29,615 nucleotides of DNA from a virus. Position 1 is the first letter of the stretch. Each line of letters opens with the position of its first letter. The stretch is taken from IMG/VR virus record IMGVR_UViG_3300033145_000608, positions 1-29,615 of that record; one strand, 5' to 3'. Both the position numbers and the translations under genes were made by a program. Positions 1 through 29,615 of the stretch are shown here, in pieces. Below the pieces are notes generated by a model. That model saw only the letters and a list, made by a program, of their open reading frames with translations. It was not told where the DNA came from and made no database searches.

Positions 1-165
1 AATTGCTCCTGCTGCAATATCATTCATAGCAATACCAAGCAGATTATCGGCGGTAGATTCAGCGTCCGCCTTAGCCAAAACCATTTTACCGTTATTATCA
101 AGATTACATACTTTCCCTTTATCGATTTGTGCCCCAGTATTATTTTCTCTCTGTATAATTCGCAT
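1..165 (-). CDS. partial small phage structural protein (decoration/DUF2190-like)
   Basis: The gene starts at 165 and runs off the left edge, so only the first 55 residues are visible. A strong Shine-Dalgarno (AAGGAGG, plus-strand 171-177) sits 5 nt upstream of the ATG, and the stop of the preceding tail-fibre gene lies in that leader. The visible part reads like small phage coat or cement proteins: a 'GAQIDKGKVCNLDNNG' stretch, then an 'LLGIAMNDIAAG' stretch, the pattern of DUF2190-type beta proteins (inference from pattern only). It lies at the distal end of the tail operon, so it could instead be a fibre-associated protein. The C-terminus is unseen. Confidence 0.6.
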   Translation of the reverse strand, partial: MRIIQRENNTGAQIDKGKVCNLDNNGKMVLAKADAESTADNLLGIAMNDIAAGAI

Positions 166-167
166 AT

Positions 168-1301
168 CTACCTCCTTAATAGAGCTTTTACAACCCTATC
201 ATCATAATTAACTCCATTATAATTACGTTCTGCCCACAAAATAGTTTTCCCGTCAAGGTCAAGTGATAAACCCTGAGTACACCATTCGGTTGGAGCATCA
301 AGTCTTGCTACTTCATTGAAACCACTTCCTGTCCAATGGTAACAATCACATTTTACGGGAGTACTTCCTGCATGAATATTAACATAAATATAATCATCTA
401 TCCATATAATACCATTATAATAAGGGCTCTCTCCTCCATCAGCAATTGAATAAGTAAGTTCATAATCTGCTTGCCATTCCCAGGCTGTATTATATTTAGA
501 CACATATTTATAATCAATATAGACAACCCACCAATAGCCGTCGTGGAAACAACAACCTTCGCACCAGTAATCTTTTACGACATGATAAGAGTCAGGTGTT
601 AAGTCAGAAGCATTGTAAACTACTATCCAACTTTCTTTAGGAGTTGTATTATAATTACTTGCACCGATATACAATTTACCGTCTTTATGAAAAATATGAT
701 TAATTTGTTCTTTGGCAACCGGAGCATCAGAAGCAGTATCACGAGATGCAACTAAATTCCAATTTCTATCGAATTTATACAAAATTGTATTTACTCCCGC
801 TATTCCTCCACCTACTGTATAATAATATTCACCGTCAGTACATACTCCTTGATGTGCATACACGTTAAAAGATGTTCTTTCAAGAAAAATAAATTCACTT
901 ACGGGACCACTGGGATTCTCTACGTATTTTTTTGTAGCAGCATCTTGGGCATTTACCGGGTCAACAACTCCGATTATTTTATGAGTTCCCATATTGAGGT
1001 CTTGGGTTTGGGTTCCCAAAGTTGTATCTGTCCCTTGGGTATGCTTCTTACTCACCGCATCATCAATATTAGCGCCACTTGATGTTATATCACTATGGCT
1101 CGCTGCATTATGCGATTCAGCATGTTTCTTATCTACAGCGTCCTTCAATTCTGCTGCCGTAGTATGGTCTGCCGTTCCATATCCAACATCGCCAAATACA
1201 CTAAGAATAGCATCCCGCAAATCTTGGGCAGATATATTCTTTATCAATCCACTTTTTAAAAGATCTGCTATTTCCGCCCATGCTCTTTTTGTATCAGCCA
1301 T
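168..1301 (-). CDS. tail fibre / receptor-binding protein
   Basis: A 377-residue protein at the distal end of the tail operon. Residues ~1-60 are helical. Residues ~60-95 hold repeated His-containing segments (KKHAESHNAASH, then KKHTQG) typical of trimeric phage fibre shafts. A 'DLNMGTHKIIGVVDPVNAQD' segment, the common fibre motif preceding a C-terminal head, follows near residue 105. The remaining ~240 residues are rich in Tyr/Trp with repeated short beta motifs (DGEYYYTVGG, DGKLYIGAS, DGYWWVVYI), suggesting a propeller-like beta domain that would contact the host surface (inference). The ATG at 1301 has an AAAGGA site 8 nt upstream. The DGR does not target this gene: no copy of the template repeat was seen in it. 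Confidence 0.75.
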   Translation of the reverse strand: MADTKRAWAEIADLLKSGLIKNISAQDLRDAILSVFGDVGYGTADHTTAAELKDAVDKKHAESHNAASHSDITSSGANIDDAVSKKHTQGTDTTLGTQTQDLNMGTHKIIGVVDPVNAQDAATKKYVENPSGPVSEFIFLERTSFNVYAHQGVCTDGEYYYTVGGGIAGVNTILYKFDRNWNLVASRDTASDAPVAKEQINHIFHKDGKLYIGASNYNTTPKESWIVVYNASDLTPDSYHVVKDYWCEGCCFHDGYWWVVYIDYKYVSKYNTAWEWQADYELTYSIADGGESPYYNGIIWIDDYIYVNIHAGSTPVKCDCYHWTGSGFNEVARLDAPTEWCTQGLSLDLDGKTILWAERNYNGVNYDDRVVKALLRR

Positions 1302-1328
1302 AATATAATTCCTTTATATTATTATATT

Positions 1329-1739
1329 TTACCCAAAACTTTCATCAAAACTTTCATCAAAACTACTTTCAAAACTATTAACTGTTTTTATTGCGAATTT
1401 TAATGTCACATCAGCGCGGCATTTATTACCCTTCAGATGCTTGAATATTACTGGATCAGTAAGGCATACAACGTCATAAGTCGTCGAATCTATAGTTAAT
1501 TGCTTGACTTTCGATGGAAGAAAAATAGTCATAAACCATTCTGAAAGTGTCAAATCAGTATAAAAATGTACGGTGACTATCTTCCGTTCACTGTGCCAGC
1601 CTTCGATGAGTGTACCATTGATTGTCTCTTCTATTTTACCGCCAACTGTCTGAAATGAATAAACGACAGACAGACAACCAATTGTCTTATCACTTGCGCC
1701 GGCAATAAATGTCACGCTATTAGATGTATTAAGCATCAA
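1329..1739 (-). CDS. hypothetical distal tail protein
   Basis: A 136-residue protein, not recognised by family. It sits between the large distal tail protein, whose end it overlaps by 4 bases, and the fibre gene, so a baseplate or tail-tip role is likely from position. The sequence is mainly beta-type with no signal peptide or membrane segment. The C-terminus is a low-complexity tail of repeated ESFD units encoded by a 12-bp tandem repeat. The gene starts with two consecutive ATG codons, so the exact start is uncertain by one residue. Confidence 0.6.
   Translation of the reverse strand: MMLNTSNSVTFIAGASDKTIGCLSVVYSFQTVGGKIEETINGTLIEGWHSERKIVTVHFYTDLTLSEWFMTIFLPSKVKQLTIDSTTYDVVCLTDPVIFKHLKGNKCRADVTLKFAIKTVNSFESSFDESFDESFG
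1335..1382. repeat. 12-bp tandem repeat in gene end
   Basis: Two perfect adjacent copies of AAAACTTTCATC (1335-1346, 1347-1358) are followed by two decayed copies (1359-1370, 1371-1382). The unit is in frame and encodes the ESFD repeats at the C-terminus of the 136-residue tail protein, so copy-number change would alter length without a frameshift. Confidence 0.8.
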
Positions 1740-3163
1740 GTCACCTTTACCAATTCCATGCTGATCTTGTCCGCCAGGAGATCAATACTGGCATTCCTGG
1801 CGCGGTGATAACCGCCGTCTAATACAAACCGCTTCGATAGATCGTCGTACGCCGATATATCCTTTAGTTGTACTTTAAAGATATGAGCAGCTGTTAAAAA
1901 GAAATCTATATAAACATTGCCAATCAACGCAATCAACAATTCAACTTTATAACGAGGGTGTATTGTTACTCCGAACCCCATTTCAATCCAATACTCTAAT
2001 GCTGTATTTACATCTACACCAATGTCATAAAAAGACACGTTTGTTTCCGTAATGCCATCCCTAACCATTGATCGGTCATTATCCCCGCCGTCTTTATTGT
2101 AAAATAACACGTCTCCAGTTTCAATCTCATTCACGAGAAATGACGCCTCACTATCAATTAGATTATCGGTATCACCGCCACTGGGCTTCTTATCGCCTGG
2201 TTGATATGTAGATCCGTCACCGTCAGTATAGACCTTTTTTAAATAGGTATGTTCACGGTCATAATTAAGGTTCGTTTTATCTGTGTTCTTAGTCCCTTGT
2301 TCAACGCTGAAATCCATTGAGGCTACCGGCATTCCATCTCCGACCACAACAGCCGCATATACGTTCACATAGCCGATAACATTCTGATTATCAATCTTAT
2401 CCAATTTCATAATATTCGAATCCGCAATACTGAGAGTCGAGCCGCCATTTCTAAGCACAACATAGACCTTGCCCTTTAATATGTATATAAAACACCCGAA
2501 ATCAAGCATAAAGGTCTTTAAAAACTCAATACAAGACGTAGCTGTTGACAATCCTGTGATTTTAAGCGCATCAAGGTTATAACTGTTTCCACAATCCTCG
2601 TCAATTTCAAGATTGCTGTCGATACTAACATCACCACCGCTGAATCCGATCAATGCGAATATATTATCGAGCAATGTCCCTATAATGATCCCGTCGGTAT
2701 AACTGGCGTCGTTTAAGGTTTTGTTGTTCTTCCACAGATAAGCCATTGCATCTACAAAACCAAATGTGATGTTCTTATATTTTAGTGTGCCGGATTCAAT
2801 GTAATAATCAGACTTCCGGATACTTGCCCAATTCAGAATCCCTCTCCAGTATAATGATCCATCCATGATAATATCTAAAAATATTTGATCTGTATAGTCT
2901 TCCGAATCAAACCAACTCAGCATAGTTTCTATATCTGTATGATACTTAAATGTGATTTTTGTCGATGCAAAACGGAATTTACTATTCCCGGAATCCACCT
3001 CTAACGGAATATTGATCGGTTTGACATTATGACAATGCGCATTAATATTAATATTGGTATCAGGCACAGAGTCAGTCCATAATTTGAACCTTAAACTTCC
3101 GCTGGAAGTGACATAGCTCCCCGTCTGACTCGGAAACCAATATGTCTTATGTATACCAGCCAT
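1736..3163 (-). CDS. distal tail / baseplate protein downstream of tape measure
   Basis: A 475-residue protein whose ATG overlaps the tape-measure stop by one base (TAATG), implying coupled translation. In siphoviruses the gene after the tape measure usually encodes the distal tail or tail-hub protein, and that is the basis for the call. The sequence is largely beta-type: an N-terminal ~130 residues (Trp-rich, FKLWTDSV, LYWRGILNW), a middle mixed domain, and a polar loop around 310-335 (DGDGSTYQPGDKKPSGGDTD). No enzymatic motif is recognised. The exact family cannot be named from the sequence alone. Confidence 0.65.
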   Translation of the reverse strand: MAGIHKTYWFPSQTGSYVTSSGSLRFKLWTDSVPDTNININAHCHNVKPINIPLEVDSGNSKFRFASTKITFKYHTDIETMLSWFDSEDYTDQIFLDIIMDGSLYWRGILNWASIRKSDYYIESGTLKYKNITFGFVDAMAYLWKNNKTLNDASYTDGIIIGTLLDNIFALIGFSGGDVSIDSNLEIDEDCGNSYNLDALKITGLSTATSCIEFLKTFMLDFGCFIYILKGKVYVVLRNGGSTLSIADSNIMKLDKIDNQNVIGYVNVYAAVVVGDGMPVASMDFSVEQGTKNTDKTNLNYDREHTYLKKVYTDGDGSTYQPGDKKPSGGDTDNLIDSEASFLVNEIETGDVLFYNKDGGDNDRSMVRDGITETNVSFYDIGVDVNTALEYWIEMGFGVTIHPRYKVELLIALIGNVYIDFFLTAAHIFKVQLKDISAYDDLSKRFVLDGGYHRARNASIDLLADKISMELVKVT

Positions 3164-6063
3164 TACAAGTCCTGCGCCTCTAATACTTTATTCCCGTTCT
3201 CTACTATAACAGCCATCTCAGCCGCATCGATATCAACCCTCAATTCCTTCCCCAATATTGCCTCTTTGATTTCAGTTATCCTATCTTCAAGGGCTTCTAA
3301 GCGTAAATTAACAGGCTCTAAATCAACTATTAAATTGCTATTAATATTACTCACATTCGCCGTAGAACCGCCGGTATCGAACGCAAATGCCGGTTGTGGT
3401 ATATCAACCCCCGGGAATGCAACCTGACTCAATATCTCTTTGGTCTTCTGAGGAAATGCCATAATCTTTGTCAGCAGTCCCGTTCCGAGTATCCGCGTCG
3501 CCGGTGCATTGACAACAAATTCTTCACCTTCTTCATTAACCTGGATCGTCTGCTTACCGCCCCGCACAGGACCACCTTGCGCAAACCCCTTCCGAAAAGA
3601 ATTAATAGCCATAACAGTAGCCCCAATCGCTGCTACTGCCAGGGGAATTCCAAACGGACCTAATGAGGAAAAAAAACTAAAAATAGATCCTGCCGCCGCC
3701 CATATACTAATCGCAACCTTTTTTGTCGCTGCCCATATATCCAAGGCAATCATCCGCAATATAGAATCTGAATGTGATTTTTCTATAGCCTTATCGGTAG
3801 TTTCCTGCACGATTACTTCGATAGCCTTCTGTTTGATCCAGTTTGCCGTCATATCTGCGACTGCTCCAATGAATTGTCGTTTCATTGTTTCCCAGGCTTT
3901 TTTAAGGCGCTCATTGCCTTTCATTGTAGTGTCGGTCAGTGAATATACAAATGATCTGTATCCACCCAGCATCGAATCCAATATAGCCATTTCAAATTGG
4001 CTTTGTTCAAGCGTTTTCTCTGTTTTCCAATCCCAATACGCCTGATCCAACTCCTGCTTAGACATATTCTTTTGTTCAGCAATAATCCGCTCAGCCTCAG
4101 CCTGGTCCATACCGGCAGTAAGCAATCTTTGTAATTCAGCGGCATATTGTGAATCTATCTCATTATTACGCCATTCATAATAGCTATCATCCTCAAATTT
4201 CACCTGGTTATAATAATCACTATAACCGCCCATGATTGTAGCATATTTTTCTTTTTTTGCCGCTATTTCTGCTGTATCTAATGCTGTCTCTTGCTCTTTT
4301 CTCCAGTCCAGTAATTTTTGATATGCCGCTTTAAACTCCGGAGTGCCTTTCTCAAATGTCGCTGCCAGATTGGCTTCTTGCGCTTCAAACTCGATCTTTA
4401 TCTTCTGACGTTCGGTCATTTTCGATTCGTCATAAGCCTTCGCCCATGATTCCCAGGCGGCTTTAGCCTTCTTGATAGTGGCTTCCTGCTCGGCTGTAAG
4501 TTCAATCGCCGTCTCGGTAGCGCTTGAAACTTCCTCTACTGCTCCGGTAACTTCTTTCACATCGATCTTGGCAGCCTGCCAGATTTCTTTTGATTTTGCG
4601 CCCAGTCCATCGAAGGTGTCCAGTAAGGTCCCGGCGTTTGCCTTAACGTCATCCATAGCGCCCTGGAAGCCTGTAGTGATCCCTCTTTTTGCAATCTCAA
4701 AAGCCCCGGCAAAATCACCGCTTAACAGTAATTTCCAGGCGGTCCCGATATTAGTGAATACTTCCTTGACTGTCTCCCAGAGTATCTTCCATGGTAACGT
4801 GACAATGTCAATTGCCAGCGATCCAAAATTCACCAGTCCCTGACCAAACGCCTTGATATATTCCCATGTAATTTGGATGGAGGCTTTTGCATATTCCCAT
4901 GCCTGACGCCAGCCGCCGATTTTCTGAACTCCTATATTAAGAGCTACTCCCAATGCAACTAATCCCGCTATAATAGCCACAACTGGATTGGCAAGTAATG
5001 ACAGATTCCAATTGATAGTTGCTATTTTCGCCGCTACTAATCCAAGCGTAATTGCTCCGAGTGTAATTATTATTCCCTGAAATACTGCCTGGTTTTCATT
5101 GAGATAAGTGACAATATTCGACATTATGGACATAACAGGAAGTAGGGCTTTTTTGACCATATCACCTATTTTCTCTTTTAGATCCCCGACGATATTAGTG
5201 TATTGAATTATAGCACCGGCACCCGTCTTAGTTTCTTCTTGTGCCAACTTAAAACCGTCTGCCATATTTCTCTGCAATATCGCCATTTTCTCGGCTTCTG
5301 TCTTCGCCGATCTGAGCTCCGGTATGTAACGCTGTAATTGTGTGAAGTTGCCCTGGTATGCCAGCGCTATGCCCTTTAGAGCCAATTCCTGAGACAATCC
5401 CGCATCCTTGAATGCCGATGCTAATCCAATTGCTCCCTGTGTAGCTTCTATAACTTTATCCTGGGAAACTTTCATATTGACGGCTAATCCCATCAGCATT
5501 TCAGATTGCTCATCTCCGACGGTTGTCACCTTCTGAATAGCCGATGCTGTATCTTTTAGTTTCTTAAAATATGCGTCGGTATAAATCCCCTTGATTTTCA
5601 GCGTATTGATCAGGCGGTTATCAGCTTGCTCCTGCATATTGCTTGCCGTGACCCAGCCGCCGATCACGCCCGTAACCTTCCGAATACCCATCGTGATAGC
5701 GCCCACGGCAATGCCCATGCTGGCAATCGAATCGGTCAGTGATTTTGCGCTGCCGGTGAATACCGTATTATGCTTTTTAGGGACCTTCTTAACCGCCGCT
5801 TCTGCTTTGCCAGCCTCGGTCTTAATCTTCTTACCATCAGCGTCTAATTTGACCTCCTGCTGGGCTTCCTTGCGGAATTGATCATAGATGCCGTCAAGTT
5901 TCTTGATCTCATTTTTAAATGCCGATTCATCGACGTCAACCCGTATCCCAGAAGCGATTTCAGTGAACTGCGTCCTGAATGATTTCCCCATATTCAGCGC
6001 ACTCACAAGCCCCTTGGAAAAAGGCTTTAAGTCAAGCGTCATCTGTATTTTTAATTCAGCCAT
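3163..6063 (-). CDS. tail tape measure protein
   Basis: At 966 residues this is the largest gene in the window, lying directly downstream of the frameshifted tail chaperone, the hallmark position. The N-terminal ~320 residues are alpha-helical and end in a segment typical of phage tail tape measure proteins (ALAYQGNFTQLQRYIPELR). Hydrophobic helices follow near 330-375 (IIITLGAITLGLVAA, LLANPVVAIIAGLVALGVAL). Next comes a long charged coiled-coil region (~540-740), a second hydrophobic stretch (~800-850, GPFGIPLAVAAIGATVMA) and a Gly-rich turn (FAQGGPVRGG). It sets tail length and is thought to help DNA cross the inner membrane. There is no sheath gene nearby, which supports a non-contractile tail. 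Confidence 0.93.
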   Translation of the reverse strand: MAELKIQMTLDLKPFSKGLVSALNMGKSFRTQFTEIASGIRVDVDESAFKNEIKKLDGIYDQFRKEAQQEVKLDADGKKIKTEAGKAEAAVKKVPKKHNTVFTGSAKSLTDSIASMGIAVGAITMGIRKVTGVIGGWVTASNMQEQADNRLINTLKIKGIYTDAYFKKLKDTASAIQKVTTVGDEQSEMLMGLAVNMKVSQDKVIEATQGAIGLASAFKDAGLSQELALKGIALAYQGNFTQLQRYIPELRSAKTEAEKMAILQRNMADGFKLAQEETKTGAGAIIQYTNIVGDLKEKIGDMVKKALLPVMSIMSNIVTYLNENQAVFQGIIITLGAITLGLVAAKIATINWNLSLLANPVVAIIAGLVALGVALNIGVQKIGGWRQAWEYAKASIQITWEYIKAFGQGLVNFGSLAIDIVTLPWKILWETVKEVFTNIGTAWKLLLSGDFAGAFEIAKRGITTGFQGAMDDVKANAGTLLDTFDGLGAKSKEIWQAAKIDVKEVTGAVEEVSSATETAIELTAEQEATIKKAKAAWESWAKAYDESKMTERQKIKIEFEAQEANLAATFEKGTPEFKAAYQKLLDWRKEQETALDTAEIAAKKEKYATIMGGYSDYYNQVKFEDDSYYEWRNNEIDSQYAAELQRLLTAGMDQAEAERIIAEQKNMSKQELDQAYWDWKTEKTLEQSQFEMAILDSMLGGYRSFVYSLTDTTMKGNERLKKAWETMKRQFIGAVADMTANWIKQKAIEVIVQETTDKAIEKSHSDSILRMIALDIWAATKKVAISIWAAAGSIFSFFSSLGPFGIPLAVAAIGATVMAINSFRKGFAQGGPVRGGKQTIQVNEEGEEFVVNAPATRILGTGLLTKIMAFPQKTKEILSQVAFPGVDIPQPAFAFDTGGSTANVSNINSNLIVDLEPVNLRLEALEDRITEIKEAILGKELRVDIDAAEMAVIVENGNKVLEAQDL

Positions 6064-6543
6064 TCAAATGCTTTCTAATTCGGTCTTCAACTGTCCCGGT
6101 ACAATTCAAATAAAGAAAAGTGACTGCATCGATCAGGTCAGCCTCGGCGCAGTCACGGTAACTTCCATACCCCAATTTGATTAAATTTGAAATCATCCGG
6201 TCATATACATAATCATCCATGATTGCTGTGTTTGGGTTATCAATTAAGAAGTCCGCTTCAATGCGTTTTATTTCGGCAAATTCGCGGACAATTGCCCCAA
6301 AAAACTTTGGATACCCTCACTGATCAACGCCAGGTCAACCTCTTCCAGATCAACGTCCTTGAAATCCTTCACGAAAGAAACTTCGAGAATCTCTTTAAGC
6401 GCCTTCGAGTCGCAAAATACATTAAAAGTCTTTTCGGCGATAACAACTTCATCAGACTTAAAATCCAGTAAGCCGTTATTCTTATAAACCTTCAATGCCC
6501 GCGGTGTGACCTTCTTCAATTTTAACTTATTCATCTCCGGCAT
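6056..6543 (-). CDS. tail assembly chaperone, -1 frameshift product (G-GT type)
   Basis: Zero-frame translation from 6543 reaches codons AGT TTT TTG, which form the canonical slippery heptamer T-TTT-TTG at plus-strand 6304-6298. A -1 slip there opens a second frame that stays open for 80 codons and ends at 6056-6058, inside the first codons of the tape-measure gene. The predicted fusion is about 162 residues: 82 from the zero frame plus 80 from the extension. The extension has protein-like content (for example IEADFLIDNPNTAIMDDYVY) and no plausible ATG near its start. This is the lambda G/GT arrangement found before tape-measure genes in long-tailed phages. The ratio of the two products is set by the slip. 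The sequence shows the heptamer and open frame; slippage itself is inferred. Confidence 0.85.
6268..6543 (-). CDS. tail assembly chaperone, zero-frame product (G type)
   Basis: A 91-residue product of the upstream frame, starting at 6543 and ending in TAA at 6268. It has a charged N-terminus (KLKLKKVTPRALKVY) and a helical acidic C-terminal half, in keeping with small tail chaperones between the tail tube and tape measure genes. Such chaperones bind the tape measure during tail assembly and are absent from the virion. It shares its first 82 residues with the longer frameshift product. The spacing of 23 bp to the upstream tube gene indicates the same transcript. Confidence 0.8.
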   Translation of the reverse strand: MPEMNKLKLKKVTPRALKVYKNNGLLDFKSDEVVIAEKTFNVFCDSKALKEILEVSFVKDFKDVDLEEVDLALISEGIQSFLGQLSANLPK

Positions 6544-6566
6544 ATCGCCTCCTTATAATTTATTCG

Positions 6567-7067
6567 CTATGCGCTTGTAATCTGTAACTGACTGTCAGCG
6601 CTACTGATAAGCGTAATGGGCAAATACCACAATTCACCGCCTTTGAAAGCCGCATCCAGATTCCCTTGCATGAACATCCATGAGGCGGTCCATGTCTCAA
6701 CTGTTGCACCATCGCTCTGACGAACCTTGAACTGACAATGATAAGTTGGCAAGACGTAGCACCTGGTAGACTCCACAATTGCATCTGTCACAGCAGTTTC
6801 ATCATTTAATGTCTTTTTCAGCAACGCCAGGTCAGCGCCCACTAATACAGCTTTGATCTCGATTTTTGCGCCAATGTCAATCTTGCTATCCGGTTCCTCG
6901 GACTGCGAAGTAATTACATCTAAGATATGCGGATCGATTTTCACCGATACGCCTTCCTTCTGAACCGTGTTAGCCGCTGCTGCTTCCACCGCTGTAATTA
7001 CCGCAGCCATATCCGCTTCGGAACTCGAAGCAACGTATTTCAGATCATATCCATTAATTCTTTCCAC
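6567..7067 (-). CDS. tail tube-like protein, copy 2
   Basis: A 166-residue protein just upstream of the tail chaperone, the usual place for the major tail (tube) protein. It is a clear paralogue of the preceding gene: the segments KIDPHILDVITSQSEE, KIDIGAKIEIKAVL and FKGGELWYLPITLISS match KVDPHILDVIHSGSEE, KIDVGATVEIKAVI and FKGGEIGYVPLTVKSS-type segments at the same positions. The beta-rich content fits a tube fold. Which copy forms the tube and which is a minor or terminator form cannot be settled here. Confidence 0.75.
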   Translation of the reverse strand: MERINGYDLKYVASSSEADMAAVITAVEAAAANTVQKEGVSVKIDPHILDVITSQSEEPDSKIDIGAKIEIKAVLVGADLALLKKTLNDETAVTDAIVESTRCYVLPTYHCQFKVRQSDGATVETWTASWMFMQGNLDAAFKGGELWYLPITLISSADSQLQITSA

Positions 7068-7083
7068 AATATTTCTCCTTCTT

Positions 7084-7608
7084 TTATGTTGCTAAAATAT
7101 AACCGGTGAGGACTTCATCCGCCTCGGTAAGTAACTCAAAATAATCCGGGGTTAACCCGTCATCCTCGCCGTATAGCGTTTCTTCCACTAATATTTGAAG
7201 TACGCTGGTATCGGTCGATTTTACCGTCAGCGGAACATAGCCGATTTCGCCGCCTTTAAATTGCAGATCCCAATTCTTTTCAACAGTGCAATTGCTCAGG
7301 AAGAAATGCTTGTCAGCGCTGCTTGACATCTTCACGCTGAACCGTACATCCTGTCTGTCAATCAGGTCCATGACGCCGAGTCGGTCAGCCGGTCGCAATA
7401 CCACGCCCTCTATCACCGCCTTGATCTCTACAGTCGCTCCAACGTCGATCTTCTGATATGTTTCCTCCGAGCCACTGTGGATCACATCAAGAATATGCGG
7501 ATCAACCTTAAAATTGAGCCCTTCCTTTGCCAGGTTGTAGGTGGTCCCGACAAACAGATTGCCGACACCGGCAATCTCAATCTGCTTAGCGTGCAGCCAT
7601 TCAGACAT
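7084..7608 (-). CDS. tail tube-like protein, copy 1
   Basis: A 174-residue paralogue of the next gene downstream, sharing the PHILDVI..SEE, IDVGA.VEIKAV and FKGGE...P.T segments in the same order. It is a tail-tube candidate from its position before the chaperone and tape measure. It carries an extra C-terminal ~25 residues (ETLYGEDDGLTPDYFELLTE) absent from copy 2. Its start overlaps the end of the upstream 103-residue gene by 8 bases. Tandem tube-like genes may make a mixed tube, or one may cap it (inference). Confidence 0.75.
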   Translation of the reverse strand: MSEWLHAKQIEIAGVGNLFVGTTYNLAKEGLNFKVDPHILDVIHSGSEETYQKIDVGATVEIKAVIEGVVLRPADRLGVMDLIDRQDVRFSVKMSSSADKHFFLSNCTVEKNWDLQFKGGEIGYVPLTVKSTDTSVLQILVEETLYGEDDGLTPDYFELLTEADEVLTGYILAT

Positions 7609-7912
7609 TCAAAACCTCATGCGCTTTAGTAATCGCGGCGTCGGCAAAGGCGTCATAGTCTTTCCATTCTGTGGACAATTTTGACATCCGCCCCATCTTG
7701 AATTCATCATTAGCGCTGTATTTCGTGCGAATAATCGCCTCTACAATCGCCTCTATAGTCTTCTCCGGAACCCAAACCTGGTCATATTCATACCAGGTTT
7801 CCATTTCGCCGGATTCATTGACCACCTCGACGGTGCGCTCATTGTAATTCAACATCCAGCCTTTTTTGTGAGGCTGGAACTGTGTTTGCTGATTTGGCGT
7901 TTTAATAGTCAT
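7601..7912 (-). CDS. hypothetical phage protein between DGR and tail genes
   Basis: A 103-residue protein with an AGGTG site upstream of ATG 7912. No family is assigned with confidence. The C-terminal half (IIRTKYSANDEFKMGRM, then a Tyr/Trp helix ending KAHEVL) resembles small tail-fibre-associated proteins of the DUF4376 kind, a weak pattern match only. It lies 7 bp after the DGR small gene and overlaps the tail tube gene, so it belongs to the tail transcript. Confidence 0.6.
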   Translation of the reverse strand: MTIKTPNQQTQFQPHKKGWMLNYNERTVEVVNESGEMETWYEYDQVWVPEKTIEAIVEAIIRTKYSANDEFKMGRMSKLSTEWKDYDAFADAAITKAHEVLNV

Positions 7913-7919
7913 GTATCAC

Positions 7920-8210
7920 CTATGTTAATGAATAATATCGGTTAATTTTCCGTATCGTTGCCAGAAATGGCAGCTCGTGCTCATACTTTTCCATCTGATC
8001 AATAAGCACGTCGCTTCCGGTAAATATCACATATTTCTTTTCGCTGATCTCTATCTGTAATGTGAGATATTTTCCACTTTCATTTTTACTGTAACGGCTG
8101 TCTTTGATTGAATATGCCAATATCGCGACTTCCTTGTTTAGCACATCGTCAATGCGCATCTTATCACCGTCCAGTACTTTCTCTTTTGAAAAATCCGAAT
8201 ATCGCTTCAT
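7920..8210 (-). CDS. small DGR-linked protein, possible OB-fold nucleic-acid binder
   Basis: A 96-residue protein whose ATG overlaps the reverse transcriptase stop (ATGA), so translation is probably coupled and the product made with the RT. The sequence suggests a compact beta barrel: VAILAYSIKDSRY, GKYLTLQIEISEKKYVIFTG, then VLIDQMEKYEHELPFLATIRK. This looks like an OB-fold single-strand binder (inference). No Avd-like helical gene is seen between target, template and RT, so this protein may be the accessory factor. It shares the opening residues MKRY with the RT, which may reflect a copied start region or chance. The function is unproven. Confidence 0.7.
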   Translation of the reverse strand: MKRYSDFSKEKVLDGDKMRIDDVLNKEVAILAYSIKDSRYSKNESGKYLTLQIEISEKKYVIFTGSDVLIDQMEKYEHELPFLATIRKINRYYSLT

Positions 8211-9259
8211 ACAATCCCTTGGAGCGGATTACGGCGGTACTTACATACCTGCTTAACGATCCAAAATAGATTATCATTGATATAAGCATTAAGCAGATTC
8301 CGGCAATTGGCGTATTTCATCCAGCCCCAATAACTCATCACGCTATTAACAATTTGGCTATATTTCATCTTTGACCAGTTGCGCTCAATGGATATCATTC
8401 TCGATTTAAACTTTGTCGCAATGCTTTTTCTAAGCAGCGTATATCCGTGAAAAAATCTGTATCCAAGAAAATCAATGCCGCGGCTGTCAACCGGAAATAC
8501 CTGCCAGTTATCCTTCAGGTTTATTTTTAATTCCTGTTTTAAATAAGTCTCAATTTGTTTTTGTAATTCGTGCAGAGCGGTTTTTGATTCATCCATAATC
8601 ACAATATCGTCACAATAGCGATAATAATAGCGGACTCGCTTCTGTTCTTTAATCCAATGATCCAGTTCCGATAGGTATAAATTTCCGAAATACTGACTTA
8701 GATAGTTGCCGATCGGCAATCCCTTTGTGCTATCTATTATCTCACTCAGTAGCCACAATAGATCCCGGTCTTTAATCTTTTTCCGAATTACACGCTTTAG
8801 GACCTTGTGATCAACCGACGGATAGAACTTCTTAATATCCATTTTAAAACAATATCGAGTCTTAACCTTATCCCGTAATGCTTTTTTAATCCGCCTTACT
8901 CCGTCGTGAATACCTCTGCTTTTTATGGAACTATATGTATCCCTGATCAATGTCGGAAACCAGATCGGCTCCACGACCTGCATAATGCAATGATGAATGA
9001 TACGATCTGGAAAGTAAGGAAGTTTGTATATTTCACGAATTTTCCCATTATCAGTCTTTTTGGAAAACACCTTATAAGGCGAATTTTCAAAGGTTTTGTT
9101 TTTTAACATATCATAAATCATTTGAAAATATTTCTCCGGATCAACATCAACCATCTTAACTTCCCTGTAGTGGGTTTTACCCTTCCGGGCGTTATAGTGT
9201 GCTTTCCGGATATTTTCCAGATCATAAATTTTGTTGAATAGATTTCCGTAGCGTTTCAT
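8207..9259 (-). CDS. DGR reverse transcriptase
   Basis: A 350-residue group II-like reverse transcriptase. Visible motifs are: motif 2-like IYKLPYFPDRIIHH (~77-90); motif A KMDIKKFYPSVDH with Asp141; motif B PIGNYLSQYFGN (182-193); the catalytic YCDD box at 215-218; and FLGYRF (264-269). The IGxxxSQ form of motif B, instead of QGxxxSP, is the signature of diversity-generating retroelement RTs. There is no maturase or endonuclease domain, and the length fits DGR RTs. The enzyme would copy the template repeat RNA with errors at adenines and pass the cDNA into the variable repeat. It lies 126 bp downstream of the template repeat on the same strand, and its stop overlaps the next gene. Confidence 0.97.
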   Translation of the reverse strand: MKRYGNLFNKIYDLENIRKAHYNARKGKTHYREVKMVDVDPEKYFQMIYDMLKNKTFENSPYKVFSKKTDNGKIREIYKLPYFPDRIIHHCIMQVVEPIWFPTLIRDTYSSIKSRGIHDGVRRIKKALRDKVKTRYCFKMDIKKFYPSVDHKVLKRVIRKKIKDRDLLWLLSEIIDSTKGLPIGNYLSQYFGNLYLSELDHWIKEQKRVRYYYRYCDDIVIMDESKTALHELQKQIETYLKQELKINLKDNWQVFPVDSRGIDFLGYRFFHGYTLLRKSIATKFKSRMISIERNWSKMKYSQIVNSVMSYWGWMKYANCRNLLNAYINDNLFWIVKQVCKYRRNPLQGIV

Positions 9260-9385
9260 TATTTCCTTGTTTGCTTATGTCACCTCTGGTTCTTCGATCC
9301 CGATTCATCAGGACTACCAAACCAAATGAGGCTCTGCTTTGTATTTTGCCAAGAGGCAGGGTCTCCATGCAGATCGTAATAATAA
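9260..9385 (-). ncRNA. probable TR RNA 3' part / spacer before RT
   Basis: A stretch with no credible gene between the template repeat and the RT start. In known DGRs the TR is transcribed with flanking sequence that the RT needs for priming, and the downstream flank toward RT is part of that RNA. The assignment here is from position only; no strong hairpin was identified. Confidence 0.4.
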
Positions 9386-9503
9386 GCATAGACGCGTGCC
9401 GATATTGGAATTGGCATTCGACGAATCGTTATTCGAATTCACGTAGAAAACGCCAGTTTTGCCACTGTTATTCGCATTACTGCCGACATGAACGACACGT
9501 TTT
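9386..9503 (-). repeat. DGR template repeat (TR)
   Basis: A 118-bp non-coding repeat between the target gene and the RT, at a constant offset of 163 bp from the variable repeat. Base-by-base comparison gives 99 identities and 19 mismatches. All 19 mismatches fall on plus-strand T of the TR, that is A in the transcribed sense: ten A-to-G, eight A-to-T and one A-to-C. The TR has 34 such adenines, so 15 are unchanged. Read in the target frame the TR has no stop and places AAT/AAC Asn codons at many variable sites, the usual DGR design. Confidence 0.97.
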
Positions 9504-9506
9504 GCA

Positions 9507-9524
9507 TGAAAACCTCAATTTTCA
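9507..9524. other. hairpin between variable repeat and template repeat
   Basis: A perfect 6-bp inverted repeat, TGAAAA/TTTTCA with a 6-nt loop, lies 18 nt past the target stop codon and 4 nt before the TR. Some DGRs need a short hairpin or cruciform just downstream of the variable repeat for efficient retrohoming. This one is about 24 bp from the repeat end, farther than in the Bordetella phage, and has no T-tract, so it is not a typical terminator. Confidence 0.45.
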
Positions 9525-9542
9525 AAAAACATCGCGTACCGT

Positions 9543-10892
9543 TTACCGGCAAAGACGCGCGCCGACATCGGAAATGGCAACCGACGAATCGTTAAACGAA
9601 TTCACGCAGAAAACGCCAGCCTTGCCACCGCTAATCGCATTACCGCCGACAAGAACGACACGGTATCCGGAATTCGGACCCGTATCAAAACAGGTATAAT
9701 AATAATCACATACTTTTGTCGTTTCTGAACCAGCAGTAGCTTTCGGTAAGAATCCTAATTTCGTTGCTATTAATGCCGATATATATCCACTAACTTCAGC
9801 CAGCGTATCATTCGGAACTACGTCATGGTTAGTAATAGTGTCATCGGCAAAGTTAGCCGGATCATCGCACAGAAAAGCGTAAGAAGCGTAAGCATCCCCG
9901 CCGAGCGGATCATAATTGCGAATGTTAATACCATCCAGAAATTGCCATATATTGCCGAAAATATCTTCAATTCCTCGATATGATACATAGTCGCCTGAAT
10001 TACCACTTGTAGTACTCTGCCCGCCGCTGGCATTACCGTCACCATTAGACTTCCCGGTAGCGGCGATACAAGTTGCAAAATTCCATGAAGCAAATTTCGT
10101 ATTACCGGCGCTGATCATAGCCTGTATATTGAAGTCGGCATATTCGGTGATATACAATAATTGCACAGCGGCTTCGAGAGAATAATTCAATTGATGCCAT
10201 CCGGATCCACGCGCCTCAGCAGATGTACGGAAGGTCGCTCTCGTTTCATTCGTGATCGGCTTTTTCCCGCTGATAGAACTCAGCTTATCTCCGGCTGCAT
10301 ATTGAGTGCCGCCACCATCGCCGTCTATATAGGCAGACGCTGTAATGTCATATAAGACGCCCGGATAAGCTCCGAAATATCGATAATCATATTCGGTTGC
10401 GCCTTTTCTGAATGCGGGATGTAATTCAAATCCTGCCCGCTCCACAGGTGATACCCAATAGCGATGTTTGCTACCGTCCTTTTCGTATTTATACCAGAAC
10501 TTCGGAATCTCTACCATCACTTGCCCATCGGAACCATCCAGATTAGCAGGTGTAACGCCATCTTCTTTGTAGTTGCTGTTTCCCGGGGATAGATAATATT
10601 GTACCTCCCCTGCATCATTTACAACACAACGTTTCATATTAGCCTGAATAGGTAGTAAAATATCATCCAGTGTTTGGCTGCATGGAAACCCAGCCAGCGC
10701 TCCGATACGGGAATATGTATCTAACGATTCATCCCATTCTACACCATAAGCGCCCTGCTCATAGGAGCCAAGCAAAACATTCCCTATCCGCGATCTCTTG
10801 GTATTACCGCTGTCTTCGCTGTCAATTAAAACCACCTGGTCATAAGCGACCGGCAATGATTTCTCTGTCAATGCTGATAATTTCGTACCCAC
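9543..10892 (-). CDS. DGR variable protein, C-type-lectin/FGE-like, tail-tip adhesin
   Basis: A 449-residue target of the retroelement. The N-terminal ~40 residues (DQVVLIDSEDSGNTKRSRIG) match the start of phage fibre-like proteins. The C-terminal domain is of the formylglycine-generating-enzyme/C-type lectin type used by DGR targets, with SYRGIEDIFGNIWQFLDGI at 304-322. The variable repeat covers about residues 410-448. Fourteen residues differ from the template coding: 410, 414, 417, 420, 421, 422, 425, 429, 433, 438, 440, 442, 443 and 445, mostly template Asn/Thr/Ser. Two further changes (424, 447) are silent. The GTG start at 10892 overlaps the upstream stop (TAGTG), with GAGG 7 nt before it. 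It probably forms the receptor-binding tip. Confidence 0.95.
   Translation of the reverse strand: MGTKLSALTEKSLPVAYDQVVLIDSEDSGNTKRSRIGNVLLGSYEQGAYGVEWDESLDTYSRIGALAGFPCSQTLDDILLPIQANMKRCVVNDAGEVQYYLSPGNSNYKEDGVTPANLDGSDGQVMVEIPKFWYKYEKDGSKHRYWVSPVERAGFELHPAFRKGATEYDYRYFGAYPGVLYDITASAYIDGDGGGTQYAAGDKLSSISGKKPITNETRATFRTSAEARGSGWHQLNYSLEAAVQLLYITEYADFNIQAMISAGNTKFASWNFATCIAATGKSNGDGNASGGQSTTSGNSGDYVSYRGIEDIFGNIWQFLDGINIRNYDPLGGDAYASYAFLCDDPANFADDTITNHDVVPNDTLAEVSGYISALIATKLGFLPKATAGSETTKVCDYYYTCFDTGPNSGYRVVLVGGNAISGGKAGVFCVNSFNDSSVAISDVGARLCR
9549..9666 (-). repeat. DGR variable repeat (VR)
   Basis: A 118-bp partner of the TR occupying the last codons of the target gene. The 3' end in the coding sense is GC-rich (GGCGCGCGTCTTTGC, plus-strand 9549-9563), in the place of the initiation-of-mutagenic-homing element. 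Runs free of template adenines (for example 9608-9619) are identical to the TR. The repeat ends at 9666 on the 5' side, where non-adenine mismatches begin, and at 9549 on the 3' side, one codon before the stop. Confidence 0.96.
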
Positions 10893-11356
10893 TATGAAAC
10901 CTCATTATATCTGCGTTCAATTATTAATTCAACATCTTCGCCTTCTTCAAAACAGGACGCGAACGCCGCCCAGTCTTTAGGGTGAATTGTCAAACAGGCT
11001 TTTGATCCGCGCCAGATATCTGACCAACCTACATGAATATCCACATGATCGGCATACTGATTTCCACCCTGATTAGGATTCGGGCATATCGTCGGTATCC
11101 TGCCATTATTTTCAACATCGAATCCCGGCTTGCCGTTGTGTGCGGTCATAGAGAATCGCGCCCGATAGGTCCCGGAAGCGACCGCCCCGGCGTAATCGGA
11201 AAGTTTTTGATCGTGATCTTTCGGGTTAAGCGGATTGGGCCAGGTAGAGCCCCGCAGCCGGGCGAGAACATTATCACCTTTTGTAATAATATATACCTCT
11301 GCGAGATAACCAATTTGGCTCCATCTGCCTTCTTCCTGAAAACGTATTCTTTTCAC
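10892..11356 (-). CDS. L,D-transpeptidase-like peptidoglycan enzyme, candidate lysis protein
   Basis: A 154-residue protein with the layout of a YkuD/L,D-transpeptidase-like fold. GTYRARFSM and HNGKPGF segments are followed by VDIHVGW with His108, then after nine residues the SKAC segment with Cys121 (118-121) and LTIHPKDW. In L,D-transpeptidases a conserved His precedes a catalytic Cys in an S/T-x-G-C motif; here the Gly is replaced by Ala. There is no signal peptide. It follows two small proteins, one with a membrane helix, so it fits a lysis group (endolysin role inferred). It could instead act on cell wall at entry, or belong to the related DUF5675 phage family. Confidence 0.65.
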   Translation of the reverse strand: MKRIRFQEEGRWSQIGYLAEVYIITKGDNVLARLRGSTWPNPLNPKDHDQKLSDYAGAVASGTYRARFSMTAHNGKPGFDVENNGRIPTICPNPNQGGNQYADHVDIHVGWSDIWRGSKACLTIHPKDWAAFASCFEEGEDVELIIERRYNEVS

Positions 11357-11568
11357 TTTTCCCTCATTACGTCTGCTACTTTTTTCATACCGGGAACAAG
11401 TATATCAATCACATCCATGCACTCCATAAATGCTTTCTCAACTTCTGCCCGATCATTCACACCATCGAGATCAACAGCTTTGACAGCCTCAATTGCTTCC
11501 TTGATCTCCGGTCCAATCTTTTTCATTTTAAACAAGATACGACCTATAAAAATTAATTTAGTCCACAT
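11353..11568 (-). CDS. small hypothetical protein in lysis-like group
   Basis: A 71-residue mostly helical, amphipathic protein. ATG 11568 has an AGAGG site 8 nt upstream, lying in the last codons of the membrane protein gene. The stop overlaps the start of the transpeptidase-like gene (ATGA). An alternative start at residue 15 (MKKIGPEIKEAIEAV) would give 57 residues. The family is unrecognised. Position between a membrane protein and a wall enzyme suggests a part in lysis, without further proof. Confidence 0.6.
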   Translation of the reverse strand: MWTKLIFIGRILFKMKKIGPEIKEAIEAVKAVDLDGVNDRAEVEKAFMECMDVIDILVPGMKKVADVMREK

Positions 11569-11573
11569 AATTA

Positions 11574-11810
11574 TTACCTCTTGTTAAGCATTTTATAAAT
11601 CTTTTCAATGTTCTTAGTAATATCTAAAAGTTGCTTTTGGATAAACTTATATTGTGCGTCATCCACTGCCTGTTTTTTTTCCAAATCCGAAACCCGTTTA
11701 TCCATGATTTTTATGTCCTTATAGAATGTTTTCAGGACAATCAAAAAGCCTGATAATGCCAGGGTGAATACAACCTGTAATACTACAAAAGCAACCTGCC
11801 AGGGGCTCAT
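11574..11810 (-). CDS. small membrane protein with coiled coil, holin/spanin-like
   Basis: A 78-residue protein with one N-terminal membrane helix (~5-27, VAFVVLQVVFTLALSGFLIV) followed by a charged helical tail with coiled-coil periodicity (DKRVSDLEKKQAV, LLDITKNIEKIYKML). This topology suits a single-span holin-like or spanin-like protein. AGGGA lies before ATG 11810. The neighbours are a secreted protein upstream and the transpeptidase-like enzyme downstream. The specific lysis role is inferred. Confidence 0.6.
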   Translation of the reverse strand: MSPWQVAFVVLQVVFTLALSGFLIVLKTFYKDIKIMDKRVSDLEKKQAVDDAQYKFIQKQLLDITKNIEKIYKMLNKR

Positions 11811-11822
11811 TATTATTCCCTG

Positions 11823-12293
11823 TTAATCGTCTTTTATATAAAAATAGAATATCATATCAACAACAGTGTCGCTTCCGCAGCCGGTAACGCCATATATAAT
11901 CAACTTGTACAGCACGGCTTTGTAATTATTGAAGTCGGCTGTTTTATAACGCACGGTTTCGAGGCTGTCTGTTGAAAATAATGTATCGACTACAAACCAA
12001 TTTATATTATCATTACTGCCCTGGACATATGCCGTAAGCATCGGCTGCCCTGCAGCTGAGACATTATATAATTGATAGGGAATCGGATAAGTTGACCATG
12101 ACAGATCATTATATTTTCCAAGTGAAAATACATTAGAAGTGAGCGTGTCAATTGAATCGACCGTACACGCAAAGGTCAGAGTTTTGCCGTCTGCAACGTT
12201 TGCAAATACGGCATTTGTTATCCATGCACCAGATGCAAATGATAAGGTGCACAGTAACATCAATGTCATTAATACTAAGCATAACTTTTTCAT
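11823..12293 (-). CDS. secreted protein with signal peptide, next to capsid gene
   Basis: The start is placed at 12293 (156 residues) because AGGAG lies 5 nt upstream and the product then begins with a classic signal peptide: MKK, a hydrophobic core, and an A-x-A-like cleavage zone near residue 21 (LSFASGAW). The mature part is beta-rich with a YVQGSNDNINWFVVDTLFS segment, like discoidin/carbohydrate-binding style domains (weak). An exported protein between the major capsid and lysis genes is odd. It could act in superinfection exclusion or periplasmic lysis control, or be a moron (inference). A strong hairpin separates it from the capsid gene. Confidence 0.7.
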   Translation of the reverse strand: MKKLCLVLMTLMLLCTLSFASGAWITNAVFANVADGKTLTFACTVDSIDTLTSNVFSLGKYNDLSWSTYPIPYQLYNVSAAGQPMLTAYVQGSNDNINWFVVDTLFSTDSLETVRYKTADFNNYKAVLYKLIIYGVTGCGSDTVVDMIFYFYIKDD

Positions 12294-12328
12294 CTTATCT
12301 CCTAAATATTTATTCTTCATTTCAAAGC

Positions 12329-12360
12329 GGCGGGGAAAAGCAGCAGAGCCTCTCCCCGCC
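12329..12360 (-). terminator. GC-rich hairpin after major capsid gene
   Basis: Perfect 8-bp arms (GGCGGGGA/TCCCCGCC) with a 16-nt loop, placed 15 nt past the capsid stop. No T-tract follows on the minus strand, so it is probably a partial terminator or an mRNA 3' end stabiliser that keeps capsid expression above that of the genes behind it. Confidence 0.6.
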
Positions 12361-12375
12361 TGTCACGGAGGGTTT

Positions 12376-13272
12376 TTATCCGAAATACAAGCCGTTCAGA
12401 CGGGCAATCGCCTTGGTCTTATAGAGCACGGGAACGCCGTACAACTCTATCTGACCTTTCTTAATTACCATACTGTCAGTCACCTTTATTGGCGTCACAT
12501 CGATGCCTTCGGTGGTATGAAAACAGAGATCATCCAGTTCGGCGAGTTTGGTCAGATATACTGAGGTGCATACTCCGCTGGCAGTGCCTTTCGTCTCGGT
12601 CAAGGTGATACCGTTATTTCGGATCGGGTACATCGGCAGACCGCAATAATTAGCGACCGTCTTTCCAAATTCATTTTTCGACCAGGTTAGGGCGTGCATA
12701 TTACGAGCGACTTCCTGCATATAAGCCCACATGTACGGGTGCATTGAAATTACATCGGGGTCGAGGTTGGCAATCTGCTGATCCAATTGCCGGAGAAAAG
12801 TCTTCTGACCGGCGGCGGAATTCAGGTCGGTGCCGTTGGTCTCTCCGAATGTGTAACTGGCGTCCACAAGATTGATCAACCCTTTGATCTTGTTGTTGGT
12901 GCCGGTGCCGTTATGAAGCAGCGCAACCAATTCCCTGGCAAAGTTCCGCGCCACACCGATCATCTTGGCCGCCTTAAGCGCCGGAATGTCATAATGGGTC
13001 TGGAGTTCCAGTTTGTCAATTGTGACCGGCAGCCCGAGCATACGCACCGTTTCACTCGCAGGCGATTTGTTTAGATCGGTGGCGGTTGAATATTCAGCGC
13101 CCTTAGCCCTTGCCTGCATGGACCCGGTCGGATCGTTTGTATTCTTATAGGCAACTGCTTCCGCTTTCGTTTTCGTGAATTCGAGATGATTCAGAAACGG
13201 TTCTGTTTTCAGGATCTCCGCAACTACGGGAGAGTGATCCTGGTCTGATTTTGATACTGCTCTGAGTTTCAT
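12376..13272 (-). CDS. major capsid protein (HK97-fold type)
   Basis: A 298-residue protein immediately after the protease-scaffold gene, the standard place for the major head protein. It has an N-terminal charged arm, a long helical spine region (ALKAAKMIGVARNFARELVALLHNG, split over residues ~95-125 and following), a Pro-rich segment (YCGLPMYPIRNNG) near 208-220 and a beta C-terminus, in keeping with a small HK97-type coat protein. It has a good AGGAG site before ATG 13272, and 21 bp separate it from the protease stop. A stable hairpin follows. It is the likely most abundant late product. Confidence 0.82.
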   Translation of the reverse strand: MKLRAVSKSDQDHSPVVAEILKTEPFLNHLEFTKTKAEAVAYKNTNDPTGSMQARAKGAEYSTATDLNKSPASETVRMLGLPVTIDKLELQTHYDIPALKAAKMIGVARNFARELVALLHNGTGTNNKIKGLINLVDASYTFGETNGTDLNSAAGQKTFLRQLDQQIANLDPDVISMHPYMWAYMQEVARNMHALTWSKNEFGKTVANYCGLPMYPIRNNGITLTETKGTASGVCTSVYLTKLAELDDLCFHTTEGIDVTPIKVTDSMVIKKGQIELYGVPVLYKTKAIARLNGLYFG

Positions 13273-13293
13273 AATTTATTTCTCCTTCAATTA

Positions 13294-13788
13294 TTAGTTG
13301 GATCCCTGGGTACGATAATACGCGGCCAGGGCTTCGACGGGTTCGATCTCCCGCTGTGGAATTTGCGGAGCCGGTTGCCTCGTGGCTACCGCCACAGGCA
13401 TATTATCGATAATAGCCTTCACGCGATCGAAGTCTTTTTCCGCCATTGCGATCATATTATCTTTCATCGCCGGAGCGACTTTCATATCTGCAATACCGGC
13501 TTCGACAAGTGCAGTTGCTTTCGCTTTCACATCGCCGGATTCGATTGCTTCGATTTTCTGTTGCAAGGTCGCCAACTGGGTTTTCAGATCATCACTGTTG
13601 ACTACAGGCGGTGTTTCCGGTGGTTTCAGTTTGTCGATCACTTCCTGATCGGTTGCCGTTTCCGGCAGTTTCAGTTCGACGCGAATGTTCTTTGCAAATT
13701 CATTGCGCACATTCAGGCTTGCCGTGACCTGCTCATCAGTAGCAGCTTCCGGCAATCCCAGCAGAGTTCTCAGTTGTTTAGGATCCAT
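13294..13788 (-). CDS. scaffold protein from internal in-frame start
   Basis: Codon 195 of the protease gene is an ATG preceded by a strong AAGGAGG site 7 nt upstream (plus-strand 13796-13802), stronger than most true starts in this window. Initiation here gives a 164-residue protein consisting of the helical C-terminal domain only. The same nested arrangement is known for Mu I/Z and lambda C/Nu3, where the short product is the scaffold. The internal start is seen in sequence; its use is inferred. Confidence 0.78.
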   Translation of the reverse strand: MDPKQLRTLLGLPEAATDEQVTASLNVRNEFAKNIRVELKLPETATDQEVIDKLKPPETPPVVNSDDLKTQLATLQQKIEAIESGDVKAKATALVEAGIADMKVAPAMKDNMIAMAEKDFDRVKAIIDNMPVAVATRQPAPQIPQREIEPVEALAAYYRTQGSN

Positions 13789-14370
13789 TTCGTTTCCTCC
13801 TTCGTTATGTTTTTCCGCTAAGACCAGGGAGTCGATTATCACATCCTGAATCCTGTTTTCGGTCTCACCGGCTTTGAATACTTCGTCACAAAATCCTTTT
13901 TCCTTCGCAGTTTCAGCGGTGTACCAAGACTCGTCATCCATTATTGCCGTTATATCATCTTTCGACAGCCCGGTCTTATCCATGTATGCCTGGCTTATCG
14001 ATTTCTCGACCACCTCTAATTTTTTCTGCGCTTTTTCCATTTCCCGCCGGTCGCCGTAAGCGCCGGTAATGGGATTATGAATCATCATATAGGCATTTTC
14101 AGCCATGCGGATTTTCGCTCCACACATGGCAATTACGCTGCCCATGCTGGCTGCCAGCCCGTTAATTTCAACAGTAGGCTTCAACGGTTTCAAAATATTG
14201 TAGATTGCAATGCCACTGAATACATCACCGCCTTCGGAATTGATATAGACAACGAAGTCTTTAACACCGTCATCCAGCAGCGCATTGACCGATTCCTGAA
14301 TCTTGACCGGATTGACCGCGTCACCGCCAACATAGCCGTATATGTAGATATGCCCGATTTTCTTACTCAT
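13294..14370 (-). CDS. ClpP-type head maturation protease fused to scaffold
   Basis: A 358-residue protein. Residues 1-165 form an S14/ClpP-like protease: NSEGGDVFSGIAIYN oxyanion region (44-58), nucleophile Ser75 in GLAASMGS, His98 in MMIHNP, and Asp145/146 in IMDDESWY. Residues ~195-358 form a charged, helical scaffold-like domain with two related segments (LGLPEAATDEQV and LKLPETATDQEV). It would process the scaffold and capsid inside the prohead. It is followed by the capsid gene and preceded by a 92-bp intergenic region with phased TTATTAA repeats. A second start inside the gene probably gives free scaffold. Confidence 0.92.
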   Translation of the reverse strand: MSKKIGHIYIYGYVGGDAVNPVKIQESVNALLDDGVKDFVVYINSEGGDVFSGIAIYNILKPLKPTVEINGLAASMGSVIAMCGAKIRMAENAYMMIHNPITGAYGDRREMEKAQKKLEVVEKSISQAYMDKTGLSKDDITAIMDDESWYTAETAKEKGFCDEVFKAGETENRIQDVIIDSLVLAEKHNEGGNEMDPKQLRTLLGLPEAATDEQVTASLNVRNEFAKNIRVELKLPETATDQEVIDKLKPPETPPVVNSDDLKTQLATLQQKIEAIESGDVKAKATALVEAGIADMKVAPAMKDNMIAMAEKDFDRVKAIIDNMPVAVATRQPAPQIPQREIEPVEALAAYYRTQGSN

Positions 14371-14387
14371 AATACTTTCTTGAATAG

Positions 14388-14415
14388 TTATTAAGACTTA
14401 TTAATACCTTATTAA
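14388..14415. promoter_or_regulatory. three phased TTATTAA repeats upstream of head operon
   Basis: TTATTAA occurs at 14388-14394, 14398-14404 and 14409-14415, spaced 10 and 11 bp, so on one face of the helix. They lie just upstream of the protease-scaffold-capsid genes in a 92-bp intergenic gap. This is a possible activator or curved-DNA site. No clear promoter hexamers were recognised. Confidence 0.4.
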
Positions 14416-14462
14416 TTTTGATTGTTTTGCCGTTACCGGTATAATGTGTTTGATTTTGCATC

Positions 14463-14912
14463 TTAAACGCCCTGCCGCGGTTTAAACAAAAGTCGAATAA
14501 AATCCTGGCTGTGCGGTAATATAGCCCGCGCCAGAGCCTCATCTTTGCTTTTCAGGTACAATCCGAAATCCTTGATCACGTCCATGCCGATGCTTACAAT
14601 TGTGGAATTCGGCGAAATCTTATAAGCCATTGCCTGGAGTTTCGACATCCGGTCAACCTCGGCGTCGGTTAGATCACGCTTTTCTTCTTCCGCTATCTGC
14701 ATTATCCTGGCTATCCTGTCCCGGAACTTCTGTGCCAGCGCAATCGGTGATATGACGAATGCGGCTTTTTTGGAATCCCATTCCTCTGCCCGTTTCCAGC
14801 GATGCAGTGTCTTTTCCGGAATGTCGAAAAGGTCCGACAATTCCGGGATAGACAAGCCCTGTTGAGTGTAGAGTATTTGTGATTTTGCTCTATGATCGGC
14901 TGAATAAGCCAT
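14463..14912 (-). CDS. DUF1804-like terminase small subunit (Mu gp27 type)
   Basis: A 149-residue protein with an N-terminal helix-turn-helix (LSIPELSDLFDIPEKTLHRWKRAEEWD, residues ~20-46 in all) followed by a helical body, the layout of Mu-like DUF1804 proteins. It would bind phage DNA and feed it to the large terminase. In Mu the small subunit precedes the large; here it lies after the portal and neck genes, some 2.5 kb downstream of the large subunit. Short intergenic gaps on both sides hint at its own control. Confidence 0.75.
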   Translation of the reverse strand: MAYSADHRAKSQILYTQQGLSIPELSDLFDIPEKTLHRWKRAEEWDSKKAAFVISPIALAQKFRDRIARIMQIAEEEKRDLTDAEVDRMSKLQAMAYKISPNSTIVSIGMDVIKDFGLYLKSKDEALARAILPHSQDFIRLLFKPRQGV

Positions 14913-14992
14913 GCGTTTCCTTCACTATCTGCCGGGAATTTGGCAGAGTAAAGAAAACTATCTAAGTGAAAATGAGTAAGTTACCGTATTGA

Positions 14993-15394
14993 TTAGAGGA
15001 CTTTGAAGTCGGTTTTGTGGAGTTTCAAGCGAATGACATAGAAGTTTTTGCTATTGAGCAGCGTGTCATCATCGCCGATGCTGTATTCATTATTCATAAT
15101 CAGGGTTTCCAGCGTGTCGAGGATGGTCACGGCGTCATCCTCACGCTGCTGAGGATCCGCATGATGAGTCACGATCAGCAGCTCAAAGCGGTATTCTTTT
15201 TTCGTGTGTGAAGTAATACCTTGCTCGATGCGTTTAGTGCCGTCATAATAGACATAAATCGCCGGGACCTGGTTTTGAAGTTTCGGCAGATCACCGATTT
15301 GTCCCTTATAGTGTTCGGCGGTTTTAATACCCAGGGCCGCCAGATTAGTTGTGATCAATGCTAATAGCGTTGTGCGTTCGGATACGGTGCTCAT
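14993..15394 (-). CDS. tail terminator / neck protein, DUF1834-like (Mu gp37 type)
   Basis: A 133-residue protein with an alpha/beta pattern: N-terminal helix (TTLLALITTNLAALGI), VPAIYVYYDG strand, KKEYRFELLIVTHH strand, then a helix (AVTILDTLETLIM). This fits DUF1834/Mu gp37-like proteins, which act at the head-tail joint or tail end. Its ATG overlaps the stop of the preceding DUF1320-like gene, as part of a tight neck cluster. Family placement is by pattern and synteny. Confidence 0.68.
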   Translation of the reverse strand: MSTVSERTTLLALITTNLAALGIKTAEHYKGQIGDLPKLQNQVPAIYVYYDGTKRIEQGITSHTKKEYRFELLIVTHHADPQQREDDAVTILDTLETLIMNNEYSIGDDDTLLNSKNFYVIRLKLHKTDFKVL

Positions 15395-15828
15395 TCGGTT
15401 GCCTCCACTGCATCCGGGATAGTCCAGTCCATTTCCCTTGTTTCGGAATCCAGCACCATAGATCGATTATGCGTGAGTGTAGCGGTGCTGAGTTTTACGC
15501 CCATCGAGCCGGAAGCAACTTTTTGCAGCTGTTTCAGGGTGCTGTGATAATCTTTTAGTACCGGATCGTCTTTGTCGATTTCCATTTTCCGGGACTTGAG
15601 CAGATAGATAGCAATATCCTCGGTCCAGGCTTTCACTATCTCTGTTGGCGATGTGATCGGCGTGGTGACTTTTTCGGAAAGATAGCCGTCAATGATGCCC
15701 TCGGCTTTGGCTATTATTGCCATAACGGTTGCCTCTGTAACGGTTCCCGCCCCGGTATCATCCGTCCAGAAAATCAATGTCTTTTCAGATACGCGGTTGA
15801 TAATATTGGTTTGCGTAATGTAACTCAT
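15391..15828 (-). CDS. head-tail connector, DUF1320-like (Mu gp36 type)
   Basis: A 145-residue protein with the DUF1320 layout: MSYITQTNIINRV start, a helix with AKAEGIIDGYLSEKV followed by a Pro segment, and a second helix with WTEDIAIYLL, then KQLQKVASG. Such proteins form the connector ring below the portal. Its start and stop overlap the neighbouring neck genes by 4 bases, giving an unbroken coupled set (portal, morphogenesis protein, this gene, terminator). Confidence 0.8.
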   Translation of the reverse strand: MSYITQTNIINRVSEKTLIFWTDDTGAGTVTEATVMAIIAKAEGIIDGYLSEKVTTPITSPTEIVKAWTEDIAIYLLKSRKMEIDKDDPVLKDYHSTLKQLQKVASGSMGVKLSTATLTHNRSMVLDSETREMDWTIPDAVEATE

Positions 15829-16247
15829 TGGAAGATCTCCAAATTTGTGGTGAGTAATAGTTTGTTAATATCATCCTTGATAATTGCTGTTAGCTTGGAT
15901 TTTTCCTTGTCGGTCAGAAAGAAAAACGGTCGTTTGACTTTGTTGATCCCAGCTCCGTCCTGGTCGTGATATTTCATAATGCGCTCGGCGTCGGCGTCCA
16001 TGAACATCAATTCTACCTGTCCCCGATCTTGAAAAACGACATGCGTCATCGCCCGCATCGATTCGCCGGTCTTTTCCAGTACAACCCGTTCGGCATTGAT
16101 AATACCGAGTTGGCGGCGGGCTTCAAGATAGCCTTGTGAATAATCCGGCTGTAATCCTTTACGGACACGCTTCTGGATCATACCGACAGCCAGAGCGCCG
16201 TACTTGTTCAGCAGCCTTTCATTGCCGAGTATCTTGACTATATCCAT
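15825..16247 (-). CDS. virion morphogenesis / HK97 gp10-like neck protein
   Basis: A 140-residue protein. An N-terminal helix with LAVGMIQKRVRKGLQPDYS, a TGESMRAMTHVV strand pair and the RPFFFLTDKEKSKL helix match phage virion morphogenesis (Mu G) or HK97 gp10-like tail-completion proteins. It sits between portal and DUF1320-like connector, with one base shared with the portal stop. It is needed to finish or attach tails in relatives. Confidence 0.75.
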   Translation of the reverse strand: MDIVKILGNERLLNKYGALAVGMIQKRVRKGLQPDYSQGYLEARRQLGIINAERVVLEKTGESMRAMTHVVFQDRGQVELMFMDADAERIMKYHDQDGAGINKVKRPFFFLTDKEKSKLTAIIKDDINKLLLTTNLEIFQ

Positions 16248-17467
16248 TATTCTTCCAGGCTGATATCCGGTTTTTGCAGCGAGTCTTCGCCTTCTTTGAC
16301 CGTTAATCCGGCCTTGGCAAAATCTTCCGGATGAATCGGCTTTCCCATTCGATAGGCATAATCCAGCATCTGCATAAATTTGTATCCGTCGCTGGCCATG
16401 TCAAGATTGAATTTAATCCGCGGAGCGTCGATTTTCCGAAAGTTCGGAAAGTTGAATTGCAGTAAGGGATAGATAAGTTGATTGTTGAGCGTATTCGTCA
16501 GAGCATTACAGTCGGCTCCGATCACCCGTCCGAAGCCTCCCTGGTGAACGGTTGCGGTTGCCAGGTTGCCATGTTCCGCCGTTTCTGTGGTGGTGGTCTG
16601 TGACAATACACATTTCGAGATTTCACGGTTTGCGGTATCAATCAGCGACTTATATATATCGGCGGTGGCGTGTCCTTTGGTTTCGAGAAATTCTATCATT
16701 GCATCGGTACTGATCACGGCGCTGGCATCCGTTCCCATACTGATCAATTCCGATTTTAGCGCCCGGATATCCGCATCGGGAGTTCCGGGTTCGTACTTTC
16801 CGACCCTCACAGGCATTCCGTAGATTTCCGTATGCCGTGCCCAATTGCGAGCGGCAAAATCCGTGAACAGATACCAGTTCATCGCCGGTTGCAGTGCCGC
16901 AAAGGGTTTGCCGTTATAGAGATTCGGAGCGTGGATGATATATTTCCAAGGCTCCAGTTCTGTATTTTCTCTGCCCGAATCGCCCAGCATTTTCAGGCGT
17001 CCGTCCTGCCAGATGAAGTTTTCAACAATCGGCTCTTTGTATTCTTCAACATACCAACGTGATCCGTCAGCCGCCCATTTCAATTCAAGCGGCTTGCAGC
17101 CAGTGAAGATACCGGCAATCAGATCGGCAATCAGCGAACGTATGTCCATTTCTTCAAAAATTTCATCAAGAAAATCAACCTGTTTCTGCACGGCTTTTTT
17201 ATCGCGCGCCGTAATGAAGTGATCTATTGCGAGAATTGCCTGCTTGCGGCTCTGGGTCACCGCCTGAACATGCGTATTATTGGAAATCATCGTGCTGATC
17301 ACGCGCTGAATTGGCCCGAGGTATCCGGCATTCCATGAACGAATCGCCGCCTGAACGTCATCGGTTTTCATTTCACCGTAAACATAGGTGGATGATTGCA
17401 CTTTTGTATTGTAGCCTGACCAGCTCAGAAGTTTTTTGCTGAATTTTTGCAATAATTTATTGGCCAT
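16247..17467 (-). CDS. portal protein, DUF935 (Mu gp29 type)
   Basis: A 406-residue portal. DUF935-type features are AGIFTGCKPLELKW near 117-130, the FAARNWARHTEIYGMPVRVG block near 205-224, and a later HGNLATATVHQGG segment. It forms the dodecameric ring through which DNA is packed, docks with the terminase, and in Mu-like phages is always next to the large terminase. Its first base overlaps the terminase stop. The length matches smaller members of the family. Confidence 0.92.
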   Translation of the reverse strand: MANKLLQKFSKKLLSWSGYNTKVQSSTYVYGEMKTDDVQAAIRSWNAGYLGPIQRVISTMISNNTHVQAVTQSRKQAILAIDHFITARDKKAVQKQVDFLDEIFEEMDIRSLIADLIAGIFTGCKPLELKWAADGSRWYVEEYKEPIVENFIWQDGRLKMLGDSGRENTELEPWKYIIHAPNLYNGKPFAALQPAMNWYLFTDFAARNWARHTEIYGMPVRVGKYEPGTPDADIRALKSELISMGTDASAVISTDAMIEFLETKGHATADIYKSLIDTANREISKCVLSQTTTTETAEHGNLATATVHQGGFGRVIGADCNALTNTLNNQLIYPLLQFNFPNFRKIDAPRIKFNLDMASDGYKFMQMLDYAYRMGKPIHPEDFAKAGLTVKEGEDSLQKPDISLEE

Positions 17468-19056
17468 TATAATCCTCTTTTCTTCACCGATTGATAGCCG
17501 GTGCCGTGAACATTGCTGTGCGGCATCATTGCCACAGCACCCGCCAGACAGTCGGGACCGTCATCGTGGGTTTCGTCGCTCGTTGCTTTCCGACGCGCCG
17601 GATCCCAAAATAAGAATTGATTTCTCAAAAGCACCTGATGCGGTTCCCTGAAGTCGAATTTGATTTTGCCGCGTTCAATCACCCCGGATAAGCCCTCAAT
17701 GCGGAGTTCTTTTGGTATTTTTTCCTCAACTTTCCTGATCGGCAGATGATAGCCGTGACGCTCCGCACCGGCGTCATAATCCGCGAACAGCAATTCCTGC
17801 CATAAGTCTTTCGGAATCCCGACTATCGGAATGTTGTATTCTTCTTTGATTTTGTAGGTATAATCCACCATTTCCGATATAGTGCAGCGCGACATGAAGC
17901 AATGCCGGACTAACAGTATATTATTGACGCCGCGTTCCAGAACTATAAAACAGCGGAAATCGCTGGACTTGGTTTTGCCGAAAGCAGGATCGAGTCTCAG
18001 TATCCGCTGGGTCTTGCCGCGTTTTACGTCTTTTGAATCGAATTGCAGAAACCATTCTTCTTTGAATTTATCGCCGGGATGGATTGGTGCCTGCTGCCAT
18101 TCACCGCTGAAATTTGCGCTGCCGATCTTATCCCGGACGTCAAGCAGGTACTTCATCGAGAACCGGTTCCATTGCGGGCGGCCCTCTTCTAAAACTTCCG
18201 GCGCCTTGTCGTAGCTGCCTTTCCGTACAATAGCCGGGAAGATGCGCCGCTGAACCTGGTATTGCGAATCGTGCAGCAGTTTGTCTAAGGCAATTCCCTT
18301 ACTGTGAAGATTACCCATGATCATCATCATGCTCTTACGGTCCATTCGGTTATAGACTTCTTTCAGAAGTTTTTCGATATCCTCTTTCACGTTGTCGGGG
18401 TTCTTAGAGCGTTTCTGACCGTCGATATCCTCTGCCACGATCAAGTCGGGGCGATGTTGACGCTGCCTAAAGCCACGGATCGGCATCTTCATCGACCGCG
18501 CCCAAAATCTCAGCCCGGCTCGAATGGTAAAATCATCGCCTTCCCATTTTCCGACGATCCGCTGATCTCCGTAATCGGCTATTAATCGCTCATTAATTTC
18601 CAGTTCCAGTTTTACAAATTCGAGATTGTTCCGCGCCAGATCGCCGGTCTCGGTGATATTAATATAGAATTTCTTCATTCCGTGCAGCCCCATCCAGAGC
18701 GGGATGAACTGCGAAGCGTGAACGGTCTTGGCATGTTCCGGCGGTCCGGCAAAAACGGATATATGCTTATCAGTGCGCTGCATTTCACGTAATATATAAC
18801 GGTGCATAAAGCAGAACTCGGCGTCGATATAATGCGGGAAGTAGGTGGAAAACCAGAAAAAATAATCACGCTCAGCCTGTTTTTTTCGGGCGCATTTGTC
18901 TTTAGCAGGCAGCGGCAGAGCCTCTGACATGATCAACGAAGCCATGTCATGTAAGCCCTGCTCAAGCTGTTTTTCCGTCCTGATCAGGCGGATGTTTCTG
19001 CTATTATATAATTCATTGTACTTCACGTCTGAATATAGAATGTCTCGAACATTCAT
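17467..19056 (-). CDS. terminase large subunit (Mu gp28 type)
   Basis: A 529-residue packaging motor and nuclease. A Walker A-like AGPPEHAKT lies at 103-111, Walker B DLIVAED at 204-210, the nuclease Asp356 in RLDPAFG, and a C-terminal HDDGPDCLAGAV motif (497-508) with acidic metal ligands. It cuts and translocates DNA with the portal encoded by the next gene. It is the first late gene, directly behind the bidirectional-looking terminator at 19080-19111. No good Shine-Dalgarno is seen, and the start codon lies inside an inverted repeat (19027-19062), so its translation or transcription may be controlled there. Confidence 0.93.
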   Translation of the reverse strand: MNVRDILYSDVKYNELYNSRNIRLIRTEKQLEQGLHDMASLIMSEALPLPAKDKCARKKQAERDYFFWFSTYFPHYIDAEFCFMHRYILREMQRTDKHISVFAGPPEHAKTVHASQFIPLWMGLHGMKKFYINITETGDLARNNLEFVKLELEINERLIADYGDQRIVGKWEGDDFTIRAGLRFWARSMKMPIRGFRQRQHRPDLIVAEDIDGQKRSKNPDNVKEDIEKLLKEVYNRMDRKSMMMIMGNLHSKGIALDKLLHDSQYQVQRRIFPAIVRKGSYDKAPEVLEEGRPQWNRFSMKYLLDVRDKIGSANFSGEWQQAPIHPGDKFKEEWFLQFDSKDVKRGKTQRILRLDPAFGKTKSSDFRCFIVLERGVNNILLVRHCFMSRCTISEMVDYTYKIKEEYNIPIVGIPKDLWQELLFADYDAGAERHGYHLPIRKVEEKIPKELRIEGLSGVIERGKIKFDFREPHQVLLRNQFLFWDPARRKATSDETHDDGPDCLAGAVAMMPHSNVHGTGYQSVKKRGL

Positions 19057-19062
19057 TCAGAC
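19027..19062. promoter_or_regulatory. inverted repeat over the terminase start codon
   Basis: Outer arms GTCTGAAT (19027-19034) and ATTCAGAC (19055-19062) are perfect complements. Inner arms GAATG (19038-19042) and CATTC (19050-19054) extend the stem, with a 3-nt bulge and a 7-nt loop. The ATG at 19056-19054 lies in the stem. It could be a protein operator or an mRNA hairpin that hides the start. Confidence 0.55.
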
Positions 19063-19079
19063 AATTTTGAGTAAGTTAC

Positions 19080-19111
19080 AAAAAAAGCCCCGACGAATCA
19101 GGGCTTTTTAT
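19080..19111 (-). terminator. terminator between accessory cassette and late operon
   Basis: AAAAAGCCC and GGGCTTTTT form a stem with a short loop, with A-runs on one side and T-runs on the other, so it can work on both strands. On the minus strand it follows the secreted-protein gene by 23 bp and ends in a run of Ts. It should isolate the accessory cassette from the late genes. Confidence 0.85.
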
Positions 19112-19134
19112 CAATGTCAAGTCGTAAACGGAGT

Positions 19135-19635
19135 TCAGAATTTATAACTGAGTTGCGCTCCGCTCTCGGTCGGCTGGAGTTCTACTGTTTCAAATGCCAT
19201 AATAGTATTTACGATTCCGGCAATTAGATATATAGTCCCGTATTTCTGGCATTCTTCCTTTAGATCACCCTTTATTTCATATTTATCAATAGTGTTAAAC
19301 TCCCTAAAAGACAATGTAAAAGCGATCACACTCACCGGCAGCATCTTATAGTTTATTTTTAATTCCGACATTTCCGATTTCTTAGAAATACTGAAGTTTA
19401 ATTTCTGGGTGGCGGCGACGCCCGGATCGAATTTACCCGGTTCAATCCGGTCTATAGATGAAAGATTGAAATTATTCCGGATTAGTTTGCCCGCATGGAG
19501 ATACTCCACGGTGACATAACCGCCGGCCCGGCGCACTTCCCTGCAATTCTTCAGCACATCGCCGTTCTTAAAATACAGCGTATCAGCCCCGGCGATGGAC
19601 ATTAACAGCACGATAATCATCAGCATTCTTTTCAT
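19135..19635 (-). CDS. secreted/outer-membrane-like protein, candidate moron
   Basis: A 166-residue protein with a clear signal peptide (MKRMLMIIVLLMSIAGADT, cleavage near 17-18). The mature N-terminus TLYFKNGDVLKNCREVRR and a beta segment YVTVEYLHAGKLIRNNF resemble short SH3-like domains of periplasmic proteins. The protein ends in QLSYKF, an aromatic C-terminus typical of outer-membrane proteins. GGAGG lies before ATG 19635. It is not a normal phage gene. With the gene before it, it forms a unit bounded by terminators between early and late operons, the usual niche of lysogenic-conversion genes. The function is unknown. Confidence 0.75.
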   Translation of the reverse strand: MKRMLMIIVLLMSIAGADTLYFKNGDVLKNCREVRRAGGYVTVEYLHAGKLIRNNFNLSSIDRIEPGKFDPGVAATQKLNFSISKKSEMSELKINYKMLPVSVIAFTLSFREFNTIDKYEIKGDLKEECQKYGTIYLIAGIVNTIMAFETVELQPTESGAQLSYKF

Positions 19636-19649
19636 AACATCCTCCGTTT
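19629..19649. repeat. 21-bp leader repeat, copy A
   Basis: The 21 bp covering the ribosome site and first codons of the secreted-protein gene are identical to 19835-19855 before the DUF4177-like gene. Core: CATAACATCCTCCGTTT. The shared leader suggests that the two genes arose or travelled together, or share translational control. Confidence 0.85.
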
Positions 19650-19658
19650 ATAATTAAC

Positions 19659-19841
19659 TTAATTAGTAGTTATTTGCCTTTTAAAATAAAAGTAAATCTC
19701 AGTTACTCCGCATAATTCCCATCCTTCTTTACCCATATAGTCAAGATATTTTTCACGCCATTTCCCATCAAATTTAGAATCTGCATATTCAGATATTGGT
19801 AACGCGGTTTGATTTACTTCAAGGTATTCCCATTTTTTCAT
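19659..19841 (-). CDS. DUF4177-like small protein, candidate moron
   Basis: The start is set at 19841 (60 residues) because GGAGG lies 5 nt upstream; an earlier in-frame ATG lacks a site. The sequence opens MKKWEYLEVNQ and contains KYLDYMGKEGWELCGVTE and YFYFKRQ, the pattern of DUF4177-type proteins (small beta-alpha fold, function unknown). It lies between the early-operon terminator and the secreted-protein gene, with which it shares its leader. Its end overlaps an intergenic 'taattagtagtt' type repeat. Confidence 0.72.
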   Translation of the reverse strand: MKKWEYLEVNQTALPISEYADSKFDGKWREKYLDYMGKEGWELCGVTEIYFYFKRQITTN

Positions 19842-19855
19842 AACATCCTCCGTTT
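19835..19855. repeat. 21-bp leader repeat, copy B
   Basis: The second identical copy of the leader at 19629-19649, spanning the Shine-Dalgarno and start of the DUF4177-like gene. The copies are in the same orientation, 206 bp apart. Confidence 0.85.
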
Positions 19856-19901
19856 TTTTTGTTAATTTATTCATTAATTTAAGAAATAAAAATATAGCTC
19901 T

Positions 19902-19939
19902 GCATGGAGCGGATCCCGATTAATCGGGACCGCTCATGC
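19902..19939 (-). terminator. strong terminator ending early/middle operon
   Basis: A 17-bp stem with two single-base bulges: GCAT, GAGCGG and TCCCGAT pair with ATCGGGA, CCGCTC and ATGC around a 2-nt loop. On the minus strand it is followed by an A/T-rich stretch with T-runs (19885-19897). It overlaps the last codons and stop of the 77-residue gene. Confidence 0.85.
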
Positions 19940-20153
19940 CAGTATTAGGCTTCATTGTAACAGTCGCAATTTGGCTGAGAAACGACTCATCACATCTTAT
20001 ACATATTTCAGGGTCTTCATTTTCATCTTCATTGGTATCACAACAATCTTTACACCATACCTCGTTACCCATCCACCACATATATTCTCCGTCATCTGGT
20101 ATTCTGTTGCATTTATCACATTGATAAATTCTTTGTGTTATTCTGTGTCCCAT
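19920..20153 (-). CDS. small zinc-binding protein at end of early operon
   Basis: A 77-residue protein with three Cys clusters: CDKC at ~12-15, CKDCC at ~34-38 and CIRC at ~51-54, as in zinc-ribbon or treble-clef proteins. It is acidic between the second and third clusters. GGAGG sits 4 nt upstream of ATG 20153. It is the last gene before the strong terminator. The role is unknown; a nucleic-acid or protein-binding adaptor is plausible. Confidence 0.68.
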   Translation of the reverse strand: MGHRITQRIYQCDKCNRIPDDGEYMWWMGNEVWCKDCCDTNEDENEDPEICIRCDESFLSQIATVTMKPNTGMSGPD

Positions 20154-20182
20154 ATTTCCTCCATTCAGCTTAACAAATCATT

Positions 20183-20380
20183 TTAATATTTGAAAACGGT
20201 GTTCTGAAATTTGATATTTTTAAAAACCTCAATATCCTGCTCTGCAATCTGTTTAAGAAGGTCCTTCATGTCTTGATCTTTCAGTACTAACAGGGTCTTA
20301 TAATAATCACCGGAAGCCGTTATTCTCCACGATACGAACCTGCCTTCCGTGCTTTCCATTCTCGTGATTATATACTGCAT
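20183..20380 (-). CDS. small hypothetical protein
   Basis: A 65-residue protein, unrecognised. It contains a beta-like first half (GRFVSWRITASGDYY) and a helical second half (MKDLLKQIAEQDIEVF). Its start shares one base with the stop of the preceding gene. No export or membrane signal is seen. It is part of the run of short early-region genes. Confidence 0.55.
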   Translation of the reverse strand: MQYIITRMESTEGRFVSWRITASGDYYKTLLVLKDQDMKDLLKQIAEQDIEVFKNIKFQNTVFKY

Positions 20381-20571
20381 TACTTCACCTCTCTAATATC
20401 GTTAAACTTCAACCTCGCACTCTCATCCAGCGGCGTCACCTCACAGCGCGCTACCGTCAGACAATCACCTTTGACAGTCGCATACGCCGGCTGGATGATC
20501 AGCCTGCCCGCAAGCAGCTTTACGACGCGATACTTCTTGTCATTATATAACACCCACTCACCGATTTTCAT
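20380..20571 (-). CDS. small SH3-like hypothetical protein
   Basis: A 63-residue protein opening MKIGEWVLYNDKKYRVVKL, a pattern shared by small SH3/KOW-like barrels, and ending in two more beta segments. It overlaps the end of the preceding gene by 14 bp. The family is not named; it may bind nucleic acid (weak inference). Confidence 0.58.
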   Translation of the reverse strand: MKIGEWVLYNDKKYRVVKLLAGRLIIQPAYATVKGDCLTVARCEVTPLDESARLKFNDIREVK

Positions 20572-21013
20572 ATTTAATATCCTCCATAAAATTCATAATA
20601 AAGCGCCTGTAGTTTATCTTCTCCCTACCGGGATTAGACACCAGCCAGAGATAAGCCTTATTCAGTTTGCGATCGATATGGCCATTATTATACTGGCTAC
20701 ATAAAACGACCAGGAAAGTAAGATCGATCGGAGGCTTAGACTTTCCGAAAAAGCGATTCCGGCGAACCTTCCCGAGTATCTTTAGCACATCCGCTTTCTT
20801 GACGTCAGTCCAAACATCCCATATCTCCCGTTCAGAAGAATGCAAACCCTCAATGTCAGCCCGATATTTCTCTATTATTTCATCTTGCATTCTGCGTTTT
20901 TCATTTTGTATTTCTTCATCGGGCGGAGTCTGCTCCGCCATCCGGGATGCAAACTCCTGAAATTTCTGCAAGCCTTTTTCCAAGCCCTCTGATATATGCT
21001 TAGATTCTGCCAT
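20558..21013 (-). CDS. hypothetical early-region protein
   Basis: A 151-residue protein, unrecognised. It has a highly charged helical N-terminal half (EIQNEKRRMQDEIIEKYRAD) and a C-terminal half with SKPPIDLTFLVVLCSQYNN and WLVSNPGREKINYRRF. It lies in the place where Mu-like phages carry accessory early or middle genes. No catalytic motif is seen. Its start shares a base with the end of the preceding membrane-protein gene. Confidence 0.6.
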   Translation of the reverse strand: MAESKHISEGLEKGLQKFQEFASRMAEQTPPDEEIQNEKRRMQDEIIEKYRADIEGLHSSEREIWDVWTDVKKADVLKILGKVRRNRFFGKSKPPIDLTFLVVLCSQYNNGHIDRKLNKAYLWLVSNPGREKINYRRFIMNFMEDIKYENR

Positions 21014-21231
21014 TATCGCACGACCTCAATTATACCGGCAGTCAGCAGCAGCGGAAGCGCCATAATACAAGCCAAGAGAAAACCCAGCCCTATTAACGTC
21101 CAGCAGGCAATTCCGAAAAGGTCTGTAAGCCAGTTACCTTTATAGTTGTATGTACAATTCTTGCAATTTTCCGGCGATTTACCGGGACATTGATAACTAT
21201 CCTCTTGTCTTAATATGCAATTAGAAAACAT
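21013..21231 (-). CDS. small membrane protein with Cys-rich N-terminus
   Basis: The start is set at ATG 21231 (72 residues), with GGGGTG just upstream; a GTG two codons earlier overlaps the previous stop and is an alternative. Cys residues cluster near the N-terminus (CILRQ, CPGKSPENCKNC). A hydrophobic region of ~28 residues follows (~38-65), probably one or two membrane helices. The function is unknown. It sits with a second membrane protein in the early operon. Confidence 0.6.
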   Translation of the reverse strand: MFSNCILRQEDSYQCPGKSPENCKNCTYNYKGNWLTDLFGIACWTLIGLGFLLACIMALPLLLTAGIIEVVR

Positions 21232-21233
21232 GA

Positions 21234-21533
21234 TCACCCCACTATTTTATAATAGTTTAGTATAAGGTATAGCATTATTCCGGCTATATCAAATGCAATA
21301 TCCATGACGTCGGCTCCCCGCTGATCGAGTATCATGTCGATGATTCTCCGGGCGGTTTTTGAAAGTTCATAGCGGACATAGGAATAGATGAAATCAAAGC
21401 ATTCCCAGCATATCCCAAGAATCAACGTCTGTGCCCACGATAGCCCCAGCGTCATCAAGAAATAACAGCCTAATAGATGCACGATACTCCAAGCATCAAA
21501 CCTTCTCGTCAATTCAATCTTATTCGGCATCAT
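21234..21533 (-). CDS. membrane protein, YfiM/DUF2279-like pattern
   Basis: A 99-residue protein with membrane helices near 17-42 and 78-93. The ordered motifs AWSIVHLLGCYFLM, ICWECFDFIYSY and DVMDIAFDIAGIML resemble the conserved His...E..D...D.aaD..G pattern of YfiM/DUF2279-type envelope proteins (pattern resemblance only). It overlaps the preceding small zinc-finger gene by 14 bp and the next gene by a few bases. It could be an envelope-modifying or exclusion protein. Confidence 0.6.
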   Translation of the reverse strand: MMPNKIELTRRFDAWSIVHLLGCYFLMTLGLSWAQTLILGICWECFDFIYSYVRYELSKTARRIIDMILDQRGADVMDIAFDIAGIMLYLILNYYKIVG

Positions 21534-21699
21534 CTTCCTCTTTATATATTCCCACAGCCATCAACTGTATATCCGCCCAATCTTTGCACTCCGGGTTCTG
21601 AGCAAAATGCTGACACAATCCACCCCAGGTATAAAAAGTCATTCCACATAGCGGACACCTGAAATTGCCCAGCCTCAACTTTTGTGTCTTATTTTTCAT
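21520..21699 (-). CDS. 59-residue zinc-finger protein
   Basis: A short gene that a 60-residue cutoff would miss. Its ATG shares one base with the stop of the DUF3164 gene (TAATG), and it fills the gap before the membrane protein. It has one clear zinc-finger-like motif: CPLCGMTFYTWGGLCQHF followed by AQNPEC, giving C-x2-C and H/C ligands in C2H2/C2HC style. The tail is acidic (KEEDDAE). It probably binds DNA or a protein partner in early phage functions. Confidence 0.75.
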   Translation of the reverse strand: MKNKTQKLRLGNFRCPLCGMTFYTWGGLCQHFAQNPECKDWADIQLMAVGIYKEEDDAE

Positions 21700-22310
21700 T
21701 ACATACTCGAAAAATTAAGGTTGACGGTTCTGAATTTTCCTCTTGAATCATCACGAATCCGGATATTCAAATACTGTCGGGTGCCTGTGATGCTGATTGC
21801 TTCACCTATCATCTCCATTGCCCTTTTCCATTTTGCATTTCGTATATTGATCTCTCTCAATTTTAAGATTGCTTGAGTATTGACTTTGCCTTTTTTATCG
21901 ACCTCGAAAGCCTTATTTACGATAACACAAAGATTCTTGTTTGCGCCTTCACTCCATTCGTTTATACATTCATTGATCAACTGTTTAGCTATCTGAAGTT
22001 TTTCATCGAATACTATAATGTCATTCATAGAGAATTCAACTTGTTTATCACCACTGAAATTCGTAAGGCAGAGATTGCCTTTACCCTCAAGTTTGACGCC
22101 GGTCTCTTTTTCGACGGCGTCTTTATACTTCATGACCCTGCCGATAATTTTCTTCTTGAGACCCTTCATGCGCGCCTCCATTGCCAGAGCCTCTTTCACC
22201 GCCATCTCCACCTCATGATCACGCTTACGGTCAAGCGGTTTCACATATGTTTGCGGAACTGCTTGCCCTCTCGGATCGATCCAGTTCCCTTCTTTGTTTT
22301 TAATAGCCAT
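21699..22310 (-). CDS. DUF3164 family protein
   Basis: A 203-residue protein typical of the early region of Mu-like phages. An N-terminal GNWIDPRGQAVPQTYVKP segment is followed by a charged helix, then TNFSGDKQVEFSMNDIIVFDEKL and a C-terminal half with INIRNAKWKRAMEMIGEAI, as in DUF3164 proteins. The molecular role is not established in the family. A strong AAGGAGG site precedes ATG 22310. It supports the assignment of the whole operon to a transposable phage. Confidence 0.85.
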   Translation of the reverse strand: MAIKNKEGNWIDPRGQAVPQTYVKPLDRKRDHEVEMAVKEALAMEARMKGLKKKIIGRVMKYKDAVEKETGVKLEGKGNLCLTNFSGDKQVEFSMNDIIVFDEKLQIAKQLINECINEWSEGANKNLCVIVNKAFEVDKKGKVNTQAILKLREINIRNAKWKRAMEMIGEAISITGTRQYLNIRIRDDSRGKFRTVNLNFSSM

Positions 22311-22326
22311 CTTATTCCTCCTTCTT

Positions 22327-22360
22327 TTAATTAGTAAAATTCGTGTAATTCGTAGTTGTT
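22327..22360. repeat. 'gtgtaattcgtagtt' type repeat, copy 1
   Basis: An A/T-rich element containing GTGTAATTCGTAGTT, related to elements at 22570-22595 (GTGTAATTAGTAGTT) and 19652-19674 (TTAATTAGTAGTTATT). Copies lie at gene ends or between genes in the early region. It resembles a dispersed degenerate repeat and may come from the host genome. Confidence 0.5.
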
Positions 22361-22554
22361 TTCCTCCCCTGCACCTCTGCTCCCTTGCACTTCAGCGCTC
22401 CATAAAACGCTCCCAGTCCCGCCCAGGCATAGAACATCACGCTCCCAGCGAAGTCGTTTGTCGCCAGGTACAGAAAGAAATACCGTACCGCTGTGATCAT
22501 AAGAATAATCGCAGCGCACAATAATAATAATGATACAAGCAATTTTCGTTTCAT
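22327..22554 (-). CDS. small two-helix membrane protein
   Basis: The start is set at ATG 22554 (75 residues), where GGAAGGA lies 7 nt upstream. Two membrane helices are visible (~4-30 and ~35-52). The C-terminus TNYTNFTN is encoded by an intergenic-type repeat running over the stop codon. It overlaps nothing and stands apart by 41 bp from the preceding gene. Function unknown. Confidence 0.6.
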   Translation of the reverse strand: MKRKLLVSLLLLCAAIILMITAVRYFFLYLATNDFAGSVMFYAWAGLGAFYGALKCKGAEVQGRKTTTNYTNFTN

Positions 22555-22569
22555 ATTTATTTCCTTCCT

Positions 22570-22595
22570 ATTAGTGTAATTAGTAGTTAAAATTT
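22570..22595. repeat. 'gtgtaattagtagtt' type repeat, copy 2
   Basis: The second related copy, between the winged-helix gene and the small membrane-protein gene, in the same orientation as copy 1. It lies just upstream of the Shine-Dalgarno of the membrane protein. Confidence 0.5.
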
Positions 22596-22877
22596 TCATA
22601 TCGCCATCACGATTTGATTATGTTTTCCTATTCTCGGAGACGCCGGTTTATGACAGCACTTCTCAAAGTCGATTTCATTGTGCGGCGTCAGCAACCGGTA
22701 TTCCCAATGCGCTGAATTTCCTTTAACCGTCCTGCTCTCGAATTTCAACCCGCCAAGCCGCGCCATTTCGTTTTTGCGCTGATTCCACGACCAGCCGAAT
22801 TTCTCAGTCATTTCCGCTCCGCTATGCCACAATCCATCCGCCATGTGCCAGAGCACCCGTTGCTTTTGTGTTCTCAT
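22596..22877 (-). CDS. small winged-helix-like protein
   Basis: A 93-residue protein. The N-terminal ~65 residues follow a winged-helix layout: KQRVLWHMADGLWHSGAEM, WSWNQRKNEMARLGGLKF, then a wing ending WEYRLL. The ATG overlaps the preceding stop by 4 bases. It is probably a DNA-binding regulator in the early operon (inference). Confidence 0.65.
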   Translation of the reverse strand: MRTQKQRVLWHMADGLWHSGAEMTEKFGWSWNQRKNEMARLGGLKFESRTVKGNSAHWEYRLLTPHNEIDFEKCCHKPASPRIGKHNQIVMAI

Positions 22878-23593
22878 TCCTCACCTACCCAACGATGTAT
22901 GCAATTATAGCCGCCCCGGTGAATCCAGACCGGTTCCAGGTTGTTGTTTGACATTTGATTGATTTCAGCGCGTGTATATACATTACCGAGATGTGCGAGA
23001 CAAAACGGGCGGGTATGTTCCGTCATTAATCCGGCGTAAAAGAATTTTTCAATCCCGGCAATGTCGTATTTTTCCATATTTGTTGCGGTGCAATAGCCGC
23101 TCATAGCCGTCCGGCTGAGCGTATCACAATGCCGCGCCGACATGCCGCTGCGCAGTGCCAGTTGGTCCCGTAGCCATTTTCGATTCTGTTCACGAATGAT
23201 CGCTTCCTCTACAACCTTCTGAAAGCGCATCACATCTTCATCGGCAACATTCTTAAAGCGATAGGTATCCTGCTCACGGATTCGTTTCAGGCGTTTTACA
23301 ACGGGATCCGGAAACTTCTGACTGTCATAGTCCGACCATGCTTCCAGTACGTGCTTTTCTAAGGTGATCTGTTCATTGCGAACGCCGATGATCAGATCAT
23401 TGAATCCCGCCCGCCTCATGGCATTCCGCCAGATAGCAGAGTTCGATTCTAATTCAGATAATGTATATCTATCAAGCAATCCCCAACTGATATTACGCAA
23501 CGCACGCCCGTAAACTTTATCGGATTTCAGACGGCTATCTGTGCTGTTTTCTAATATCTTCTGAACTTGCCGGTCAACGGTTCTTAGACTCAT
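22874..23593 (-). CDS. minor head-like protein with SPP1 gp7/Mu F-type C-terminal domain
   Basis: The start is set at ATG 23593 (239 residues), with AGGAAAG upstream; a longer frame overlaps the previous gene. The C-terminal ~60 residues carry THTRPFC-like residues (EHTRPFCLAHLG), an EINQMSN segment and GGYNCIHRW, the pattern of the SPP1 gp7/Mu F head morphogenesis domain. The N-terminal ~180 residues are helical and charged. Its place in the early operon, far from portal and terminase, is unusual for a head protein, so it may have another use. Confidence 0.72.
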   Translation of the reverse strand: MSLRTVDRQVQKILENSTDSRLKSDKVYGRALRNISWGLLDRYTLSELESNSAIWRNAMRRAGFNDLIIGVRNEQITLEKHVLEAWSDYDSQKFPDPVVKRLKRIREQDTYRFKNVADEDVMRFQKVVEEAIIREQNRKWLRDQLALRSGMSARHCDTLSRTAMSGYCTATNMEKYDIAGIEKFFYAGLMTEHTRPFCLAHLGNVYTRAEINQMSNNNLEPVWIHRGGYNCIHRWVGEE

Positions 23594-23771
23594 ATTCCGT
23601 TCTTTCCTGTTGTTGGGTTCTGTAAACAATATCTTTAATGCGGATCGGCGACAAATAATATTTTGGTGAAAGCAGTTCGCAGATTTCATCTACTTTCATA
23701 CCCTTTGCCTGATAGTGCTCGAATTCTTCTCTGATTAATCGATATTTGCGTTTTATTTGTATCGATATCAA
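23574..23771 (-). CDS. small HTH-like phage protein
   Basis: A 65-residue protein with MKVDEICELLSPKYYLSPIRIKDIVY, a short helix-turn-helix-like segment seen in small phage regulators. Its ATG overlaps the GemA-like stop (ATGA), and its end overlaps the start of the minor head-like gene by about 20 bp. Probably a DNA-binding protein; the target is unknown. Confidence 0.62.
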   Translation of the reverse strand: MISIQIKRKYRLIREEFEHYQAKGMKVDEICELLSPKYYLSPIRIKDIVYRTQQQERTEYESKNR

Positions 23772-24142
23772 TTTTTCTCCCGGCGATATTTAGAAACTGC
23801 TTCCATTCCGTTGATTACCTTTGTCGCCTCACTGCGGCTAAGGTTCTCGATTCTTTTCATATATCCGATCTGCTTCTTTATGAATTTTAAAATTTCATAA
23901 CCGGTCCACTTTAATTCATGATATCCGAGCCGGTATATATTCGATATTTGCAATGCCGTAAGCCCGTTCACCGCTTGGTTGCGTTCGCATAGATCGTGAT
24001 AGAGCTTGCACAGGTCTTCATCGCTCAATTCCAGTAGGCTATCCACATCGGCTGCCAACCGGATCTCGGTGTGTTTCATTCCGAGTTTGTTCGCAACGCC
24101 ATGAATCTTGCGAATCATTTCTTTTCTATTAATCTTTTTCAT
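23768..24142 (-). CDS. GemA-like regulatory protein (DUF1018)
   Basis: A 124-residue protein in the position and form of Mu GemA: an N-terminal RKEMIRKIHGVANKLGM helix, an ELSDEDLCKLYHDL segment, and a C-terminal IKKQIGYMKRIENLSRSEATKVINGM block. In Mu, GemA affects host gene expression and DNA supercoiling. It follows the transposition genes, overlapping the zinc-ribbon gene by 4 bases. The family match is by pattern and synteny. Confidence 0.75.
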   Translation of the reverse strand: MKKINRKEMIRKIHGVANKLGMKHTEIRLAADVDSLLELSDEDLCKLYHDLCERNQAVNGLTALQISNIYRLGYHELKWTGYEILKFIKKQIGYMKRIENLSRSEATKVINGMEAVSKYRREKN

Positions 24143-24342
24143 TGTATCCCTGCCGGTGTTTTTTGTCGTTGATATTTTGTGTTTCTGTTATAATAGACCG
24201 TCGGTCTGCGCCTTTTGATACGCGTTGAGTCATATTTCCAGAAGCCGCACTCCGGACAGATATACCCGTCCATTCTGCTGTAACGCAATATGATTAGAAA
24301 TTCTATCATTATCGTATTACACTTTGAACATTTCATCATCAA
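24139..24342 (-). CDS. small zinc-ribbon protein
   Basis: A 67-residue protein with CSKC at ~5-8 and CPEC at ~29-32, a typical two-knuckle zinc ribbon, followed by a very basic C-terminus (RIKRRRP...KYQRQK). This suggests nucleic-acid binding. Three Met codons open the gene, and its start overlaps the MuB-like stop, so the two are translationally linked. Confidence 0.7.
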   Translation of the reverse strand: MMMKCSKCNTIMIEFLIILRYSRMDGYICPECGFWKYDSTRIKRRRPTVYYNRNTKYQRQKTPAGIQ

Positions 24343-25238
24343 TCCACAAACATATATGTGCTTACATCCTCGATTATCTCTACCGTCAATTCAGAGTCCT
24401 CTTTTTGAGCATATTTCAAGCCAAATTTCAACATCTTATGGACCGTCCGCAGGCTGTTCCCGTTGCGGTGCATTGTTTTCCAGCAATATTCCTGAATCTC
24501 CCTGTCGGTTATGCCTGCTTCGCTGCAAAGCGCAAACACATCGCTCTTTTCGGGTTCCTGAAGTTCAATCCAGATTCCCATTCGCGAAGTGATCTGTGCG
24601 AAGATTTCTTTATTGCGTTTGCCACGAATATCCGATTTCAAGCGCGGCTGACCGACGAAAAACACCGGCGATCCGGTCATATCATGTATCTTCCGGGCAA
24701 CTTCCAGCGATTCAATCGACAGAAATTGCGCTTCATCGATAATTATCATATCGTCTCTGCCTTCGCGATTATCCAGGATATTCTTCATTGTATGATACTT
24801 ATTCCTTAATATCTGGACCTTCAGCGCATCGGCAATTGCGTATATGATCCCATCCCGGATGATCTCGGGACCCGCCGTCACTAATATTGTTTCGGGATAC
24901 TGCTCTACATAATACTTTACGGTTTCGGTTTTGCCGTTACCGGGGAACCCCCAGGCTATTCCCATCTCCCGCATGGAATGACAATAGCTCAGACCAGCCA
25001 GCAACTCCTTGGCGATACTCGTCTTCACAAATCCGCCCATATTATGGCTCTTGCGGCGTTCGGATTCCCGTAGCAGATAGCGTTCAACCTTGCGCTCAAT
25101 TGCCGGTACATCGCCCGGATACTTATCATTCAAAAATTGATTCATGCACGTCTGGCTGATGCCCAGCGCCTTGGCGATTTTGTTCTGCGAAATGTGATTC
25201 ATTTCCATGAATCCCTTAAGTTTGTCTCTCGTTTCCAT
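24339..25238 (-). CDS. MuB-like transposition ATPase
   Basis: A 299-residue AAA+ ATPase. An N-terminal helix-turn-helix (residues ~15-40, ISQNKIAKALGISQTCMNQF) precedes the ATPase domain with Walker A GFPGNGKT (97-104) and Walker B MIIIDEAQ (164-171). In Mu, MuB binds target DNA as ATP-filaments, delivers it to the MuA transpososome and gives target immunity. It lies 13 bp downstream of the transposase gene, as in Mu. Length and domain order match the family (Mu B is ~312 residues). Confidence 0.94.
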   Translation of the reverse strand: METRDKLKGFMEMNHISQNKIAKALGISQTCMNQFLNDKYPGDVPAIERKVERYLLRESERRKSHNMGGFVKTSIAKELLAGLSYCHSMREMGIAWGFPGNGKTETVKYYVEQYPETILVTAGPEIIRDGIIYAIADALKVQILRNKYHTMKNILDNREGRDDMIIIDEAQFLSIESLEVARKIHDMTGSPVFFVGQPRLKSDIRGKRNKEIFAQITSRMGIWIELQEPEKSDVFALCSEAGITDREIQEYCWKTMHRNGNSLRTVHKMLKFGLKYAQKEDSELTVEIIEDVSTYMFVD

Positions 25239-25251
25239 AATAACTCCCTCT

Positions 25252-26781
25252 TTATAATATTGTCATTTCTTGTTTCTGCATTATTTGCAGGATATTCTTG
25301 CGTTGAGCAACATATTCCTCAGCGGATTTACGCCGTATTTTCTTCTGTTGCCCGACGATCTGATGCAGGCTTTTATTGTTACTGAGAGCAGAGGCTTTCC
25401 CGCGCATCGGCGCTTCAAAAAGAAATCGGTCTTTAGCATCATACACCAAAATCGAAATCACATTTCCGCGCTCATCAATATTCCGCGGATCGAAGCGGAT
25501 TCCTACTTTTTTACCTTCAAGATTCACCATTCCTGGATGATAATACCAGTTCTGACGTTTGAACTTGAAATAGATTCCCTGTGAATGTACCCGGTGCAGC
25601 TTGGTATCCGGGCGCATCAGCAGCAGCTGTAGATCATCGGGATTGATCAGCGGGCGTGGCTTATAACGCTCATCCCAGACCATTTCCGGCGATTTTCCGC
25701 CCAATCCGCCGTGTTTCCGGTTATTGTACTCCCACATTATTTCGTCAAGCCGGGCTTCCATTTCCCGGAAATTCGGTATTTTGTCCAGTTTAATTTTGTA
25801 CTTACGACCGCCAGCCGCCACAACCCCCTTGAATTCCTCCGGACGTTCTATCACATTAGACCCTACATACCCGTAATATCGCCGTTCAAGATTGTGGATC
25901 GTGCGATGTGCGGGTTCGATTGGCTTCGCTTTGGCGTTATAAGGCAGCGCAAAGATCACATTCATATTGAATCGCTGATAAATACCGCGCACCACAACTT
26001 CATCGATCTCTTGCCGGTACTGGTTGTACTGTTTTCCGCTTGCATCTATGCCGGTGAACATTTTACTCTTATAATCCCTGCCATTATCGATATAGACGTT
26101 CTGAGCGATCCCGTATTTCAAGATCGTGTAGTATAATGCCAGGTTGATTGTATCCTGCGACGGCATCGTTGAAAGCACCCAGCCGAGCGCCTTCCGCGTT
26201 CCTATATCCATCCACCAGGTCACCCAGGGTCGGAATAGAGTTCCCTTATCCGACATCATAAACATATCCATGCGATAATGATCTGAATTGATCAATTCCA
26301 GCGGCTCAAGTTCATTAAGATTCCGCTCAATGTAAGGATTGCTGTCATCAAAAGCCCTCTGACCATGACAAAAAAGCACCTTTACCGGGTTCGGTATCTC
26401 CTCAAATGCCCGTAGAAAGGTCTGATAACTGACCGGCTCCTGGTTGATTGTGTCGCAAAACGGGATATAATCGGTCTCGTAGATCGTTAGGCTCTTCGGT
26501 TTATTCTGATTTAACATTAATTCACATATATACGCCTGTTGTTCCGGCGTCATTTTTCGCCTGCCTTCACGACGTAGATGCGCATGGTCCGCGAGTCCCG
26601 GCAATCCGTATTTTTTATAATTCTTTTTCCATGTGAAATATGTCGAGCGGCTGATCTGAAATTTTTTCAACACGTCCGGCAGGATATACCCTTTACGCTT
26701 CATCTGCTCTATACCATTTATAATATGTACGCGCGCGTAGCAGAGATCCCGTTGCCGTTCCGTCAAATCACTCAAAGTCAT
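25252..26781 (-). CDS. MuA-like DDE transposase
   Basis: A 509-residue transposase. An N-terminal HTH region (~35-60, LKKFQISRSTYFTWKKNY) is followed by the catalytic rve core with Asp167 (NSDHY), Asp232 (YIDNGRDY) and Glu289 (KPIEPAHR). The spacing of 57 residues between the second Asp and Glu is close to MuA (336 to 392). A C-terminal beta region (~390-470) matches the Mu transposase C domain. It would cut at the phage ends and replicate by transposition. It probably binds the three repeats at 29336-29494. The start overlaps the preceding gene by 14 bp. Confidence 0.96.
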   Translation of the reverse strand: MTLSDLTERQRDLCYARVHIINGIEQMKRKGYILPDVLKKFQISRSTYFTWKKNYKKYGLPGLADHAHLRREGRRKMTPEQQAYICELMLNQNKPKSLTIYETDYIPFCDTINQEPVSYQTFLRAFEEIPNPVKVLFCHGQRAFDDSNPYIERNLNELEPLELINSDHYRMDMFMMSDKGTLFRPWVTWWMDIGTRKALGWVLSTMPSQDTINLALYYTILKYGIAQNVYIDNGRDYKSKMFTGIDASGKQYNQYRQEIDEVVVRGIYQRFNMNVIFALPYNAKAKPIEPAHRTIHNLERRYYGYVGSNVIERPEEFKGVVAAGGRKYKIKLDKIPNFREMEARLDEIMWEYNNRKHGGLGGKSPEMVWDERYKPRPLINPDDLQLLLMRPDTKLHRVHSQGIYFKFKRQNWYYHPGMVNLEGKKVGIRFDPRNIDERGNVISILVYDAKDRFLFEAPMRGKASALSNNKSLHQIVGQQKKIRRKSAEEYVAQRKNILQIMQKQEMTIL

Positions 26782-27079
26782 ATTGATACTCTATTAATTG
26801 CCGATTAAGCGCAGGTCCGCATGGTATATATATATGAGATACTTCGCCAAATGCGGGATGTTTTATGTAGCCGGGGAGAGGATTTTTCGATAATAATATA
26901 CGACTACTTATTCTTTTTGTCCGCGGTCCCCAATAGCCACACCATAAACCAATAATGCAGCGTTTTATTATTTCCCAAATATTTAGAGATCTAAATGAAA
27001 CTTCCTCTTTTGTATAGAAAGGCGGAATTTCAAGAAAATGATTCTTAATAAATTCTTCATCTTTCATTAATTTTTCCAT
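26768..27079 (-). CDS. hypothetical early protein before transposase
   Basis: A 103-residue protein, unrecognised. It contains LNIWEIIKRCIIGLWCGYWGPRTKR, a Trp/Cys-rich hydrophobic segment, and a C-terminal IYIPCGPALNRQLIEY. The ATG lies 2 bp after the upstream stop, and its end overlaps the transposase gene, so it is coupled to both. An alternative start lies four codons on. Confidence 0.55.
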   Translation of the reverse strand: MEKLMKDEEFIKNHFLEIPPFYTKEEVSFRSLNIWEIIKRCIIGLWCGYWGPRTKRISSRILLSKNPLPGYIKHPAFGEVSHIYIPCGPALNRQLIEYQYDFE

Positions 27080-27081
27080 TA

Positions 27082-27915
27082 TTAATTGCCGATTATTTGT
27101 GATGCTTCTTTGATCAAATCGCGCAGATGTTTGATTTCAGCGGTAAAAACAGGATCTGTGGCCGTCAAATCAGCGTTGCGGACGATTTCAATCACAGTTT
27201 TGATTTGTTCAGACAGGCTCTGGATTGCCTTTACACGGGCTTCCGGCTTCTGGCTGTCTAATAATGCTTTGTATTTTATACGCATTGCACGGTTTTTTTC
27301 CTGTTCTTCAGAGAGATATGTCCGCGCTATATCCAGTTCCGCCGCCGTTTTTTTCTTTTCGTCAATCAATTCCGCCTTTTCACGAATCGAAGCCTGGTCT
27401 ATCGTCTCCCGCAGCGATGTGTTTTCCTTCACCATATATATGATCTTATCCCGGACGTTCTCACTTGCCGATTCCGGCGACATAATGAAATCGATAACCT
27501 CTTTGCGATAATTGTCCGGCAGCCGCTTTACCGCGCGAATGTCACGGATCGGGATATTGAGTTGCTCCAGCTTGTTTGCAATCTCTTCCCCGAAGTACGC
27601 CATATTGCCGAGATGCTCTTTTACTGTGCCATAATTCATTCCGATTAACTCACAAAACGCCGGAAATGATGGTGCAAATTCTAATAGATCTGCGTTTTTA
27701 TTACGGTATGCTAATTGAATTTTGTAGAGTTGTGAGTATTGCAAACCGCGGTTAAAAAGTTCAATAGTATCTGCATACTGAATCATTCCAATTAATTTGT
27801 AGATATCATTTTTGGAGGTGACGTCACCTTGAGAAAAAACCTTTGTCGTCGAGAGTGTGTTATTTATTACTTCGTTTTTCAAGGTGACGTCACCCTGAGT
27901 CTTACTTTTCGTCAT
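27082..27915 (-). CDS. hypothetical early protein with QGDVT repeats and coiled coil
   Basis: A 277-residue protein. The first 40 residues contain two related peptides, TQGDVTLKNEV and SQGDVTSKNDI. A middle region follows with FAPSFPAFCELIGMNYGTVKEHLGN, which could be HTH-like, and IPIRDIRAVKRLPDNYR. A long charged coiled coil (~150-235) completes it. ParB/replication-partner-like features are possible but not shown. GGAGG lies 6 nt upstream of ATG 27915. It lies between the first early genes and the transposase, so it may regulate or assist transposition (inference). Confidence 0.65.
   Translation of the reverse strand: MTKSKTQGDVTLKNEVINNTLSTTKVFSQGDVTSKNDIYKLIGMIQYADTIELFNRGLQYSQLYKIQLAYRNKNADLLEFAPSFPAFCELIGMNYGTVKEHLGNMAYFGEEIANKLEQLNIPIRDIRAVKRLPDNYRKEVIDFIMSPESASENVRDKIIYMVKENTSLRETIDQASIREKAELIDEKKKTAAELDIARTYLSEEQEKNRAMRIKYKALLDSQKPEARVKAIQSLSEQIKTVIEIVRNADLTATDPVFTAEIKHLRDLIKEASQIIGN
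27816..27829. promoter_or_regulatory. palindrome AGGTGACGTCACCT
   Basis: A perfect 14-bp palindrome within the start of the 277-residue gene, sharing its central 12 bp with a second copy at 27883-27894. It is a possible operator for a dimeric protein, although it also encodes the QGDVT peptide repeat. Confidence 0.45.
27883..27894. promoter_or_regulatory. palindrome GGTGACGTCACC
   Basis: The second copy of the 12-bp palindrome, 66 bp from the first and only ~20 bp inside the gene. The spacing is about six helical turns, so both could be bound on one face. Confidence 0.45.
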
Positions 27916-27917
27916 CT

Positions 27918-28340
27918 TTAACCTCCAATTTTAAGTTTTAATTCTGTCTCTTTTTTCTGTAGTTTAATGATTTGTTTTTGCACTCTGACCAGATCCAAAT
28001 AGTCCAACTCTTTCGGATCCACAAAACCGCCGCCCACGCTTTCGCACAAAAACCGGATAGCCGTAAAATCATGGCATACCACGGTAGCGGCACCCAGTAC
28101 TGCCACCGGAATCCGGCAGTCAACCTTCGATTCGCCGGTGTAATTGTCCAGCATACTTTTGCTCACTTCATAGTCAACCGCCTCGGAAATCAAAGCGGCG
28201 ATCTGGTAACGTGACAGGTTCACCTTCCGAAACATAGCGGACAGCTGCCCTTTCACTTCGTTTTCAATCGCCAGGCTGCCGATTTCGGGACCATCCCGCA
28301 AAAGACTAACCTGGTTTGGATTGGTTTTCCTACTACTCAT
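27918..28340 (-). CDS. hypothetical early protein, possible HTH regulator
   Basis: The start is set at ATG 28340 (140 residues), 4 nt after GGAGG; a longer frame has no site. It has a segment LSRYQIAALISEAVDYEVSKSM (~33-54), helical with an HTH feel, and a C-terminal KETELKLKIGG coiled tail (QKQIIKLQKK). Similar proteins occur near the repressor in Mu-like phages, but a firm family name cannot be given. It ends 2 bp before the next gene. Confidence 0.62.
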   Translation of the reverse strand: MSSRKTNPNQVSLLRDGPEIGSLAIENEVKGQLSAMFRKVNLSRYQIAALISEAVDYEVSKSMLDNYTGESKVDCRIPVAVLGAATVVCHDFTAIRFLCESVGGGFVDPKELDYLDLVRVQKQIIKLQKKETELKLKIGG

Positions 28341-28419
28341 TGCCCCTCCGTAGTTACTCGTTACCACGAATATTAATTAATGTTAGAAATTGATTGCCAG
28401 ATCCGTCCCCCTTACCTTT

Positions 28420-28469
28420 ATTATAGGTGTTTGAAAAACGGAATAAATTATTTAACTTTAAATTTAAAG
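28420..28469 (-). promoter_or_regulatory. putative promoter and palindrome before second early gene
   Basis: On the minus strand TATAAT lies at 28425-28420 in the 141-bp gap before the 140-residue gene. Upstream of it is a perfect 14-bp palindrome CTTTAAATTTAAAG (28456-28469). The -35 element is weak, so an activated or repressed promoter is possible. A/T-rich chance is an alternative. Confidence 0.4.
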
Positions 28470-28481
28470 AGATTTTTGACA

Positions 28482-28703
28482 TTAATTTTCCAAAATCTGA
28501 ATCTGGCGCGGCAGGTTCTCTATATACACAAGAACTTTTTTAATGTTATATCGCCGGTTCAGAACACCGGAAACCGCCTGGGGCGTCATCTTGCAGTCCT
28601 TTGCAATCTCTTGCCCGGTCTTGCCGTTTAGATTTATAATAGCTTTTAACTTGACCCTATCGCGGACTTTGTCGCCGGTCAGTAGTTTTGATTTGATTGC
28701 CAT
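28482..28703 (-). CDS. small HTH regulator, first early gene (Ner/Cro-like)
   Basis: The start is set at ATG 28703 (73 residues), 5 nt after GAGGAG; the longer frame starting at 28739 would begin at the transcript start. It has a clear helix-turn-helix, TGQEIAKDCKMTPQAVSGVL (~29-48). As first gene of the early operon, opposite the repressor and just behind the operator-promoter, it fits a Ner- or Cro-like protein that shuts down the switch promoters. The role is inferred from position and domain. Confidence 0.8.
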   Translation of the reverse strand: MAIKSKLLTGDKVRDRVKLKAIINLNGKTGQEIAKDCKMTPQAVSGVLNRRYNIKKVLVYIENLPRQIQILEN

Positions 28704-28747
28704 GTGAACTCCTCTGTGATTTTTTAAATAACTATACAACTAAAGGA

Positions 28748-28776
28748 AATATACTTAACGGGTTGTTAAGTGTCAA
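28748..28776 (-). promoter_or_regulatory. early lytic promoter
   Basis: Read on the minus strand, TTGACA (28776-28771) and TATATT (28753-28748) are separated by exactly 17 bp. The -35 is consensus and the -10 near consensus. Transcription would start near 28741 and run through the early operon. The 17-bp spacer is wholly filled by an inverted repeat, so repressor binding would block RNA polymerase. Confidence 0.88.
28754..28770. promoter_or_regulatory. operator CTTAAC-N5-GTTAAG
   Basis: A perfect 6-bp inverted repeat with a 5-bp centre lying exactly between the -35 and -10 of the early promoter. A further half site GTTAAG lies at 28795-28800, near the repressor start, and could allow autoregulation. 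The CI-type repressor and the small HTH protein are the likely ligands. Confidence 0.8.
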
Positions 28777-28792
28777 GGGAATAATTAAGATT

Positions 28793-29242
28793 TTGTTAAG
28801 TAATTTAAATATAGAAGATATACTGACGAGAATAAAAGAAATTGAAGGAGTTAAAACCTTCAAAGAAGTTGCCAATATATTAAGTGTTTCCGAGGTAAAT
28901 ATTTCACAATGGCGAAAACGAGGCAGTATCCCATATGAAAAATTAATAGAATATTGCAAAAATAAAGATATCGTTTTGGATTGGTTAATAACCGGGCGCG
29001 GCGCTATGCGCATTATACAAAGCAGCCCCAAGCAATATGCCATAGTGAACATACCGCCGGGGCTTACCCGTGAAGATATAGAAGATTATATGAGGGCTAC
29101 CACGAAGAATGAAGCGCTTATAAAAGAAAAGGATCTATTGGATCAGAAGATTATACGCCTGGAGCAGGCGCTTGCTGAGATGAATGAAGAAGATCGAAAC
29201 CGGATACTGAATGGTTTCCTATTAATCCTCGGCGCCATTTAG
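28793..29242 (+). CDS. CI-type lysogeny repressor
   Basis: The start is set at TTG 28793 (149 residues), about 12 nt after AAGGGA and outside the promoter; a longer frame would run through the operator. Residues ~8-65 match the phage CI repressor N-terminal domain: ILTRIKEIEGVKTFKEVANIL, SVSEVNISQWRKRGSIPYEKL, then LDWLITGRG. The C-terminal ~70 residues are helical (LDQKIIRLEQALAEMNEEDR) and probably a coiled-coil dimer region. No LexA-like peptidase domain is present, so induction is not by RecA self-cleavage of this protein. It is the only rightward gene and should repress the early promoter. Confidence 0.9.
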   Translation: MLSNLNIEDILTRIKEIEGVKTFKEVANILSVSEVNISQWRKRGSIPYEKLIEYCKNKDIVLDWLITGRGAMRIIQSSPKQYAIVNIPPGLTREDIEDYMRATTKNEALIKEKDLLDQKIIRLEQALAEMNEEDRNRILNGFLLILGAI

Positions 29243-29335
29243 ATCACCGCGTTTATAATATTTGTTATAGAACGCTCACCCTATTACATGCCCTATAATC
29301 ATTTATCAATACCTAATTATGAATAGCCAAATATA
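29243..29335. other. non-coding gap between repressor and end repeats
   Basis: No gene is seen. The stretch is A/T-rich and separates the repressor stop from the first transposase-site-like repeat. No clear terminator hairpin was found for the repressor. Confidence 0.5.
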
Positions 29336-29360
29336 CAAAGTAGTCCAGTTTAATTTTATA
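29336..29360. repeat. transposase end site, inner copy (L3-like)
   Basis: Contains AGTAGTCCAGTTTAATTT, with a 22-bp core at 29339-29360 identical to the second copy. It lies 42 bp from that copy in the same orientation, matching the L2-L3 spacing of Mu. Confidence 0.8.
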
Positions 29361-29376
29361 AAAAACCCAAAAACTC

Positions 29377-29402
29377 AAAAAGTAGTCCAGTTTAATTTTA
29401 TA
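29377..29402. repeat. transposase end site, middle copy (L2-like)
   Basis: The 22-bp core (29381-29402) is identical to the inner copy. The 42-bp spacing is four helical turns. It is the likely binding site of the MuA-like protein. Confidence 0.8.
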
Positions 29403-29472
29403 TATTTTTAATCCACAAACACAGTATTAGTATATGTTATTTAACCGTTTACACAATACCCACAATATTCAC

Positions 29473-29494
29473 AAAAGTCCAGTTTAATTTGATA
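29473..29494. repeat. transposase end site, outer copy (L1-like), next to phage terminus
   Basis: AGTCCAGTTTAATTT at 29476-29490 is identical to the core of the other two; the flanks differ. It is 92 bp from the middle copy. In Mu the L1 site lies a few bases from the end, so the phage terminus should fall shortly after 29494. A CA dinucleotide at 29503-29504 would fit the TG...CA ends of this transposase class. Confidence 0.75.
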
Positions 29495-29504
29495 CCCTAT
29501 AGCA

Positions 29505-29615
29505 TTGGATCAAGCCGCGATTAATACTGATATTCAGCATTCGTTCCGGTTCTTCAATAAATATGCCGGACAGATTTATCCCGCACAATCTACAAAGGCA
29601 TTTATTGCACTGCAT
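29505..29615. other. probable host flank with a possible interrupted gene
   Basis: Beyond the likely phage end, a plus-strand frame stays open from a TGA at 29490 to the window edge (reading ALDQAAINTDIQHSFRFFNK and onward), with protein-like composition. The minus strand is also open for much of this length. It may be part of a host gene split by insertion, but 110 bp is too short to decide. Confidence 0.4.

Follow-up and report, generated by a model that had tools for sequence, protein, structure and literature searches.

We read the element described here, with high confidence, as the diversity-generating retroelement (DGR) of a Mu-like temperate phage from a lineage that lacks Avd. The window, by which we mean the whole stretch of 29,615 bases analysed, is an IMG/VR virus record, and a single strand of it (the minus strand, on which all cassette features given below lie) carries, in order, the target, the variable repeat (VR), the template repeat (TR), a structured RNA, the reverse transcriptase (RT) and an accessory gene. 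DGRs of this general kind have been described before; what makes this one useful is the way in that it offers to DGR function in the absence of Avd. A sequence-only reading of the window had called the DGR complete. The target, VR, TR and RT that it named are all present, but the archetypal component Avd is absent, and two features had gone unnoticed: a structured RNA in the spacer and an accessory gene for a protein with a predicted OB fold.

Judged by its gene content, the host phage is a Mu-like temperate phage. The window encodes a MuA-type transposase and a MuB-type ATPase (PF02914, 8.3e-15; PF09299, 2.3e-9; phrog_296, 5.7e-66), together with a terminase, a portal, a ClpP-type head protease, a major head protein and a tape measure. 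The DGR cassette sits in the late gene run, with head and lysis-like genes on one side and the tape measure on the other. Directly upstream of the target, on the minus strand, are two lysis-like genes at 10892–11356 and 11574–11810 (their products are a small membrane protein resembling XhlA and a 154-aa protein); because these adjoin the target, the cassette lies between lysis-like and tail genes.

Repeats, target protein and reverse transcriptase

First, the two repeats differ in the way expected of adenine mutagenesis. Aligned without gaps on the minus strand, the TR (9386–9503) and the VR (9549–9666) share 118 positions and differ at 19, every one of them (19/19) at a TR adenine, with ten changes to G, eight to T and one to C; together with the 34 adenines of the TR, these counts and coordinates are exactly those of the sequence-only reading. 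None of the 84 non-adenine positions of the TR differs from the VR, and the hypergeometric chance that 19 mismatches all fall among 34 adenines of 118 positions is 4.5e-13, which bears out the mutagenesis signature claimed there. The direction of change assigns the two copies: it is the A of the copy at 9386 that is altered, so that 9386–9503 is the TR and 9549–9666 the VR. A separate repeat search recovered the same pair at a spacing of 163. The TR contains 19 diversifiable codons (nine of them AAY), which give a coding capacity of ~1e18 protein variants, and stops are possible from its two AAA codons.

The VR forms the final 39 codons of the target gene ahead of CGG-TAA. This gene (9543–10892) has a GTG start, ends just past the VR and encodes a 449-aa tail protein of the family phrog_5302 (tail, E = 5e-96). 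Its AlphaFold model is of moderate quality (AF2, pLDDT 67; weak at the N terminus, at 261–301 and at the extreme C terminus) and contains a C-type-lectin fold over roughly residues 84–443. The sole strong structural match of the model is TaqVP (5vf4; Foldseek E = 3.8e-4; VIA Z 17.7 over 260 residues, rmsd 3.3), a DGR variable protein with a C-type-lectin fold (PMC6328139). This match supports the view, already put forward from the sequence, that the target is a C-type-lectin DGR variable protein. The protein is probably the receptor-binding tip of the tail, and the tail-gene context, together with the predicted fold, makes a change of host tropism through it plausible. Downstream of the VR, a 6–7 bp hairpin at about 9507–9524 is within chance expectation, and a search for a conserved hairpin 3′ of the VR gave a mean stem of 4.0 compared with 3.9 in shuffles.

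Second, the RT (8207–9259) is a 350-aa open frame with the motifs YCDD and IGNYLSQ, the latter being the IGxxxSQ motif reported earlier; with its frame open and its catalytic motifs present, it is intact. It matches PF00078 (1.9e-19) and phrog_1423 (3.9e-120), and its best PDB match is 8ub7_A (1e-37), the sequence of which fits that annotated for the brt product of BPP-1. These comparisons support an RT of the DGR type whose nearest solved structure is the BPP-1 DGR RT.

Avd, the spacer RNA and the accessory gene

Avd is the archetypal fourth component of DGRs and, to our knowledge, has been called indispensable in the single DGR system examined in depth. We searched for it in the window and in relatives drawn from an RT-based scan, which gave 112 loci (80 viral and 32 from genomes). 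The bAvd family (PF22296) was absent from the window and from the viral records of close relatives, with a BPP-1 control at 2.2e-37, and a two-sequence Avd profile had no match in the 112 related loci. PF05635 had no match in the window, a result that is uninformative because this model misses BPP-1 as well. On these profile searches, the DGR likely belongs to an Avd-less lineage.

The spacer between the TR and the RT encodes a structured RNA (9267–9389). Only two Rfam families match it, RT-17 and RT-18; the match to RT-17 (RF03020) covers 9267–9363 at 64.8 bits (GA 40.4, E = 1.1e-11), and RT-17 scored above its gathering score in the TR–RT spacer of 15 of the 25 relatives scanned. Four helices are supported when 19 spacers are aligned, with 97.8% of cells paired and two-sided changes in 13 of 17 pairs, compared with 4.8 in shuffles and 1–4 in slid controls. 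The closing helix, P1, pairs a 5′ arm (GCUUAU, 9382–9387) that overlaps the final 2 nt of the TR with a 3′ arm (AUAAGC, 9273–9278); it is 96.5% paired, with two-sided changes in four of its six pairs, and, being formed from the TR 3′ end and the spacer, lies outside the Rfam RT-17 model. From the spacer alignment we built a model, R1 (9268–9389 in the window, where the spacer scores 83.1 bits as one of the training rows). Counting the training rows, R1 detected the spacer in 91 of 95 relatives with an E limit of 1 and in 78 when E had to be below 0.01; it had no match in BPP-1, L116 or ANMV-1. The RT-17 match and the covarying structure in TR–RT spacers identify RT-17 as the DGR RNA of this lineage. 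Rfam lists RF03020 as an sRNA and gives it no DGR role, so that an RNA defined by covariation would give a role to a family listed only as sRNA. Within this RNA, the A at 9315, the invariant A of GGUAG in an invariant alignment column, is a candidate cDNA-priming adenosine, picked out only by eye in comparison with A56 of BPP-1.

Directly after the RT lies a gene for a 96-aa protein (7920–8210), the ATG of which lies in a 4-nt overlap with the RT stop. Its AF2 model is good (pLDDT 89.5), and the structural neighbours of the model are nearly all OB folds, including SSB (VIA Z 6.2), RPA, LEF-3 and the RuvBL OB domain; because the structural scores are middling (Z at most 7.0; Foldseek E above 0.08), we regard an SSB-like OB fold as the likely fold of the model rather than a proven one. 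The protein has no family in Pfam, NCBIfam or PADLOC, its sequence returned only noise against the PDB, and its only family match is phrog_19665 (annotated function unknown). Pfam-based DGR surveys miss the gene because no Pfam model of it exists.

Of the 112 related loci, 50 have a homologue after the RT, and one weak match (L105) lies upstream of the RT. The gene is missing from the other 62 loci, some of which are on contigs that end early. Its distribution, which is patchy and follows phylogenetic clusters, covers 33 of 68 lineage representatives and implies at least four gains or losses. Given these 62 loci, the lineage as a whole can do without it, and, with so many relatives lacking it, the OB protein may raise efficiency rather than be essential.

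Such patchiness would also fit an ordinary DGR that happens to adjoin a phage gene of unrelated role, such as a replication SSB, with Avd, if needed, acting in trans. Small OB-fold proteins are common in phages, and about half of the related loci are without the 96-aa gene, but the linkage of the gene to DGRs makes us think this account improbable. In two relatives, the RT and the accessory domain are fused in one ORF, with the domain as its C-terminal part (L063, 5806–7236; L064, 5992–7251). When 395 Bacteroidota genomes were scanned without an RT query, all five matches directly followed a DGR-type RT, four of them independently, as G025 is the scan centre with the query row. The two family matches in a phage collection, one in a Methanosarcinales virus and the other in the archaeal virus ANMV-1, both follow an RT as well. 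We therefore prefer the reading in which the 96-aa protein likely partners the RT, binding RNA or cDNA, as its predicted fold and its linkage suggest; with its RT fusions, the gene is a concrete accessory candidate. A 103-aa gene at 7601–7912 is also found after the RT in some relatives, with weak conservation.

Activity of the lineage and a proposed mechanism

The repeat pattern recurs among the relatives. In a search for ungapped repeats that tolerated mismatches at template A only, a TR/VR pair was found in 92 of the 112 related RT loci, always in the order target–VR, TR, RT. Pooled over the pairs, the mismatches number 1139 A>G, 412 A>T and 302 A>C, figures to be taken as description only, because the search admits only A mismatches by design. 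Comparison of VRs between contigs provides an independent test, in which the aligned stretch is again one with VR–TR differences at A only. The VRs of relatives with identical TRs differ only at TR adenines, both in the trio L003/L004/L005 (14/14, 18/18 and 10/10 differences) and in the pairs L034/L035 (16/16), L037/L039 (12/12) and L089/L090 (13/13). Near-identical relatives that share a TR and have VRs unlike only at template A indicate that the lineage is active in nature. The sequence-only reading had suggested looking in other genomes for the same TR with different VRs; such sets exist among these relatives, but not for the TR of the window, as a search of other viral contigs for its TR/VR core returned no contig with the same TR.

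For the window, the zero non-A differences between the repeats, taken with the relatives, suggest a DGR that is apparently recently active. An inactive relic, the repeat pair of which records past diversification, seems to us very doubtful. A relic is hard to square with identity at all 84 non-A positions, with open RT and target frames that retain the catalytic motifs, and with the fresh A-only VR divergence in relatives whose RTs are 58–66% identical. Weaker still, to the point of being negligible, is the idea of an RT of another class (group II intron, retron or DRT) beside coincidental repeats: generic RT models do match the RT (group II RT, 3.9e-33; Drt3a, 6.3e-24), but it misses every curated NCBIfam cut-off (group II, retron and DRT far under), among solved structures it is closest to the BPP-1 DGR RT, the repeat pattern is vanishingly improbable by chance (4.5e-13), and its recurrence in 92 related loci refutes the idea.

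One relative, L035, differs in layout from otherwise similar DGRs. It contains a near-perfect 1.08-kb direct repeat (1–1075 and 4177–5251), and its VR (1327) is 4.4 kb away from its TR (5754). We propose that the direct repeat is an insertion or an assembly artefact.

Taking BPP-1 as a guide, the DGR of the window could work as follows. A transcript with the TR and the RT-17 spacer would fold to bring the end of the spacer into pairing with the 3′ end of the TR, and helix P1 would set the start of the cDNA at the end of the TR. The RT would bind this TR–spacer RNA, prime cDNA from within the RNA and misincorporate opposite template adenines, and the mutated cDNA would then replace the VR, which would alter as many as 19 residues on the tail protein's C-type-lectin face. 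The OB protein would work with the RT, either holding the RNA, as Avd does in BPP-1, or binding single-stranded cDNA in homing. If true, the Avd-less, OB-linked lineage would be a second solution for the DGR ribonucleoprotein.

Relation to known systems

The BPP-1 DGR (mtd-avd-TR-brt) shares with the window TR/VR differences at A only, a C-type-lectin target with the VR at its 3′ end, a homologous RT (1e-37) and a structured spacer RNA between TR and RT, which in BPP-1 is RF03022 (Phage_DGR). Unlike BPP-1, the window has no Avd, RT-17 rather than RF03022 as its spacer RNA, an OB-fold gene after the RT and a Mu-like phage as its setting. The Thermus aquaticus prophage DGR, the source of TaqVP, shares the target fold (Z 17.7 over 260 residues) and, unlike the window, carries avd (PMC6328139).

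The DGR of ANMV-1, the first from an archaeal virus (PMC4372165), has the same order of target, TR, RT and OB-family gene (AJP62065.1); it differs in that the R1 RNA is undetected and the host is archaeal. Between target and RT, ANMV-1 (L123) has a single annotated ORF, at 3211–3405, which lies largely on the TR (3194–3309) and has no Avd match; we consider AJP62065.1, after the RT, the better candidate for its accessory protein. Hankyphage (PMC6199706) gives precedent for a DGR in a Mu-like phage: it too is a Mu-like transposable phage with a DGR, a C-type-lectin target and repeats of 117 bp. It differs in its Bacteroides host and its 2,200-residue target, and an Avd-like ORF has been proposed in it from size and charge (PMC6199706).

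How far the arrangement extends is a matter on which we are tentative. A major DGR lineage, spanning Bacteroidota, phages and archaeal viruses, might lack Avd and carry an unrelated OB-fold accessory that is sometimes fused to the RT, with RT-17 in its bacterial-phage part; we rate this as possible, at somewhat less than an even chance. The Avd-less, OB-linked form of DGR may be new, and we would claim only hesitantly that it is previously unreported: no text in the literature covered, which does not take in Wu 2018 or Weinberg 2017, ties DGRs to OB folds or to RT-17. PMC10053308 states that one of the DGR accessory proteins put forward by Wu et al. 2018 lacks a Pfam model. As the 96-aa protein also has no Pfam model, it may be the same unnamed accessory gene.

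Elsewhere in the phage record, a sequence similar to AGTCCAGTTTAATTTTATA occurs three times at 29330–29494, close to the right end, and a fourth, weaker copy lies at 25770–25800, within the transposase gene; these copies might serve the Mu-like phage as operators or as end sites bound by the transposase. The neighbouring minus-strand genes at 6567–7067 and 7084–7608 encode similar proteins with a common ...DPHILDVI..S.SEE...KID.GA..EIKAV... pattern, and the pair probably arose when a tail-tube-like gene was duplicated in tandem. At 27806–27899 (minus strand), a short direct repeat produces a near-duplicate peptide (..QGDVTLKN / QGDVTSKN..) at the N terminus of a 277-aa ORF.

Follow-up and report, generated by a model that had tools for sequence, protein, structure and literature searches.

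The small gene at 7920-8210 of the window (the whole 29,615-nucleotide virus record IMGVR_UViG_3300033145_000608) is likely to encode an OB-fold accessory subunit of a DGR, which acts with the reverse transcriptase (RT), most likely holds single-stranded nucleic acid and takes the place of the helical Avd protein. Homologues of this protein accompany DGR RTs in a wide range of viruses and prophages, are separated from Avd at the cassette level, and occur in some phages as a C-terminal domain of the RT itself.

The DGR cassette and its small gene

The cassette runs from the target gene with its variable repeat (VR) through the template repeat (TR), a 126-nt spacer and the RT to the small gene. 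Its features are as follows:

9543-10892, minus strand: target gene, a tail protein (phrog_5302, E 5e-96; 449 aa from the listed GTG start)
9549-9666, minus strand: VR (core 9549-9662), from comparison with the TR
9386-9503, minus strand: TR (core 9386-9499)
9260-9385, minus strand: TR-RT spacer, a conserved structured RNA in close relatives
8207-9259, minus strand: DGR reverse transcriptase, 350 aa (phrog_1423, E 3.9e-120; GLPIGNYLSQ and YCDD motifs)
8207-8210, minus strand: ATGA overlap of the RT stop and the accessory-gene start, presumed translational coupling
7920-8210, minus strand: putative OB-fold DGR accessory gene, 96 aa, with an ATG start at 8210

In the 114-nt core of the repeats, all 17 of 17 mismatches fall on TR adenines (30 A in 114; hypergeometric P 1.6e-12), as do 19 of 19 differences over the extended 118 nt. 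Because every mismatch sits on a TR adenine, the cassette is a genuine DGR, and one that is probably in use; in an RT tree, its RT groups with DGR RTs. The host phage is Mu-like, carrying MuA- and MuB-type transposition genes, a terminase, a portal and a head protease, and the 29.6-kb record is probably incomplete, a fragment. Compensatory base changes were found in two stems of the spacer when 9260-9385 was compared with the same region in L002-L007 and L045-L054. Such a folded, conserved spacer points to an RNA platform, which does not of itself imply contact with the OB protein.

The small ORF is a real gene, since its homologues (49-77% identity) keep the same start residue and length and pN is far below pS, at 0.15 versus 0.81 in the comparison with L002 and 0.035 versus 0.53 for a near pair. 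Selection against amino-acid change is strong, and the motifs LDG, FTGS, PF and KI..Y are strictly kept among relatives. The RT stop TGA occupies 8209-8207, and the four bases ATGA are common to the RT end and the start of the 96-aa ORF. The overlap described in the first-pass annotation is thus borne out by the coordinates, and translational coupling is presumed. Searches of Pfam, NCBIfam and PDB sequences gave zero matches to the protein, and its sole PHROGs match was phrog_19665 (E 0.0012), a family of unknown function.

An AlphaFold2 model based on 20 sequences (mean pLDDT 91.8) is a predicted beta barrel of five strands and one central helix in the order b1-b2-b3-a-b4-b5, in agreement with the beta-barrel-like character noticed earlier in the sequence. 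By VIA-align, the best solved-structure match was the RuvBL2 OB domain (Z 7.0), followed by Bartonella SSB (Z 6.2) and, at about Z 4-6, by further SSBs, LEF-3, Teb1, POT1 and RPA; values of Z up to 7 are modest and inform on the fold, not on function. Foldseek against the PDB alone gave no match below E 1e-3 (all E > 0.1), and the best BFVD matches were proteins named reverse transcriptase, the top one at a query TM of 0.76; VIA-align and BFVD were more telling here than Foldseek on the PDB. The protein is therefore predicted to have an OB-type fold, and, as expected in the first-pass annotation, structure prediction returned one, both in the topology and in the top structural matches, which are OB domains.

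Homologues, RT fusions and the distribution of Avd

Scans for homologues were queried with the small protein alone, not with the RT. A DGR-type RT was present in 106 of the 109 loci having a recognisable OB ORF, and a second scan, seeded from divergent members and covering many of the same contigs, gave 73 of 76; relatives thus sit in DGR neighbourhoods, which was one of the checks proposed at the outset. Of the 76 OB loci whose flanks were long enough, 65 had TR/VR pairs, and TR adenines accounted for 1131 of the 1175 mismatches. The RT-less loci that were looked at appear to be contig ends or cassette remnants: L368 starts just 173 bases before the OB gene, i.e. at a contig end, and L037, L340 and L341 have a DGR-target-like gene immediately before it. 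A survey of genomes with phrog_1423 was of little use, most matches being longer, partial-profile and probably to other kinds of RT.

Members of the family were found in records titled Deltaproteobacteria, Nitrospirae, Omnitrophota, Spirochaetaceae, Alphaproteobacteria, Rickettsiales and Methanogenium, as well as in the archaeal viruses vir525 and ANMV-1. Bacteroides phage Versailles carries, two genes after its RT, an OB-like gene that has diverged very far (L118:5450-5830; E 3e-5 in a small search, against 0.007 in a wide one). At L030:7326-8255, L037:7671-8141 and L340:1652-3291, the DGR appears to have decayed, with the OB gene and a target-like gene still present and the RT truncated or gone. 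The first of these was considered as an RT-OB fusion and rejected, its RT fragment joined to OB being read as a deletion remnant.

Gene order was scored in 83 non-redundant OB loci. In 59, the OB gene overlaps the RT or comes directly after it; in 18, about one gene lies between them; and in 6, OB was scored before the RT, one of these (L036) being an overlapping-ORF effect. Two loci, L024 and L104, have the order VR-OB-TR-RT. Since the association survives such shuffling, it is hard to explain by hitch-hiking of some ordinary tail or replication gene of the phage that merely adjoins the RT. Neighbours of that kind do exist, the next gene (7601-7912) and its relatives seeming to be just such a tail neighbour, and a remote OB relative occurs outside DGRs; however, the association holds over very diverse viruses and prophages through three gene orders, homologues are almost never seen without a DGR, and RT fusions exist. 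Hitch-hiking is thus already largely refuted, and we regard it as very improbable.

The gene at 7601-7912 (minus strand) was itself considered as the true accessory and rejected: relatives of it very often follow these RTs, and it is read as a tail gene because Epona has, at the equivalent position, a small gene that is followed by XkdX in its tail module. Members of the family (about 85-160 aa, with a YEYD motif) lie immediately after the RT, or overlap it, in many DGR cassettes; similar genes, probably tail genes, come after the RT in L119-L191, above all in cassettes without OB. As for the remote OB relative, it forms the end of an unrelated 296-aa protein encoded on a genome contig (L304:841-1731), with no RT within the 3.2 kb examined; its presence there gives a hint that the DGR OB module may have been recruited from the general OB pool.

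Two kinds of evidence go beyond the checks proposed in the first-pass annotation, namely natural RT-OB fusions and an OB gene in the avd position. In L177, a single 419-aa ORF encodes an RT followed by a domain matching the OB profile (E 2.8e-31; hhalign 99.8%, 43% identity). The profile also matches the domain at the C-terminal end of the 434-aa hankyphage RT (E 5e-11; hhalign 94%, E 8.6e-8), and BT-TP2 is a weaker fusion case (E 6e-4). Hankyphage RTs served for structure prediction of the fusion: the C-terminal domain is predicted to have the same strand/helix order as the small protein, behind a low-confidence linker, and with a pTM of 0.69 no claim on docking is made. DGR activity has been reported for hankyphage (PMC12135933), in which a supposed Avd has been put forward on the basis of its charge and size (PMC6199706); no description of the RT C-terminal domain was found in these two papers. 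The RTs of zeta crAss-like phages, which reach up to 414 aa, differ at their C-termini, and these differences have been ascribed to the thumb (PMC12386605). Based on a Foldseek match of the small protein to the cr7_1 RT in BFVD and on the length of the extension, these variable C-termini are possibly OB domains; sequence comparison gave no support for an OB domain in the extension of the crAssphage LMMB RT (about 100 aa).

By the PF22296 and phrog_3206 profiles, which do detect the BPP-1 Avd, no Avd was found in the 29.6-kb record, itself probably a fragment, either between target, TR and RT, where its absence had been noticed earlier, or elsewhere. The small protein gave no match to the Avd profile and no helical bundle in its model. 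At the cassette level, Avd was found in 0 of 95 viral OB loci, which answers the proposed check on whether the family co-occurs with RTs that lack Avd. Conversely, BPP-1-type loci, a sample drawn mostly from one query, had Avd in 61 of 67 and OB in 0 of 67. An Avd match occurred in 1 of 45 OB-DGR virus records. In this exception (G030), OB stands with one RT (L088) and Avd lies several kb off, upstream of a second RT of its own (L275); because Avd adjoins a separate RT, the phage carries one DGR of each kind. The pair L088 and L275 offers a natural side-by-side comparison of OB and Avd DGRs.

When 167 RT sequences were placed on a tree, those with Avd fell into a single group (support 79) and those with OB were scattered across the remainder; as little as one change suffices for the OB/Avd distribution. 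As the split tracks RT phylogeny, the exclusivity, complete in this sample, reflects few independent events. For 43 of the 78 RTs nearest to that of the window, both OB and Avd are missing from the DNA examined, which means that OB is not universally needed or that some accessories are unrecognised. These RTs include a well-supported clade of 21 (L149-L196 and Psychrobacillus phage Perkons, L115) that has neither throughout. The suggestion that the small protein is an Avd-independent accessory factor holds for the association, the predicted fold and the absence of Avd, whereas universal replacement of Avd is contradicted by the many related RTs with neither.

Proposed role of the OB protein

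In the BPP-1 system, RT and Avd act on a structured spacer 3' of the TR, where cDNA is primed, and editing in the reconstituted system is nearly abolished when Avd is lost (PMC12875486). By analogy, we think that the OB protein may join the RT on the TR-spacer RNA or take up the cDNA. It would be made right after the RT by way of the overlapping start and would work together with it, here as a separate subunit and in certain other phages as a domain joined covalently to the RT C-terminus. Most likely it would grip single-stranded nucleic acid, be it nascent cDNA or the structured TR-spacer RNA, and this grip could enable the RT to prime and complete mutagenic cDNA synthesis, or could hand the cDNA to the target. 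In Avd-less DGRs, OB would thus fill the slot of the helical Avd of BPP-1-type DGRs. The analysis shows the gene, the DGR, their association, the predicted fold, the lack of Avd in these cassettes and the fusions, whereas contact with the RT, binding of single strands and the step served are what we infer.

OB folds also act as protein-binding modules, and the barrel might serve only protein-protein contact in a DGR-specific RT cofactor (for RT folding, stability or dimerisation), with no grip on nucleic acid. The fusions and the overlap point to partnership with the RT rather than to nucleic-acid binding, and the net charge of the family, weakly positive overall, is near neutral in several members and negative in some. 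Nevertheless, the nearest structural matches are largely domains of SSB, RPA, POT1, Teb1 and LEF-3, and the partner RT works on single-stranded RNA and cDNA, which makes a purely protein-binding role rather unlikely.

A similarly low probability is given to a post-synthesis, SSB-like role, in which OB would stay out of priming but would protect the mutagenised cDNA and bring it to the VR at replication forks. OB proteins commonly protect or deliver single strands, and many related RTs do without both OB and Avd. Moreover, BPP-1 editing is driven by DNA replication, and the incorporation of cDNA is incompletely understood (PMC12875486). Against this role, the covalent RT fusions and the OB gene in the avd position point to the RT complex itself.

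A broader proposal, whose chances we consider evenly balanced, is that there are two biochemical types of DGR according to the RT partner, helical Avd or OB (separate or fused), with OB doing the job of Avd by means of an unrelated fold. Roughly one in four DGRs reportedly has no known accessory gene (PMC7290462), and a dedicated OB partner, free or RT-fused, would explain part of this gap; if the two-type proposal is true, the DGRs so explained would include those of gut hankyphages and possibly of crAss-like phages. This would also give a new reading of the hankyphage RT C-terminal extension, and perhaps of the way in which RT C-termini vary among crAss-like phages. OB would be a concrete second component for the engineering of Avd-less DGRs, and since an unrelated fold seems to substitute for Avd, it can be asked which features of Avd matter.

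Comparison with known systems

No description of a link between an OB protein and DGRs, of the OB fold, of RT-OB fusion or of the swap into the avd position was found in the DGR literature searched. As described in PMC10053308, Wu et al. 2018 suggested one conserved DGR-associated protein family with no Pfam or CDD entry. On this description it resembles the OB protein and may be the same family, in which case the bare OB-DGR association may already have been noted. The HRDC and MSL proteins, named in PMC10053308 as alternative DGR-associated proteins, are comparable as accessories but are Pfam-assigned (PF00570 and PF01624), whereas the small protein has no Pfam match.

The single-strand binders SSB, RPA and POT1 resemble the small protein in predicted fold (Z about 4-6). 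They differ in that no sequence relationship to it was found in the Pfam, NCBIfam, PDB and PHROGs searches, and in that its family is dedicated to DGR cassettes, with binding only predicted. A closer relative is the C-terminal domain of the RT of hankyphage (Bacteroides phage p00), which is homologous by profile and by strand/helix order; it is fused to the RT, whereas the small protein is separate. Avd of Bordetella phage BPP-1 (PF22296, phrog_3206) is likewise a small cassette protein beside the RT. In BPP-1 the order is mtd/VR-avd-TR-brt, and in L024 and L104 OB occupies the same slot between VR and TR. In contrast to OB, which is predicted to be a beta barrel, Avd is a helical bundle; the OB gene usually comes after the RT and, in the sample, never shares a cassette with Avd.
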